Below, one piece after another: positions 1 through 64,000 of a stretch of 64,000 nucleotides of DNA; position 1 is the stretch's first letter, and each line of letters opens with the position of its first letter. The notes under the pieces were generated by a model. That model did no database searches and was not told where the DNA came from. It saw only the letters and a program-made list of their open reading frames with translations. Position numbers and translations under genes: made by a program. The stretch comes from Fimbriimonadaceae bacterium (GTDB lineage Bacteria; Armatimonadota; Fimbriimonadia; Fimbriimonadales; Fimbriimonadaceae), in contig JANJUB010000073.1 in NCBI GenBank assembly GCA_024710805.1, positions 1 through 64,000 of the forward strand. The letters run 5' to 3'.

Positions 1-86
1 ACGGCGCCGCCGTTCCTGAGCCCGCGACGATGGCCATTCTTGGCCTCGGTGTGGCTGCTCTCGCTCGCCGACGCGCTCGCAAGTAA
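1..86 (+). CDS. PEP-CTERM sorting-signal protein, C-terminal fragment (gene truncated by window edge)
   Basis: Frame from position 3 reads GAAVPEPATMAILGLGVAALARRRARK*, stop TAA at 84-86; identical to the C-terminus of the minus-strand gene at 164-898. Confidence 0.85.
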   Translation, partial: GAAVPEPATMAILGLGVAALARRRARK

Positions 87-109
87 GACTCTCTATTTGG
101 AGGGCCAAG

Positions 110-141
110 GTCGCCTCCTCGCCGTTAGGCGAGGGGGCGAC
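110..141. terminator. Hairpin between two convergent PEP-CTERM genes, likely bidirectional terminator
   Basis: GTCGCCTCCTCGCC-GTTA-GGCGAGGGGGCGAC, near-perfect stem at the centre of the larger inverted repeat. Confidence 0.6.
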
Positions 142-163
142 TCTGCCCTCCAAGGAGAGCGTC

Positions 164-898
164 TTACTTGCGGGCGCGTCGGCGAGCGAGCGCAGCCACG
201 CCGAGGCCAAGAATGGCCATCGTCGCGGGCTCAGGAACAGCGGCGCCGTTGATGCCCATGCTGGCTTCGCGGAACGTCGTCGCCGCACTCAGCATGCCCC
301 AGTTGGTGCCAATCGGGAGCCCGAAGCCGCCACCCGGATTGCGAGCCCAGCTGTCAGAAGCCTGCGCGAGCGAAGCTTGCTGGAACGACTGACCCCTGAC
401 ACCGAAGTCGGCGATGCCGGTCAGCGACACCAGATACGTGCCTGCCGCCAGATTCGTAACGCCGGTCGCGTCGCCAACGAAGTTGAAGATCTTGTTGGTC
501 ACGTTGGTGATTGACGCATTCACGATGGCGGAATACGCGATGTCTCCACCCACACTGGCGGCGCCAAACGTATGGTTCACCGAAGGCGTGCCCGAGAACA
601 CCGAGATCGTCAGGCGAGCTTGGTTGACACCACCCGAGATCCAGGTGCCGGCAGCAGCCTCGGTCATCCGAATCTGAACGTCGGTCAGATTGACCGCGCT
701 GCCAAACGTCACGACATTGCCAATGCCCGTCGTGAAGGTCGGGAAGTCGCCAAACTCCTGGTTGACAAAGTTGCCGCCGGTATCGTTGGCCTGAGCCAGA
801 TAGAGGTTGCCGGTGAGCTGGGCACTTGCCATGGCTCCCAGAACCGAAAATGCAGAGATGATCGCGAGTTTCTTCATACTGTTCTCCTCCCAAACCAA
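164..898 (-). CDS. PEP-CTERM sorting domain-containing secreted protein
   Basis: Signal peptide MKKLAIISAFSVLGAMASAQ; C-terminal VPEPATMAILGLGVAALARRRARK. Confidence 0.85.
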   Translation of the reverse strand: MVWEENSMKKLAIISAFSVLGAMASAQLTGNLYLAQANDTGGNFVNQEFGDFPTFTTGIGNVVTFGSAVNLTDVQIRMTEAAAGTWISGGVNQARLTISVFSGTPSVNHTFGAASVGGDIAYSAIVNASITNVTNKIFNFVGDATGVTNLAAGTYLVSLTGIADFGVRGQSFQQASLAQASDSWARNPGGGFGLPIGTNWGMLSAATTFREASMGINGAAVPEPATMAILGLGVAALARRRARK

Positions 899-1182
899 GA
901 GCAGCTTCTGCTCAAGTCATTGAGTGCGATCGAAGCAATCTTCGACCATCTACAGTGTAGTGCATGCGCCCAAAACGGAACGCTATTCTCGCTAAAGTCT
1001 AGTATCTTCACTAGGTAAAAGCGAGCGAAGGAGCGGAAAGGGGGGACTCGCAGTCAGCTCATTTGAGAGGCACCGGAAGGAGTGCATCCTACGGCTACAG
1101 CCGCCTTTGCCAGTGCGAGGCGTCCCGAACCAACATGAATGCAAACGCCATTCGAACTCGACATTCGTCACTTGCGCACTCG

Positions 1183-1767
1183 TCACCCCGCAATCTTCAA
1201 TCGTCTCTGCCACCACAACGCCACGGCGGTGCCCATCACGATGCCGACCGCCGCCCCGGAGACCACGTCCGTCGGCCAGTGAACGCCCCGGTAGATGCGG
1301 CTGAAACCCACCAGCGCCGCCCACACCCAACCCATTCGGCCAATCCAGGCGTAAGGCGTTCCCCGGCTGAGCCACCACAAGGTGGTGGCAATCCCGAAGG
1401 CCGTGGCGGTATGGCCGCTGCTGAAGGAGTTGAAGAAGAACGTCTCCTGAGGATTCGCCCATTCGAGGTTGGAAGGACGTTCTCGCGGCACGGCTTTCTT
1501 CATGGCCGCGTTCACCAGACCCGTCGCCCCGTAGGCGACCAGGAGCGGCCAAGTCAAGGCGGCGCGGGTTGGCGCGGATTGACTCGGAGTGGCGCGGTTG
1601 GCTAAACGGTCCCAACGAACCGTGCAGACCAGGATCAGCAGAATCTGAACCCACCCCAGCCCGGTTGATGAGATCACAAAGAAGATCGCGTCGAGAACTG
1701 GATGATTCAGGCCGAGATGGATGGACCGAATCGCTTCTTGGTCAAAGCGCCACAGTCCATCCATCAA
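1183..1767 (-). CDS. PAP2-family phosphatase
   Basis: Multi-TM protein with KKAVPRERPS, SFSSGHTATAF and SRIYRGVHWPTDV, the PAP2 signature motifs. Confidence 0.88.
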   Translation of the reverse strand: MMDGLWRFDQEAIRSIHLGLNHPVLDAIFFVISSTGLGWVQILLILVCTVRWDRLANRATPSQSAPTRAALTWPLLVAYGATGLVNAAMKKAVPRERPSNLEWANPQETFFFNSFSSGHTATAFGIATTLWWLSRGTPYAWIGRMGWVWAALVGFSRIYRGVHWPTDVVSGAAVGIVMGTAVALWWQRRLKIAG

Positions 1768-1780
1768 TGATCAGCGCACC

Positions 1781-2869
1781 TTAGAGGGTGCCACGGAGGG
1801 CCTGCTCCCTCTCGATGCTCTCGAAGAGCGCCTTGAAGTTGCCCTTGCCGAAGCTCTTCGCCCCCTTGCGGTGGATGATTTCGTAGAAAAGCGTCGGGCG
1901 ATCGGTCACCGGCTTGGTGAAGATCTGCAGCAGGTACCCCTCGTCATCGCGGTCCACGAGGATGCCAAGTTCGGCGAGCACATCGATGTCCTCGTCGATC
2001 TGTCCTACACGATCCGTCAACATGTCGTAGTAGCTGCGCGGGACGCTGAGGAACTGGATTCCCCGCGCCCGGAGGCGGCTCACCGTGTACACGATGTCGT
2101 CGGTGCGCATGGCGACATGTTGCACGCCTGGGCCACCAAAGAACTCGAGATACTCGTCGATCTGGCTCTTCTTCTTCCCCGGTGCAGGCTCATTGATCGG
2201 GAATTTGACTCGGCCGTTGCCGTTCGCCATCACCTTCGACATGAGCGAGGTGAAGTCGGTGGAGATGTCGTTATCGTCGAACGAAATCAGATTCTTGAAG
2301 CCGAGGACATCCTCGTACCACTTGACCCATACGTTCATCTTGCCGAGCTCGACGTTGCCGACGCAGTGGTCGACTTCGATGAGGCCGATCGGGTCGCCGG
2401 GTTGGTTCTCGCTTCGGAAACCGGGCAGGAACGGACCCTTGTAGTGGTCGCGATTAATCAACGAATGGACGACGTTGCCATACGTGCGGATCGAGGCGAG
2501 GCGCACTTTCCCGTGGTCGTCTTCCAGCGTGTATGGCTCAGCGTAGCTGACCGCGCCGCGTTCGGTGGCCGCTTTCCAGGCCCAATCCACGTCGTCGACT
2601 TCGAACGCGATATCTTGCACAAAGTCGCCATGTTCGGCAATCAGCGGCGCCATCGGGTGGCCGGGGCGCACGGGAGCCGTGAAAACCAGTCGGAGCTCGT
2701 TCTGGTCGAGAACATAGGAGACTTCTTTCTGAGAGCCGGTTTCGAGTCCGGCGTACCCGGTAATGCCAAAGCCAAAGGTGTGCTGATAGAAGAATGCGGC
2801 CTGACGTGCGTTGTTTACATAGTGGCGCACGTGGTCGACACGACGGATCGGAAAGGTATCAGTGCTCAT
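1781..2869 (-). CDS. hppD: 4-hydroxyphenylpyruvate dioxygenase
   Basis: Two-VOC-domain protein with DHCVGNVELGKMNVWVKWYEDVLGF, FFGGPGVQHVAMRTDDI and LLQIFTKPVTDRPTLFYEIIHRKGAKSFGKGNFKALFESIEREQ. Confidence 0.95.
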   Translation of the reverse strand: MSTDTFPIRRVDHVRHYVNNARQAAFFYQHTFGFGITGYAGLETGSQKEVSYVLDQNELRLVFTAPVRPGHPMAPLIAEHGDFVQDIAFEVDDVDWAWKAATERGAVSYAEPYTLEDDHGKVRLASIRTYGNVVHSLINRDHYKGPFLPGFRSENQPGDPIGLIEVDHCVGNVELGKMNVWVKWYEDVLGFKNLISFDDNDISTDFTSLMSKVMANGNGRVKFPINEPAPGKKKSQIDEYLEFFGGPGVQHVAMRTDDIVYTVSRLRARGIQFLSVPRSYYDMLTDRVGQIDEDIDVLAELGILVDRDDEGYLLQIFTKPVTDRPTLFYEIIHRKGAKSFGKGNFKALFESIEREQALRGTL

Positions 2870-2987
2870 CGTTGTTTCCTTGCCTCAGTTGCTCGCCCCA
2901 ATTCCCACGCTGGAGATACGGTCGTTCGGGCAACGAAGAGCTTACGCCTATTATACGTCTGGCAAATCGCCTGTAACAAAAAATGAA

Positions 2988-3017
2988 GGGCCCGCGATCG
3001 GTTTCGATCGCAGGCCC
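2988..3017 (-). terminator. Rho-independent terminator of the PEP-CTERM gene
   Basis: GGGCCCGCGATCG-GTTT-CGATCGCAGGCCC; followed on minus strand by TTCATTTTTTG. Confidence 0.7.
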
Positions 3018-3036
3018 AGAGTATCTAACCGCTTGA

Positions 3037-3657
3037 CTACTTGCGTCGTCGTCGGGCGAGAGCGGCCAATCCGAGGCCAAGGGCGGCCATGGTGGCAGGC
3101 TCCGGTACGGCAGACGCGTTGTCGACGTACTGGTGCAGAGTCGTCGTGCCCGTGGTGAACGGCCTCGTCATCCGGAGTCCAACGCTGTAGGACCCGGAAG
3201 TGGTCGGAGTGAACGTTCCGGTCACAGTTCCGCGAATCGTCTGACCCGCATTGATCGTGCCCACGGCGAAGGTCGAGCCCACGAAAACGCTGTTCACGAC
3301 CGCCGTGAACACGCCGCCTTGAGAGTTGCCGCCCGAGGTACCACTGTGGTTTGCCGCAACATTGTAGCTGAACACATAATTGGTTCCCGCGTTGAGGTTC
3401 AGCATCTGGACAAGCTCGATTCCCTCCTGGATACCAGACGAAAACGTGACCTGGCCGACGCGGAAGTGTCCAGCTCGGCTGGGAACTCCCGCCACCGTCT
3501 CGAACACTTGAACGTCTTGAACGGCAGTCATACCGTTTGCCGTCGGATTGATGGTCCAACCGGTCAAGTCCCCGGTCTCAAAACCTGGGTTCGTGAACAG
3601 ATTCGCCGAGGCCGCAACTGACGCGGCCAACATGATGCTTACGATTCCAACTTTCAT
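3037..3657 (-). CDS. PEP-CTERM sorting domain-containing secreted protein
   Basis: Start at MKVGIVSIMLAASVAASANLF (internal to the 283-aa ORF); C-term VPEPATMAALGLGLAALARRRRK. Confidence 0.85.
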   Translation of the reverse strand: MKVGIVSIMLAASVAASANLFTNPGFETGDLTGWTINPTANGMTAVQDVQVFETVAGVPSRAGHFRVGQVTFSSGIQEGIELVQMLNLNAGTNYVFSYNVAANHSGTSGGNSQGGVFTAVVNSVFVGSTFAVGTINAGQTIRGTVTGTFTPTTSGSYSVGLRMTRPFTTGTTTLHQYVDNASAVPEPATMAALGLGLAALARRRRK

Positions 3658-3758
3658 GAGATAATCTCCCTCCAGAGCACTCGGTTGCTGAGCGTTCCCT
3701 AGCATAAGACAAAAACATCTCAAAATGTTAGGAAATCGCCGAAATCCCCGCAAAACTA

Positions 3759-5243
3759 CTAGTCCATGTGGAGCAGTTCGGGCTGGCTCTTGTTCACCGC
3801 GGCCATACGCCCGACTTCGACCCCACCCTCGAAGGGATCGCGCCCAACCTCTTCGGGCACAGGAATCGGATAATCGCCATTGAAGCATGCAAGGCAGAAC
3901 TCACCCTCGGGGCGCCCGACTGCCCGAACCGCGCCGGGAATCGAGAGATACCCAAGCGACGTCGCGCCAATATGATCGCGGATTTCGTCGAGGGTCATCC
4001 GCGCGGCGGCGAGCTCGTCTTTGGAGCACATGTCGATGCCGTAGAAACAGGGCCACTTGATCGGCGGCGCGGTGATGCGGACATGAATTTCCTTCGCACC
4101 CGCCTCAAACAGGAGCCGAACGATCTGCTTCGTGGTCGTGGCACGCACGATGGAATCGTCGACGAGGATGATCCTCTGACCGCGGATGACCGGCACCAGC
4201 GGCGTCAGCTTCATCCGAACACCGCGTTCCCGGAGCTTCTGGTCGGGGGCGATGAACGTGCGGTGGATGTAGCGGCTCTTCATCATGCCCTCGCGGAAAG
4301 GGATGCCGCTGGCCTGCGCGTAGCCAATGGCGGCGGGAACGCCGCTATCGGGCACGGGAACAACGAGATCCGCCTCGACTGGGTGCTCGACCGAGAGTTG
4401 AGCCCCCATGCGCTCCCGGGCCGAGTAGAGGAGCGTGCCATACATCTCCGAGTCAGGACGAGCAAAGTAGATGAACTCGAAGAGACACATCGCCTTGCGG
4501 GCGGCGGGGGCGCCTTGCGCGAACCTCATCCCATCGGCATCGATGACGACCATCTCGCCGGGCTCGAGTTCGTGCTGGACCACGCCATCCACTGGGGCAA
4601 AGGCGCAGCTCTCGCTCGCCACCATAAAACCGCCTTCAGGAAGCGTGCCCGCGACGAGTGGACGTACCCCGTTCGGATCGCGGAAGCCAAGCAGCATCCC
4701 GGGCACGAGCACCGTACAACTGTAAGCTCCCTTGAGTCGTCGCATCGCGGCGGCAACGGCATGCTCGGGGCCAAGGTGCATATTGCGCACGAGCAACCGC
4801 GCAATCAGCTCTGAGTCGCTGCTGGAATCGAACACTTCCCCTTCGGCCTCGAGTTCGTGTCGCAGGGATACGGTGTTGATGAGGTTGCCATTATGGGCAA
4901 CGGCGATATCGCCGACCACGCTCTGGCAGAAAATCGGTTGGGCGTTGCGAAGAGCGCTCGCCCCGGTAGTGGAATAACGGGTGTGGCCGACAGCCATCGT
5001 CCCGGGAAGTCCGCTCAGGATGGATTCGTCAAAGACCTGGCTCACAAGGCCCATGTCCTTGTGCATTCGGACCAAACCACCGTCGCTGACCGCGATGCCC
5101 GCGCTCTCTTGGCCGCGGTGTTGAAGCGCAAAGAGCCCGAAGAAGGTGAGACGGGCGGCCTCTCGCCCCGGCGTGAACATCCCGATCACCCCACACTCTT
5201 CTTTCGGCGATTCGTCTTCGGTCCAGGCTTGAGGCGACTCCAC
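3759..5243 (-). CDS. purF: Amidophosphoribosyltransferase
   Basis: ECGVIGMF nucleophile N-terminus, LQHRGQESAGIAVSD, GHTRYSTTG, ILVDDSIVRATTTKQIV PRPP-binding motif. Confidence 0.96.
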   Translation of the reverse strand: MESPQAWTEDESPKEECGVIGMFTPGREAARLTFFGLFALQHRGQESAGIAVSDGGLVRMHKDMGLVSQVFDESILSGLPGTMAVGHTRYSTTGASALRNAQPIFCQSVVGDIAVAHNGNLINTVSLRHELEAEGEVFDSSSDSELIARLLVRNMHLGPEHAVAAAMRRLKGAYSCTVLVPGMLLGFRDPNGVRPLVAGTLPEGGFMVASESCAFAPVDGVVQHELEPGEMVVIDADGMRFAQGAPAARKAMCLFEFIYFARPDSEMYGTLLYSARERMGAQLSVEHPVEADLVVPVPDSGVPAAIGYAQASGIPFREGMMKSRYIHRTFIAPDQKLRERGVRMKLTPLVPVIRGQRIILVDDSIVRATTTKQIVRLLFEAGAKEIHVRITAPPIKWPCFYGIDMCSKDELAAARMTLDEIRDHIGATSLGYLSIPGAVRAVGRPEGEFCLACFNGDYPIPVPEEVGRDPFEGGVEVGRMAAVNKSQPELLHMD

Positions 5244-5297
5244 TCATGGAGTATGACGCGTCCGCGGAGCCGAGAGACTCCGCGGACGCCGAAATGC

Positions 5298-6095
5298 TTA
5301 CTGGTCCAGGCCGTTCCAGAAGCGATCTGCAGGGGTGGCCAGCTGATCGATCGAGGTCGCCTTCACGTGCGAGTCGAGCCAGCCGACGTTGACGAGCTTC
5401 TTGCTGAAGCGGGGCCACAACTGCCCTTGGGCGGTCGCGGTTCCCGGCGCGCCGTACCAGCGTGACGGCGGTTCGATGCGCGCATATCCGATCGTGGTGG
5501 TGATGGTGCCGCCGCCGGGTCGCGCGCGGTCCTTCATCGTGGCTTCCGCATAAGCGACGGTGGTCGAGGTCGAGCCGATCGCCGAAGTGGACATGCCGAT
5601 GTAGTGGAAGGGGGTGGGGTTACCGCCGTTCGGATCCGGGCTGTTGACGGTGATGTTGAGGTAGCGGAAGTTGTAGCCGTAGCTCGGGTTCGCTCCCAAG
5701 ATGTAGTAGTAGAGCTCATTGGCCTTGTCGAAGCGGCCCCGGCCCTGGCTGTCAGCCAGAACGGGGTCCTCGGCACGGTCCGCCGGGCAGATGAAGATCT
5801 CCTCGTTCTTGGTGTAGGGCAGGAGGAGCGTGGGCCAGTAGTAGAAGCCTTGCGTGGTCGGCAGGCTTTGGTTGTTCGGGTCGTAGTAGTACAACGCCGG
5901 AGTGGTGTCGTCGTAGTCGTTCAGGTAGAGGTTAAGGGCGGTTCCGATCTGACGGCTGTTGCTGAGGCTCGACGTCTTCTTGGCCGCAGTCTTGGCCTGA
6001 GCGAAGACCGGGAAGAGGATCGCGGCGAGGATCGCGATGATCGCGATCACGACGAGCAGTTCGATTAGGGTGAATGCACGTAGACGCATGCACAT
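5298..6095 (-). CDS. Prepilin-type N-terminal cleavage/methylation domain protein
   Basis: [29 protein letters not shown]-terminus; [12 protein letters not shown]-terminal H-X9-DG-type tail. Confidence 0.85.
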
Positions 6096-6393
6096 ATTTC
6101 ATCTCTTTGCACGCGATTCATGTCGGAAATTCAGGCTATTCCTTGTCCAGGATGATGATCTTTACTAAACTCAGACATCCCAGATAAGGAACCATCAAGA
6201 TACGGCCCTGATAGACAACGGAGGTACCCTTTCGTGTCACCACAGATGTTCCGCCAACCTACAATGCGCTCCCAAAGGCAAGCCCTAAGATCACTGTCCT
6301 AAATAATATGGACAAATGTTGTTACCAGTTACGCTGCAACGAGGGGTTTTCACCTCATGCTTCAGAGTATCCTAGAAGTCGAGGTGTGTTCAG

Positions 6394-6999
6394 ATGATGA
6401 ACTACAAAGTGCCTTTTATTGTATTGGGGATTGGATGCACGGCTCTCGCAGCGCCTGTCTTGTTCAGCAACGTTATCGTTGCCGCGCCGCCTCTTTCGGT
6501 CGGTGCAACATGGGTAACGCTGGGCAACTCGATTAGCTTCAACCTGCCGAATGCGATTGTCGGCGATCCGGTTGCACCTTTGCGAGCGGGAACGCTGAAC
6601 ATCCAGTTCGACGGATTTGCCCCTGCGCCGGCAATCGGCAATGAGGTCGGGATCAACCTTGGAACGGCGATCTCGGGGTCGGGAACGATCTTCTTCCAGG
6701 AGCAGATTTTCGAGCTCGATCCGCTGGGCAACGAGGTGGCGGGCGGGCCGATTGGCGTGATTGAACACGTGTTCTTGCCCGGTGGCCCGCTCACTTGGTC
6801 CGCCATGATCACGTTCAACCGACCGGTCGAGCGCTTCCGCGCGAAGAAGTTCTTCACGCTGTCGGCAGTCGACACTGAAGTTCTCGACCTCGCCGCGGTT
6901 GGACTGGTGAATCAGAACATCCAGTTGGTACCGGAGCCGGCCACGATGGCCGCGCTCGGCATCGGCGTAGCCGCTTTGCTGCGTCGCCGACGCAACTAG
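6394..6999 (+). CDS. PEP-CTERM sorting domain-containing secreted protein
   Basis: Hydrophobic N-terminus; C-term VPEPATMAALGIGVAALLRRRRN. Confidence 0.85.
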   Translation: MMNYKVPFIVLGIGCTALAAPVLFSNVIVAAPPLSVGATWVTLGNSISFNLPNAIVGDPVAPLRAGTLNIQFDGFAPAPAIGNEVGINLGTAISGSGTIFFQEQIFELDPLGNEVAGGPIGVIEHVFLPGGPLTWSAMITFNRPVERFRAKKFFTLSAVDTEVLDLAAVGLVNQNIQLVPEPATMAALGIGVAALLRRRRN

Positions 7000-7019
7000 G
7001 CGACTCCCCAACACAGAAG

Positions 7020-7048
7020 AGGGCCGTGATTCAGCGAATCACGGCCCT
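7020..7048. terminator. Bidirectional terminator hairpin between convergent genes
   Basis: AGGGCCGTGATTC-AGC-GAATCACGGCCCT perfect 13-bp stem in the gap between stops at 6999 and 7058. Confidence 0.7.
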
Positions 7049-7057
7049 ATTGGCTTC

Positions 7058-8533
7058 TCAGAGCACGATCCGAGGGGAGATCGGCTTTCGGTTACCTTCC
7101 CCGTCGAACCGATCCACGAGCTCGCCGCCCTTGAGTTCGATGCCCTGAGGCGTACGATCGATCGTGGGTTGCTTGGCGAACGTCACCACGTTGTTGACCC
7201 GGCCCGTTTCGGCATTGAAGGCGATGAAGGCCCCCTTGAGGCCCGTGATACTGCCCACAACGCTGATCTGGGCGAAGTTGTTCGATTTCGTGTAGTGAAG
7301 CTTGGTGAGGTTGTCGCAACTGAGCTGATAGACGACGTTCGGATCACCATCTTGCGATACCCGCTGAAGGGTCATGGAGGCGCGGGTTGTGGCGTCGGCA
7401 AGGACCACCGACGGCGTACGGCTGTTCTTGTCAGTGAAAAGCAAGACAGCGGCTCCCGACGCGTAGTTCCCTGCCCCTACAAAGGTCCGGAACGTGGGAC
7501 TCGGTGCCCACGCCGCCTCGCTATTCGTATTGGCGAGTTGGCGGATCGTGCTGGTGATATTGTAGTTCTTGTCGTAGATTGCCAGCGTCGTGCTGCCCAG
7601 GGTGCCTACCCGAGCTCCGACAAGCGTGGTGCCGTCCGGCGAGAAGGTGAGACTTCGGGCATAGTCGCCCGACACTAGGTCGTCCCGGATCGGCTGGACC
7701 GTCGAGCCGATCTTGCTGAGCGGCGCGACTCCCCAGTAAGTCTTCATTTCGGCCTGGGAATAGTAGCGCAGGTAAACGTTGTCGCGCGAGTTATCCAGGG
7801 TCGCGCTCTCGATGTTGTGGTTGGCAAAGGAGAACTGGTTCTGCTGCACCAGCGTTCCCGATAGCGTGATCGTGAACACGTTGGGGTTCGTCAAGAATCC
7901 GTTCTGCGCGTAGAGCGCCTTGTCTTCGGTCAGGCAGCCGAAGATGCGCGTCTGCTGTCCCGCTGAGGTGAGCCGGTTGACCAGACCCGTCCCGTTCACA
8001 TTGACCACCGAGAGCGTGTCGGTGTTGCTGCGATACACCACTGCCCGCGTAGAGGTTGGTGTCAGGCAGAAGTTGGCAACATCGTTCAGCACGGTGGTTA
8101 CGGCCCCGCCCGCCATCGCCACGCGCTTCAGGTTCCCGCCTTCGATGAAGTAGCACCAAACCCCGTCGTGGCTGACGATGATCTGAGTGACCGTAAGCGC
8201 CAGGCTCGCGAGCAGGCGAGGATTGCTGCCGTCGGGTTCGCATGCCCACAGCTCGTCGCCCCGGATGCTCTGCATCGAAAACACAAGTTCGGAGTCCGCG
8301 ACCGATGGGTTTGTGTCAGACCAGTACGCCTTTGTGATGGCCCCCGTGAATCCATAAACCGAGAGGCCGCCTCCGACACTGTCAAAGAGCGGCTCCCTGA
8401 GTTGGCCGGCGAGGCGGACCTGCCCGGCACCCACCTCGGGTTCCGGAGTCCCTGCACCGGTTCCGCCTCCGCCACCACAACCGACCACAAAGAGAGCGGC
8501 GACCGCCCACGAGACGAAACCCCAATGTTTCAT
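7058..8533 (-). CDS. Lipoprotein with TolB-like beta-propeller, paralog family member 1
   Basis: Lipobox FVVGCGGGGG; YGFTGAITKAYWSDTNPS; C-terminal LTKLHYTKSNNFAQISVVGSITGLKGAFIAFNAETGRV shared with three neighbours. Confidence 0.75.
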   Translation of the reverse strand: MKHWGFVSWAVAALFVVGCGGGGGTGAGTPEPEVGAGQVRLAGQLREPLFDSVGGGLSVYGFTGAITKAYWSDTNPSVADSELVFSMQSIRGDELWACEPDGSNPRLLASLALTVTQIIVSHDGVWCYFIEGGNLKRVAMAGGAVTTVLNDVANFCLTPTSTRAVVYRSNTDTLSVVNVNGTGLVNRLTSAGQQTRIFGCLTEDKALYAQNGFLTNPNVFTITLSGTLVQQNQFSFANHNIESATLDNSRDNVYLRYYSQAEMKTYWGVAPLSKIGSTVQPIRDDLVSGDYARSLTFSPDGTTLVGARVGTLGSTTLAIYDKNYNITSTIRQLANTNSEAAWAPSPTFRTFVGAGNYASGAAVLLFTDKNSRTPSVVLADATTRASMTLQRVSQDGDPNVVYQLSCDNLTKLHYTKSNNFAQISVVGSITGLKGAFIAFNAETGRVNNVVTFAKQPTIDRTPQGIELKGGELVDRFDGEGNRKPISPRIVL

Positions 8534-8556
8534 GCTCGGATTATGAGACCTTGGCG

Positions 8557-10038
8557 CTATCTCAGCGTGATCTTCTCTCCGACTGGCTTGCGCGTGCCGG
8601 CTCCATCGAAGTGATCGACCATCTCGCCGCCCTCAAGAACGATCCCTTGCACCGTTCGATCCACGCTCGGCTTCCTGGTAAACGTGATGACGTTGCTGAC
8701 CCGGCCCGTCTCGGCGTTGAACGCGATAAAGGCCCCCTTGAGCCCGGTCAGGCTACCGATCACGCCAACTTGAGCGAAACTGTTCGACTTGGTGTAGTGC
8801 AACTTGGTCAGGTTGTCGCAGTTCAGTTGGTAGATCAGGGTGCCGTCGTTATCGTCGGAAATCCGGGTCAACGTCATGGACGCCCGAGTCGTACAGTCCG
8901 CAAGAACAACCGCGGGTGTCCGGTTGCTCTTTTCCGAGAACATGACCATCGCGGCACCGCCCGCATAGTTGCCCGCTCCGACCAGCGTTCGGAAGGTTGG
9001 TGCAGGTGCAAATGCGGCCTGGGCGTAGATGAACGAAACGCCAGAGACCCGACTGAGAACCTCATACTGGTCGGACGCAAATGAGAGCCACGCTCCAGTA
9101 GGAGAGCTCTCTACGACCAGCATCTTCGAGTTATCCGGCAGAAACTGCATCGACTGGAAGAAAACGTTGGGATCTAGGTTAGTCCGCAGCGTGTAGAGGT
9201 ATCCGCCTGTGCCGGTGAACCTCATGACATGCCAGCGGCGCTCGGTCGACACCCCATCAAACGTTCGGTAGTACAGATTCTCCCGCTTGGCGTCAATCAC
9301 CCCATGAGCAAACGAGGTGTTATCGGGAAATCCGATGACGAGATCATTGAACACCGGACCACTGATCGAAAAGACGCGCAGTTGTGGGTTCGTCGTGTTC
9401 TTGTCCCGCACAAAGTAGACATTGACTTCCGTCGATGCCCCAATGATATCGGTATCGACGGGAAGACCAGAGACTCGATTCACGAGTCCCGATCCATTCG
9501 CATTGATCACTGATAGAGTCTGGGCCGCGGGCCTAAAGACGACAACTTTCGCGCCGCTTGGGCTCAGACAAAAGTCTGCAACGTCAGCAAGCAACGTGGT
9601 TGGGATACCACCGCTCATTGGAACACGCTTGAGAGTGGCTCCTTCGACGAAGTACGCCCATACCCCGTCCGGGCTGACCGCGACTCTCTCGGCAAAGTCG
9701 GTGAGCCCGGTGATCACTCGCGGGTTAGAGCCATCAAGCTCCATTGCCACGACTTCGGCACCGCGTGCCGTTCGAGTGCCGACGACGATTTCGCCTTCCT
9801 CGGCTGTTGGATTCGTATCGCTCCAATACGCCTTAGTGATCGCCCCTGTAAAGCCGAATACCGCTAACCCACCGGGCGTGGTGGCCGCAATCTGATTCGA
9901 CATCTTGCCAGCGACGCGAATCTGAGAGCCACCAACTTCAGGGTCGGGGCCAATCGAAGCGGGCGAACCTCCGCCACCGCAGCCCACGGCACCTGCAAGC
10001 GCGAGAGCGACAATCAGCAATCCTAGGCCTTTCATCAT
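8557..10038 (-). CDS. Lipoprotein with TolB-like beta-propeller, paralog family member 2
   Basis: Lipobox AGAVGCGGGG; FGFTGAITKAYWSDTNPT; LTKLHYTKSNSFAQVGVIGSLTGLKGAFIAFNAETGRV. Confidence 0.75.
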   Translation of the reverse strand: MMKGLGLLIVALALAGAVGCGGGGSPASIGPDPEVGGSQIRVAGKMSNQIAATTPGGLAVFGFTGAITKAYWSDTNPTAEEGEIVVGTRTARGAEVVAMELDGSNPRVITGLTDFAERVAVSPDGVWAYFVEGATLKRVPMSGGIPTTLLADVADFCLSPSGAKVVVFRPAAQTLSVINANGSGLVNRVSGLPVDTDIIGASTEVNVYFVRDKNTTNPQLRVFSISGPVFNDLVIGFPDNTSFAHGVIDAKRENLYYRTFDGVSTERRWHVMRFTGTGGYLYTLRTNLDPNVFFQSMQFLPDNSKMLVVESSPTGAWLSFASDQYEVLSRVSGVSFIYAQAAFAPAPTFRTLVGAGNYAGGAAMVMFSEKSNRTPAVVLADCTTRASMTLTRISDDNDGTLIYQLNCDNLTKLHYTKSNSFAQVGVIGSLTGLKGAFIAFNAETGRVSNVITFTRKPSVDRTVQGIVLEGGEMVDHFDGAGTRKPVGEKITLR

Positions 10039-10044
10039 CAGATC

Positions 10045-11535
10045 CTACTCGATAACCACTCGATTCGATGTCGGACGGCGCTCGCCGTCGCCCGTAAGGT
10101 GCTCGGCGATGCCCTCGCCTTCGACGACCCACTTCTCACCCGATCTTGAGACGGTCGGTTTCTTGGTAAACGTGATCACGTTGTTGACTCGACCGGTGGT
10201 CGCGTTGAACGCGACGATCGCCCCCTTAAGCCCGGTCAGGCTGCCGATGACCCCGACCTGGGCGAAGCTGTTCGACTTCGTGTAGTGCAGCTTCGTTAGC
10301 GCGTCGCAGGTCATCTCGAAAATGATGGTGCCGTCGTTGTCACCCGAGACGCGGGTGAGGTTCATCGAACTGCGGGGATTGGCGTCTGCGAGAACAACCG
10401 AGGGTGTCGTGTCGTTGAGATCCGAGAACAACACCGCCGCCGCTCCGCTGGCGTAGTTGCCCGCGCCGACAAATGTTCGGAATTTGGCACCGGGGGCCCA
10501 TGCGGGGGTCGCGAGATGGAAGCTCCCCCGAAACAGCGTAGCCAGAACGTTGTGGTCTCGATCAAGGGTCACGATTCGCATCTCGTTCGGCCCCGCGTGC
10601 TCTTGTACAGCGACCAGGGCCTGCCCGTCGGGGCTATATGCCATACCGAACACGTTTGGCGAACTCGGCAAATCGTCGCGGAGAACCGCCGTAAAAGGCC
10701 CACTGATCGCCAGTTGGTGTTCTGTCAAGGTGACGTCGCCATTGAGGAGGTTCGTGTACCGCGACAAGATCCTGTCTCTCGAGGGATGCATCTCAACATT
10801 GCTGAGTTCCACTTGATTAAGGCCAACCCAAAGTTGATGTTGGATCGCCCCGCTCAATGAGATGCGCACGTACTTGGGACTCGTGGTGTTGAAGCCCTGG
10901 GCGATGAACCCGAAGTTGTCGTTGACGACTCCGAGGATCAAGGGGGGATCAGCGAGCGCGGGGGACAGCCGGACATCCACTCCGGTGCCGTTGACGTTTG
11001 CGAAAACCACGTCGTCGGCGGTTGGGCGCAGGGCAAGAACCTTTGTTCCGGAGGGGGACAGCTCGAAGTAGTAGACGTCCTGCATCATGGTGGTGACGTT
11101 GCCGCCAGCCATGGGCACCCGCTTCAGGGTGCTGTTATCGGCAAAGTAGACCCACGCACCGTCGGGACTGATCTCGAGATCAGAGAGTTCTCCTTCGAAG
11201 TTCGCAAGGACCCTCAGGTTGCTGCCATCGGGCTCGCAAGCCACGATCTGCCGACCATCGCGCAATGTCGCCATGCCGAAGACGATCTCGCCTTCCGCGC
11301 GCGTCGGGTTGGTGTCCGTCCAATATGCCTTTGAAATCGTCCCCGCGAAACCAAACACCGAGAGCCCGGATCCGTTCGCGGCGATCACCGGCGACCGCAC
11401 TTGCCCCTGAAGCCTCATCGGCCCGGAGACCACTTCGGGTTCGGGCGCAACGGCCGCGGCCCCTCCACCGCCACCACAACCCGAGAGCACACCGATGAGC
11501 AGAGCCAAGCCGAGGAACCAACGCATGGCCCTCAT
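10045..11535 (-). CDS. Lipoprotein with TolB-like beta-propeller, paralog family member 3
   Basis: Start refined to MRAMRWFLGLALLIGVLSGCGGGGG; FGFAGTISKAYWTDTNPT; LTKLHYTKSNSFAQVGVIGSLTGLKGAIVAFNATTGRV. Confidence 0.75.
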   Translation of the reverse strand: MRAMRWFLGLALLIGVLSGCGGGGGAAAVAPEPEVVSGPMRLQGQVRSPVIAANGSGLSVFGFAGTISKAYWTDTNPTRAEGEIVFGMATLRDGRQIVACEPDGSNLRVLANFEGELSDLEISPDGAWVYFADNSTLKRVPMAGGNVTTMMQDVYYFELSPSGTKVLALRPTADDVVFANVNGTGVDVRLSPALADPPLILGVVNDNFGFIAQGFNTTSPKYVRISLSGAIQHQLWVGLNQVELSNVEMHPSRDRILSRYTNLLNGDVTLTEHQLAISGPFTAVLRDDLPSSPNVFGMAYSPDGQALVAVQEHAGPNEMRIVTLDRDHNVLATLFRGSFHLATPAWAPGAKFRTFVGAGNYASGAAAVLFSDLNDTTPSVVLADANPRSSMNLTRVSGDNDGTIIFEMTCDALTKLHYTKSNSFAQVGVIGSLTGLKGAIVAFNATTGRVNNVITFTKKPTVSRSGEKWVVEGEGIAEHLTGDGERRPTSNRVVIE

Positions 11536-11654
11536 TATATGGAGTACATCAGCGAATTTCCACCTCCCTGGGCACGCCTTGACTTCGAAAGCGTCTCTCC
11601 TTCGTCGGTCACTGCGTCCAAACGGGTTCGCCTCCTTCGGCGTCAATATAGAGA

Positions 11655-14402
11655 ATGCGATCCCTCCTCAACGTCGAGCCCGAAGCCTATGGATTAACCC
11701 GGGAACTCTCCGACGATCTGAGAACGCTCGACCGGATGTTGGGAAAGATCCTCGCCGAACAGGGATCGCCGGAAGTGGTCGAGCTCGCCCGAAAACTGGT
11801 CACCGACGAGAACCCCGATCCCCGCCGGCTTTTCGAGGAGTACCCGCAACTCCACGACCCGGCTGTCTTCCGCGACGTCGCCCGCGCCTTTACGGCGTTT
11901 TTCCAACTTGCGAATACGGCGGAGCAGAAGGAGATCGTGCGCGTCAACCGAGCCCGGGGCGAGGAGCGCAAGGAATCAATCCGAGATGCCGTCATCGAGC
12001 TCAAGTCAAGGGGTACGACCGCAGCTGAGATGCAGCAGCTTCTCGACCGTATTCAGATTACGCCGACGCTCACGGCGCATCCAACCGAGGCCAAACGCCG
12101 CGCAGTCCTCGATAAGCTGAAGAGTGTTGCCCTCCACTTGGCTAAAGCCGAGAGCGGTCCAACCCTCGCCGATCCGTTGGACGCCAAGAGGGAGGACTTC
12201 GACGAGGTGGAGCGCATCCTTACGACCCTTTGGCAGACGGACGAAATGCGGTCGGTCCAGGTGACGGTCGAAGAGGAGGTACGAAACGCGCTCTACTTCT
12301 TTGAGCGGACCATTTCAGAAGTCGTCCCTTGGCTGCATGAGGACCTCGAAGACGCACTAGCCGAAGCCTATCCCGGCGAGTCGTTCAGCATTCCTTCCTT
12401 TCTCAAGTATCGGTCGTGGGTAGGAGGGGATCGGGACGGCAATCCCATGGTCACGCCGGACGTGACGTGGCAAACACTCCGCGCCCACCGGGACCACGTC
12501 CTACAGATGTATCAACCGCGGGTCGAGGCGCTTCGGCGCGATCTCACCCAAAGCACGAAGCTCATCTCCCCTTCCCAAGACCTGATCGAGCTCGTGGAGG
12601 CGTGCCGCCAGCAGCATCTTGTCCCGACAAGCCTGCTGGAACGCTATGCCCAAGAACCCTACGTCGTAGCCCTGCTCGGGATCGAAGCACGACTCGCCCA
12701 AACATTGATCGATGGCGAACATGGTTACGGGCGGTCTTCTCAACTCCTCTCCGAACTCACGGTCATCCAAGACAGCCTCGATCAGAACCTTGCCGGTTCG
12801 CTTGCTCGAAGAGGTCCGATTCCCCACTTGATCCGACAGGTTGAGGCCTTTGGGTTCCACTTGGCCAGTTTGGATATTCGCCAGCATAGCGAGCGGCACG
12901 CCATTGCACTGACCGAACTTCTTCGAGTTGCGGGAGTTCATAGCGACTACCTGTCCCTGGATGAAGACGAGAGGGTCGATCTGTTGACCCAGGAGATCTT
13001 GAATCCCCGACCACTCTTGCCCGCCGCCCACGCCCTCTCCGAGGAGAGCGAGAACGTGCTCGGCGTGTTCCAAGTCGTTCGACGCGCCCATCTTGAGATG
13101 GGACTTCCCACCGTTGAGGCGTACGTGATCTCCATGACTCACGGCGTCAGCGACATGCTCGAGGTTCTCCTCCTCTGCAAGGAGGCGGGTCTGTTACGTG
13201 TGCGATCCGACGGCAGCGTAGACAGCGACCTCGACATCGTGCCGCTGTTTGAAACGATCGATGACCTGCACCGCTCCTCGGGACTCATGCGCAGCCTCTT
13301 CGCTAACGCAGCTTTCGCTGGACACCTGCGCGCGAGGGGCTCAAATCAAGAAGTGATGTTGGGCTATAGCGACTCGAGCAAAGACGGTGGCTACCTCGCC
13401 GCCAACTGGGCGCTACAGTCCACGATTGCCGAGCTGGCGGATGTGAGCGAAGCGACGGGAATCCCCATCCGGCTGTTTCACGGTCGTGGCGGTACGGTGG
13501 GCAGGGGCGGCGGTCGAGCCAATCGCGCGATTCTCGCGCAGCCGGCCGGCTCATTCTGTGGACGAATCCGGTTCACCGAACAGGGCGAAGTGATCTCGTT
13601 CCGTTACTCGCTTCCGCCGATCGCGCATCGCCACCTGGAGCAGATTGTCAGCGCCGTGCTGATCGCAGCCTCCAAACAGGGAGCCCATGAGGAGGAGACG
13701 AACTACGTTGAGATCATGGGGCGCTTGGAGGAAGACTCACGTCACGCTTACCGAAGCCTCGTCTACGATGACCCCGAGTTCTGGGACTTCTACACCCAGG
13801 CGACGCCCATTGAGCACATCAGTCTCCTCCCGATCGCATCGCGGCCGGTCTATCGGCCAGGCAAGGCGCTCGAAGGTATCGAAGGATTGCGGGCGATTCC
13901 TTGGAACTTCGCGTGGATGCAAAGTCGCACGACGTTGGTCGGCTGGTATGGCATGGGCACCGCACTGGAGCGCATGGCCGCCGAAGCCGGTGGGCTACAG
14001 AGTTTGCGCACCATGTACGCGGATTGGCCATTTTTCAAGTCGATTGTCGACAATGCTCAGCTTGAGTTGACTCGAGCTCATATTGCGACGTCGAGGTTGT
14101 ACGCAAAGCGGGTGTCCGAACCCTCGGGGCCGCGCATCCAGCGCTTGATCGAAGAAGAGTTTGATCGCACGCGGAACGCCCTCCTCCAGGTCACCGGGGC
14201 GAGTGATCTGATGGACTCAGCGAAGGTCGTGAAGAGTACGGTCGGGCTAAGGAATCCGGTGTTGATGCCGTTGAATGTCCTCCAAGTTGCCCTCATGGAC
14301 CGTTGGGCCGACTTGAGCGATGATGAACGGAGCGGCGAATGGAGAGAGGCCATGCTCCAAACCATCGCCGGCATCGCGGCCGGCATGCAAAGCACGGGCT
14401 GA
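11655..14402 (+). CDS. ppc: Phosphoenolpyruvate carboxylase
   Basis: TPTLTAHPTEAKRR, YRSWVGGDRDGNPMVTPDVT, EVMLGYSDSSKDGGYLAANWAL, FHGRGGTVGRGGGRANRAILAQP motifs; 915 aa. Confidence 0.97.
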   Translation: MRSLLNVEPEAYGLTRELSDDLRTLDRMLGKILAEQGSPEVVELARKLVTDENPDPRRLFEEYPQLHDPAVFRDVARAFTAFFQLANTAEQKEIVRVNRARGEERKESIRDAVIELKSRGTTAAEMQQLLDRIQITPTLTAHPTEAKRRAVLDKLKSVALHLAKAESGPTLADPLDAKREDFDEVERILTTLWQTDEMRSVQVTVEEEVRNALYFFERTISEVVPWLHEDLEDALAEAYPGESFSIPSFLKYRSWVGGDRDGNPMVTPDVTWQTLRAHRDHVLQMYQPRVEALRRDLTQSTKLISPSQDLIELVEACRQQHLVPTSLLERYAQEPYVVALLGIEARLAQTLIDGEHGYGRSSQLLSELTVIQDSLDQNLAGSLARRGPIPHLIRQVEAFGFHLASLDIRQHSERHAIALTELLRVAGVHSDYLSLDEDERVDLLTQEILNPRPLLPAAHALSEESENVLGVFQVVRRAHLEMGLPTVEAYVISMTHGVSDMLEVLLLCKEAGLLRVRSDGSVDSDLDIVPLFETIDDLHRSSGLMRSLFANAAFAGHLRARGSNQEVMLGYSDSSKDGGYLAANWALQSTIAELADVSEATGIPIRLFHGRGGTVGRGGGRANRAILAQPAGSFCGRIRFTEQGEVISFRYSLPPIAHRHLEQIVSAVLIAASKQGAHEEETNYVEIMGRLEEDSRHAYRSLVYDDPEFWDFYTQATPIEHISLLPIASRPVYRPGKALEGIEGLRAIPWNFAWMQSRTTLVGWYGMGTALERMAAEAGGLQSLRTMYADWPFFKSIVDNAQLELTRAHIATSRLYAKRVSEPSGPRIQRLIEEEFDRTRNALLQVTGASDLMDSAKVVKSTVGLRNPVLMPLNVLQVALMDRWADLSDDERSGEWREAMLQTIAGIAAGMQSTG

Positions 14403-14413
14403 GCACCGACCCA

Positions 14414-15901
14414 CTAGCGAATCAGCAACTTGTGAGTGCCGGGCTTCTTTGCGCCTTCGCCGTCGTACACCTCGGCAATGCCTTCGCCCTCGACCGCCCA
14501 TTGCCCGCTCGACCTTGAAATCGTCGGGCGTTTCGTGTAGGTCACTATATTGCTCACCCGGCCGGTATCCACGTTGAACGAGACGAAGGCGCCCTTGAGT
14601 CCGGTGATGCTTCCGACCACCGAAATCTGGCTGAAGCTGTTCGACTTGGTGTAGTGGAGCTTGGTCAGGTTATCGCACTCTAGGCGATAGATCAGCGTTC
14701 CGTCGTTCACATCCGACACGCGTTGCACCGTCATGGAGGCGCGGTTCGTGGAGTCGGCCAGGACCACGGATGGAGTTCTTTGGGCTTTATCTGAGAACAG
14801 GAGCGCCGCCGCTCCCGATGCGTAGTTGCCAGAGCCGACAAAGGTGCGGAACTTGGGAGCAGGAGCCCAAGCGACTGAGAACGGCATCAACGTATTGCGC
14901 TCGGTGGTGGTCGACAAGATGTTGAAGTAGCGGTCGACAACGACGATCTTGGCCGCAGACTCGTACCATTGATATGCCGCGAACAGGGTCCCGTCTGGAC
15001 TAGAGGCGAAGGGATGGGTCGTCCTCCAATCCGGCAAGTCGGTGTTGAGGGCCAACATACTCGCCGAGCCGTCAAGTAAGTACACCTCCATCAGAATGGT
15101 CTTGCCCGAAGAGTTCACTTGGTACAAAACGACGATACGATCCCGCAATGAATTGAGCACTGTGTAGTACAGGTTGACGTCGATGAAGCCAAATCTGGCA
15201 TGTTTGACTACAGAACCCGTTAGGGTCAGCGAGTAGAAGTCTGGATAGGAAACCGTCGTGCTATCCATGTAGTACCCGACAGATTCGTTGACGCAGCCGA
15301 CAATCTTCGGATAGGTCGTCTGGTCGGGATTCAGCCTGATACTGACGCTGGATCCATCGGAGTTCGCTACCACAACCGTGTCGGAGCCAGGACGGTAGGC
15401 GAGGATTCTCGCACCCGAGGGCGTCAGCCCGAAGGAGCGGACATCGGATAACACGATCGCAGGCGTACCCCCCGACATCGGCACTCGCTTCAAGGTATTG
15501 CTTTCGACGAAGTAGAGCCAAACGCCGTCGGAAGTGACCTGCATTTGCTCCGGATAGATGGAGAGATTGGCAACCACTCTCTCATTCGTCCCGTCAGGTT
15601 CGCAAGCAACAATTTGATAGCCATCCCGTTGGGTGCTGATCGAGGCGACAATTTCGGTCTCGCTGAGAGATGGATTTGCGTCCGTCCAATACGCCTTCGT
15701 GATCGCGCCGGTGAACGCATACACGCTCAGCCCTCCCGGGACTCCGTCAACGGTGGGAGCGTTCATCTGCCCCTGAATGCGCATTGGGCCCGCCGCGAGT
15801 TCTTGGACATTCGCTAGCGTGGGTGACCCACCGCCCCCGCATCCGGTAATCGCCACAACTAAAAGGGCTCCGAAGGAGAAGCGATGCAAGCTGAGTTTCA
15901 T
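14414..15901 (-). CDS. Lipoprotein with TolB-like beta-propeller, paralog family member 4
   Basis: Start refined to MKLSLHRFSFGALLVVAITGCGGGG; YAFTGAITKAYWTDANPS; LTKLHYTKSNSFSQISVVGSITGLKGAFVSFNVDTGRV. Confidence 0.75.
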   Translation of the reverse strand: MKLSLHRFSFGALLVVAITGCGGGGSPTLANVQELAAGPMRIQGQMNAPTVDGVPGGLSVYAFTGAITKAYWTDANPSLSETEIVASISTQRDGYQIVACEPDGTNERVVANLSIYPEQMQVTSDGVWLYFVESNTLKRVPMSGGTPAIVLSDVRSFGLTPSGARILAYRPGSDTVVVANSDGSSVSIRLNPDQTTYPKIVGCVNESVGYYMDSTTVSYPDFYSLTLTGSVVKHARFGFIDVNLYYTVLNSLRDRIVVLYQVNSSGKTILMEVYLLDGSASMLALNTDLPDWRTTHPFASSPDGTLFAAYQWYESAAKIVVVDRYFNILSTTTERNTLMPFSVAWAPAPKFRTFVGSGNYASGAAALLFSDKAQRTPSVVLADSTNRASMTVQRVSDVNDGTLIYRLECDNLTKLHYTKSNSFSQISVVGSITGLKGAFVSFNVDTGRVSNIVTYTKRPTISRSSGQWAVEGEGIAEVYDGEGAKKPGTHKLLIR

Positions 15902-16136
15902 CTCACACCTCGGGGATTCTCCGCCGCCGCTCCCCTTGCCGCGGCCGGCGGGAATCCTCAAAACCGAGTATCTCGCAACGACCCTGAACCTGAACGACGC
16001 CAGTTCTAAAATGGCTGAGATCGGCCCCTCATCCCGGCCCGAAGGGAGGCGGCGGTATACTCTCGCGGTTGGCGTTGCCGCTCCAAGGGCGCAGCGGATG
16101 CCGCCTTATCTTCAAATTTCGAGGAGCGATATCCGC

Positions 16137-17153
16137 GTGGCCAAACCCGCCCAAAAGAACTTGCCGGCGTCTCCCGCCGAACTCATTTCCTACTATCGGG
16201 AGATGCTCTTTATTCGTCACTTCGAGGAGAAGTGCAACCTCGCCTACCGCACCGGTAAGGCTGGTGGCTACCTCCACGTCTACATCGGCATGGAGCCGCT
16301 TGTGGTCGGCTGGCTCAACAACATCCGCAAGGGTCACGACTACGTCATCACGGCCTACCGTGATCACGGCCACGCGCTCGTGCTCGGTTCCGACCCTGTT
16401 GCGACCATGGCCGAGATCATGGGCCGCAGCGGCGGCCAGAGCCGCGGCAAAGGCGGATCGATGCACATCTACGACGTCGAGAAGCAGTTCTATGGCGGCT
16501 GGGGCATCGTCGGCGGACACACCGCGCTTGGCGGCGGACTCGCGCTCGCGGCGAAGTACCGCAAGGAAGACCGCGTCACGCTCTGCTACCTTGGAGACGG
16601 CGCGGCGAATGCCGGCGTGTTCTTCGAAACGCTGAACATGTGTGGCCTCTGGCAGCTTCCGATCATCTTCATCATCGAGAACAACCTTTACGCGATGGGA
16701 ACGGCTCTGGAGCGGCACGCCGCCGATCCTCAGTTGTACAAGCGTGGCTTCCCGTTCAACATGAAGCATGAGCGCGTCGACGGCCACGATCTCATCGAAG
16801 TGCTCAACCACTCGAAGCGGATCATCGACGACTGCCGCGAGAACTCGCAGCCATACCTCATCGAGGCGATGACTTACCGCAACATGGGTCACGGCGCCGC
16901 TGATAACGACCGGCAGCTCTATCGCACGAAGGAAGAAGAGGACGAGTATATGAAGCGGGATTGCATCCGGCTTTACGAAGCGTTCCTCGAATCCAACGGC
17001 ATCCTCTCGCGCAGCGAGATGGAGAAGATCGACGCCGAAGAGCTCGACCGCGCCGAGACGGTTTACGAGGAAGCGGACAAGTCTCCGTTCCCCGAACCTG
17101 ACCAGGTGTATACCGACGTGTACACGGACATGACTCCCGAGGTGGGCCACTAA
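16137..17153 (+). CDS. pdhA: Pyruvate dehydrogenase (acetyl-transferring) E1 component, alpha subunit
   Basis: GTG start preceded by GAGGAG; YREMLFIRHFEEKCNLAY, SRGKGGSMHIYD, GDGAANAGVFFETLNMCGLWQLPIIFIIENN (TPP motif). Confidence 0.93.
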   Translation: MAKPAQKNLPASPAELISYYREMLFIRHFEEKCNLAYRTGKAGGYLHVYIGMEPLVVGWLNNIRKGHDYVITAYRDHGHALVLGSDPVATMAEIMGRSGGQSRGKGGSMHIYDVEKQFYGGWGIVGGHTALGGGLALAAKYRKEDRVTLCYLGDGAANAGVFFETLNMCGLWQLPIIFIIENNLYAMGTALERHAADPQLYKRGFPFNMKHERVDGHDLIEVLNHSKRIIDDCRENSQPYLIEAMTYRNMGHGAADNDRQLYRTKEEEDEYMKRDCIRLYEAFLESNGILSRSEMEKIDAEELDRAETVYEEADKSPFPEPDQVYTDVYTDMTPEVGH

Positions 17154-18184
17154 TGACGAACATGACCTACCGAGAAGCCGTACGGCTCGCGATGATCGAA
17201 GAGATGGACCGCGACCAGAACGTCTTCATCATGGGCGAAGACATCGGCAAGTACAAGGGCACGTTCCGCGTGACCGACGGCTTGTTCGAGCGCTATTGCC
17301 AGGAGCCCCGCGACTGGCTCGTCGAACCGCCCCACCCCGAGATTCTCGACGGCGTCGGGCGGCGCGTCATCGACACTCCGATCACCGAGCCGGGAATCGT
17401 CGGCATGGCGACCGGTGCCGCGATGACGGGTCTGCGCCCGATCGTCGAGATGATGACGATGTCGTTCTCGATTCTCGCGCTCGACCAGATCATCAACCAC
17501 GCCGCCAAGATCCACTACATGACCGGGGGCCAGATCTCGGTTCCTCTGGTCATCCGTGGTCCGGGTGGCGCAGCCAACCAGCTTTCGGCCCAGCACTCCC
17601 ACTCGATGGAGGGATGGTACGCCCACGTACCCGGCCTCAAGGTCGTAGCTCCGGCGACGCCGAACTGCGCGAAGGGCATGCTCAAGGCGGCCATCCGCGA
17701 CGACAATCCGGTCATCTTCACCGAGAACCCCGGGCTTTACAGCATGAAGGGTGACGTCAGCGACAACGTGGATGAGATCATCCCGTTCGGCAAGGCGCGC
17801 ATCGCGAAGGAAGGCAAGGACATCTCGCTTATCGCGTATTCGCGCATGGTCAACGTGTCGCTCGCCGCCGCCGAGTTGCTTGCCGCCGATGGCATCGATG
17901 CCGAAGTCGTCGACGTGCGCTCGCTGCTCCCGCTGGACACCGAGACGATCTACAACAGCGTTCGCAAAACGCACCGTGCGGTGGTAGTGTACGAAGACTG
18001 GAAGTCGGGTGGTTTCGGCGCGGAGATCGCGGCCCGGATCGCTCAGGACTGCTTCGACGACCTGGACGCCCCGGTCGGGCGTGTCGGCGGGCTCAACGTG
18101 CCGATGCCCTACGCGCGCGTCCTGGAACTTCAGTGCATCCCGAACGAGCAGGACGTCCTCGCGGAAGTCCGGAAGATCGGCTAG
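17153..18184 (+). CDS. pdhB: Pyruvate dehydrogenase E1 component, beta subunit
   Basis: MTYREAVRLAMIEEMDRDQNVFIMGEDIGKYKGTFRVT, DTPITEPGIVGMATGAAMTGLRPIVEMM, QHSHSMEGWYAHVPGLKVV. Confidence 0.93.
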   Translation: MTNMTYREAVRLAMIEEMDRDQNVFIMGEDIGKYKGTFRVTDGLFERYCQEPRDWLVEPPHPEILDGVGRRVIDTPITEPGIVGMATGAAMTGLRPIVEMMTMSFSILALDQIINHAAKIHYMTGGQISVPLVIRGPGGAANQLSAQHSHSMEGWYAHVPGLKVVAPATPNCAKGMLKAAIRDDNPVIFTENPGLYSMKGDVSDNVDEIIPFGKARIAKEGKDISLIAYSRMVNVSLAAAELLAADGIDAEVVDVRSLLPLDTETIYNSVRKTHRAVVVYEDWKSGGFGAEIAARIAQDCFDDLDAPVGRVGGLNVPMPYARVLELQCIPNEQDVLAEVRKIG

Positions 18185-18218
18185 ATCGAGGAGGGGTTAG
18201 CGACCTCTCCACCCCCTA

Positions 18219-18246
18219 CCCCCTCCTCTCAAGAGAAAGGAGGGGG
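18219..18246. terminator. Hairpin downstream of pdhB, terminator and/or palindromic repeat
   Basis: CCCCCTCC-TCTC-AA-GAGA-AA-GGAGGGGG then TTTCC. Confidence 0.5.
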
Positions 18247-18290
18247 TTTCCATTGGTAACACCCGCCTCACGCAGGCGTCCTAAATACTC

Positions 18291-20657
18291 ATGTGGCTTC
18301 CTTTGATCATTGGCGGGGCGCTACAAGCTCCGACGAGTCCGAACCGGGTCTACGTCCGGGGCGAGACCTTGGCGCTGGAGGCTCCGGGTGCAACCGCGGC
18401 CACGGTTGTGGGAACGCCTCTGACTGCTTCGATCAACGGGTCGAAACTAACCTTACCGACTGCCGCATTGAGGCCCGGAAGCTACACTTTGGAGTTTAGC
18501 GGTGGCCAAGTCCGCAGGCTGAACTTCGAAGTCGCCCCGGCCCCGGCGGCCGGCCGATATCCGCTCTGGCGCTGGGGAGGAACCGCTCCGAAAAGCTTCG
18601 GCTACTACCGAGATCGAGGGTTCACTAGCGTCGGCTCACCCATGATCACCGGCGTGCTCGATGGAAACGAGAAAACGGTGCGTGACATCCAGCTGAGTCT
18701 CGACGAAGCCGCCCGCCAAGGTCTCGACTACAGCATCTACCTCAACCCGCTGTACGACCCGAAGTGGAAGTCGGCTCCCGGATCCCTCGCCGAACGGTTC
18801 GACGGATCCAAGATGACCCAGGCTTACCCACGCAATCCGGCAGTGATCGACCACGCGAAGTCGGTGGCCCGCCGCACGGCGGATCTCTTCGGTGATTACC
18901 CCGCTTGGCGACAGTCGCTGCTCGGGTCCGAGTTCCAACTGGACTACAACTTCGCGACCGATGCCGCCGCCCTCGGCCGCACAGAGGCGAACATCGACGT
19001 TCGATCGGCGGGAATCTACCGTCAGCCCAAGGAGAACCTCCCCATTAATGGAGTCATTGAGGACACCAACCCGCGATACCGATTTCTGACCTGGTGGTTC
19101 CACCGCGGGATGGGGGACGCCGCGCTAAACGAGGCCATGTCGATCTTACTTCGCGCGCGCAAGAACGACCTAGTGACCTGGCACGATCCTTACCGGCTCG
19201 CTCCCGTGTCGGGGAGCGCGCGCGGACTGGGTGCGGTTTCCACGTGGACCTATGCCCAGCCGGATATGACCCGGCTCTACTCCACAAGGATTCTGCAGGC
19301 GGCCGCTCGCATCGACCGTCAGCGAGCGATGCAGACGATCACGCTGTTCCTCTATCCGCGGTTCGTGGAGTCGATCGGCAACGATGCCGGCTCGCTCGAG
19401 AACGACCGTCCGGGCGGAAACAACTACTACACCGCCGGCCCCGACTTTGCCCGCCAAGCGCTCTGGCTGGTGTTCTCGCAACGCCCCGATATCATGGGAA
19501 TCTACTTCGGCGGCGCGCTTCAGCCCGACGCGCCGAATGTCGATGCCCGCCGGGCCTCACCGGACACGTTCGATGCGATCGGCGAGGTCAGCCGTCGCCT
19601 GATCGCGCCGTACGGACCGACCGTTTTGGCGGGTACGCCGCTCAAGCCCAAGGTTGCCCTGCTCATGAGTGCCGCGGCCATCTGGCTTGGCGAGTCGCCG
19701 AAGAACGTGGGCTACCCCACCGAGCAGTTCCTGCCCTATGCTTCTCTGCTTGCGATGAACCACATCCCGTTTGATGTGGTGCTCGACGAGGACGTGACGG
19801 CGGGCCGGCTGAGCGGATATGAAGTGCTGGTGATGCCACAGGCTGGGGCGTTGACGCGTTCGATGGTGTCGCAAATCCAGCGCTTTACCGCGGGCGGCGG
19901 TAGGGTGATTGCCGATGCTTCGCTCAAGGCAGATATCGGTGCGGTGACCAAGACGAACTTCGACTTCTCGTTCCAGAGCCGGGTGGACGGCGTCGCCGCG
20001 GCCAAGGGCGAGGCCATCACCGCCGACGAGAACCGCCGCCGGATGGAGGGCTATGCAGCCGACCTTGGCAAACTGCTGAGGGTCGAGCGATTTGCGTGGG
20101 CGGACTCACCGCGCGCACTGGTCAACACGGTCGATGCCGGTGATCTCAAGTTGGTGTTCGCCGTGAATGACAACCGCGACTTCGGACCGCGATTTGGCGC
20201 GGCGAAGCTGCACATGGAGAAGGGAGTTCTGCTCCCGACGCGCCTGTCCATCGCCGGCAAGGGCGTGGTCTACGATACGGAGACTGGCGCCCGGCTGGAC
20301 TCGCCGATTGCCGCGACCTTGCCTGCCGCCGAAGGCAAGCTCTACGCAGTACTCCCCGAACTAGGCCCGGTCCTGGCCGTGCTGCCTCCGGCTTCGTTTG
20401 AGCCGGGCAGACCGAGCCCGATCACGGGAACCGTCAAGTTCCCGTCCGGCAAAGCACCTCGCGGTGCCTACCCGCTTTGGATCGAAGTCACTGATCCCAG
20501 TGGGGTGAACCGCGAGTTCACCCGAGCGATCACGGCCAAGGACGGAGCTTTCTCACTTCCCTTCGTCCCCGCGGTCAACGACCCAGCGGGCACGTGGAAG
20601 GTCGAGGTGACCGACCTCGTCACCCGCAAGAAAGTCTCGGCGACCTTCAACCGATAA
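18291..20657 (+). CDS. Secreted glycoside hydrolase-like protein with GH42 trimerisation-like/amidotransferase-like domain
   Basis: 788 aa; N-terminal hydrophobic stretch; W/Y-rich barrel-like region; LPYASLLAMNHIPFDVVLDEDVTAGRLSGYEVLVMPQAGALTRSMVSQIQRFTAGGGRVIADASL resembles the beta-galactosidase middle domain. Confidence 0.55.
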   Translation: MWLPLIIGGALQAPTSPNRVYVRGETLALEAPGATAATVVGTPLTASINGSKLTLPTAALRPGSYTLEFSGGQVRRLNFEVAPAPAAGRYPLWRWGGTAPKSFGYYRDRGFTSVGSPMITGVLDGNEKTVRDIQLSLDEAARQGLDYSIYLNPLYDPKWKSAPGSLAERFDGSKMTQAYPRNPAVIDHAKSVARRTADLFGDYPAWRQSLLGSEFQLDYNFATDAAALGRTEANIDVRSAGIYRQPKENLPINGVIEDTNPRYRFLTWWFHRGMGDAALNEAMSILLRARKNDLVTWHDPYRLAPVSGSARGLGAVSTWTYAQPDMTRLYSTRILQAAARIDRQRAMQTITLFLYPRFVESIGNDAGSLENDRPGGNNYYTAGPDFARQALWLVFSQRPDIMGIYFGGALQPDAPNVDARRASPDTFDAIGEVSRRLIAPYGPTVLAGTPLKPKVALLMSAAAIWLGESPKNVGYPTEQFLPYASLLAMNHIPFDVVLDEDVTAGRLSGYEVLVMPQAGALTRSMVSQIQRFTAGGGRVIADASLKADIGAVTKTNFDFSFQSRVDGVAAAKGEAITADENRRRMEGYAADLGKLLRVERFAWADSPRALVNTVDAGDLKLVFAVNDNRDFGPRFGAAKLHMEKGVLLPTRLSIAGKGVVYDTETGARLDSPIAATLPAAEGKLYAVLPELGPVLAVLPPASFEPGRPSPITGTVKFPSGKAPRGAYPLWIEVTDPSGVNREFTRAITAKDGAFSLPFVPAVNDPAGTWKVEVTDLVTRKKVSATFNR

Positions 20658-20679
20658 GGCGCGGTACCCTCGGCTCGCA

Positions 20680-22437
20680 TTGAACGAAGCAATCCTGCGT
20701 GTTCGGACTGACCATGGCCAGCTGGTATGGCGGCGGTACAACCGTCCGGTTCAGACCTTCTCGGCCGAGCGTCTAGACGAGGTCGTATCCAAGTTGGCCG
20801 AAGTCGAAACCGCAGCGCAGGGTGGGTTAGCGTGCGTGGGGTTCATTGCCTACGAAGCAGCCGCGGCGTTTGACCCCTCCTTGACCACGCATCCGCCCCA
20901 GGGCGTGTTGCTTCGGTTCACAGCGTTTGAGTCATGGGAGGATTGCGACGTGCTCCCCTTGCCGCCGACCTCGTCGGTTGAGGACATGGGCTGGGACCCG
21001 GAACTGGACGATCACGCGTACGCTTCGGCGGTTGAGCGGGTTCGGGAACTCATCGCGGCGGGCGATACCTACCAAGTTAACTTGACCCTGCGTCTTCGCT
21101 CCCGCACCTTGGCCGACCCAGCCGCGCTCTTCCGCCAGATGGCGCATTGCCCGAAAACGGCGTACAGCGCGTATCTGAGCGACGACAACTTCGCGCTTTG
21201 CTGCGCGAGCCCGGAGCTATTCTTCGAGCTTGATGAAAACGTGATCCGATCGTCGCCGATGAAGGGGACGGCCCCTCGCGGGCGCACCACCTCCGAGGAC
21301 GCGAAACTCGCCGGCGACCTGGCTCAGAGCGAGAAGAACCGGGCCGAGAACTTGATGATCCTGGATATGGTGAGGAACGACCTGGGTCGAATCGCGGAGA
21401 CCGGAACGGTCCGCGTCGAAGACCTCTTCAAGGTTGAGCGATACGAGACCGTTCACCAGATGATCTCAACCGTCTCAGCACGGACGTCGGAACCACTCGT
21501 CGACATCTTCCGAGCCCTCTTCCCCGCTGCCTCGATGACCGGCGCACCCAAACGGCGCACGATGGAGATCATTCGTGATCTCGAGGCCAGCCCTCGCGGA
21601 GCATATGCTGGGTGCATCGGGGTGGTCGGCCCGGGTCGGCATGCACGATTCGGGGTCGCGATCCGCACGGCCGTGCTCGATCGACACCGTGGCGAGTGGG
21701 AGTATGGGGTCGGTGGGGGCATTGTTTGGGACTCCTCACCCGCCGACGAGCACGCCGAATGGGTGACAAAGACCGCCGTCTTGCGGCCACCTCCGGCCGA
21801 GTTCTCGTTGCTTGAGACCTTCCGCTTCGCGACAGATCAAGGCTATTGGCTGTTCGACCGCCATCTGGAGCGGCTGATCGACTCGGCGGAGTACTTCGAT
21901 CGGCCAATCGACGTGTTCGAGGTCGTACGAGCCCTGCACGACGCCGCGATCGCTTCCCCCGAGCCAAAGCGCGTGCGATTGCTCGTCGATCCAAGCGGAA
22001 GCGCCACGGCAATGGCGTCCCCTCTTGAAGCATGGCCAGCAGAACCACACGTGGCGATCGCAAACCAACCCGTCGATCCCGCGGATCGGATGCTCTTCCA
22101 CAAGACCACCCACCGGAGCCTCTACAATCAGGCGCGGGCCGACCACCCGGGCTGCGATGAGGTTTTGCTGTGGAACACCCGTGGCGAGATCACGGAGGGG
22201 ACGTTCAGCAACGTCATGTTTCGCCTCGAGGGAAAGCTCTACACGCCACCGCTCGATTGCGGATTGCTGCCCGGGGTCCTGCGAGCCAAGTTGATCGAAG
22301 AGGGCAACCTCCTTGAGCGCGTGTTGACGGTGGAAGAACTTGGGTCGGTCGAGGCGATCTATCTCCTGAACTCGGTGCGGGGTATCAGCGCCCCGATCCG
22401 ACTCCATTTGCCGGAGTTCAACGTTCACAATAGATAG
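20680..22437 (+). CDS. pabBC: Aminodeoxychorismate synthase component I / aminodeoxychorismate lyase fusion
   Basis: TTG start; chorismate-binding AGDTYQVNLTLRL, SPELFFELDENVIRSSPMKGTAPRG, FPAASMTGAPKRRTMEII; C-terminal class IV aminotransferase NTRGEITEGTFSNVMFRLEGKLYTPPLDCGLLPGVLR. Confidence 0.9.
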   Translation: MNEAILRVRTDHGQLVWRRYNRPVQTFSAERLDEVVSKLAEVETAAQGGLACVGFIAYEAAAAFDPSLTTHPPQGVLLRFTAFESWEDCDVLPLPPTSSVEDMGWDPELDDHAYASAVERVRELIAAGDTYQVNLTLRLRSRTLADPAALFRQMAHCPKTAYSAYLSDDNFALCCASPELFFELDENVIRSSPMKGTAPRGRTTSEDAKLAGDLAQSEKNRAENLMILDMVRNDLGRIAETGTVRVEDLFKVERYETVHQMISTVSARTSEPLVDIFRALFPAASMTGAPKRRTMEIIRDLEASPRGAYAGCIGVVGPGRHARFGVAIRTAVLDRHRGEWEYGVGGGIVWDSSPADEHAEWVTKTAVLRPPPAEFSLLETFRFATDQGYWLFDRHLERLIDSAEYFDRPIDVFEVVRALHDAAIASPEPKRVRLLVDPSGSATAMASPLEAWPAEPHVAIANQPVDPADRMLFHKTTHRSLYNQARADHPGCDEVLLWNTRGEITEGTFSNVMFRLEGKLYTPPLDCGLLPGVLRAKLIEEGNLLERVLTVEELGSVEAIYLLNSVRGISAPIRLHLPEFNVHNR

Positions 22438-22439
22438 AC

Positions 22440-22661
22440 ATGATCGGACGGTTGATCTTGACGATGGCGGTGATTCTGGCCGCAATCGGGTTGCTGGTGA
22501 TGCTCGCCGAGCGCTACCCGGCGTTCCGGTTTGGGCGATTGCCCGGGGACATCATGATCGAACGAGGCGAAACCAAGATCTTCATCCCCATCACCAGTAT
22601 GCTGCTCTTCAGCCTGCTGATCAGCCTAGGATTCGCGCTGCTGCGGGTGTTCAAGCGTTGA
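22440..22661 (+). CDS. DUF2905 family membrane protein
   Basis: 73 aa; GRLPGDIMIERGETKIFIPITSMLLFSLLISL between two TM helices. Confidence 0.8.
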   Translation: MIGRLILTMAVILAAIGLLVMLAERYPAFRFGRLPGDIMIERGETKIFIPITSMLLFSLLISLGFALLRVFKR

Positions 22662-23365
22662 AAGTCAAGCTCGTTTCTTTCGATGCCGCGCATACGCTGA
22701 TCGACGTGAATTGGCATCCCGGCGGGTTCGCGGTGCTGAATGCCCGCGAGGCCGGGCTCGACCTCGACCCGGTCCCCGCCGCAGAACTCTATGACCGCCT
22801 GCTGCGCACCCGCTGGATGCACTTTCGCGAACTTAACTTAACCCGCGACGAGGCCCAAACCGACGCGTTCTGGAATGAGCTCACTGCGGATTGGCTTGCG
22901 CAGCTCAACATCTCCGGCGTCGACTCCGTGGCGTTGAGCGAGCGCGGACGCCAGCGGATGTACGGCCCGAACTCACCCTGCTTCCGGCTCTACGGCGACA
23001 CTCTCGCAGGGCTAGAAGCGGTCGCTGCGCTCGGCCTGCCCATGGTGATCTTGAGCAACTGGGACATCTCACTCCACCGCACCGTTCGATCGCTAGGCAT
23101 CGAGGATCGGTTCCTGCAAGTGTTCGCCTCACTGGAGCACGGCGTCGAGAAGCCGGAGACCGAGTTGTTCCGAGTGGTCGAGGAGGCGACGGGCTATGCG
23201 CCGGAGGAGATTTTGCACGTGGGCGACCACCCGCTGGACGACCTGCAGGGTGCGATCGGAGCTGGCTGGCACGCGGCATTGCTGGATCGCGCCTCGGACG
23301 AAGTCTCCCGCCCCCGGATTCCCTCGCTGCATCACGTGCCGGAGGCGATCGCTTGGATCGGCTGA
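22658..23365 (+). CDS. HAD family hydrolase
   Basis: TTG start; SFDAAHTLIDV, MVILSNWDISL, FASLEHGVEKPETELF, HVGDHPLDDLQGAIGAGW. Confidence 0.85.
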   Translation: MKVKLVSFDAAHTLIDVNWHPGGFAVLNAREAGLDLDPVPAAELYDRLLRTRWMHFRELNLTRDEAQTDAFWNELTADWLAQLNISGVDSVALSERGRQRMYGPNSPCFRLYGDTLAGLEAVAALGLPMVILSNWDISLHRTVRSLGIEDRFLQVFASLEHGVEKPETELFRVVEEATGYAPEEILHVGDHPLDDLQGAIGAGWHAALLDRASDEVSRPRIPSLHHVPEAIAWIG

Positions 23366-24363
23366 GCGACTACGATTACGAACTGCCCGAGTCGCTCATC
23401 GCCCAGACGCCGCTGGATGACCGCGCGGCCGCAAGGCTCCTGTTGCTCCATCGTGCGACGAGGACCGTCGAGCACGGACACTTCCGCGACGTCGAGAAGA
23501 TTCTTCAGCGCGGTGACCTGCTTGTCGTCAACAACACGCGCGTAACGGCCCGCCGCATCTTCGGCCGCAAGCCTACCGGTGGCGAGGTCGAGCTGCTGCT
23601 GCTTCATGAACTCGGTCCGTGGCGCTTCGAATGCCTGGCGCGCCCCGGCCGCAGACTTCCGGTCGGGTCGATCATCGAGTTCGGCGAAGGGTGGCCCGTT
23701 GCGACCGTCGTCGCCGTGTCCGACGGCCCAACGCGAACCGTTGAGTTCTCGGACGATCCCAGGGCCTTGCTCGCTGCAGCGGGAACCGTCCCTTTGCCGC
23801 CCTACATCGCAAATCCCATCGAGGACCCCGAGCGCTACCAAACCGTGTTTGCCCAAGCTGGAGGCAGCGCCGCCGCGCCAACGGCTGGGCTGCACTTCAC
23901 CGATGAACTCGTCACACGGCTTCGTACGCAAGGTGTGGACTTCGCTGAGGTGACGCTGAACGTGGGGATCGACACGTTCCGCCCCGTGCAGGTGGAGCAG
24001 CTCGATCTTCACGAAATGCACGGCGAGACTTGCACGCTGCCGACCGAAACCGCCGACAAGATCCACGGTTGCCGTGGGCGCGTCATTGCCGTAGGGACGA
24101 CCTCAGTGCGCACGCTCGAGACCTTTGCTTTGGGTCCACGGCGTGTGGAGACGGGAACGCGTTCGACTTCCCTCTTCATCCGACCCGGCTATCAGTTTCA
24201 GATCATCGACGGGATGTTCACAAACTTCCACATGCCCCGCACGACGATGCTCATGATGATCGCCGCGTTCGCGGGACACGCCGCGGTCTTCGAGGCGTAC
24301 CGCCAGGCCGTCGAGCAGCGTTACCGGTTTCTCAGCTTCGGCGACTCGATGCTGATTCTCTGA
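23353..24363 (+). CDS. queA: S-adenosylmethionine:tRNA ribosyltransferase-isomerase
   Basis: Start refined to TTG: LSDYDYELPESLIAQTPLDDRAAARLL; VVNNTRVTARRIFGRK; AAPTAGLHFTDEL; MFTNFHMPRTTMLMMIAAFAG. Confidence 0.95.
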   Translation: MDRLSDYDYELPESLIAQTPLDDRAAARLLLLHRATRTVEHGHFRDVEKILQRGDLLVVNNTRVTARRIFGRKPTGGEVELLLLHELGPWRFECLARPGRRLPVGSIIEFGEGWPVATVVAVSDGPTRTVEFSDDPRALLAAAGTVPLPPYIANPIEDPERYQTVFAQAGGSAAAPTAGLHFTDELVTRLRTQGVDFAEVTLNVGIDTFRPVQVEQLDLHEMHGETCTLPTETADKIHGCRGRVIAVGTTSVRTLETFALGPRRVETGTRSTSLFIRPGYQFQIIDGMFTNFHMPRTTMLMMIAAFAGHAAVFEAYRQAVEQRYRFLSFGDSMLIL

Positions 24364-24369
24364 GCCACA

Positions 24370-24840
24370 ATGAACGCCATGGAATCACGTATGCCGGGGG
24401 TCCACCTCGTTCCGCTGAAGCGCTTCGCCGACGCCCGTGGCTGGCTGACTGAGCTGTTTCGCCACGATGAACTGCCGGGGGACTTCCGCCCGGCGATGAG
24501 CTACCTCAGCGTGACCCATCCGGGCATCGCCCGCGGCCCGCACGAGCACGTTGGCCAGACCGATGGCTTCGCGTTCATCGATGGCGCGTACGATCTCTAT
24601 CTGTGGGAGAACCGACCCGGCCACGAGCAGTGCGCTGAGGTGTTCCGGCTTGGGAGCGACGCTCCGACCCTGGTGATCGTCCCGCCCGGCGTGGTTCATG
24701 CCTACCGCAACGTGGGCGACCGCGATGCGTTCGTGCTGAACTTCCCGGATCAGCTGTACGCGGGATGGGGCAAGAAGGAACCGGTTGACGAGATTCGGCA
24801 TGAAGACGCCGAGGACTCGCGCTTCCGCTTGCCGAGCTAG
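24370..24840 (+). CDS. dTDP-4-dehydrorhamnose 3,5-epimerase family protein
   Basis: RMPGVHLVPLKRFADARGWLTELFRHDELP; ARGPHEHVGQTDGFAFIDG; VIVPPGVVHAYRNVGD cupin. Confidence 0.82.
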   Translation: MNAMESRMPGVHLVPLKRFADARGWLTELFRHDELPGDFRPAMSYLSVTHPGIARGPHEHVGQTDGFAFIDGAYDLYLWENRPGHEQCAEVFRLGSDAPTLVIVPPGVVHAYRNVGDRDAFVLNFPDQLYAGWGKKEPVDEIRHEDAEDSRFRLPS

Positions 24841-26654
24841 TACACCTTGCGGATGGGGTTCGAACCCGAACCCACCGGCCGCACGACAATCGTCGCCGGG
24901 TAGCTGCTACCCGAGAGCGGTACGGTCATCATCGTCAGCTGACGCTTCTCGCCCGGCTGGAGTCTCACGCGCATGATCTGCGCTTCTTCCTTGGGCTGGA
25001 GCAGCGGCGTTCGGCGGACTTCACCATTGAGCACGAAGAGAGCCCCGGAGTAACCGGCGCTGGCCTCGAACACGACCTCGATGTCGGCCGAGTCGGTCTG
25101 CGGGTTCTCCACGCGGGCTTCGATGTTGTAGAACACCCCGAAGTTGCCGTCGAGGCCCTTGCCGTCGGGGCGAGGAATCGGACGCTGGCCGATGCGAATG
25201 AAGCCATGTCGTCCGCCGACCGCGTAATCCACCGACTCGTTGCGGAACGGCGAGGGGTAAATGTGATTCGAAAGCTCAAGACTCGCGCTGCCTTCGTAGT
25301 CGAGGCTTCGCGGCGGCTGCCGACGCCACGGCGTCGGAACCGTCAACGCGGCCGCCGTCTTGGGTCCGCCGTCGTAAGGCGGCATCGAGTCCATGCGGAA
25401 GAGCAGGTCGCTTGGGCCACCCGGCAGCAAGCGCAAGTAGCAGAGGCCGCTCATCGTATCTTGCGGGGCCAAGCGGCGGAATGCCAAGGAAATCGACGCT
25501 CTCGGCGGAACCGTAACGACCTCACCCGACGAGTGCACCCAGTTGCGGAGCATCTGATCGCCGGCGACGATGCCCGCCAGCACCGGATTGCGGTCGGGCC
25601 GGCTGTCGCCGGGCATGATGACGACTCGCGCCGGCTGACTCGATTCGTTGACGAGCTGGCCCTCGATGTACATTCCGGCGGGCGTCGCGTTGAGGTGATG
25701 GTAGAGCAGCCGCACCGGTTGCTCGCGCTCGAGCTTCGCCGCAAAGAGGTTCTGGTATCGAGCGACGTTCTCCGGATGGTTGCAGTACCACAGGGCAACC
25801 TCGTTCTTGAATCCGATCGCCTCGTTGCGGACCGTCACCTGGATATTGCCGTCCACGGGAAACGCGTTCTCGCCATTGACGCTGACCGGGATGTTCAGCA
25901 CCTTGGCTGCCTCCGAGTTCATCATGCCCGGGTCCGGAAGCTTGAAGGCAGAGTCGGTACCGGGCTCCGAGCGGAAGCGAGTCCACAGCACTCCCTCGAT
26001 TGCGCCACGGACCATTTCTGGGCTCGCCGGGTTGCCGGTCACCACCACTTGAAACGCCTGCGGCAACTGCGCGGCCATCGGCGCGACCCGCACACGCAGG
26101 GTCTTCGTGATCTCTCCGTAGGCCAGGGTGAGCGTTGCGTCACCGGCGGTTCGGCCCTGCACGGTCAAGACATTGTCCTTTCGCGTCCCGACAGCCACGG
26201 CGGCGTTGTCGGTCTTGACGCTTGCGCGTCTCGCATGGCGACCGGTCAGGGTGAGGGTCTGGGTTCGGCCGATGGGAACCTTGAGGCTGTCGGTCGGGAG
26301 TTGCAGCGGTGGGAGCGTAATCGCTCGCTGAAGTGAAGCCATCCAGCGCTGAGCGAGCACTTTGGCGGAAACGCCATGCGACTTGGCTTCTTTGGCGGCG
26401 GCAGTAATGACAATCCGGCTGCCGTGAACGACATGGTAGGACGTGCCGGCTTTGCGAAGCTTGAGCGGGGCATCGTCGGGCAGTTTGGCGAAGGAAGCGC
26501 CGACAGTCTTGGCTCGCTCCTCGTTGCGGCCGGACTTGAGCGTGACGACCAACTGGTCGTTCACATACACACTTGCGCCGTCCACCTTCACGGTGGCAGC
26601 CCAGGCGCCGACGACCCCGAGCAACGCGGCGATGGTGGCGATGGCCCTCCTCAT
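24837..26654 (-). CDS. Large secreted protein with bacterial Ig-like region, function unknown
   Basis: 605 aa; N-terminal signal MRRAIATIAALLGVVGAWAATV; Ig/pilus-N-like TDSLKVPIGRTQTLTLTGRHARRASVKTDNAAVAVGTRKDNVLTVQGRTAGDATLTLAYGEITKTLRVRV. Confidence 0.6.
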   Translation of the reverse strand: MRRAIATIAALLGVVGAWAATVKVDGASVYVNDQLVVTLKSGRNEERAKTVGASFAKLPDDAPLKLRKAGTSYHVVHGSRIVITAAAKEAKSHGVSAKVLAQRWMASLQRAITLPPLQLPTDSLKVPIGRTQTLTLTGRHARRASVKTDNAAVAVGTRKDNVLTVQGRTAGDATLTLAYGEITKTLRVRVAPMAAQLPQAFQVVVTGNPASPEMVRGAIEGVLWTRFRSEPGTDSAFKLPDPGMMNSEAAKVLNIPVSVNGENAFPVDGNIQVTVRNEAIGFKNEVALWYCNHPENVARYQNLFAAKLEREQPVRLLYHHLNATPAGMYIEGQLVNESSQPARVVIMPGDSRPDRNPVLAGIVAGDQMLRNWVHSSGEVVTVPPRASISLAFRRLAPQDTMSGLCYLRLLPGGPSDLLFRMDSMPPYDGGPKTAAALTVPTPWRRQPPRSLDYEGSASLELSNHIYPSPFRNESVDYAVGGRHGFIRIGQRPIPRPDGKGLDGNFGVFYNIEARVENPQTDSADIEVVFEASAGYSGALFVLNGEVRRTPLLQPKEEAQIMRVRLQPGEKRQLTMMTVPLSGSSYPATIVVRPVGSGSNPIRKVY

Positions 26655-26714
26655 GCGTCTCCACCCCCTTCGGGCAGAGCGAGAGTGTACCCCCGGGGGC
26701 TATCCTCTAGGCTC

Positions 26715-27833
26715 ATGAAGCGCGTGGTGATCCTCGGTTCGACCGGCAGCATCGGTACGCAAACCCTCGATATCGTGCGCCAGCACCCGGACGATCTGAA
26801 GGTGGTTGGGCTGGCAGCCGCGAAAAACGGCTGGGCGCTCCTCGACCAGGCGCAGCAGTTCGACGTTAAGCGGGCGGTGCTGTTCGATGAGCGTGCGGCG
26901 GCCGAGTTCGACCTCCCCGGCGGCATGGATGCGATGATCGAACTGGCGACGGGCGACGACGTAGACATCGTCGTCGTTTCGGTAGCCGGCGTGATCGGCT
27001 TGCGCCCGACGATCGAGGCCATTCGCGCGGGCAAGCACATCGCGCTCGCGAGCAAGGAAGTGCTCGTCGCGGCGGGTGAAATCGTGATGCCCTTGGTGCG
27101 CGAGCACGGCGTGCGCATGACCCCCATCGACAGCGAACACAGTGCGCTTTTCCAGTGCCTCCAGGGCTACACCGCGGACCAGATCGACTCGCTGATCCTC
27201 ACCGCCAGCGGCGGGCCGTTCCGAGGACGGAAGCGCGCCGAACTCGCCGAGATCACCGTCGAGCAGGCTCTGAATCATCCGACGTGGCGGATGGGCGGCA
27301 AGATCACGATCGACTCCGCGACGCTCATGAACAAGGGGCTGGAGACGATCGAGGCCAAGTGGCTGTTCGGCGTCGAGATGGAGCAGACGGAGGTGGTCAT
27401 CCATCCTCAGAGCATCGTCCACTCGTTCGCCAAGTTCCGCGACGGCAGCGTTTTGGGCCAGCTGGGCTGGCCGGATATGCGCCTACCCATCCAATATGCG
27501 CTGCTCTATCCCGAGCGCAAGCCGAACGAACTGCCGCCGTGGAATCCCGTCGACACGCCGACGCTGACGTTTGAGCCCGTCGATCACGAGACGTTTCCGG
27601 CGATTCAGCTCGCTCGCGAAGCGGCGCGAATCGGGGGGACGATGCCGTGCGTCTTCAATGCGGCGAACGAGGAAGCGGCGAACGCCTTCCTCCGGGGAGA
27701 ACTCGGGTTCTTGGCGATAAGCTCGACGGTCGAAGCCGTCATGTCGGAACATCAACCCGAACCGGCAACGCTCGAATCGCTGCTTGCCACCGACGCGTGG
27801 GCCCGGGAAACCCTCCGCGCCAAAATGGAGTAA
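26715..27833 (+). CDS. dxr: 1-deoxy-D-xylulose-5-phosphate reductoisomerase
   Basis: Start refined to MKRVVILGSTGSIGTQTLDIVRQHPD; LASKEVLVAAGE; TPIDSEHSALFQCLQG; TLMNKGLETIEAKWLF. Confidence 0.96.
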   Translation: MKRVVILGSTGSIGTQTLDIVRQHPDDLKVVGLAAAKNGWALLDQAQQFDVKRAVLFDERAAAEFDLPGGMDAMIELATGDDVDIVVVSVAGVIGLRPTIEAIRAGKHIALASKEVLVAAGEIVMPLVREHGVRMTPIDSEHSALFQCLQGYTADQIDSLILTASGGPFRGRKRAELAEITVEQALNHPTWRMGGKITIDSATLMNKGLETIEAKWLFGVEMEQTEVVIHPQSIVHSFAKFRDGSVLGQLGWPDMRLPIQYALLYPERKPNELPPWNPVDTPTLTFEPVDHETFPAIQLAREAARIGGTMPCVFNAANEEAANAFLRGELGFLAISSTVEAVMSEHQPEPATLESLLATDAWARETLRAKME

Positions 27834-27845
27834 AGACGAAAGCCT

Positions 27846-28973
27846 GTGGATCCTTTTACGTTCCTCTACATTCTGTTGCTGGTCACGATGCTGACCGTGC
27901 TTGTGTCGGCCCACGAATATGGCCACTTCCTTTTCGCCCGCATCTTCAAGATGGAGGTCGAGGAGTTCGCCATCGGTTTCGGACGGCCGCCGTGGACGTT
28001 CATGCGCAAGAAGGGGACCGCGTTCACCGTGCGTCCTTGGCCGCTAGGCGGGTTCGTGCGCGTCAAGGGCATGGTTCCCGAGGATGACGGCAGCGAGCGA
28101 GAGATCGAGGGCGGCTTCTACAGCAAGCCGGCGTGGCAGAGGGTGATCGTGTTCCTCGCCGGGCCCGTGTTCAGCATTCTCGCCGGCCTCGCGATCCTTA
28201 TCCCTCTGTACTCTCTCAACGGCGTGAAGACTCTGGGCACGCGAGTCGGGGATATCCGCGCCGAGTCTCCCGCGGCGAAGAGCGAGCTTCGAAAAGGCGA
28301 CCTCATCGTCGCGGTCGACGGCGTACCGGTGAAGTCATTCCTCGATATTGTCGGCCAAGTTCGCGACAAGGCCGGGCAAAACGTCCAGATTCAGTTCGAC
28401 CGAAACGGCGCGCCCGGCACAACGAGTATTGTTCCGGAACTCGAGGCGAACCCCTCGCCCGTCCTCGATAGCTATGTGCGCGGGCCGAAGGAGTATCGTC
28501 GACAAGCCAAAATCGGAGTGGCCCCCGATCCGGCCGAGCGGTTGCTGGTAAAGATTCCGTTCGGCGATGCGGTGATGGCTGGCCTTATGTGGCCGTTGGA
28601 CATGGCCAAGGGCATTGTCCGTTCACTCCTCTCTCCCAGCACGTTTAAGGACAATGTCGGGGGTCCCGGCACGATCGTCAAGGAGACCTACGCGGCGGCC
28701 AAAGATGGCATGGACACGTTTGTGCAGCTCGCAGCGTTGCTGTCGATCAGCTTGGGCATCTTCAACCTGCTTCCGTTCGGATTCCTCGATGGAGGGCAGA
28801 TCGTGATGAACCTGATCGAGGTCTTCCGTGGCGGCAAGCGACCGAGCATGAAGTTCTTGATCGCGTTCCAAAGCGTCGGCTTTGTGCTGATCGGTCTGCT
28901 GATTTTCGGAGCGATCGCTTCCGACATCAGCCGGTTTTTTGGGAACAAGCCGGAAGTCCAGCAGAAGCCTTAG
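27846..28973 (+). CDS. rseP: RIP metalloprotease, site-2 protease (RseP-type, PDZ)
   Basis: GTG start; VSAHEYGHFLFARIFKMEVEEFAIGFG; PDZ region RVGDIRAESPAAKSELRKGDLIVAVDG; NLLPFGFLDGGQIV; adjacent to dxr. Confidence 0.93.
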   Translation: MDPFTFLYILLLVTMLTVLVSAHEYGHFLFARIFKMEVEEFAIGFGRPPWTFMRKKGTAFTVRPWPLGGFVRVKGMVPEDDGSEREIEGGFYSKPAWQRVIVFLAGPVFSILAGLAILIPLYSLNGVKTLGTRVGDIRAESPAAKSELRKGDLIVAVDGVPVKSFLDIVGQVRDKAGQNVQIQFDRNGAPGTTSIVPELEANPSPVLDSYVRGPKEYRRQAKIGVAPDPAERLLVKIPFGDAVMAGLMWPLDMAKGIVRSLLSPSTFKDNVGGPGTIVKETYAAAKDGMDTFVQLAALLSISLGIFNLLPFGFLDGGQIVMNLIEVFRGGKRPSMKFLIAFQSVGFVLIGLLIFGAIASDISRFFGNKPEVQQKP

Positions 28974-29385
28974 CGAACTCGCGTGGTGATTGGCCGGTTT
29001 CCCGTCGGTACATCCGGGCGAAGCTGCGTGGGCTCGCAAACCCAAGTTCAGCCGAGACGTCCCCGATGCGTTCGCCCTTAGCTAATCGGGTTTCTGCGCG
29101 CTCGGTTAGCCGGCGGCGGTGATACGCGATGGGACTCTCGCCATAGGCCGACCGGAAATGATGGGCGAAATGGTAGGGCGAGAGGCACGCCAAGCGAGCC
29201 ACGTCCTCGATTCGCACATGGACATCAGCCGAGTCGAGGACACCTCGAGCCACCTCGAGCAACGCATACAACTCCGCTCGGGTGGCCCAGCGGCGAGCGG
29301 ACACTCGGCTCGCGCCAAGCGCCGCTGCACAGGGAAGACTCACCGGACGAGGACTCGCTCGGCGAACTTCAGATAGCCTGCCCAC
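28927..29385 (-). CDS. AraC-type helix-turn-helix protein, DNA-binding domain only
   Basis: LARLACLSPYHFAHHFRSAYGESPIAYHRRRLTERAETRLAKGERIGDVSAELGFASPRSFARMYRRETGQSPREF; start codon uncertain. Confidence 0.75.
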   Translation of the reverse strand: MGRLSEVRRASPRPVSLPCAAALGASRVSARRWATRAELYALLEVARGVLDSADVHVRIEDVARLACLSPYHFAHHFRSAYGESPIAYHRRRLTERAETRLAKGERIGDVSAELGFASPRSFARMYRRETGQSPREFAKASAGLPACSQKTG

Positions 29386-30560
29386 GCTTCATTCTGGGTT
29401 GGGGTGATCTGGTTCTCGGGAAGCACAAAGCCGAACTGACCCTGATCCCGGAGCTCGATGCTGTACGAGGCGGCCTCGAACTCGTCGTACGTGTAGTCCT
29501 TACTCGATCCCGAAGAGATGTAAAGGGTCGTCGCACTCGGCCCAGCCGTATACGTTTTGCCATTGACACCTTGGATCGCATCCCGCATGGCGTATCCGGT
29601 CGCCCGGAGCCACGCGTCGCCCGGCGGAAGCGACGAAATGTAGGCCCAAGGCCAAAGCACATACTGCCCATACGAGTGAAAGTCGATGAACCCGACCAAC
29701 TGTGGGATCGTGGCAAGCCAGTTGCGGAAACCATTGGTTTCGGGCTCGCTGAACGCACTCGGTCCGCGGTAGGTCTCCGAACTCGGATTGCTGCTCGATC
29801 CAGTTCCGCCCCAGCCGGTTGAGAAGTTGCGATTGAGATCGACGCCGTAGGTCCCGTTACCGTTGTTTCGGCGGTTCTTGCGCCAGAAACGGTTGTTGGT
29901 CCACGAATACTCGTATCCGTCGGGGTTGAGAACGGGAATGAAGTAGAACGCCGTGCCCTTTGGCAGCCGCGGTGCGCCCGGTTGGGCGGCGCCCAATGTG
30001 GCGGGCCGAGTCAGGATGTTCTTCATTCGCTCGAAAATGTGCATTCCTACCGAAGGGCTGATCCACTCTCGGGCGTGAATGCCGCAGATGATGACGACCG
30101 ACTTGGTGACCGGATCACGGCCCTGAGTCGCCATCCGGTAAGCATAGATCGGACGGTTGTTCCACGAGGTGCCGATTTGCTCTCGGCTGATTCGCGTCGG
30201 AGCCTGGGCGCGCCACTCCTCGTACTGCGAAATGATGTCGCCGTAGCGGAAGTATTGGTTCCGGTAGTCGATTGCGTCGGTGGCACCTTGGTCCCATCCC
30301 TTTGGGTCGGGCAACACCGAGACGAACGTGAACGGAATCTGCAAGCGAAGGAGCTCGTGGGCATCGTTCGGCCCGACGATGACGTCCGTCTCACCGATGA
30401 TGACGTCTTCGGAGAACAGCCCAAGGGAGCTATCGCCGACCCGTTGAGCCTCGTTGGCGTCTCGGATGAAAAGCCGATACCGCGCCCACCCCGAATCGGC
30501 CACCGCCGACCCCGTCAAAACCAACAAAAGTAAACCCAGCCCAAAGCGACGCATAGACAT
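29340..30560 (-). CDS. Secreted M14 family zinc carboxypeptidase
   Basis: Signal peptide; SVVIICGIHAREWISPSVGMHIFERM (HxxE), GVDLNRNFSTGWGG, GFIDFHSYGQYVLWPWAY, SYSIELRDQGQFGFVLP. Confidence 0.92.
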   Translation of the reverse strand: MSMRRFGLGLLLLVLTGSAVADSGWARYRLFIRDANEAQRVGDSSLGLFSEDVIIGETDVIVGPNDAHELLRLQIPFTFVSVLPDPKGWDQGATDAIDYRNQYFRYGDIISQYEEWRAQAPTRISREQIGTSWNNRPIYAYRMATQGRDPVTKSVVIICGIHAREWISPSVGMHIFERMKNILTRPATLGAAQPGAPRLPKGTAFYFIPVLNPDGYEYSWTNNRFWRKNRRNNGNGTYGVDLNRNFSTGWGGTGSSSNPSSETYRGPSAFSEPETNGFRNWLATIPQLVGFIDFHSYGQYVLWPWAYISSLPPGDAWLRATGYAMRDAIQGVNGKTYTAGPSATTLYISSGSSKDYTYDEFEAASYSIELRDQGQFGFVLPENQITPTQNEAWAGYLKFAERVLVR

Positions 30561-30699
30561 CCCCTCTCTCCCCTTTCAGTTTAGCGGGCATTTCTCAAAA
30601 CGCCAAGCGGCTGGGCTAAACCGTGCAAATTTTTCGCCCTTGCACAGCCTTTCTGGGTGCGTGGCGTCAAATTTTCGAACGGAACCGAGCCAAACCGGA

Positions 30700-31341
30700 C
30701 TACTCCAACCCAATCCCTGACGCCTTCCAGAGCAGCGCGGCCTGGTCTTTCCCAAGATCGAGCGCCGGGAAGCCGCTACCCTTGTCTTGCGTCAGCGCCC
30801 GGTAGATTGCGTACGCCGCAACCCGCGACCCCAGCGCCGAGGCGTGGTTGCCGTCCTGCGCCCAGAGTTGCAACCCTCGTTGCTCGCGCAGCACGGCGTC
30901 CCAAACCCGTCCGACCGGGATGATCTTCGCGCCGCTCGCATCGGCGATCTTCTTGTAAATGCCCTCGATGTAGGCCGTCTCATCGACGCCGCGCCGGGGC
31001 CACTCGGAGAACAGAAACACCTTTGCGCCAGCTTGTTTTCCCTCCTTGGCAAGTGCAATCGCCTCCTTGTTGCTGTAGGTGAACCGGTGGGAGGTCGAGA
31101 TTGCCTGAGCTTGCAGAACGATCATCTCGTAGCGGCCGCTGCTGACCGCGTTACGGATCTGCGAGTCGCCGTACATGTCGTACAGCGTGGGCCCGAACCG
31201 CGACTCCGCGGAGATCGGGCGGCCACGCTCACGACCGAGCGCCGCCACCAACTTGGGAACATCGTTAAACTGGGTGTGCGAATTGCCAAGGAATAGCACC
31301 CGAAGGGGGGCTCCAAGAACCAAGGCAGCGAGGAGACTCAT
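30700..31341 (-). CDS. SGNH/GDSL-type hydrolase-like secreted protein
   Basis: LRVLFLGNSHTQFNDVPKLVAAL; ALGSRVAAYAIYRALT C-terminal block; N-terminal hydrophobic segment. Confidence 0.7.
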   Translation of the reverse strand: MSLLAALVLGAPLRVLFLGNSHTQFNDVPKLVAALGRERGRPISAESRFGPTLYDMYGDSQIRNAVSSGRYEMIVLQAQAISTSHRFTYSNKEAIALAKEGKQAGAKVFLFSEWPRRGVDETAYIEGIYKKIADASGAKIIPVGRVWDAVLREQRGLQLWAQDGNHASALGSRVAAYAIYRALTQDKGSGFPALDLGKDQAALLWKASGIGLE

Positions 31342-31396
31342 GCGGCTAAGACGTGTTTCGGAACCCGGGTGTTACGATTACCGCATAATCTCTTGC

Positions 31397-33172
31397 ATGT
31401 TGCCCCTCGTCCCCCTGCTGCTTCTCGGGTGTGCGTCTCCCGTTCAAGAGCCCGCCTACAAGAAGCTCGAATACCGCATTCCCATGCGAGACGGGGTGAA
31501 GCTGCACACAGTGGTTTATGTCCCTACCCACACGAGCGGCAAGAGTCCAATTCTGCTTGAGCGCACTCCTTACTCTGCCGGGCCCTACGGCGAGCAGGCC
31601 ATGTCACCGCAGAACTTTGGCGGCTCGCGGAAGTTCATCGACGCGGGCTACATCTTCGTGCAGCAGGACGTTCGGGGACGGTTCATGTCGGAAGGCAAGT
31701 TCGAGGAGATCAGGCCGCTTCGATCGCTGCAGGGTGACGCCAAGGCGACCGACGAGAGCACGGACGCGTACGATACCGCCGAGTTTCTCCTCAAGAACGT
31801 ACCGAACAACAACGGCAACATCGGCGTGTGGGGCATCTCCTATCCGGGCTTCTACGCCGCCTGCGCGGGCGCGAACAGCCACCCCGCAATCAAGGCGATT
31901 TCTCCTCAGGCACCGGTCAGCGAGTGGTTCTTCGGCGACGACGTCCACCACAACGGTGCCTTCTTCCTGCAAGACAACTTCGACTTCTACTTCTTCTTCG
32001 GGCTCGACATGGACAAGCCCGCGCCGCGACACCCTCAGCTCGAAGGCTACGGCCCGCGCGCAGACGCCTACAAGTTCTTCCTTGAGAAGGGCTCACCGGA
32101 CGACCTCGAACGAACCTACTTCAAGGGGCGAATACCCTTCTGGCGCGACATCATCGAGCATCCGAACTACGACGACTTCTGGAAGGCACGCTCCACCCCC
32201 CGCCACCTGAAGAACGTACGGGCGGCCGTTCTGACCGTTGGCGGATGGTTCGACGCCGAGAACCTCTACGGCGCGTTCGATACCTATCAGCATCTGCGTA
32301 AGCTGAACCCGGGCCTGATCCAGCACTTCGTGGTCGGGCCGTGGTCGCACGGCGGTTGGGCGGGAGGCACCGGGCAGCGCTACGCCGGGATGGACTTCGG
32401 CAGCGCAACTTCGACGTGGTTCCGCGAGGAAGTCGAGTTTCCGTTCTTCGAGCGCCACCTCCGGGGCATCGCCGGTGCTGAGATCCCCAAGGCCCAACTG
32501 TTCAACACGGGTCGCAACGTGTGGAAGTCCTTTGCCGAGTGGCCGCCGACAGACGCGAAGCCCTCGAGTCTGGTCTTACGCGATGCAACACCGCTTGGTC
32601 CGCAAAAGGATCGGTATGTGAGCGACCCAGCGTCTCCGGTTCCATACCAGTCCGGGACGATCCGAGGACGCAACTCTACCTATACCGTTGCCGATCAATC
32701 GTTCGTTAAGGACCGACCCGACGTGCTGACGTTCGCGTTTCCTCCGCAAACCGGGGAGCTGACGATGGCGGGAGCGGTCGAGGCCGATCTCACCTTCACC
32801 ACCGACGCGACCGATCTCGACTTCATCGTAAAAGTCATCGACCAGTATCCCGCCGATCATCCGACCCTGGGTGGCCAGCTGCGGTTGGTGCGTGCCGAGG
32901 TGATGCCGGCGCGGTTCCGAGCGAGCTTTGAGACGCCGACACCCTTGGTGCCGGGCAAGCCTCAAAAGGTGACCGTCCGCCTGCCGGACGTGTTCCACAC
33001 GTGGCGCACGGGCCATCGGGTCGTGGTGCAGATTCAGTCGTCGTGGTTCCCGCTGGTCGCCCGCAACCCGCAAGTGTTTGGCAACCCCTACAAGATTCCG
33101 GTGAGCGAGTATCGGAAGGCCAATGTGACCGTGGATTTGAGTTCAGCGATCCGGTTTGGGAAGATGCCTTAA
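31397..33172 (+). CDS. CocE/NonD family hydrolase (X-Pro dipeptidyl-peptidase-like), lipoprotein
   Basis: Start refined to MLPLVPLLLLGCASP; YRIPMRDGVKLHTVVYVP, QDVRGRFMSEGKFE, GNIGVWGISYPGFYAACAGANSHPAIKAISPQAPVS. Confidence 0.92.
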   Translation: MLPLVPLLLLGCASPVQEPAYKKLEYRIPMRDGVKLHTVVYVPTHTSGKSPILLERTPYSAGPYGEQAMSPQNFGGSRKFIDAGYIFVQQDVRGRFMSEGKFEEIRPLRSLQGDAKATDESTDAYDTAEFLLKNVPNNNGNIGVWGISYPGFYAACAGANSHPAIKAISPQAPVSEWFFGDDVHHNGAFFLQDNFDFYFFFGLDMDKPAPRHPQLEGYGPRADAYKFFLEKGSPDDLERTYFKGRIPFWRDIIEHPNYDDFWKARSTPRHLKNVRAAVLTVGGWFDAENLYGAFDTYQHLRKLNPGLIQHFVVGPWSHGGWAGGTGQRYAGMDFGSATSTWFREEVEFPFFERHLRGIAGAEIPKAQLFNTGRNVWKSFAEWPPTDAKPSSLVLRDATPLGPQKDRYVSDPASPVPYQSGTIRGRNSTYTVADQSFVKDRPDVLTFAFPPQTGELTMAGAVEADLTFTTDATDLDFIVKVIDQYPADHPTLGGQLRLVRAEVMPARFRASFETPTPLVPGKPQKVTVRLPDVFHTWRTGHRVVVQIQSSWFPLVARNPQVFGNPYKIPVSEYRKANVTVDLSSAIRFGKMP

Positions 33173-33187
33173 GCGATTACACGGAGC

Positions 33188-33360
33188 GTCGCGGTGGGTT
33201 CGTCCCGCGACATTGTTGTCAAGCCGCGAGGGCTCCGCGGGGACGATTCAACCCGCGGCCTCAGTGTGGCTTCCGCTTAGTAATGGTAGGAGATCCCACG
33301 GGCACGTATCATCCCGTGGCTACGAGAATCTTGTAGCCGGCGGATGATAGGTGCCGCCGG
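33188..33360. repeat. Intergenic array of four 7-bp stem/10-nt loop hairpins (REP/BIME-like)
   Basis: 33188-33211 GTCGCGG/CCGCGAC; 33235-33258 CCGCGGG/CCCGCGG; 33296-33319 CCACGGG/CCCGTGG; 33337-33360 CCGGCGG/CCGCCGG; every loop is 10 nt. Confidence 0.8.
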
Positions 33361-33365
33361 TCTGC

Positions 33366-34004
33366 TCAAGCCGCTTCGGCGCCGTAGAGATAGCTGCTGA
33401 ACGCCCGGTCACCCATCACCAGGTCGAAGTCCGGGCTGCACTTGGCCTCTTCGAGCATGGAGGGATCGGCCCGGACGGCGTCTTGCAGAGCACCGATGGC
33501 CTTATCCGCATTGCCTTCGAGGGCAAAGAGCCGAGCCAGGTTGAAGTGCGCGATCGCGAGCTTCGGGTCTAACCCCGTCGCCCTTTGATAGGACGCGCGG
33601 GCGGCCATCCGATCGCCCCGGAGTTCATGGGCCGCGCCGAGACTCGCATGCGCTTCCGCGTAGATCGGGGACAATACGGTCGCTCGCTCCAGATGCGGAA
33701 GCGCCGCGGCGGCGTTCCCAATCGACAGCAGGCATAAGCCCAGCTGATGATGTGCAGGGGCGTGTTTCGGGGCGATCTCGGTCACCATGCGAAACTCGTG
33801 GATCGCTTCGCTCAGCGAACCCCGACGCATGAGCGCAAGACCCAGTTCGAACCGAGCATTCGTATCGCGCGGATTGCGGCGAACCAGCGCGGTGTAATGA
33901 TCGACCGCACGACGCGGCTCGTTGCCGGGATGCGTAATCCGCCAAAGCCCGACCAAGCAGGCAACGGCGATTGCCACCAACAGATAGGTAATCCCATCGA
34001 CCAT
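33366..34004 (-). CDS. Membrane-anchored tetratricopeptide repeat protein
   Basis: N-terminal TM; repeats such as NARFELGLALMRRGSLSEAIHEFRMVTEIAPKHAPAHHQLGLCLLSIGNAAAALPHLERA. Confidence 0.85.
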   Translation of the reverse strand: MVDGITYLLVAIAVACLVGLWRITHPGNEPRRAVDHYTALVRRNPRDTNARFELGLALMRRGSLSEAIHEFRMVTEIAPKHAPAHHQLGLCLLSIGNAAAALPHLERATVLSPIYAEAHASLGAAHELRGDRMAARASYQRATGLDPKLAIAHFNLARLFALEGNADKAIGALQDAVRADPSMLEEAKCSPDFDLVMGDRAFSSYLYGAEAA

Positions 34005-34043
34005 TCGATGGGATTATCGGATTCCTAGCGTGTCGGACTCAGG

Positions 34044-35768
34044 TTACGGCGGATCGACGAACGAGAGGTCGTAGCTTCCGCTACCCTGAATGACAATCAA
34101 GTAGCTGACTGGAGAACTAAACACTCCGTGGTGGTAATGATTGCCCCCAACCGGGAAGTAGACGAGCCCTTGAGCTTGGCCGCTCGCTCCCGCGATCTGA
34201 TACTGGGCGGATCCCCTGAACTTCAGCAGCTTGGTTGGTCCCGGTTGCATGGTGAACTTGAAGACCTTTACGTCGCCTGGGTTCAGAGTGCCGGACACCT
34301 TAGACGTAAACTCCAGCGCCTGCGGCGGGATCACCTCACGATCGATCGAATAGCTACCCGTCCCCCCGTGGCCCTTGCATGAAACGGCGATGAGATGCCG
34401 TCCGCCGTGGCGAGCGACGAAGACCATTTCGGCGCGGTCCGTTTCCTTAAATGTCGTTCGTTCACCAATCTGGAGCAGATCCGGCCCCTGCACTTTGATT
34501 TCAGATGCGAAGCCGCTTACGGTAGCCGTCAGCTTGACGACATCACCCGGGTTCGCGTCAAACGACCACCACTGGTAGTGATCGATGTTCATTCGCCCTT
34601 CCGCGCGATTGCCGCTCAAAGCGATGCTCGCCGGCCGAATGAGCAGGCGTGGAGCATTCGGCATGGATCCCGGATTGGCAATCCAAAGCTTCGTATCTTC
34701 GTGGGCCAAGATGCCGACACACGATCGCCCCGAGCCACGAAGGGCCATCTCCATGAATCGCACTTTTTCAGCAGCTGGCTTAGGCGCGAACGGATTCGAC
34801 TTCGGATCGAACTTGGTGAAATCCGGAGCCTCAGAAAAGTACACCCCGCCATTGAACCGAGCTTCGCGAGAATCGAACTCGATGAAGTCGCCTTTCTTCA
34901 GATCCATCGACCAGACTGCGCCGATCCCCGCCTTCCGCACGGACTCGGAGGGCACTTTTGTGATCGGCTCGGCAACCAACTTTTCCAGAGAGATGTCCAC
35001 AGGACCGCTTCCGAAGCCACCTTCTATATAGAAGTAATAGAAGCCATCGACCGGCGCACAGAGAGCACCGGGCACGGCGGGCGCGAGGCCGGGAACCAGG
35101 TCCGCATAAGGCAGTCCGCCCGTCGTGATGCGCACAGAACGAATGGGAATCCACCGGCCGAAGCCAGTGCTCATGCGCGGTTGCACAAAGTCGCCTTGCT
35201 TAAGGGCTACACGAAAGAGAAAGCTGTCTCCTTCGGGAGGTGTCAGCCGGTTGCTGCCGAATGATAGATCCTGGCAGTTCAGCACCACGTGTCGCGAGAA
35301 CACTTGCCCGCCCGCGCGGCCGCGGAACGACCGAATCCGAAGAAGGTACTTGCCATCTTTCGGGCACGACCAGAGCAAGAGCGGGCGTTGGTCACCCGAG
35401 TAGCGATCATCGTTGTCGATGAGCACTTTGTCGCCCTCGACAATCTCTAGAGCAGGGTCAAAGGCCTCCGAACGGGCTTCGGCAATCACGACCTGACCCT
35501 GCTTGAGGTCCAGCTCCCACTCGACATATTCACCGGGAGTGAGGATGCTCGTCGTTTCGCGCTGGCTCAGGTACGGCAACGTCCGTTGGCTTGCCCCGTC
35601 ATTTCCATCGGGTCCCTGCATGCCGCCTCCGCCTTGACCCTGTCCAGCACCGCCGCCGCCAAAACCGCCTTGGCCGCCGCCGAAGCCACTTCCGCCAAAT
35701 CCCCCTTGCTGCGCGGCGCACAAGGCAACCGCGAGCCACACGATGAACACCCCAATCTGTCGTCCCAT
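34044..35768 (-). CDS. Secreted protein with Gly-rich N-terminus and PPC-like beta-sandwich modules
   Basis: Start refined to MGRQIGVFIVWLAVALCAAQ; GGFGGSGFGGGQGGFGGGGAGQGQGGGG; LTPGEYVEWELDLKQGQVVIAEARSEAFDPALEIVEGDKVLIDNDD. Confidence 0.65.
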   Translation of the reverse strand: MGRQIGVFIVWLAVALCAAQQGGFGGSGFGGGQGGFGGGGAGQGQGGGGMQGPDGNDGASQRTLPYLSQRETTSILTPGEYVEWELDLKQGQVVIAEARSEAFDPALEIVEGDKVLIDNDDRYSGDQRPLLLWSCPKDGKYLLRIRSFRGRAGGQVFSRHVVLNCQDLSFGSNRLTPPEGDSFLFRVALKQGDFVQPRMSTGFGRWIPIRSVRITTGGLPYADLVPGLAPAVPGALCAPVDGFYYFYIEGGFGSGPVDISLEKLVAEPITKVPSESVRKAGIGAVWSMDLKKGDFIEFDSREARFNGGVYFSEAPDFTKFDPKSNPFAPKPAAEKVRFMEMALRGSGRSCVGILAHEDTKLWIANPGSMPNAPRLLIRPASIALSGNRAEGRMNIDHYQWWSFDANPGDVVKLTATVSGFASEIKVQGPDLLQIGERTTFKETDRAEMVFVARHGGRHLIAVSCKGHGGTGSYSIDREVIPPQALEFTSKVSGTLNPGDVKVFKFTMQPGPTKLLKFRGSAQYQIAGASGQAQGLVYFPVGGNHYHHGVFSSPVSYLIVIQGSGSYDLSFVDPP

Positions 35769-35860
35769 CACGACCTCCGCGATTGGGACGCGTCGAATGA
35801 TCATCAGTTTCAATCCGACGCTTGGCATTTCTAAAGAAAGTCGGCTAAGATGCGGAGGTT

Positions 35861-37411
35861 ATGAGACGATTCACCATCTTTTGGGTTGGGCTAGCGCTTG
35901 CGGCCACGGCCAGCGCGCAATCGCCTTCGGACGACGTTGCCAAGCTCATCGCCGAAGGCAAGACCAACAACCGTGCGTTCCAGACGCTGGAGCACTTCAC
36001 GGGCAAGTTCGGTCCTCGGCTTACCGGCTCGCCGAATCTGGAGCGGGCTCAGCAGTGGGCGGTCAGCCAACTCAAGGCGTGGGGCTACGAAAATGCCCGC
36101 CTCGAGAAGTGGGGCGAGGTGCCAATCGGCTTCGAGCGCGGCAAGCGCCAGAGCGTGAAGATGGTTTCGCCGTGGAAGTCGGAGATGGTGTTCACGACGC
36201 CGGCTTGGACACCGGGCACGAACGGCAAGGTATCGATCACGCCGATCATGCAGCCGGAGACGATGGACGAGTTCAACAAGGTGAAGGACTCGCTCAAGGG
36301 TGGCTGGGTGCTCATGCTCCGGCCGTCGGGCCTGCGTGGACCGCAGGGCGGCCCGAGTGAAGTCGACCGTGCGTTGGACTCTGCAGGACTGGCCGGGCGC
36401 ATCTACGGCACCGCCGATGAGCGGGTGCACACCGGTGGACGATTCACGGGCTTGACGATGAGCAACCTGCCGACCGAGGTTCAAGTTCGCGTTCGCAAGA
36501 GCGACTACGACACCATCGCGGTTGCGTTGAAGGCGGGTCGCGAAACGAAGCTCGAAATCGACATCGAGAACAAGTTCATCCCCGGACCGATTCCGCAGTA
36601 CAACGTCATCGCCGATTTGCCCGGAACCGAGAAGGCGGACGAGATGGTGATCGTGTGCGGCCACTTCGACAGCTGGGACGGCCCCGGCTCGGTGGGTGCA
36701 AACGACAATGGCACCGGTTCGACGGTCACGCTGGAATCGGCTCGGCTGTTCAAGAAGCTCGGCATCAAGCCGAAGCGCACGATCCGATTCATTCTGTGGA
36801 GCGGCGAAGAGCAGGGTCTGCTCGGTTCGCGCGCCTACGTCGAAATGCATAAGGACACCCTCGACAAGGTTTCGGCCGTGTTTAACGACGACGGCGGGAC
36901 GAACTACCAGGGCGGCTACCAGTGCCTTGAGAACATGGTGCCGATGCTGAAGGCGGCGATGGCTCCGGTCGAAGCGGCGTTCCCCGACCTGACGATGAAG
37001 CTGGACGTGCTGAAGGAAATGCCCCGCGGTGGATCGAGCGACCACGCTCCGTTCAACTGGCAGGGCGTCCCTGGCTTCTTCACGATCGAAGCCGGCCGAG
37101 CGGACTATGGCTTCGTTTGGCACACCCAGAACGACACGCCCCGCAACTCGATCCCCGAGTATCTGGTGCAGTCTTCGACCAATGCGGCGGTTGTGGCGTT
37201 GAACATCGCCAATGCGGACACGCTGCTGCCTCGGGGTCCGAAGCCCGGCCCCGGCGTCGGATTGACCGTGAACCGCCCTGCCGGCGGCGCGCGGAACTAC
37301 TATCACGACCATTCGCACGATGACCATGACGGCGGCACCCACGACCACACGGACGACTACATCGAGTTCGTGCTGGACTGGCTGGTTCGCTACCTCGGCA
37401 TCCTGAAGTAG
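35861..37411 (+). CDS. Secreted M28 family metallopeptidase
   Basis: Signal peptide; MVIVCGHFDSWDGPGSVGANDNGTGSTVTLESARLFKKL; IRFILWSGEEQGLLGSRAYV; His/Asp-rich tail YYHDHSHDDHDGGTHDHTDD. Confidence 0.92.
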   Translation: MRRFTIFWVGLALAATASAQSPSDDVAKLIAEGKTNNRAFQTLEHFTGKFGPRLTGSPNLERAQQWAVSQLKAWGYENARLEKWGEVPIGFERGKRQSVKMVSPWKSEMVFTTPAWTPGTNGKVSITPIMQPETMDEFNKVKDSLKGGWVLMLRPSGLRGPQGGPSEVDRALDSAGLAGRIYGTADERVHTGGRFTGLTMSNLPTEVQVRVRKSDYDTIAVALKAGRETKLEIDIENKFIPGPIPQYNVIADLPGTEKADEMVIVCGHFDSWDGPGSVGANDNGTGSTVTLESARLFKKLGIKPKRTIRFILWSGEEQGLLGSRAYVEMHKDTLDKVSAVFNDDGGTNYQGGYQCLENMVPMLKAAMAPVEAAFPDLTMKLDVLKEMPRGGSSDHAPFNWQGVPGFFTIEAGRADYGFVWHTQNDTPRNSIPEYLVQSSTNAAVVALNIANADTLLPRGPKPGPGVGLTVNRPAGGARNYYHDHSHDDHDGGTHDHTDDYIEFVLDWLVRYLGILK

Positions 37412-37422
37412 GGTCACACGAC

Positions 37423-37463
37423 GGGTCGGCTTGCGGAATCGCGGGCCGACCCGTTTTGCTGTC
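37423..37463 (+). terminator. Rho-independent terminator after M28 peptidase gene
   Basis: ACGGGTCGGC ... GCCGACCCGT followed by TTTGC. Confidence 0.6.
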
Positions 37464-37541
37464 ATCCGTTCAACGCGAGGGCACGAGCATCCCGCGCCCA
37501 CAAGAGAGAGTCCCTGAACCGGCGGGTATCTTCAAAGACAC

Positions 37542-38435
37542 ATGGAAGTGACCCACTGGAACGGTTGGGAGTGCGTGCGCGTGACCTCGGGCGACTTGGA
37601 GACGCTGATCACGCTGGATGTCGGCCCGCGAGTTGTGAAGCTCAGCCGCGCCGATGGCCCGAACCTTCTCCACGAATCTCCCGAGCAGCGAGGTTTGAAG
37701 GGCGGCGACGAATATCGCAGCTACGGCGGGCATCGTTTGTGGATCGCGCCGGAGTCGCACGACGTCACCTACTTCCCCGAGAATGAACCCGTCGAAGTAC
37801 TGGAAGAAGGGGGATGGCTCTCGCTGCGGTCAGCGGCCGACCGGCACGGGTTACAGCGCGAACTGCGCATTCGCCCCGCGGATGGCGAAGGATTCGAGTT
37901 GGAGCATCGCATCCACAACCTGGGGGAGATTGGATTTGAGCTCGCGCCGTGGGCCCTAACCGTGATGGCTGCCGGGGGCGAGTGCATTTTCCCGCAAGAT
38001 CCGTTCGTGGCCCACAGCCAGAACTTCTTGCCCGTACGGCCGCTGGTGCTGTGGTCGTACACCGACATGAGCGACCCGCGTTGGACGTGGGGGCGGCGGC
38101 TCGTTCGCTTGCGGCACGATCCTGATCGCGGTCCGCAGAAGGTGGGGGCATTCGTGCGCCAAGGCTGGGCGGCCTATGCGCTGAGGACGGACTTGTTCAT
38201 GAAGCGGTTCGGCGCGGTGGATGGGGGCCGATACCCCGACTACGGCTGCAACTTCGAGACGTTCACGCGCCACGACATGCTGGAAGTGGAGTCGTTGGGG
38301 CTGCTGGAGACGGTGGCGTCGGGCGACTACGCTTCCCTGCGCGAGACGTGGACGGTCGTGGGTTCGGCGGAGATGCCGGAGGATGAGGATTTGGCAGCGG
38401 AGTTCTTGCAGGGTCTGGCAGATCGGTTGGAGTAA
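37542..38435 (+). CDS. DUF4380-like / aldose epimerase-like protein
   Basis: LETLITLDVGPRVVKLSRADGPNLL; YRSYGGHRLWIAPE; ELEHRIHNLGEIGFELAPWALTVMAAGG. Confidence 0.7.
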   Translation: MEVTHWNGWECVRVTSGDLETLITLDVGPRVVKLSRADGPNLLHESPEQRGLKGGDEYRSYGGHRLWIAPESHDVTYFPENEPVEVLEEGGWLSLRSAADRHGLQRELRIRPADGEGFELEHRIHNLGEIGFELAPWALTVMAAGGECIFPQDPFVAHSQNFLPVRPLVLWSYTDMSDPRWTWGRRLVRLRHDPDRGPQKVGAFVRQGWAAYALRTDLFMKRFGAVDGGRYPDYGCNFETFTRHDMLEVESLGLLETVASGDYASLRETWTVVGSAEMPEDEDLAAEFLQGLADRLE

Positions 38436-38445
38436 TGAGAGAGCT

Positions 38446-38476
38446 CCACGAGGGCGCGCGGGGTGTTGTACCGCGC
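38446..38476 (-). repeat. Hairpin repeat copy A
   Basis: Minus strand GCGCGGTACAACACCCCGCGCGCCCTCGTGG. Confidence 0.75.
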
Positions 38477-38630
38477 AATCTCTGTCAGCGAAAGCCGGAG
38501 ACGATCTCCTGCAAGGCTCCCGCCCGAGAATGGCCGCGTGGAAAGCGACGGTTCTTTCGCCGAGACATCGGTCTCTTTGGAGCCTCCTGGGCCGACCCGG
38601 TCGCATGGCTTCACGAGAGTGATCTTGGAG

Positions 38631-38662
38631 GCGCGGTACAACACCCCAGCGCACCTCGTGGG
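38631..38662 (+). repeat. Hairpin repeat copy B
   Basis: GCGCGGTACAACACCCCAGCGCACCTCGTGGG; inverted relative to copy A. Confidence 0.75.
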
Positions 38663-38679
38663 TCTTCCCTTATTCACCT

Positions 38680-38714
38680 AAGCGCGGTACGAACCCCCGC
38701 GCTTGTTGGGCGCC
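38680..38714 (+). repeat. Hairpin repeat copy C
   Basis: AAGCGCGG-TACGAACCC-CCGCGCTT stem-loop, then GTTGGGCGCC. Confidence 0.65.
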
Positions 38715-38741
38715 TTAACTCGATGTTCTTCTCACCGCTGC

Positions 38742-39239
38742 CTATCTTCTGCCGTGCACATCGACAGCCTCACGGAGACGCTCGACGTCCGGTTCAAGGA
38801 TCCAACCTCCATTGCCCATAAGGAACGCACAAGCCCGCTCGACCCGATCCTTTGCGGGTCCCCACTCATCTTCATAGCCATGCATGAAGCACCGGCTCTC
38901 ATCGGGGTCGGCAAGTAGATTCAGGGGGATACTCTCAAATGGAATGCCGTAGAGTTGACAGCCCATCCAATCTGGGCCTGCGTCCACGCTCACTCCCACA
39001 TCCAACTGCAGGTAGTCGAGCGGGCGCTCCCAGTAAGCGTACAGGACCGCGTTTCCCTTGTGTCCGAACATGTGCGTGAACATCGGATGGTGCTTGCATT
39101 GGACGGTAAAGCCCTGTTCTTCGAGCAGATTCTTCAAAGGCAGCAGGGGGGAGTTCATCCTAGCTTGGGTTATAGCCCCATCCGAACGGTTGCGCGGCAC
39201 GATCGCACCCGCGCCCATCGTGACCTGGTCCTCGATCAC
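38742..39239 (-). CDS. Hypothetical protein
   Basis: 165-aa ORF (or from internal MNSPLLPLKNLLEEQGF); lies between hairpin repeats C and D; no family recognised. Confidence 0.5.
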   Translation of the reverse strand: MIEDQVTMGAGAIVPRNRSDGAITQARMNSPLLPLKNLLEEQGFTVQCKHHPMFTHMFGHKGNAVLYAYWERPLDYLQLDVGVSVDAGPDWMGCQLYGIPFESIPLNLLADPDESRCFMHGYEDEWGPAKDRVERACAFLMGNGGWILEPDVERLREAVDVHGRR

Positions 39240-39243
39240 TCAA

Positions 39244-39273
39244 GCGCTGTAAAACACCCCCGCGCGCCTCGTG
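39244..39273 (+). repeat. Hairpin repeat copy D (diverged)
   Basis: GCGCTGTAAAACACCCCCGCGCGCCTCGTG. Confidence 0.6.
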
Positions 39274-39312
39274 CTTCCAGTGATCCCATGGAAGCTTGTC
39301 CCATCGCTCACA

Positions 39313-40740
39313 ATGGTAGGCGTGGTTCAACTCGCACCGCTCGACCTGGCCATCGTAGGCGTGTTTCTCGCCGCGTTGTTGGGGCTGGGGCTGTCGGCGC
39401 GTTTGCGGAGCCAGGACGCGGTTGGATTCATTGCCGCCGGGCGGGCACTCACCCTGCCGATGTTCGTCGCCACACTCGTGTGCACGTGGTACGGCGGCAT
39501 CCTCGGCATGGGCGAGTCGGTGAGCTACTTCGGCCTCGGCACGTGGCTACTGCTCGGGCTTCCCTACTACGTGTTCGCCGCGATCTATGTGTGGCGGCTT
39601 GCCGGTCGGGTGCGGGAGTCGGACCAGATTTCCATCCCCGAACGCTTGCGGTTGCGCTACGGTAACGGCGTCGCCCGGGCCGGGGCGGGGTTGCTGTTCG
39701 CGCTCGGCGCCCCCTCAGCGCATGTCGTCATGCTGGGAACGCTGGTGCAGGTGCTGACGGGGTGGTCGTGGCCGATCAGCCTCGCCGTCGGTCTGCTGTT
39801 CGGACTGTCGTTTTTGATGAAGGGCGGACTGCTCGCCGACGTGCGGGTGTCGGTGCTGTCGTTCGTGGCCATGTATGCGGGGTTCGGAGCGATCCTCATC
39901 TACTGCCTCACCCAGATGTCTTGGGGCGAGGCGGTTGCCAAGCTGCCTTCTCCCGAGATGCAGACCTTCACGGGGGGCCAGGGCCCGATTTCGATCCTCA
40001 GCTTCTTCCTATTGGGCGCATGGACGCTGATCGACCCCGGATTCCACCAGCGCGTGGCGAGCGCGGGATCGGTCGATGTCGCGCGTCGCGGGCTTATCGT
40101 CTCGATCTTCTGCTGGATGGTGTTCGACCTGCTCTCGATCGGCACCGGCGTGTACGCGATGGCGATGCTCACCGAGGTGCCTGGGAACTTGGTCGCGATC
40201 TACCCCTTGTTTGGAAATCAAGTCCTTCCTGATGGGCTCAAGGCGCTGTTCCTGTGCGGGATGACGGGCACGATCGTCTCCGCGCTCGTTGGCTATGCGC
40301 TCGTCAGCGGATCGACGCTCGGGCGCGATCTGTGGTCGGACGGGCGGGACGACGCGAAGACGATGTTGAGGGTGCGCATCGGCATCGCAATCGGCGGCCT
40401 AGTCGCGTACCTGCTGGGGCTGGCGATCCCCAGCGTGAAGGACCTTTGGTACAGCTGGGGGGGCTTGACGGTGGGCTCGCTGCTCATTCCCACGCTCTTG
40501 GCCTACGACCGGCTGTGGAAGTCGAGGCTTACTTCGGGTTGGATGCTCGCTTCCCTGCTCGCCGGCGCGTTCGTCGGGGGTGGGTTGCTGGCTTATGGGG
40601 TCAGGATCGGCAACCCGTTTCTGCTGGTGGAATGGGCTGGCCAGTCGTTCAGCATCGGCACGCTGTTGCCGAGCCTGATCGCGAGCCTTGTCGTGGTGGG
40701 AATGGGAGAGATGGCTGCGCGAGGACGCCCGACGATCTAG
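39313..40740 (+). CDS. Sodium:solute symporter family protein (SLC5-like)
   Basis: Start refined to MVGVVQLAPLDLAIVGVFLAALLGLGLSAR; FIAAGRALTLPMFVATLVCTWYGG; many TM helices; WTLIDPGFHQRVASA. Confidence 0.88.
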   Translation: MVGVVQLAPLDLAIVGVFLAALLGLGLSARLRSQDAVGFIAAGRALTLPMFVATLVCTWYGGILGMGESVSYFGLGTWLLLGLPYYVFAAIYVWRLAGRVRESDQISIPERLRLRYGNGVARAGAGLLFALGAPSAHVVMLGTLVQVLTGWSWPISLAVGLLFGLSFLMKGGLLADVRVSVLSFVAMYAGFGAILIYCLTQMSWGEAVAKLPSPEMQTFTGGQGPISILSFFLLGAWTLIDPGFHQRVASAGSVDVARRGLIVSIFCWMVFDLLSIGTGVYAMAMLTEVPGNLVAIYPLFGNQVLPDGLKALFLCGMTGTIVSALVGYALVSGSTLGRDLWSDGRDDAKTMLRVRIGIAIGGLVAYLLGLAIPSVKDLWYSWGGLTVGSLLIPTLLAYDRLWKSRLTSGWMLASLLAGAFVGGGLLAYGVRIGNPFLLVEWAGQSFSIGTLLPSLIASLVVVGMGEMAARGRPTI

Positions 40741-40808
40741 GCAATCGCCCAATCTACCTCTACCACCGCAGAGGGTCGAATCGTGTGCTCGGCGGGTATC
40801 TTGAACCT

Positions 40809-41540
40809 GTGAAGTTCTGCCGCTTTGAGTTACTCGAAGACCCGGGCACGCCCCGCACGGGCATCGCCTACGAAGGGCGCATCTTCGAGACGGATGGCAC
40901 CAACTCCATCGGCGTTCACGAAGCCCAAGAGGTTCGGCTGCTGCCCCCGATCGGGCGCCCATCGACGGTTCGGCTGTTCCGACCCGGCGAGATGGCTTAC
41001 GATTACTTGAACCCGATGGTGGTGTTCGGGCCGAACGAAACCCTCCTGATGCCTCCTCATGCCGAGCGAATCGGGATGTTGCCCGCGCTGGCCGTCGTTG
41101 TGGGAGGAGCGGGGGCTCGGATTCCCGTGGCTCAGGCCGACGACGTCGTCCTCGGGGTCGGGTTGGCCAATGTGTTCACCACGCTGCGCGACCACGGCGG
41201 ACGCGCGTTCGACGTGGGAACGGCGATCGGCCCGGCGATTACCACGCCTGACGAGTTTGCCGAGATCAGCATTCGGCCGGGCACGGGCATGGTGTACGAA
41301 GACGAGGTGACGATCATCCGGAACGGCCACGCGGTCGTGAGCTTCCAGTTGAGCGAAGCCGGGGCTAACCCTGCTCAGGCGATCGCGCACGCGAGCGAGT
41401 CGTGTGCCGTTGCAGAAGGGGACTTGATCCTGCTCGCACTGGGCGATCCGGTGCTGGCGCTAGAGCCTGGCGAGGAGATTCGCCTGTCGAGCACGAGGAT
41501 CGGAGTGTTGGCAACGCGTCTCGCGGTTCCCGAGCCGTAG
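40809..41540 (+). CDS. Fumarylacetoacetate hydrolase family-like protein
   Basis: GTG start; RLFRPGEMAYDYLNPMVVFGPNETLLMPP; DDVVLGVGLANVFTTLRDHGG; FDVGTAIGPAITTPDEF. Confidence 0.75.
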   Translation: MKFCRFELLEDPGTPRTGIAYEGRIFETDGTNSIGVHEAQEVRLLPPIGRPSTVRLFRPGEMAYDYLNPMVVFGPNETLLMPPHAERIGMLPALAVVVGGAGARIPVAQADDVVLGVGLANVFTTLRDHGGRAFDVGTAIGPAITTPDEFAEISIRPGTGMVYEDEVTIIRNGHAVVSFQLSEAGANPAQAIAHASESCAVAEGDLILLALGDPVLALEPGEEIRLSSTRIGVLATRLAVPEP

Positions 41541-41599
41541 GGCACCCGCCGGCCTCAGGGCCAGTTCTTCAACCGAACTCCTCCACCCCGAAACAAAAC

Positions 41600-41619
41600 G
41601 ACCCCGCCGGAGCGGGGTC
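41600..41619. terminator. Terminator hairpin between convergent genes (flagellin direction has T-rich tail)
   Basis: GACCCCGC-CGGA-GCGGGGTC; minus-strand continuation GTTTTGTTT. Confidence 0.7.
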
Positions 41620-41650
41620 ATTTGACTTGGAGGGTCATTCACCAATGAAG

Positions 41651-43105
41651 CTAGCCACGCAGGAGGTTCAGGATGCTCTGTGGCCCCTGATTGGCCTGCG
41701 CGAGAACGGACATGCCGCTTTCGCGAAGGATTTGGAGGCGGGTTAGCGCGGTGATCTCGCTTGCCATGTCGGCGTCGCGGATCTGACTCTCGGAGCTGGT
41801 GAGATTCTCGTTGGCGATCTCCAGAGAGCGCGAGGTGGACTCGAGGAAGTTCTTCTGGAACGAGCCGAGTTCGCCGCGCATTCGGGCCAGTTGGGTGATC
41901 GCGTCGTCGATGATCTTCATCGCGTCAGCCGCACCCTGCGGCGAAGTGACATCGAGGTCAGCGAGCGACTTGCCTGTGATCGCACTGGTTCCCAGCCGAG
42001 AAGCGAAGACAACCGGCATCGAGAACGTTGTGCTCTGGTCGCCATTAGGACCAATCTGGAACCGAACTGCGCCAGCGGTCATCGATCCGAGCTGACGGGC
42101 GGTCGCGGTGATGTTCGCATTGCCGTTCTCGCTCAGCACGATCGAGTTGCCGGTTCCGTCGCTGAGGAGCAGACCGGACTCGTTCGCGCTTCGGCCACCC
42201 GTGAAGGTGACGGTAGCGAGGCCTTCAGACGTCATCATCGAGACGTTGAACACACCGTCCACCCCGGTCGCCGAGGCTGAACCGGCGTTGTGGATGATGT
42301 TCGTCGTGTCGAAGAGGTCGATCTCGAACTGCGAACCGTAGTTCGTCTGCGTCAGCACGACGGTGACCGGACCGGTGCCCGTGAGCTGGGCATTCACACC
42401 GGTCGTGCCCGAGACCGCGTTGATCTTGTTGACCAAGCTCGAAACCGTCTCGGTGCCGTCGGTCGTGATCGCGTAACCGTTCACGACGAACGACCCAGGC
42501 GTCGTGACGATCGCGCTTGAGCTGGCAAAGCCCTTGCCGAGCGTCACCGCGGCCTTGGTGGATTGCGTAACGCGGGCGATGGTGATGGGGCCATTCGCGA
42601 CGGTCTCGCCGTTGAACGAGCTACCCATGTAAATCGAGTTCGCCAAGGAGTTCGCGGTGATGTTGGCAACGGCGCCGGACGTGCCATCGAGCAGCTTCTT
42701 CTGGCCGAACGTGGTGTCCTTGGCGATGCGGTCGATGCTCTGAAGCGTCGATCGGATCTGGGTCTGGTTGGCTTGAAGCGTGGCCGCGTCGACAACCGCG
42801 GTGTTGGCGGAGTGTACGGAAAGCGCACGCATGTCGCGCAGAAGCCGCTGGACTTCGTCGAGGGCCCCTTCCGCGGTCTTCGCCATGTTGATCGCGTCTT
42901 GCGAGTTGCGGATGGCTTGTCCGATGCCGCGCAGTTGCGAGCGCATGTTTTCGCTCACGATCAATCCGGCGGGATCATCCGCTGCGGTATTGATGCGCAG
43001 GCCCGTGCTGAGACGGGTGATGGTGGTTCCCATCTGCCCATCTACCGTGCCCAAGTTGCGAAGGGCATTCATCGCCGAGACGTTTGTGTTTATCTTGAGG
43101 CTCAC
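41651..43105 (-). CDS. fliC: Flagellin
   Basis: GTG start; SLKINTNVSAMNALRNLGTVDGQMGTTITRLSTGLRINTAADDPAGLIVSENMRSQLRGIGQAIRNSQDAINMAKTAEGAL; C-term ENLTSSESQIRDADMASEITALTRLQILRESGMSVLAQANQGPQSILNLLRG. Confidence 0.95.
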   Translation of the reverse strand: MSLKINTNVSAMNALRNLGTVDGQMGTTITRLSTGLRINTAADDPAGLIVSENMRSQLRGIGQAIRNSQDAINMAKTAEGALDEVQRLLRDMRALSVHSANTAVVDAATLQANQTQIRSTLQSIDRIAKDTTFGQKKLLDGTSGAVANITANSLANSIYMGSSFNGETVANGPITIARVTQSTKAAVTLGKGFASSSAIVTTPGSFVVNGYAITTDGTETVSSLVNKINAVSGTTGVNAQLTGTGPVTVVLTQTNYGSQFEIDLFDTTNIIHNAGSASATGVDGVFNVSMMTSEGLATVTFTGGRSANESGLLLSDGTGNSIVLSENGNANITATARQLGSMTAGAVRFQIGPNGDQSTTFSMPVVFASRLGTSAITGKSLADLDVTSPQGAADAMKIIDDAITQLARMRGELGSFQKNFLESTSRSLEIANENLTSSESQIRDADMASEITALTRLQILRESGMSVLAQANQGPQSILNLLRG

Positions 43106-43156
43106 AGTGCGGCACTCCCAGGCTTTTTGCGGGTTTTTTGCACCCAGCATGGGAGA

Positions 43157-43183
43157 TCATCGGCAATGTGTGGAATAAGTTTA
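43157..43183 (-). promoter_or_regulatory. Sigma28 (FliA)-type promoter for flagellin
   Basis: Minus strand TAAACTTA-N11-GCCGATGA versus consensus TAAAGTTT-N11-GCCGATAA; about 50 nt upstream of start codon. Confidence 0.75.
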
Positions 43184-43208
43184 GGTTTCGCCCTTGAAAA
43201 ACCTCGGA

Positions 43209-44303
43209 CTACTTGGGAGGCAAGATCGTCACCGCACCAATGCCCGGCTTGATGAGCCACCAGCCACGGCTCTTCTTGAGGACGTCCGCGCCGCGGACCG
43301 ATCCTCGGCCCACCGGAACCCAAAGCTGCTTTCGTAGGTTCGGCGAAAGCTCGAGCACGATGCCTGTGCCGTAGTTCTCCACGGTTCGAATCACGCCTTC
43401 GGCAAAGTCCTTCGCCTGAGTCGATCCGGTGTCGCGCAACATTGCTGCATACACCCGAGGCGGGAAGATCTGGTCGAGCAGCAGGTTCAATCCGATGTAC
43501 GCATCCATCGCCGCCGCACCCGTGCCTTCGAGGAGTCCGAATTGGGGACCCTCGTCGGCAGTCTTCTGTACGAGCGGATCGACGTGGACCTTGACCCACG
43601 CGTCGAGTTGTTCGAGGGTGGCATCCATGGCATCGATCGGCTCGATGCGCTTCGCCTTCATCTCATCGCGAAGGTAGCGCATGTACATCTTCTCGCCGAG
43701 ATAGCCGTTGCCCCAATCCTCAGGTTCCTTGAAGCCACCCACGGCGGGAAGCGTTGCATGGCCGTACTCGTGGGCTATCTCGCGGGCCATCTCAACCGGA
43801 TTCTTGAAGCTGTTCAGGTCGTAGATGTAGATCGTGTTAACTCTCTTGACGCCGGTCGGATCGACATCTTCGTCGAACAACTGCTCGCCGCCCGGGTCTC
43901 CACCCCAGCAGAGATACACGTCCACCGTGCCGTTGTTGTAAACCTTGGCGTGCTCCAGCGAGAAGCGAATGGCGTTGTTCTCCCACAGGCGAAGCAGCAT
44001 TCGCACGACCTTGGGTGCCTTATCGTTTTCTGCTTTGCGCTCCTGCGAGAACACCCGGAATCGAGCCTCGAAGGGCTCCTTGTTCGCTCCGGATCGCCGC
44101 GCGAGTCCACCGACGACCCACTCAAACAACAGAGGCGCGGGCGGATCGCCGAACTTCTTGGGGCTCGACTTCGGCGTGCTCATCTTCTCGTCTCGGATGA
44201 AGATCGCGAGCCGGGTCGTCGGCTTCTCGGGGTCGCCCACGTAGAAAACGCGCGAGGCGGCTTGGTCTTGTATCCAAGCCGAAGCGAGGAGGAGGCTCAG
44301 CAC
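43209..44303 (-). CDS. Secreted protein with zincin-type HEYGH motif, function unknown
   Basis: GTG start, signal MLSLLLASAWIQDQA; EMAREIAHEYGHATLPAVGGFKEPEDWGNGYLGEKMYMRYL. Confidence 0.65.
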   Translation of the reverse strand: MLSLLLASAWIQDQAASRVFYVGDPEKPTTRLAIFIRDEKMSTPKSSPKKFGDPPAPLLFEWVVGGLARRSGANKEPFEARFRVFSQERKAENDKAPKVVRMLLRLWENNAIRFSLEHAKVYNNGTVDVYLCWGGDPGGEQLFDEDVDPTGVKRVNTIYIYDLNSFKNPVEMAREIAHEYGHATLPAVGGFKEPEDWGNGYLGEKMYMRYLRDEMKAKRIEPIDAMDATLEQLDAWVKVHVDPLVQKTADEGPQFGLLEGTGAAAMDAYIGLNLLLDQIFPPRVYAAMLRDTGSTQAKDFAEGVIRTVENYGTGIVLELSPNLRKQLWVPVGRGSVRGADVLKKSRGWWLIKPGIGAVTILPPK

Positions 44304-44304
44304 G

Positions 44305-45246
44305 TTAGTGGCCCTCCGCCTCGAGGAATCGTTCAGCCTCGATCGCGGCCATGCATCCCGTGCCGGCCGCCGTCACGGCTTGCCGGTAGACGCTGTCCGC
44401 GACGTCACCGGCGACGAAGACTCCGGGGATCGCGGTCTTCGCTGTACCCGGAACGGGCTTGAGATAGCCGAGATCGTCGACTTCGAGGATGCCTCGGAAG
44501 AGCTCACTGTTGGGCTTATGACCGATGGCGATAAACACGCCGTCAAGGGGAAGTTCTCGCGTCTCGCCCGTCACGGTGTCCTTGAGACGAACACCGGTGA
44601 CGTGCTTAGCCGGCTGGTCTTTGCCGAGGATCTCGTCGATCGCCGAGTTCCAGATCACTTCGATCTTCTCGTTGGCAAGCACGCGGTCCTGCATGACTTT
44701 ACTGGCCCGGAACTGGTCGCGGCGGTGAATCACGTACACCTTGGACGCATGGCGGGTGAGGTAGTTAGCCTCTTCCATCGCGGTGTCTCCACCACCCACG
44801 ACCGCCACGGTCTTGCCGCGGAAGAAGAAGCCGTCGCAGGTGGCGCATGCGCTCACGCCGTGACCGCCATAGGTCACTTCGGATTCCAGACCGAGCCACT
44901 TCGCCTCGGCACCGGTTGCGATGATCACCGTGCGGGCATGATGCTCGGTGTCGCCCGTCCAAACGCGGAAGGGTCGCTGCGAAAAATCGACCTTGGTGAC
45001 CATGTCGAACACGACCTCGGAACCAAAGCGCTCGCACTGCTTGCGGAAGAGCTCCATCAGATCGGGACCCATCACTCCATCCGGAAATCCCGGATAGTTC
45101 TCGACGTCCGTGGTGATCATCAGCTGCCCGCCGGGTTGCGCGCCAGCGAAGATAATCGGGTTCAAACTGGCACGCGCGGCATAGAGCGCGGCGGTGTAGC
45201 CCGCGGGGCCAGAGCCAATGATGATGACGTTGTGAAGGGTCGCCAT
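44305..45246 (-). CDS. trxB: Thioredoxin-disulfide reductase
   Basis: Start refined to [93 protein letters not shown]. Confidence 0.96.
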
Positions 45247-45259
45247 AGACTCCGTCAGG

Positions 45260-45790
45260 TTACCCGGCAGGGCGGGGTCGGGCACGTCCGTGAAGGGTGA
45301 TCGCCTGGCTCTCGACGACGACCCGTTCGAGGAGGATGTCGAACGGCAAGTCACCCACATCGAGCACCGGATTGATCTGCTCGAGCTGTCCTTGAATCAT
45401 GCCCTTCGCCATCGCCAAGCCCTCCACTTCCTCAAGCTGAACAAAGAGCTGCTTGCCCTCTCGGATGACCAAGCTGCAGACGGCGGTCGCCCGAAGCTCG
45501 ACAATCACTTTCGCCGTTGCCGAGACCTTGACGAGGCCGGCTTCGATCGCAACCGCGAAATCGCGGAGGCCGCCAGGTGCCTCGTTGTTGAGGAAGGCGG
45601 CAAGGTCTTCGGCGGCCACGGTGGCCTTGATCGTTCCCCAATCGGCAAGGGTGACGTTTAGCGGGTCCGAACTGACTGTGGCATCCGCCGCGTCGATCAC
45701 CACTTCCTGCACGAGAAGCCCCATGGGGAGGCGTACGCGCTTCAAGGTCGAGGACAGAGTGCCCACCGTTACGTTTGCCGAGTCGGCCAT
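45260..45790 (-). CDS. DUF2993 (LmeA-like) family protein
   Basis: [42 protein letters not shown] ... [21 protein letters not shown]. Confidence 0.7.
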
Positions 45791-45924
45791 ATCCCGATCC
45801 TACCGTGCCCATCCGTCCATCTGGGCCTGGGGACTCATTGACAGCATGGCCAGAATCTGGTAGCATCTTTCTCACGAACCGGGCGCGTTCCCCATGGGCA
45901 CCGCTTGCCGGAACGGAGATAGGA

Positions 45925-46332
45925 ATGGCTCTTAAGATTCTGGTTTGCGACGACGAACGCCACATCGTGCGCCTGATTCAGGTGAACCTCGAGCGACAGG
46001 GTTACCAAGTGGTAACCGCCTTTGACGGCAAGGAAGGCCTCGAGAAGATTCGGTCCGAAAAGCCGAACCTCGTTGTACTCGACGTAATGATGCCTTACAT
46101 GGACGGCTTTGAGGTCCTCAAGGCCCTGCGCCGTGAACCGGAGACCGAGAGTCTCCCGGTCATCATGCTTACGGCCAAGGCGCAAGATAAGGACGTTTTC
46201 GAGGGTTACCACTACGGGGCGGACATGTACCTGACCAAGCCGTTCAACCCGATGGAGCTGGTCACGTTCGTGAAGCGAATCACCCAGGGCCAAGACGGCC
46301 CCGACGGTGGACCGAAGCGCTACGAGCTCTAA
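45925..46332 (+). CDS. Stand-alone response regulator receiver protein
   Basis: Start refined to MALKILVCDDERHIVRLIQVNLERQGYQVVTAFDG; LVVLDVMMPYMDGFEV; PVIMLTAKAQ; GADMYLTKPFNPMELV. Confidence 0.93.
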   Translation: MALKILVCDDERHIVRLIQVNLERQGYQVVTAFDGKEGLEKIRSEKPNLVVLDVMMPYMDGFEVLKALRREPETESLPVIMLTAKAQDKDVFEGYHYGADMYLTKPFNPMELVTFVKRITQGQDGPDGGPKRYEL

Positions 46333-46355
46333 GCTCACGATTTTTGATTCCACAG

Positions 46356-46388
46356 ACCCGCGGGGCGCTCGGCCCGGCGGGTTTTTTT
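46356..46388 (+). terminator. Rho-independent terminator after response regulator
   Basis: ACCCGCGGGGCGCTCGGCCCGGCGGGTTTTTTT. Confidence 0.75.
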
Positions 46389-46407
46389 CATTTTCTTGCG
46401 AATTTGT

Positions 46408-46435
46408 TTGCGTTTTCCAAATTGTGTGTTATCAT
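46408..46435 (+). promoter_or_regulatory. Sigma70-type promoter of lacI-family gene
   Basis: TTGCGT-N16-TATCAT immediately upstream of the palindromic operator. Confidence 0.55.
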
Positions 46436-46451
46436 GTGAATACGTATTCAC
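46436..46451. promoter_or_regulatory. LacI-family operator
   Basis: Perfect 16-bp palindrome GTGAATACGTATTCAC with central CG, directly after the -10 box; degenerate second copy GTGAATACG-ATTC at 46458. Confidence 0.75.
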
Positions 46452-46457
46452 GCGGTT

Positions 46458-47504
46458 GTGAATACGATTCTCGGACCGCCAATGAGGGTGACGCAGCAGG
46501 ATATCGCAAGACTGGCCAACGTCTCGCAAGCGACGGTGAGCCGGGTCTTGTCGGGTGACGCCCGCGTCGAAACCGACATCAAGGACCGCGTTATGGCGGT
46601 CATTTCCGAGACCAACTACCAGATCGATGTTCGGGCGCGTTCGCTTCGCAGCAAGCGCACCGGTCTCATCGGGCTGGTCGTCAAGCGCCCGCCGGGCGGA
46701 CTCAACGACGATCCCTTCTTCGCAAATTTGATCTCCCACATCATGGACTTCCTGGCGGGCAGGCCGTACCACCTGTGCGTCGAGATGGTGTCGTCGGCAT
46801 CGAGCCAAGAAGCGGTTTACGACGAGCTGCTCCGCACCCGGCGAGTGGATGGGCTCATTCTCGTCGAGAGCGAAGCGAGAGACGAGCGCATTCTGCGCCT
46901 CCAAGCCGAGGGATTCCCGTTTGTGCTCATTGGCAATCCGGTCGAAGAACGAGAAAGCACGATTTGGAGCGTCGACAACGACAACGTTCTGGCCGCCAAG
47001 ACCGTGACCGAGCACCTGCGTGAGGCGGGTTACCAACGCGTCGGACTTCTCGCGGGCCCGAAAGGCATCACCGTTTCCGACGATCGAATCGAAGGCTATC
47101 GCCAGGGCATGTCCGGCAGCGATTGCGATGACCTGGTTTGGCACTGCGACTTCGGTTTCCTCGCCGCCCGCGACACGGCCTCGGACATTTTGCGGAACCC
47201 CTCTCGCCCCGACGCCCTGCTCGTGCTCGACGACTTCATGGCGATGGGCGTGGTCCTCGCGGCCCGCGGCCAAGGACTCGTCATCCCCGAAGACTTGGGC
47301 GTGGCCAGTTTCAACGACTCCAGCCTATGCGACTTGTTTGAGCGAGGATTGACCTCGGTCAGCCTGAATATTCCGCAGATCGTGCGCACCGCTTGCGGCC
47401 GGTTGCTGAAGATCATCGAGGACAAGCCGATCTACGGGCCGCGCCGGATGATCATCCCGACCGAGCTTTGCGTCCGCGGCTCGACCACTCGGAGGGACGT
47501 CTAA
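46458..47504 (+). CDS. LacI family transcriptional regulator
   Basis: MRVTQQDIARLANVSQATVSRVLSGDARVETDIKDRV HTH; periplasmic-binding-like sensor; GTG at 46458 or ATG at 46482. Confidence 0.93.
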   Translation: MNTILGPPMRVTQQDIARLANVSQATVSRVLSGDARVETDIKDRVMAVISETNYQIDVRARSLRSKRTGLIGLVVKRPPGGLNDDPFFANLISHIMDFLAGRPYHLCVEMVSSASSQEAVYDELLRTRRVDGLILVESEARDERILRLQAEGFPFVLIGNPVEERESTIWSVDNDNVLAAKTVTEHLREAGYQRVGLLAGPKGITVSDDRIEGYRQGMSGSDCDDLVWHCDFGFLAARDTASDILRNPSRPDALLVLDDFMAMGVVLAARGQGLVIPEDLGVASFNDSSLCDLFERGLTSVSLNIPQIVRTACGRLLKIIEDKPIYGPRRMIIPTELCVRGSTTRRDV

Positions 47505-49645
47505 TGCTGCTGGCCCTTGCCATGGTGGCGGTAACGCAGACCATCACTCACGAGTTCGTCTACGTTGCGGACCAGCCGCGGAAAACGGTCTCGGTTGCCG
47601 GGAGCTTCAATAACTGGGATCGAAACGCCAACCCGATGCGAGCCGATGCCGACGGGCGCACTTGGCGAACCAAGGTCGGCTTGGGCGTGGGCCAACATCA
47701 GTACAAGTTCGTTCTCGACGGCGACCAGTGGATCGTCGATCCGAAGTCGAAGGACAACCGCGACGACGGCAACGGCAACATCAACTCTTTTCTGACCCTG
47801 CTTCCCTCCGATTACTCGGCCCCGGCGGTGCGCGGCGATGGTTCGATCACGCTCTCGGGGCTTCAACACGACGCCACGGACACGGCGGTGTATTGGGATC
47901 GCGGACACCTGACGCTCCAGTTTAGGACCCGCAAAGATGACGTCGAGCGAGTCTCCGTTCGGGTCGGCACTTTGAACACCCCGATGTCGCGAACCAGCTC
48001 GGACGACCTTTATGACTACTACCGAGCGCGGGTGAAGTGGGACGGCAAGTCGGATCTTGAATACGTATTCAACCTGCAGGATCGACGAGCCTTCACATAC
48101 GGCTCGAAGGGACTCGACGGCGGCACGTTCCGGATCTCGGCCAAGGATTTCAAGCCCTTCGCGATTCCAACCTGGGCGGAAGGCGCGGTCTTCTATCAGA
48201 TCTTCCCCGAGCGCTTCGAGAACGGTGACCGATCGAACGATCCCGCCAACGCGATTGAGTGGGGCGGTAAGCCGGAGTGGTTTAACTTTATGGGGGGCGA
48301 CCTCGCGGGTATCCGCAAGCGCGCCAGCCATATCGTCGATCTCGGCGTGCAGGGCATCTACCTGAATCCGATCTTCGAGGGGCCGTCGAACCATGGCTAC
48401 GAAACCACGGACTACCTCAAGGTCGCCAAGCGGATGGGGACGAACGATGATCTGCGCGCCTTGGTGCGCGAACTCAAGCCTCAGGGCGTGCGTGTCGTCC
48501 TCGACGGCGTGTTCAACCACACCGCGACCGACTTCTTTGCCTTTACCGATCTTCGCGAGCGGGGAGAGGAGTCGAAGTATCGAGACTGGTTCTTCCCTCG
48601 CTCGTTCCCGATCAAGGTCGGCGACCCGCCCAACTACGAGGCTTGGTTCGGCTTCCCTTCCATGCCCAAAGTGAACCTGCGCAACGCGGAGGCACGCAAG
48701 TACATGCTGGACGTCACCCACTTCTGGCACCGCGAGGCGGGAATCGACGGCTGGCGGCTCGACGTCGCCAACGAGGTCGACATGGACTTCTGGCGAGACT
48801 TCCGCAAGACGGTCAAGGGTCTGTCTCCGGAGCAGTGGATCGTCGGCGAAGTCTGGGGTGATGCTCGCCAGTGGCTCCGCGGAGACCAGTGGGACTCCGC
48901 GATGGGCTACCAGTTCCGCGATGCCGCGCTCAAGTTCATCGCCGAGGGCAACACCACAGCTACTCAGTTCATCGACGCGTTGCTTCGTGTGTACGAAAGC
49001 TATCCGCCGCAGGTCTCGCGAAACCTGATGAATCTGTTGAGCAGCCACGATACGCCCCGGTTCCTCACGCTCTGCAAGGGTGATCGCGAGTTGGCTCTGC
49101 TTGGAGCAACGGTCCAGATGACCTGGCCGGGTTCACCGAGCATTTACTACGGAGAGGAACTCGGCATGGAAGGCGCGGCCGACCCCGACAACCGGCGCGG
49201 GATGGAATGGAATCGACTGTCTGAAGACAACCCCTTCCTGAAGCACTACCGGCGGCTCATGAACCTTCGGTCGCGAAGCGCGGCGTTGCGCACGGGCGAA
49301 CCGATCCGACTCCTGGCCGATGATGCGCGCCGGACGGTGGCCTACGGTCGCGTCGAAGGCTCCGACGTTGCTCTGGTCGCAGTCAATCGTTCGGACCAAT
49401 CCCAAACGATTTCGATTCCGCTCGACCGCTTGAGCCATCTCAAGTTGCCGGGCGCGTTCGAAGACGCTCTCGCAGGCGCGACGGTGCGCCGATCGGGAGC
49501 CCAACTCGTCGTCACGCTTACCCCGAGGAGCGCCGCCGTGCTGTTGCCGGCGTCGCGGGGCACGGCCCGTTCCGTCCGCGACGCTTCGCGCGCCTCGGCA
49601 CCCAACAATTTCACTCGAAACGCATCCTTGAGGAGACATCCATGA
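47504..49645 (+). CDS. GH13 alpha-amylase family protein (neopullulanase/cyclomaltodextrinase-like) with N-terminal CBM48-like domain
   Basis: Start refined to [107 protein letters not shown]. Confidence 0.93.
48057..48072. promoter_or_regulatory. Candidate auxiliary LacI operator inside the GH13 gene
   Basis: TTGAATACGTATTCAA; shares the 14-bp core TGAATACGTATTCA with the operator at 46436. Confidence 0.45.
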
Positions 49646-50505
49646 ACAATCGCAGGGGCTTTACGCTCATTGAACTGCTCGTCGTCATCGCGATCATCGC
49701 CATTTTGGCGGCGATCCTCTTCCCTGTCTTTGCCCAGGCAAAGGTCGCGGCCAAAAAGATCGTGTCGCTCAGCAACATGAAGCAGCTGAATCTAGCTTCG
49801 ATCATGTACCAGTCTGACTTCGACGATAACTTCGGCACCAAGGTGCGCGTTGGCTTCGGCCCGGCGCAGGGCGGTGGTGATCCCGAAGTTGCGATGAGCT
49901 TCGACAAGCTCATTCAGCCGTACACCAAGAGTTATCAGATCTGGGTCTCGCCGACCGACTCGCGGGCCAAGTTCTCCACTCCGTACGGACTCGGCCGACG
50001 CAGCTACGCGCTTGCCAGCAACGTGTTCACCGGCGTTCAGGTTCGACCTGGTCACTGGGGGTCGTTCGTGGGTAAGGGCTCGATCAGCACCAGCGCAGTG
50101 CCCGCGCCAGCCGGAACGGTGTCCTTTGGCGAGAAGCGCCAGCGAACCAACCCAGCGCTTGGTGCGAACGCATGGACCAATGAAGAGTGGTTCTACGGTA
50201 TCGAGCTGAACAACTCGCGACGCGATGACCTACCGGGCGATGATCCTTCGAGCTGCTGCGGCGAAGTCGCCTACTCGTTCAGCGAGGGCGCAAACTGGGC
50301 GTTCGTCGACGGACACGTGAAGTGGGTGGCGATGACCGGCCGACGTTTGACCGACGGCAAGAAGATCGGCACGCGATTCCCCGGATACGCCGAGAAGGCC
50401 GCGCAGTGGGTCGGCGCTCCGGATCCGTATTGGGATACCGGTCTGAGCTGCTTCGACTCGGGTTGGGCCGCCACCGATGGCGACTGCCCTCTCCCGCAAG
50501 AGTAA
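49642..50505 (+). CDS. Prepilin-type N-terminal cleavage/methylation domain protein
   Basis: [50 protein letters not shown] overlaps GH13 stop. Confidence 0.88.
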
Positions 50506-50517
50506 GCTGAGAACATC

Positions 50518-50790
50518 ATGAAGAAGGAAATCTCACCGGGCGCAGTGATCGGAATCGCCGCCGTAGCCCTTGCCATCGCTGGCGGACTCGGCTTCATGTG
50601 GTTCCAAAAGGCCACGGGCGATGCTCCGGTCTCGCAAGAGCAGATCGACCGCGAGAGGAAGGCAACGGAGGACCGGTACAAGGGGATGGGCGTGCAAACG
50701 TCTCCTTCCACCGCCGGAACACCTCCGACGGCCGGCACCAATCCCGAGGCGGATGCTCGATCGCAGTATCCAGGCGGCTCCGGCCGCTAA
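50518..50790 (+). CDS. Small single-TM protein, function unknown
   Basis: 90 aa; TM AVIGIAAVALAIAGGLGFMWF; low-complexity T/P/G tail; 12 bp after upstream stop. Confidence 0.6.
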   Translation: MKKEISPGAVIGIAAVALAIAGGLGFMWFQKATGDAPVSQEQIDRERKATEDRYKGMGVQTSPSTAGTPPTAGTNPEADARSQYPGGSGR

Positions 50791-50806
50791 GGTCCCTTCT
50801 CGAACT

Positions 50807-50837
50807 GCGGGCTCCTTCGAACTCCGAAGGAGCCCGC
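50807..50837 (+). terminator. Rho-independent terminator
   Basis: GCGGGCTCCTTCG-AACT-CCGAAGGAGCCCGC then TTTGTTTT. Confidence 0.8.
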
Positions 50838-50857
50838 TTTGTTTTATACTTCCTTGC

Positions 50858-51598
50858 ATGCTCGATGTCCGCTCCGAAGGCTCCGTCCTCCGCATCACCC
50901 TTGCTCGACCCGAGGTGCGCAATGCATTCAACGACGAGCTCATTTCCCGCCTTACCGACGCGCTCAGGGGGGTAAGCAACGAGACTCGTCTGGTCGTGCT
51001 GAGCGGCGAGGGGAAAGCGTTCTGCGCGGGCGGAGACCTCGAATGGATGAGGCGTGCCTCCTCCTATTCGAGAGACGAGAACGTGGCCGATGCCCTCAAG
51101 TTGGCCGGCCTCTTCGAGTCGGTCGCAAGCTGCAACGCTCCTGTGCTCTCGCGAGTCCACGGTGCCTGTTTTGGCGGCGGCTGCGGTCTGGTTGCGGCCT
51201 CGGACCTTGCCATCGCCGATCCGGGCACGCTCTTCGCGTTCAGCGAAGTGCGCTTGGGGCTCATCGCCGGCACAATTTCGAGCCATGTCATTCCGAAAAT
51301 CGGCAAGGGGCATGCGCGCGCGCTTTATGCGACCGGAGAAGCGTTCGACGCATCGCGGGCGCTCTTGATTGGATTGGTTCACCAGGTGGGCGACCTCGAT
51401 GAAATCGAAGCGAAGATCATCAAGCAGGTGCTGTCGGTGAGCCCGAATGCGGTTCGGGAGTCGAGGAAGATCGTGCGCGACTTCCCGCTGTCGGTCGACG
51501 AGTGCGCGAACCGCCTCGCCGACATCCGATCGAGCGACGAGGGTCGCGAGGGTGTCGCGGCGTTCCTGGAGAAGCGCAAAGCGAGTTTCGCCGAATGA
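50858..51598 (+). CDS. Enoyl-CoA hydratase/isomerase family protein
   Basis: Start refined to MLDVRSEGSVLRITLARPEVRNAFNDELI; SGEGKAFCAGGDLEWM; GACFGGGCGLVAASDLAIADPGTLFAFSEVRLGLIAG. Confidence 0.92.
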   Translation: MLDVRSEGSVLRITLARPEVRNAFNDELISRLTDALRGVSNETRLVVLSGEGKAFCAGGDLEWMRRASSYSRDENVADALKLAGLFESVASCNAPVLSRVHGACFGGGCGLVAASDLAIADPGTLFAFSEVRLGLIAGTISSHVIPKIGKGHARALYATGEAFDASRALLIGLVHQVGDLDEIEAKIIKQVLSVSPNAVRESRKIVRDFPLSVDECANRLADIRSSDEGREGVAAFLEKRKASFAE

Positions 51599-51609
51599 TC
51601 TTCCCTATC

Positions 51610-51662
51610 TTAATGAGCTTAATGACCCGTTAATCGCCGGCTAATGCCCCCTTAATCTCGGC
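51610..51662 (+). promoter_or_regulatory. Direct-repeat array with 11-bp period (PhoB/OmpR-type box candidate)
   Basis: (T/C)TAAT at 51619, 51630, 51641, 51652 (exact 11-bp steps) plus TTAAT at 51610; intergenic, about 60 bp before the start codon. Confidence 0.65.
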
Positions 51663-51715
51663 CCTTTAGAGTGACTGGAAGGAGCTTCCCGCGTTGCTCC
51701 GGAGGAGGAATCACT

Positions 51716-52600
51716 TTGAAGAGGGCATTTACCCTGATTGAGCTGCTGGTGGTCATCGCGATCATCGCGATCTTGGCGGCGATCTTGTTCCCGGTGTTCG
51801 CGCAGGCGAAAGAAGCCGCAAAGAAGACCGGCGACCTATCGAACCTGAAGCAGCTCGGCACCGCGTTGATGCTGTACATGGGCGATACGGACGACACGCC
51901 GCCGCAGACCACGTGGAACGAAAAGGATCTTATCACGCGGGTGCGCCTTCACTCTGCGAAGGTCCACTGGAGCTGGACCATGCAGCCCTACGTGAAGAAC
52001 CTCGATATCTTCTACAGCCCGGGCGACCCCAATCCTGCGACGCCTCGAACTCCGGGGTGTACGACGGTCGCACAGATGAACGCCGACCCGTGGCCGTATA
52101 CCTGCGATAAGCAGGCCCCCAAGCTCTCGTACATCAATAGCTACAACGTCATTCCGGCGCACGACTTCATTCCGCAGTCGGCGAGCGCCTACGACTCACC
52201 GTCAAACAACGTTGTGTTCACGCATCGTCGAGCCAAGCCGGTGGGTCTGATGACCAGTCCATTCGGCCCCTGGAAAGGCGTGAGTGGATTCAAGACCATT
52301 GGGTCGGCCTCGTTCATGAAGGACACGCCTTGCTCGTTCCATCGATACGGAACGGACTATGTCTACTCGACGCTTCAGGACGCGCAGAACGGCATGATCA
52401 ACAACGTCAACGACGGAACACCGACGACGCTGGTCCGGATGTTGTACACGCGATTCAACGGTGGAGCGAACTATACGTTCCTCGACGGACACGCGAAGTT
52501 CCACAAGCTTGAGCAAACCCTCGACCCGCTGAACCCCAAGTGGGGCGACCGGTTCTACCCGGTTGACGCCCCTTGGAACGAAGACTGCAACCCTTGGTAG
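51716..52600 (+). CDS. Prepilin-type N-terminal cleavage/methylation domain protein
   Basis: TTG start after [84 protein letters not shown]. Confidence 0.88.
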
Positions 52601-52610
52601 TCTGAGGCAC

Positions 52611-52647
52611 CGGCCCGCGACCGTCGTTCGATGATCGCGGGCCGTTT
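52611..52647 (+). terminator. Rho-independent terminator after pilin-like gene
   Basis: CGGCCCGCGA ... TCGCGGGCCG then TTTTCG. Confidence 0.7.
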
Positions 52648-52671
52648 TCGTTTGTCACATACTGACGTGGG

Positions 52672-53109
52672 ATGCGACGAGACTTCCGCCGCTGGGCCGC
52701 TAGTTACGAACGGCGTCTGACTCTGTCCGAGATCGAGACGCTTGCAAACGGTAGGCACGTCGATGACCGATGCCTTGCACTGATGGCCCTTCGGGACTAT
52801 GCGGCCCCAGATGCTGAGATGATCACGAGACGGTTGCTTCGCGATCGGAGCTTTCGAGTGAGGCTCGACGCCGCGGCGACGGTGGGATGCAGCAAGATCT
52901 TCTCGCTCGCCGATCAAGTCCACGATTTGGCGGTTGCGGATCCGCACATCCGGGTTCGACTGTGGTCGGTACAGGCCCTGCGATACCTTCGCGATCCTCG
53001 CTGGCTTGAGCTCATGCCAAAGATCGACGGCCCGGGCCTCAACTCGTATGAACAAGCTGACCGGGGCAAGCTCAAGCGGCTGTTGCGGATTCTTGCAGGT
53101 TCGCGCTGA
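52672..53109 (+). CDS. HEAT-repeat-like protein
   Basis: 145 aa; CLALMALRDYAAPDAEMITRRLLRDRSFRVRLDAAATVG ... VRLWSVQALRYLRDPRW. Confidence 0.65.
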   Translation: MRRDFRRWAASYERRLTLSEIETLANGRHVDDRCLALMALRDYAAPDAEMITRRLLRDRSFRVRLDAAATVGCSKIFSLADQVHDLAVADPHIRVRLWSVQALRYLRDPRWLELMPKIDGPGLNSYEQADRGKLKRLLRILAGSR

Positions 53110-53110
53110 C

Positions 53111-54253
53111 TCAGAGATGGGTCGGCATTCTCCTCTTGCGGCGGCGGCGCACGTACAGCACAACCGCTACGAGAATCGCCGTGCCGGCCACGGCGAAGAA
53201 CCGATTCGCGCCGTAGGGATCCCAGCGCCGGATGTGGTCGCTCAGGCTGTCCTTATCCAGGGGACGCGGCGGGCGCTCCGTATAACCCTCCCAGAAGTTC
53301 TGGTCTGTGTCCGGGTGCTTGCCCTCGCCGAGCCGCTTGAGGACGAACGCTTCGCGCTCCTTGGCCCACGCGTCGGCGTCCTTCCGCAACTCCCGGTATT
53401 CAGCGCGTACCCGTTTTGGCTCGGAGAGAGACGTGCTGATGACCATCTCCTCTTCGTTCGCCAGTAGGCTCCTCTTCCCGACCTTCAGCAGTTCTCGCGC
53501 TCGTTCATTCGCCAACTCGGCAACCGCACCTTCGCCCAGTTGCCGGGCGGAGATATGGCCGATCGCCTGGAAGACGTCGACGCTCTCCCATGCGTTGCCC
53601 AGCATCACCAAACCGACCAACCCCTTGCGCGCCCGCTCGGACGAGATTCTGCCTTCGTTGTACGAGTCCAAGTAGCCACCCAAATCACTCTGGGGACCCT
53701 CGATCACCCAATCCATCGTGGCCAGCTGCACATCTTCCCTGCCAAAGTGGGCGCCCGGGTTCAGTTCGATCGCATTGGCGATCAGGTTGCGCCCCCTCCC
53801 GAGGTCGTCCACTTTCTCTCGATTCGCCCCTTTCCCAAACCAACGGTGGGCATACAGCGTGCCCGCGTTCGCATAGAAGCGATACCAGTGATCCTTCTGC
53901 TTCGTCTTCGTCGGATCCTCAGTTTCCAGCAGCGCGCGCTTGCGCTCGATCATCGCGACGGCTTCATCGCTCCGCTTCAGCCGGTCGAGCGCGACGGCGG
54001 CATTGTCGAGCCGCTCGAGCTGGTCCTCGAGCGATAGCCCACCCTGATCGAGTTCTCGGGTCACGCGCTCGAGGCGCATCTCGTAGTAGCGGTCCGGCCA
54101 GCGCTCGAACCGACCCGTGAGGACCCGAACGATGTCCATATTGCCCGACGCTTCCGCGCGGAGGGTGTCGTAGTCCCAGAGGCACGCACTCGCAATCGAG
54201 GCGACCAAGAGCAACAGCGCAAGACCTACTGCTCGCAGCTTCATCCTATCCAT
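53111..54253 (-). CDS. Secreted/membrane-anchored protein with TPR-like helices and C-terminal TM, function unknown
   Basis: MKLRAVGLALLLLVASIASACLWDYDTL; C-terminal RFFAVAGTAILVAVVLYVRRRRKRR. Confidence 0.65.
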   Translation of the reverse strand: MDRMKLRAVGLALLLLVASIASACLWDYDTLRAEASGNMDIVRVLTGRFERWPDRYYEMRLERVTRELDQGGLSLEDQLERLDNAAVALDRLKRSDEAVAMIERKRALLETEDPTKTKQKDHWYRFYANAGTLYAHRWFGKGANREKVDDLGRGRNLIANAIELNPGAHFGREDVQLATMDWVIEGPQSDLGGYLDSYNEGRISSERARKGLVGLVMLGNAWESVDVFQAIGHISARQLGEGAVAELANERARELLKVGKRSLLANEEEMVISTSLSEPKRVRAEYRELRKDADAWAKEREAFVLKRLGEGKHPDTDQNFWEGYTERPPRPLDKDSLSDHIRRWDPYGANRFFAVAGTAILVAVVLYVRRRRKRRMPTHL

Positions 54254-54302
54254 CCTAACTCACTCGGCGGCACGCTTTAGCTTGAATCCGTAGAATCTGT
54301 CT

Positions 54303-55595
54303 GTGCTTTCCGTGCTCTTGACCCTCAATACGCCACCACCTCTGCAGATCGTCGAACCCGTTCGCTCGGAAGTCATCCAGCCGATTCGAAACGCAAGTTT
54401 CAACAAGGACGGCAAGGCGCGCAAGCGCAAGCAGGGCGGAAATCCTCGTACCGTGGATGGCATCTTGATGTTCGACGGCGCGCAGGATGGCAATCGCCAG
54501 GTCGATCCGCAAATCTCGGTCGGGGGTAACTACGTGTTCCACGGCACCAACAGCGGATTGGTGATCTACGACAAGCAAGGCAACTACGTGGACGGCGTAC
54601 CGCAGTCAGAGTTCAACGAAGGCATCGATCCCAAAATGGGGTTCTGCCTGAGCAATCGAGTGCACTTCTTCAATCTGTGGAATCCTTGGGACAAGGAGAA
54701 GAAGAAACCCGTCAACGTTTCAGTCTCTGAATCGGCTGATCCGCGCGGTGCGTGGAACACGTATCCGATTCCCGCTCCGGCGGGCGTCGACGGAGGCGGA
54801 ATCGGCAACAGCCGCAAGTGGATCGGCTACAGCTTCCCGGGAGGCAGCGAACGCACCTTCGTGCTTTCCCTCAAAGACGCGAAGGCGGGCAAGCCGGTCA
54901 CCGTGCACCACTTCGCGGGCAGCCTCGGACACCCGGTGTTCACTCAAGATCCCGTCGACGACCTTCTTTTCGTCAACCTAAGCAATGAGGAGATTGTCTT
55001 GACGACGGTCGGCGACGGACCCAAAGGTGTCCCGGTGGTCAAGTCGGTATTGCGACAGCCCCACGCGTTTCTGCACTTCGGCCGCCCGCCCGCATCACCG
55101 ATGAAGGGCACGGAGGCGACGACCGCATCCGGAGATAGGAACCCGAAGACTCTCGTCGTTCAGGGTGGGCATCTGTGGTTCTCCCACACGGTGAATGTCA
55201 ACGGCCGGGCGGGGGTTCAGTGGCATCAGGTGCGCGTGTCCGACGGCAAGTTCGTTCAGAGCGGGCTGGTCGCCGACCCGAAGAACAGCTTCATCCAAAC
55301 GACGATCGGGGTGAACAAGCGCAACGACGTGCTGGTCGGATTTCAGGAAACGGGGCCAGACATGTTCATTTCGGGACGGTTTGCCGTGAGGCGCGCGGGG
55401 GATCAAGCGGGACGTCTCGGTCCGATCCGAAAGCTGGTCGAAGGGGTGGCCGCGACGGAAGGTGGAGCGTGGGGCGACTACAGCGGCTCGACGGTCGATG
55501 GAGACAATCACCTCGACCTCTGGACAATCCAGAGTTTCGCCAATGAGCAGGGCCGCGGGGGCACAATCATCGCGCGAATCCGAGCGGAGGACTGA
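54303..55595 (+). CDS. Hypothetical secreted protein (propeller-like)
   Basis: GTG start; 430 aa; GGNYVFHGTNSGLVIYDKQGNYVDGVPQSEF ... SVSESADPRGAWNTYPIPAP. Confidence 0.6.
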   Translation: MLSVLLTLNTPPPLQIVEPVRSEVIQPIRNASFNKDGKARKRKQGGNPRTVDGILMFDGAQDGNRQVDPQISVGGNYVFHGTNSGLVIYDKQGNYVDGVPQSEFNEGIDPKMGFCLSNRVHFFNLWNPWDKEKKKPVNVSVSESADPRGAWNTYPIPAPAGVDGGGIGNSRKWIGYSFPGGSERTFVLSLKDAKAGKPVTVHHFAGSLGHPVFTQDPVDDLLFVNLSNEEIVLTTVGDGPKGVPVVKSVLRQPHAFLHFGRPPASPMKGTEATTASGDRNPKTLVVQGGHLWFSHTVNVNGRAGVQWHQVRVSDGKFVQSGLVADPKNSFIQTTIGVNKRNDVLVGFQETGPDMFISGRFAVRRAGDQAGRLGPIRKLVEGVAATEGGAWGDYSGSTVDGDNHLDLWTIQSFANEQGRGGTIIARIRAED

Positions 55596-56696
55596 TCAGA
55601 CCTTGGCTAGCTCACGCGCGAGCTCACCGGTAACCTGATAGCACTTTGCGCCAGCTGGATGATCGACCCAAAGGAGCTTCGAGGCGGGGTCATAGTGCCC
55701 AACGAGCGTAAGTTGATCACTGACTAGCCCGACCAGTCGTGCCTTCGCCGGCTTCTTTCCCTCAGGCTCGGTGAGTTTCAACGTGCCCTCTGCCTTGGAG
55801 CCTGTTGGCAATCGCCAGGCGCGCTCCAAAATGCTCTTGCTGGCCTGCTCGGTACCTGCCGAGCGCGACTGACTCAGGTCAGCTCCAAACACCATGATGG
55901 CTTCACCGGTGACCGCGTCGACAAGCACATTCTGCCACCCAAACCAAAACGAATACGCGAGCACGGCCCGCTTTTCGACAACATGTCCGCGATACTTGTC
56001 GCTCGCCCAGTAGGCAAAGGGCGCGGTGGCCTTGGCGAGTGCCTCGGGCGTCTGTTCAATTGAAGCACCGACCCAACGGAGTCCAAACCGGGTCTCCGGA
56101 GCAACGGCAATCGGCTTCACTTGCATGTACTTAGCCCAAGCGGCCTCATAGCAAGCCTCTTCGGTGAACTGGGGTCTCATGGAAGGGTCGGTAGTCCAGT
56201 CGAAAGAAGGCGCATGAAGCCGAAGAGGCTTTGAAGTCCGTGCATCTATAGCCAGATTAATGGGGGTGCGGTGCGTTGGGTAACCGTCCACCACGTACGA
56301 CCAACTCACCAGAAACCGGTTGCTGTCTTCACTGTAGACGCTCCGGTCAATGCGGGGTGTAAGACGTCCGGGCGCAAGCAACTTCAATACCGCGCCAACT
56401 CGCACGAGCAAAATGGGTTCACTCAACACTGGAATATGGGCAGTGTCGCGCTCAGGGGCAAACTGACCCCAGACAATCCTCGCATCGTCTGGGTGAAAAG
56501 AGACCGTGTCGTTGTTACTAAACACAAGGTCAGCTAGAACGCCAGGAGCTATGCGATACCGTATCGCCTGAGAACTCCAGCCCGATCCGCCGGTAGAGGC
56601 ACGCCAAATAGCTTGAAGTTTCTCCAGAGCCACGGATTCGTTGGGCAACGGGTCTGAGCCGGTGGATAGCGCAAGGTATGCGAGAAGTGACAACAT
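55596..56696 (-). CDS. Hypothetical secreted protein
   Basis: Start refined to MLSLLAYLALSTGSDPLP with upstream GGAG; 366 aa. Confidence 0.6.
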   Translation of the reverse strand: MLSLLAYLALSTGSDPLPNESVALEKLQAIWRASTGGSGWSSQAIRYRIAPGVLADLVFSNNDTVSFHPDDARIVWGQFAPERDTAHIPVLSEPILLVRVGAVLKLLAPGRLTPRIDRSVYSEDSNRFLVSWSYVVDGYPTHRTPINLAIDARTSKPLRLHAPSFDWTTDPSMRPQFTEEACYEAAWAKYMQVKPIAVAPETRFGLRWVGASIEQTPEALAKATAPFAYWASDKYRGHVVEKRAVLAYSFWFGWQNVLVDAVTGEAIMVFGADLSQSRSAGTEQASKSILERAWRLPTGSKAEGTLKLTEPEGKKPAKARLVGLVSDQLTLVGHYDPASKLLWVDHPAGAKCYQVTGELARELAKV

Positions 56697-56925
56697 TATT
56701 GTTCTCCAAGGGGAATGTCCAGTCGCGCCCAGTTCTTGAACGGATTGACACTGGCATTCCATTGCGTAAGAGTTAAGTATACGTAGTAGAAGTCGCGTCA
56801 AGGAATCACCGACGAGATCGTGATTCCAGGTATTTCTACCAGTATGTCACCTAGGCCAGTAGCTACTGTCAATCAGGAGAGTCGACTTGTGCCGTGGGCT
56901 CCTCAACGCTCGGTAGACTGAACCC

Positions 56926-57729
56926 ATGGAACGCCCCCTGCTCATCGGCATCGCCGGAGGTTCGGGATCGGGCAAGACGTACTTGGCGCGCAAGGTGCTG
57001 GGCATGGTGGGCGAGGCGGCCGCCCTCGTCAGTATGGATCAGTATTTCCGCAGCGTGGATGGCACGCGCAAGGTCGATGCCCACGACATCAACTTCGACC
57101 ACCCGGCCCACTTGGACCTCGACGGGATGGTGCGCGATTTGGAGCAGCTCATGCGCGGAGAGGTGGCGATGACGCCGGCGTATGACTTTGCGACGCAAAC
57201 CCAAACGCCCGCGGCGATCCGAGTCGAGCCTAAACCGGTGATCTTGGTCGAAGGGCTGTTCGTCCTCGCGGAGCCGGTGGCTCACCTCTTCGACCTCACG
57301 GTCTTCCTGGATGTCGAGGCCGACCAGCGCCTGATCGGGCGGATTCTGCGCGATGTGAAGGAGCGCGGCAGTTCGCTGGAGTGGGCGATCGACCGCTACC
57401 AGCGGTTCGTGCGACCGAGCTATGAGGTGTTTGTCGACCCGACCAAGCAATACGCCGATGTGGTGGTGGACTTCACCTATCGAAGGGCATTCTTCCAGGA
57501 GTTGCTCACGAATGCGATTGCGGTGGTGGTGAAGTCGAAGGTTCCGGTGCAGGAAGCGCTGCGCAAGTTGCGTGACGACCAGATTGCGCTTGGCCTGATG
57601 CCCGGGCGGGCCATGCGGCCGGTGGGGATCAACATTTTGGAGCTCGCGAAGATCTGCCCCGAGGATGTGTGCCCCTCGGTGGCCCCGATGCCGGCGGTAT
57701 CGCCGCACATCTTCGGGTCATCCACATGA
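56926..57729 (+). CDS. Uridine kinase/phosphoribulokinase family protein
   Basis: LIGIAGGSGSGKTYLARKVLG P-loop; VSMDQYFRS; INFDHPAHLDLDGMVRDLEQL; VILVEGLFVLAEP. Confidence 0.9.
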   Translation: MERPLLIGIAGGSGSGKTYLARKVLGMVGEAAALVSMDQYFRSVDGTRKVDAHDINFDHPAHLDLDGMVRDLEQLMRGEVAMTPAYDFATQTQTPAAIRVEPKPVILVEGLFVLAEPVAHLFDLTVFLDVEADQRLIGRILRDVKERGSSLEWAIDRYQRFVRPSYEVFVDPTKQYADVVVDFTYRRAFFQELLTNAIAVVVKSKVPVQEALRKLRDDQIALGLMPGRAMRPVGINILELAKICPEDVCPSVAPMPAVSPHIFGSST

Positions 57730-57758
57730 GCCTAGAGATTCTCGGTTGGTCAAAGACG

Positions 57759-57818
57759 CTCCCATCTTGAGGGGAGCTGGCTCGCTTAGCGAGACTGAGG
57801 GGTTTTGTTGACCCCCAT
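57759..57818 (+). repeat. Palindromic element upstream of DUF559 gene
   Basis: CTCCCATCTTGAGGGGAG then CTCGCTTAGCGAG then GAGGGG...CCCC. Confidence 0.5.
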
Positions 57819-57840
57819 CCATCATCCGCTAAAATCGGCC

Positions 57841-58188
57841 ATGGACGAGACAAGACGCCGGGCCCGTGAGCTGCGTCGCAACTCAACCGAGGCGGAAAAG
57901 GCACTATGGCGTCATTTGCGTGCGCGCCCCTTTGGGCTCAGATTCCGAAGGCAATACCCCATCCCGCCTTACATCGTTGACTTCTACTGTCCGAGCATCA
58001 GACTGGCGATCGAAGTCGACGGAGACAGCCACGAATGGCAGCGTGATTACGATGAGCACCGCGACAGAGCGATTCAAGCCAAGGGCGTCACCATCTTGCG
58101 CGTAGGCAACGACGAGGCCAGGCTCGACCCGGGATCGGTTCTTGACACGCTTGAGAAGCTGCTGATCCAGCAACGCAGCAAGAGTTGA
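57841..58188 (+). CDS. DUF559 (endonuclease-like) domain protein
   Basis: RRNSTEAEKALWRHLRARPFGLRFRRQYPIPPYIVDFYCPSIRLAIEVDGDSHEWQRDYDEHRDRAIQAKGVTILRVGN. Confidence 0.9.
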   Translation: MDETRRRARELRRNSTEAEKALWRHLRARPFGLRFRRQYPIPPYIVDFYCPSIRLAIEVDGDSHEWQRDYDEHRDRAIQAKGVTILRVGNDEARLDPGSVLDTLEKLLIQQRSKS

Positions 58189-58201
58189 GCTTATCTAGAC
58201 G

Positions 58202-58258
58202 AACCCCACCCCGGTTCGCGAACGCTCACCGACCCTCCCCTGCATGCAAGGGAGGGGT
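58202..58258 (-). repeat. Palindromic element downstream of DUF559 gene, inverted relative to upstream element
   Basis: Minus strand ACCCCTCCCTTGCATGCAGGGGAGGGT-CGGTGAGC-GTTCGCGAAC-CGGGGTGGGGTT. Confidence 0.55.
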
Positions 58259-58290
58259 ACTCAACTCGATGAAGTTGCATCCGCAAGTGG

Positions 58291-59568
58291 TTAGTCGTGC
58301 GAGCCAAACCGTTCGCGCGCGTACCGCTCGAGTCCCTCTCGATGGTCGGGGTGGGCGATGTTGATCAGCGCTCGTGCGCGCTGGCGGAGGTTCTTCCCGT
58401 ACAGATACGCAACCCCGTATTCGGTGATGATGTAGTGGACGTTGGCGCGGGTCGTCACCACGCCGCCACCAGGCTTGATTTCGGGCACGATTCGCGACTC
58501 GCCTCGGCTGGTCACCGACGGTAACGCGATCATCGGCTTTCCGCCTTCGGAGAGCGAGGCGCCGCGGATGAAGTCCATCTGGCCGCCAACGCCGCTGTAC
58601 ATCTTCGTGCCGATCGAGTCGGCGCAAACCTGGCCGGTAATATCGACCTCAATCGCGCTGTTGATCGCCACGACCTTCGGGTTGCGGCGGATGACCGCCG
58701 CGTCGTTGATGTAGGCGACATCGAGCATCGCCACTTGCGGATTGTCGTCGACGAAATCGAACAGCCTTCGCGACCCGAGCACGAAGCTGGCGACCAGCTT
58801 GCCGGGGTGGACACGCTTCTTGCTGCCGTTGATGACTCCCTTCTCGACCAACTCGATCACCCCGTCGGAGAACATCTCCGAGTGGACGCCGAGGTCCTTA
58901 TGGTGGGTCAGCGCGGCGAGGACGGCGTCCGGGATGCCGCCGATGCCCATTTGCAGGGTCGAGCCGTCTTCGATCAGCTCGGCGCAAAACCGCCCAATCT
59001 TGCTCTCGATCTCGCCCGGTGCGCCCGGCAAGTGCTCAGGGAGCGGCTCATGGTGTTCGCAAACCGCGGTCAGGCTGTCGACATGGATGACGCCATCGCC
59101 GTGGGTGCGCGGCATGTGGCGATTGATCTGGGCGATCACGCGCTTTGCGGAGAGCGTGGCGGCGCGGGTCGCTTCAATCGAAACGCCCAACGAACAGAAG
59201 CCATGGCGATCGGGGGGCGAAACCTGGATGAGGACGGCATCGAGGGGCAGAATGCCCTGAGTGAACATCTTCGGCACTTCGCTGAGGAACACCGGGATAA
59301 AGTCGGCGCGCCCGTCGTTCACTGCCCCACGAATATTGCCACCCACGAAGAGCGCATTCACTCGGAAGTGTCCTGCCATGTCGGGCGCGGCGTAGGGCGC
59401 AACCCCTTCGGTGTGGAGTTGGACGATCTCGACGTCGCGGAGTTGGTCCTTGCGTTCGGCGAGAGCTTTGACGAGCGCCTGAGGCGCTCCGGCCATGCCG
59501 TGGACATAAACTCGATCACCAGAACCAATCCCCGAAACGGCCTCTAGGGCCGACGCAGCAAGTTGCAT
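58291..59568 (-). CDS. Acetyl-CoA hydrolase/transferase family protein (4-hydroxybutyrate CoA-transferase-like)
   Basis: DRVYVHGMAGAPQALVKAL; LQMGIGGIPDAVLAALTHHKDLGVHSEMFSDGVIELVE; GVGGQMDFIRGASLSEGGKPMIALPS; YIITEYGVAYLYGKNLRQRARALINIAHPDHRE. Confidence 0.94.
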   Translation of the reverse strand: MQLAASALEAVSGIGSGDRVYVHGMAGAPQALVKALAERKDQLRDVEIVQLHTEGVAPYAAPDMAGHFRVNALFVGGNIRGAVNDGRADFIPVFLSEVPKMFTQGILPLDAVLIQVSPPDRHGFCSLGVSIEATRAATLSAKRVIAQINRHMPRTHGDGVIHVDSLTAVCEHHEPLPEHLPGAPGEIESKIGRFCAELIEDGSTLQMGIGGIPDAVLAALTHHKDLGVHSEMFSDGVIELVEKGVINGSKKRVHPGKLVASFVLGSRRLFDFVDDNPQVAMLDVAYINDAAVIRRNPKVVAINSAIEVDITGQVCADSIGTKMYSGVGGQMDFIRGASLSEGGKPMIALPSVTSRGESRIVPEIKPGGGVVTTRANVHYIITEYGVAYLYGKNLRQRARALINIAHPDHREGLERYARERFGSHD

Positions 59569-59607
59569 AGCTTCATTTTGAAAGGGCGTGCCCTATCCAT
59601 GCTTGGA

Positions 59608-60450
59608 TTACCGCCGCCGGAACAGGTCTTGGACCCGTGACTTCGCCATCTGCCAGATCGCTGAGACCCCTAGTAATGCGAGCCTGCCAACGGCCTTGCC
59701 CACTCCCTCATCCTCGACCAACGCGGCCCGTTCCATGCTCGCTTTGAACTCGAGGCCTAGTTCGGGAGCCTTCAGAAGCTCTTCCACCAAGACATGAAAC
59801 CGCTCGTGAGAGACCGTCGATCGAACCTCCAGAAACGAATGGGCTTGGGGATACATCGAGGAGTGCCACGGCAGAACCTCTCGCTCAGTGGCCGCGAACC
59901 ACTCCGCCCACCGCGTCCAATCCGCGTCTTCGACTCGAAACAGGAGATAGATGCATCCAAACGCGACGTACAGATAGTCTTCGTCCCACGGTTCGCTGTG
60001 AACGAGGAGCTCCACGAGCAGCTTGATCAGCGGCACGATGAGCTCAGGATCGAGTTCGGGAACTGCCGTGAGCAGCGCGCCGACTGAGTCCGCCTCCAGG
60101 AAACCCTCGTTGCTGGCCTCCCATGGTATGACGATGAGCGCGCAAGCGCAGAACGAGGTCGCAAGGTGTCGATCATGAGCTGGCCACTCGGCGGGCGCCC
60201 CCCAGCGCACCAGCTCAAGTACCTCGCGGGGATGCCAGTCGAGCCGTTGGTCCTCGCCCTCCCGACTGCGTACCCGCTTGAGAGCCTCGATATGCTCCCG
60301 CACGTCGTTGCCGTAATCCGCTTGAGCGATCGACTTCAGCAGCGAATCCGGAACCTGACTCCGGAGCAAGTCGAACAAGACGAAGCGGTCCGGTGGATAA
60401 CGCTCCACGATTTCGGAGGGTATTCGCAGTTCGTCGAAGTCCTCGCGCAC
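59608..60450 (-). CDS. Hypothetical protein (alpha-helical)
   Basis: 280-aa ORF, no opposing CDS, no recognised family. Confidence 0.6.
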   Translation of the reverse strand: MREDFDELRIPSEIVERYPPDRFVLFDLLRSQVPDSLLKSIAQADYGNDVREHIEALKRVRSREGEDQRLDWHPREVLELVRWGAPAEWPAHDRHLATSFCACALIVIPWEASNEGFLEADSVGALLTAVPELDPELIVPLIKLLVELLVHSEPWDEDYLYVAFGCIYLLFRVEDADWTRWAEWFAATEREVLPWHSSMYPQAHSFLEVRSTVSHERFHVLVEELLKAPELGLEFKASMERAALVEDEGVGKAVGRLALLGVSAIWQMAKSRVQDLFRRR

Positions 60451-60491
60451 GCAAGCAGTGTAGCCCTCACGTCACCCAGTAGACTCTTGAT

Positions 60492-61580
60492 ATGAAGTGG
60501 GCTTGGCGGATTGCCCGGATCGGTGGAGTGGATATCTTCATCCATTTCACCTTCCTGTTCCTGCTGGCTTGGATCGGGATAGCCCACTATTCGGAACGCC
60601 AAGAATTCACGGACGTCGTCGAAGGGATCGGGTTCATCCTGGTGATCTTCTTCATCGTGGTGCTCCACGAGTTCGGCCATTCGCTAGCGGCGCGCCGGTT
60701 CGGCATCAAGACGAAGGACATCACGTTGCTGCCGATTGGCGGCCTTGCTCGGCTGGAGCGCATGCCCGAGAAGCCCAGCCAAGAGCTGGTGGTGGCGATC
60801 GCGGGCCCGGCGGTCAACGTGGTCCTCGCGGTGGTCTTTGGGATCATCTTGACCCTGACTGGCGGGTGGAGCCCCGTCGAGGAGATCTCGGTGACCGGAG
60901 GATCGTTCATGGAGCGACTCTTCGCGGTCAACCTGATGCTCATCATCTTCAACCTGCTGCCGGCGTTCCCCATGGACGGCGGACGGGTGCTACGCGCGCT
61001 GTTAGCGATGCACAAGCCTTACGCAGAGGCCACGCGTCTCGCGGCCACGATCGGCCAAGCGATGGCCCTCCTGTTGGGGCTTGCCGGGATGTTCTTCAAC
61101 CCGATGCTCGTCTTCATCGCCCTCTTTGTCTGGGTCGGGGCCGCCCAGGAGGCACAAGGCGTCGAGACCAAGTCCGCCTTGGCGGGCGTGCCCATCGACG
61201 ATCTGATGATCCGCAGGTTTCAAGCCCTTCGTCGAACCGACTCCCTGGAGTCAGTGGTGGGCTACGTACTGGAGGGCTTCCAAGTCGACTTCCCCGTCAT
61301 CGACGACCACGGCCAAGTCGTGGGGATTCTCACGCGCAACGGTCTCCTCAATGGGCTGGCACGCCGCCAGCCCGACCTGCGGGTGATCGACGTGATGGAC
61401 ACCAACTTCTGCGTCGTCGACCGTTCGGAGACGGTAGAAACGGCGGTGCAACGACTGCAGACCGGCGACTGTACGACCCTGCCCGTCGTCGATCAAGGGC
61501 GGCTGGTGGGCCTGCTGACCATCGAGAATGTGGGCGAGTTCTTGCTGATCAAGCAGGCGCGGACTCAGACTCGCGTGTAG
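60492..61580 (+). CDS. M50 site-2 protease family protein with CBS domain pair
   Basis: VVLHEFGHSLAARRFGIKTKDITLLPIGGLARLERMPE; NLLPAFPMDGGRVLRALLAM; CBS VVGILTRNGLLNGLARR and LPVVDQGRLVGLLTIENVGEFL. Confidence 0.93.
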   Translation: MKWAWRIARIGGVDIFIHFTFLFLLAWIGIAHYSERQEFTDVVEGIGFILVIFFIVVLHEFGHSLAARRFGIKTKDITLLPIGGLARLERMPEKPSQELVVAIAGPAVNVVLAVVFGIILTLTGGWSPVEEISVTGGSFMERLFAVNLMLIIFNLLPAFPMDGGRVLRALLAMHKPYAEATRLAATIGQAMALLLGLAGMFFNPMLVFIALFVWVGAAQEAQGVETKSALAGVPIDDLMIRRFQALRRTDSLESVVGYVLEGFQVDFPVIDDHGQVVGILTRNGLLNGLARRQPDLRVIDVMDTNFCVVDRSETVETAVQRLQTGDCTTLPVVDQGRLVGLLTIENVGEFLLIKQARTQTRV

Positions 61581-62068
61581 GTGACCTTCATGAAGGCCGA
61601 CCACTCGCCCTGGTCATCTTGGGCATAAGAGGTCATCGTCCGCGTGTTCTCGTCGATCAACTCGATCACGTCTCGGTAGTTGGCGGTCTCGCCATCCTTC
61701 TCCATGTGGGGCCCTTCGCAATCGAGGGTCATCGTGCGGCCATCCTCACTCAGCGTGCCGACGTATTTCCAGAGATGCGACGATTGGTCGGCGATCCAAA
61801 ATCCGCGGTACTCCTTGAAGCTCACGTCGTAGCCGAGACCGGTCTTGTACTGCATCTGCTGGCCGCCCGGGACTTCTCCGTCGCCCTCGGTGAAGGCCCA
61901 CAGTCCGCCAAGGCTGACGACCCGCTCGCTGCCGCGGCTGGTCATCGTGCTCCCATCGGGCATCGTCATGACGGCTTCGGTGCGCCACTCGCCGAGCAAC
62001 TTCTTGAGCCACTCGTGCTCGGCGACCGGCCTCGTACCCATTCCTTCTGAACTCGTTTCGTTGCTCAT
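61565..62068 (-). CDS. DUF1579 family protein
   Basis: EHEWLKKLLGEWRTEAVMTMPDGSTMTSRGSERVVSLGGLWAFTEGDGEVPGGQQMQYKTGLGYD. Confidence 0.8.
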   Translation of the reverse strand: MSNETSSEGMGTRPVAEHEWLKKLLGEWRTEAVMTMPDGSTMTSRGSERVVSLGGLWAFTEGDGEVPGGQQMQYKTGLGYDVSFKEYRGFWIADQSSHLWKYVGTLSEDGRTMTLDCEGPHMEKDGETANYRDVIELIDENTRTMTSYAQDDQGEWSAFMKVTYTRV

Positions 62069-62108
62069 GTCATCCTCCCAGATTCGGCGAGCCTACCCCC
62101 GTGAAATG

Positions 62109-62136
62109 TGAAGGGCCGCCCAAAGGCGGCCCTTTT
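62109..62136. terminator. Rho-independent terminator hairpin
   Basis: AAGGGCCGCC-CAAA-GGCGGCCCTTTT, between two minus-strand genes. Confidence 0.7.
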
Positions 62137-62152
62137 GATGTTCTTCGGACCG

Positions 62153-62815
62153 TTACTGAGCCTTGCGGCGTCGGCGGAGCGCCATCACGCCCGCACCGAG
62201 AGCCAACGCAGCCATTGTTGCGGGCTCGGGCACCACAGCGTAGTGCAGTTCACCCACCATGGCTCGCGACGTGAAGAATGAGCCGGTGGTCGTAAAAGGA
62301 ACGGACCGCGCATCACCGGTCGTCGCCTGCAGGAACGAATCGCTGTAGACGCTGTACGGGGGCGTGCCCGTGCCGAAATAGCGAGGACCAACGCCCAAGA
62401 AACGCAAGGCGACGCCCACCGTTTGACCAGAACCGACCGCGATATCGGGGATATCGATCAGTTCGGACACCTGGCTAGCCACGGGTCCCTGGACGGCGGC
62501 CGCGGTTCCGAGAAATGTCCAACCGGCGGACGAACTGCCTGGCCCCGAACCAACCGGACCACCGAGACCACTACCGGCAAAGGTGTAAACCTCGACGTTG
62601 AATCCGACACCAGCCCCTCCGGTATTGGCCGTCTTAAGGTGGGTCACGTTCAGGGGACTGCTCAGCGCCTGCACATCGAAGAAAATGGCCCATCCGGCGC
62701 TGCCGCCGTTGTTGGCTGGACCGGGATTAAGATTGAGAATCTGCCCAAACGCCGATCCGGTAGCTATGGCCATCACAGCGAAGGACGAGGTTAGTCGTTT
62801 GAGATCTACTGACAT
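62153..62815 (-). CDS. PEP-CTERM sorting domain-containing secreted protein
   Basis: Start refined to MSVDLKRLTSSFAVMAIATGSAFGQ; C-term VPEPATMAALALGAGVMALRRRRKAQ. Confidence 0.85.
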   Translation of the reverse strand: MSVDLKRLTSSFAVMAIATGSAFGQILNLNPGPANNGGSAGWAIFFDVQALSSPLNVTHLKTANTGGAGVGFNVEVYTFAGSGLGGPVGSGPGSSSAGWTFLGTAAAVQGPVASQVSELIDIPDIAVGSGQTVGVALRFLGVGPRYFGTGTPPYSVYSDSFLQATTGDARSVPFTTTGSFFTSRAMVGELHYAVVPEPATMAALALGAGVMALRRRRKAQ

Positions 62816-62930
62816 GCACTCACTATAATCGTTTCTGGCTTCTTTGCCAAGAGCAATCGACAAAAACCCGGTAATTTTTCGCGTTCACCCTTGACCTGAC
62901 AACAAAGGAGATGAACCATACTATTGGACT

Positions 62931-63629
62931 ATGCTCATCGGCCTGCTCGTCCTAGCAAGCAAGACAGATGTCCGACATCAGCAAACAACCTTGACCACAG
63001 CGAAGGTTGATGTGGTTTCCGTGCCCATGTCGTCGGGCAAGTACCGAATCGATGTCATCCTTCCTTCCGGCTTTCCCGGCTCAGACGAAGACTTTGGCTC
63101 GATGGTGAAGCGGCCCGGGCTGGTCGCGGCGATCAACGGCGCTTACTTTGACCGCTACTCAAAGAAGCCGATCGGCGACATTTGGTCGGGGGGCAGATTG
63201 CGGCACTTCGGCGCGATGGGTACTGCGCTGACCGTGGGGACTGACGGCACCTTGGACATATCCCGCGTCCAGCGGCATAAGCGAGTGGATTGGTCCGCGT
63301 ACGAGACCGTTCTCGCGTGCGGCCCCGCCCTTGTCTTGGAAGGCCAGATTGACTGCGACCCCGCCAGCGAGGGTTTCCGCGATCCGGCGGTGATGGGGCG
63401 AGTGCCACGAATGGGGGTCGGTTACACCGACGCGGGCGACTTGATGTTGGTCCGGTGCGCCAAATCGGTTACGTTTCGCGAGTTCGCCGACGTGATGCGG
63501 CAACTCGGTTGCCGCGAGGCGATGAACCTCGACAGCGGTGCCAGCTCGGCGCTGTGGATGAAAGGCAAGACGATCGTCCCCGCGGGGCGTCGGCTGACCA
63601 ACGTGATTGGCGTGTTCGCTAAGGGCTAG
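62931..63629 (+). CDS. Phosphodiester glycosidase family protein (NAGPA-like)
   Basis: GLVAAINGAYFDRYSKKPIGDIWSGGRL ... MGVGYTDAGDLMLVRC ... GCREAMNLDSGASSALWMKGK. Confidence 0.85.
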   Translation: MLIGLLVLASKTDVRHQQTTLTTAKVDVVSVPMSSGKYRIDVILPSGFPGSDEDFGSMVKRPGLVAAINGAYFDRYSKKPIGDIWSGGRLRHFGAMGTALTVGTDGTLDISRVQRHKRVDWSAYETVLACGPALVLEGQIDCDPASEGFRDPAVMGRVPRMGVGYTDAGDLMLVRCAKSVTFREFADVMRQLGCREAMNLDSGASSALWMKGKTIVPAGRRLTNVIGVFAKG

Positions 63630-63696
63630 ATGTCCTTGAACGCAAAGAAGTCCGCCCGCCGAATCAGCGGACGGACTTCCTAGTAGTCGGCCTCAC

Positions 63697-64000
63697 TTAA
63701 GACTTGCGGGACTTGAGGCGACGTCGGACGAAGAGACCAGCGGAAGCCAGTCCCAAGCCCATGGTGAAGGGCTCCGGTACGACGCCCGGACTGTAGCGGA
63801 GACTATTGTCGATCGCCAGCGTTCCGAACTGATTGTGCGAAAACCAACCGTAGCGGTTCCCACCCACATTGGCGGCGACATCGGCCGGATTGCTGAGGGT
63901 CCACGAGTGCAGGAGGGCTCCACCGGCGGCACGCAGCCTCATATCGACACTGAGCACGCCGCCGACAATACCGAAGGAGTGTTCCATCGTGTACCAGCCG
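63697..64000 (-). CDS. PEP-CTERM protein, C-terminal part (runs off the window)
   Basis: C-term VVPEPFTMGLGLASAGLFVRRRLKSRKS; coding frame appears to continue past the window edge. Confidence 0.7.
   Translation of the reverse strand, partial: GWYTMEHSFGIVGGVLSVDMRLRAAGGALLHSWTLSNPADVAANVGGNRYGWFSHNQFGTLAIDNSLRYSPGVVPEPFTMGLGLASAGLFVRRRLKSRKS

Follow-up and report, generated by a model that had tools for sequence, protein, structure and literature searches.

The four hairpins in the spacer between a CocE-like hydrolase gene and a gene for a TPR-repeat protein are best explained, with a probability of about 0.93, as REP elements, i.e. non-autonomous palindromic DNA repeats, that are arranged as inverted BIME/REPIN doublets, were likely moved by RAYT transposases and are now old copies. 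They lie in a 64,000-nucleotide stretch of DNA from a Fimbriimonadaceae bacterium, which was analysed as a whole and is referred to below as the window. Its source genome (G000, 3.25 Mb), which contains a bacterial 16S gene, was compared with that of a second species of the same genus (G001), the one other genome of the genus in the comparison. Each REP has a 7-bp stem and a 10-nt loop, with a tag tetranucleotide (GTAG, GTGG, GAGG or GAGC) placed at the 5' foot of the stem. Judging from sequence comparison, RAYTs of the same bacterium very probably spread these REPs, of which there are about 100 per genome. The copies in the window lie between the 3' ends of two convergent genes and are now probably passive sequence.

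Table 1. Features of the window and the REPs found at clade-A RAYT genes of G000 (contigs C1 to C190)
Feature	Position	Strand	Tag and sequence parts	Remarks
CocE-like hydrolase ORF	31175..33172	+		Peptidase_S15 + PepX_C; upstream neighbour; true start perhaps further in
REP el1	hairpin (24 nt) 33188-33211; with tag 33184..33211	+	5' extension CACG (33180-33183); tag GAGC; stem GTCGCGG, loop TGGGTTCGTC, stem CCGCGAC	like REPs beside the RAYT on C167
REP el2	hairpin (24 nt) 33235-33258; with tag 33235..33262	-	5' extension CACT; tag GAGG; stem CCGCGGG, loop TTGAATCGTC, stem CCCGCGG	GAGG/..CGTC type, like REPs of the RAYTs on C27 (first gene) and C138
REP el3	hairpin (24 nt) 33296-33319; with tag 33296..33323	-	tag GTAG; stem CCACGGG, loop ATGATACGTG, stem CCCGTGG	core GGATGATANGTGCC
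REP el4	hairpin (24 nt) 33337-33360; with tag 33333..33360	+	tag GTAG; stem CCGGCGG, loop ATGATAGGTG, stem CCGCCGG	core GGATGATANGTGCC
TPR-repeat protein gene	33366..34004	-		convergent neighbour; G001 ortholog 88% identical
Degenerate REP	37473..37503	-	GTGG-GCGCGGG-ATGCTCGTG-CCCTCGC	~44-bp segment containing the REP absent from the orthologous G001 site
RAYT	C34		GTAG/ATGCATCGTG	bracketed by these REPs
RAYT	C27, first gene		GAGG/TTGCATYGTC	bracketed by these REPs
RAYT	C27, second gene		GTGG/NTGYCTYGTR	bracketed by these REPs
RAYT	C190		GAGG/TTGGYTCGTA	bracketed by these REPs
RAYT	C138		GAGG/TGGGYTCGTC	bracketed by these REPs
RAYT	C1		GTGG/ATGTATCGTG	REPs beside the gene, plus 11-nt-loop GTAG forms
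RAYT	C167 (contig end)		GAGC/TGGGCTCGTC; CG-GAGC-GTCGGGG-TGGGCTCGTC-CCCCGAC	REPs beside the gene

The initial annotation had described four perfect 7-10-7 hairpins at this locus, and the sequence matches that description letter for letter; the neighbours that it named are also in place, with the Peptidase_S15/PepX_C domains on the plus strand and the TPR repeats on the minus strand. The GTAG flank that it noted on the third and fourth hairpins is true of these two, while el1 has GAGC and el2 has GAGG at that place. All elements have the same layout if each is read on the strand to which it belongs: the tag is followed by a stem arm ending in GG, the loop and an arm beginning with CC, so that all four share a pattern of GG-NTGNNTCGTN-CC-like loops. 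The orientations run + - - +, and three types are represented, namely CACG-GAGC (el1), CACT-GAGG (el2) and GTAG (el3 and el4). The last two elements form a divergent doublet, both halves of which can be folded into one long hairpin (REPIN-like). A search of the window against Rfam gave no match. Separately, the start of the window carries a near-perfect 105-nt inverted repeat (positions 1-105 and 145-249, 93%) with a 39-nt spacer.

These elements are members of a dispersed family. A covariance model, scanned against the genome and its relative as had been proposed initially, found 126 copies in G000 and 122 in G001 at E<=0.1, and 37 copies align without gaps. The loop core of el3 and el4 occurs exactly 21 times in G000, these two included, and is preceded by GTAG in 17 of the 21; when up to two mismatches are allowed there are 85 occurrences, compared with 12 for a reversed control. 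About ten inverted pairs with members 25-50 bp apart are found elsewhere in the genome. In 1.2 Mb of G001 there are 96 strict REPs and a single one in the reversed control. In a scan of 61 genomes from the taxonomic family, a stricter filter (E<=0.001) left 77 copies in G000, 73 in G001, 39 in G014 and one stray match, with none in the others. The copies in G014, which belongs to another genus, share the 7-10-7 geometry; they carry GTAG, and their loops are ATGGTTCGTG-like. These 39 REPs (L302-L316) often form unequal doublets with CCGGGGG/CCCGCGG stems. Neither REPs nor a clade-A RAYT were found in G039, a genus mate of G014. Because exact GTAGCCNNGGATGATACGTGCC (GTAG type) was not found in the GTDB r220 contigs, a collection that possibly does not contain the source and near genomes, the exact GTAG REP appears to be very narrowly distributed. 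The window has additional palindromic repeats, CACGAGG-GCGCGCGGGGTGTTGTACCGCGC and its relatives, at 38446-38476, 38631-38661, 39243-39273 and 38681-38703. Apparently these represent a degenerate CCAC-GAGG REP type; a pattern search gave 8 matches in G000, 14 in G001 and none in the reversed control.

The hairpin is preserved among the copies through compensatory stem changes. When 21 loci were picked by their loop alone, pairing was seen in 100 of the 105 outer stem cells, compared with a mean of 67.9 and a maximum of 89 in 10,000 shuffles. In a larger seed set (R1), which was selected by stem and is therefore biased upward, 98.1% of cells are paired and two-sided changes number 76, against 24.6.

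A RAYT-type transposase encoded outside the window had been suggested as a possibility, and the genome does contain Y1/RAYT genes bracketed by hairpins of this kind. A Pfam Y1_Tnp search of G000 identified 13 genes that fall into three sets. IS200-like proteins on C67, C157 and C78 form one and a C131/C2 pair forms another, both without consistent flanking REPs; the third, clade A, comprises eight genes, most of which are bracketed by a REP type of their own (Table 1). All 12 aligned clade-A proteins (the 12-member clade A2) match the NCBIfam family NF047646, "REP-associated tyrosine transposase", and the sole PDB match of the clade-A RAYT is TnpAREP 4er8 (E=1.8e-14). The HxH and Y---NP motifs (H77, H79, Y135, N139, P140) are invariant in the clade-A alignment; an HUH motif and Y---NP are the features of class 2 RAYTs (PMC6006769). 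A loss of the catalytic tyrosine was considered under the class rule of that work and rejected, since the tyrosine of Y---NP is invariant. The closest named RAYT relatives outside the genus are in Armatimonadetes MAGs, so that the host probably belongs to Armatimonadota. Two further clade-A sequences may be recorded here. On C14 (L036/L077) a divergent RAYT lies next to a different, longer GTAG repeat, GTAGCCCCGGGTTGTGAGCGAAGCGAACCCCCGGGG, and on C60 (G000:C60:16646-17113, L173) there is a relative, probably a pseudogene, that has a single in-frame TAG and no REP found within its 3.5-kb locus. In G001 the REP type is unchanged at the orthologs of the first C27 gene (C22), of the C190 gene (C26b) and of the C1 gene (C28); it is likewise unchanged at C1b, the counterpart of the second C27 gene, for which 70% identity makes orthology less sure. 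Thus the further copies in the genome and its relative, the compensatory stems and the REP-bracketed RAYT genes bear out the REP/BIME reading of the locus.

Three points count against this reading. First, neither G000 nor G001 yielded a RAYT with REPs of the exact GTAG...ATGATACGTG type on both sides. The RAYT of el3 and el4 is therefore missing or unassembled, and the nearest type is that of C34; orphan REP classes are reported to be frequent (PMC3686654). Second, a search of G014 for a clade-A RAYT found none, despite the 39 model matches in that genome. Third, the tags of el1 and el2 lie outside the published GT(A/G)G. The C131 transposase was considered as the el3/el4 enzyme on account of a GTAG REP pair nearby, but the G001 ortholog, 96% identical, is without such a pair and the C131 protein falls into a different Y1 group; this candidate was rejected, and the nearby pair is probably coincidental.

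The tags of the 233 REPs of the two genomes are distributed as GTAG 75, GTGG 68, GAGG 67 and GAGC 9; hence 143 have GTAG or GTGG, as do el3 and el4, and 76 have GAGG or GAGC, as do el2 and el1, respectively. A conserved extension adjoins the tag. It is CACG in the GAGG..GTA and GAGC types (the GAGC set being small), CCCT in the GAGG..GTC type, CCAC in both the CAGGG-stem GTGG type and the GAGG..GTG type, and TT or TC in most GTAG/GTGG copies. In the RAYT tree, the base of which is weakly supported, the genes with CCCT form one clade (92/91), those with CACG another (94/88), and the two together a third (96/96). This tag and extension code places el1 with a C167-like RAYT, while el2 falls in with the RAYTs of the C27/C138 group. 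No convincing conserved 3' flank that might mark a cleavage site was found at a fixed position in the large pooled REP types. We tentatively propose, with somewhat less than even confidence, that a single RAYT lineage gave rise to many paralogs in the same genome, and that the guide tetranucleotide (GTAG/GTGG to GAGG and GAGC), a clade-specific 4-nt 5' extension (CCCT, CACG, CCAC, TT/TC) and the loop were rewritten along the tree. If this is true, the genome would hold a natural series of re-targeted guide and cleavage codes, in which each RAYT serves its own REP class and cross-talk is absent.

In the likely mechanism, the folded REP hairpin with its tag, as single-stranded DNA, would be bound by its cognate RAYT, a Y1 HUH endonuclease (TnpAREP), which would cut beside the hairpin and move or copy the REP to new, mostly intergenic sites. 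We infer both that this cleavage chemistry applies to these REPs and that the copies in the window were placed by these RAYTs. When REP sites of G000 were compared with part of G001, some testable sites had equal spacing and the remainder differed. The RAYT region of C34 is absent from G001 (1,478 bp versus 157 bp), and the C138 stretch is about 500 bp shorter there (716 bp versus 218 bp), with a REP-like stretch left behind. Differences of a single REP are seen at window position 37473 and at further sites. Such presence or absence of REPs and RAYT units between the species represents gain or loss, the direction of which is not given by the comparison alone. The interval around window position 38696 was also seen to be about 800 bp longer than in G001. 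A count of placements in the 1.2 Mb of G001, with a crude longest-ORF annotation, assigned 57 of 96 REPs to intergenic space, which makes up about 7% of this DNA. Thirty of the 57 lie between convergent ORFs (18% of intergenic bases) and five between divergent genes (29% of intergenic bases). The locus in the window, between convergent ORFs, is typical. Such placement could reflect either tolerance of insertions or a role at 3' ends.

The second of these possibilities bears on an alternative that had also been raised at the outset, a structured RNA processing or termination module. In this reading the hairpins would be a structured RNA or a terminator or mRNA-end module that is selected at this site and ends or protects both convergent transcripts. 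The convergent spacer and the general enrichment of REPs in such spacers would fit this idea, as would the better folding of the segment as RNA than that of shuffled sequences (z -4.05). It would also fit the near-identity of the el1-el2 stretch between the species, whose surroundings are about 87% identical. However, the enrichment is also expected from insertion tolerance, no intrinsic terminator (a GC-rich hairpin followed by a T-run) is present in 33100-33450, and about 100 sites unrelated to this one carry such hairpins as well. The orthologous spacer in G001 also argues against it. All four elements are present there in the identical order and el1 is unchanged, but el2, el3 and el4 each have one pair-breaking stem substitution, none of which is compensated. 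We therefore regard a selected RNA or termination module as unlikely. The el1-el2 stretch (window 33173-33264 versus L100) differs, by eye, at about 2 positions in 95 bp, which may reflect local constraint, gene conversion or chance.

The same comparison qualifies the initial argument that covarying stems imply selection on structure. Compensation is real across the dispersed copies, but covariation as proof of selection at the window locus was rejected, since the changes at the orthologous site break pairs. Together, the hairpin kept among copies and the pair-breaking changes at one site point to selection on the copying process and not visibly on the site in the window. Because three of the four elements each carry such a difference in the ortholog, the copies in the window look like old, decaying ones. 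This locus cautions against reading covariation among dispersed copies as a sure sign of selection at any single site.

Another proposal was that the elements form kissing-loop pairs, in which loops 1 and 2 and loops 3 and 4 evolved for mutual base-pairing. As written, the loops are complementary at 7 of 10 and 9 of 10 positions, respectively, and to this extent the observation stands. Its explanation is a different one, because homologous loops in opposite orientation (+ - - +) are complementary by necessity. Inverted copies of one family always have complementary loops, doublets elsewhere are alike in this respect, and the loop matches the transposase type and not the partner loop, which together leave the kissing-loop idea very improbable. 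The least credible alternative, that these are chance palindromes in GC-rich DNA, draws on the roughly nine perfect 7-bp hairpins found in the window for each other loop length, and is refuted by the clustering of four hairpins of the same loop length within about 150 start positions (Poisson P near 8e-9, or ~6e-5 once windows and loop lengths are roughly corrected for), by the common loops and tags, by the ~126 copies and by the far lower counts in reversed-sequence controls.

REP elements with RAYTs are a kind of system that is already known, and the leading inference of the initial annotation is right. In the REP/BIME and RAYT systems of Stenotrophomonas maltophilia and the E. coli REPtrons (PMC2817692, PMC8266576) a short palindrome likewise bears a tag at its 5' foot, and these systems share with the present family the inverted doublets, the intergenic dispersal, RAYTs flanked by cognate REPs and a class 2 transposase with HUH and Y---NP. 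The family described here differs from them in having GAGG and GAGC tags besides GTAG/GTGG and eight clade-A RAYTs in a 3.25-Mb genome, and the REPs of E. coli form a bulged long hairpin. Its 10-nt loop (sometimes 9 or 11) is conserved in sequence, whereas the rule for short hairpins is 2-5 nt (PMC6006769). The REP classes and RAYT orthogroups of Pseudomonas and Stenotrophomonas (PMC3686654) are similar in that a REP class is tied to a RAYT, there are several RAYTs per group, REP abundance follows RAYT presence and orphan REPs persist after RAYT loss; the tag is defined there as GT(A/G)G, whereas here the tag and the preceding 4 nt vary between RAYT clades. GTAG-tagged palindromic repeats, which occur in several phyla including the PVC group (PMC3733652), also have GTAG at one end, stem families with complementary changes, and dimers. 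Their loops are mostly very short, and a term search of that paper found no mention of Armatimonadota or Fimbriimonas. RAYT relatives in MAGs of Planctomycetota, Nitrospirota, Deltaproteobacteria and Verrucomicrobia (L185-L205; ~35-42% identity) are mostly flanked by GTAG-tagged hairpins with short loops, such as GTAGC-CGCAGGC-TTTA-GCCTGCG, in contrast to the 10-nt loop here; within this set only Armatimonadetes (L187, L191) have a 10-nt ATGGTTCGTA/TTGATTCGTC-like loop.

Relative to the cited REP/RAYT literature, what appears to be new is the long conserved 10-nt loop, the GAGG and GAGC tags and the 4-nt 5' extension specific to a RAYT clade. A large RAYT/REP radiation is thereby documented in an uncultured bacterial genus, the nearest named relatives of which are Armatimonadota. 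Published search rules for REPs (GTAG/GTGG, with a loop of 2-5 nt for short hairpins; PMC6006769) would miss these elements. It has been proposed, and tested with engineered variants, that the tetranucleotide, through base complementarity, guides the selection of the dinucleotide that is cut (PMC8266576). The natural tag variants described here (GTAG, GTGG, GAGG and GAGC), each beside its own enzyme, make this guide rule and the specificity of RAYTs for their REPs directly testable.
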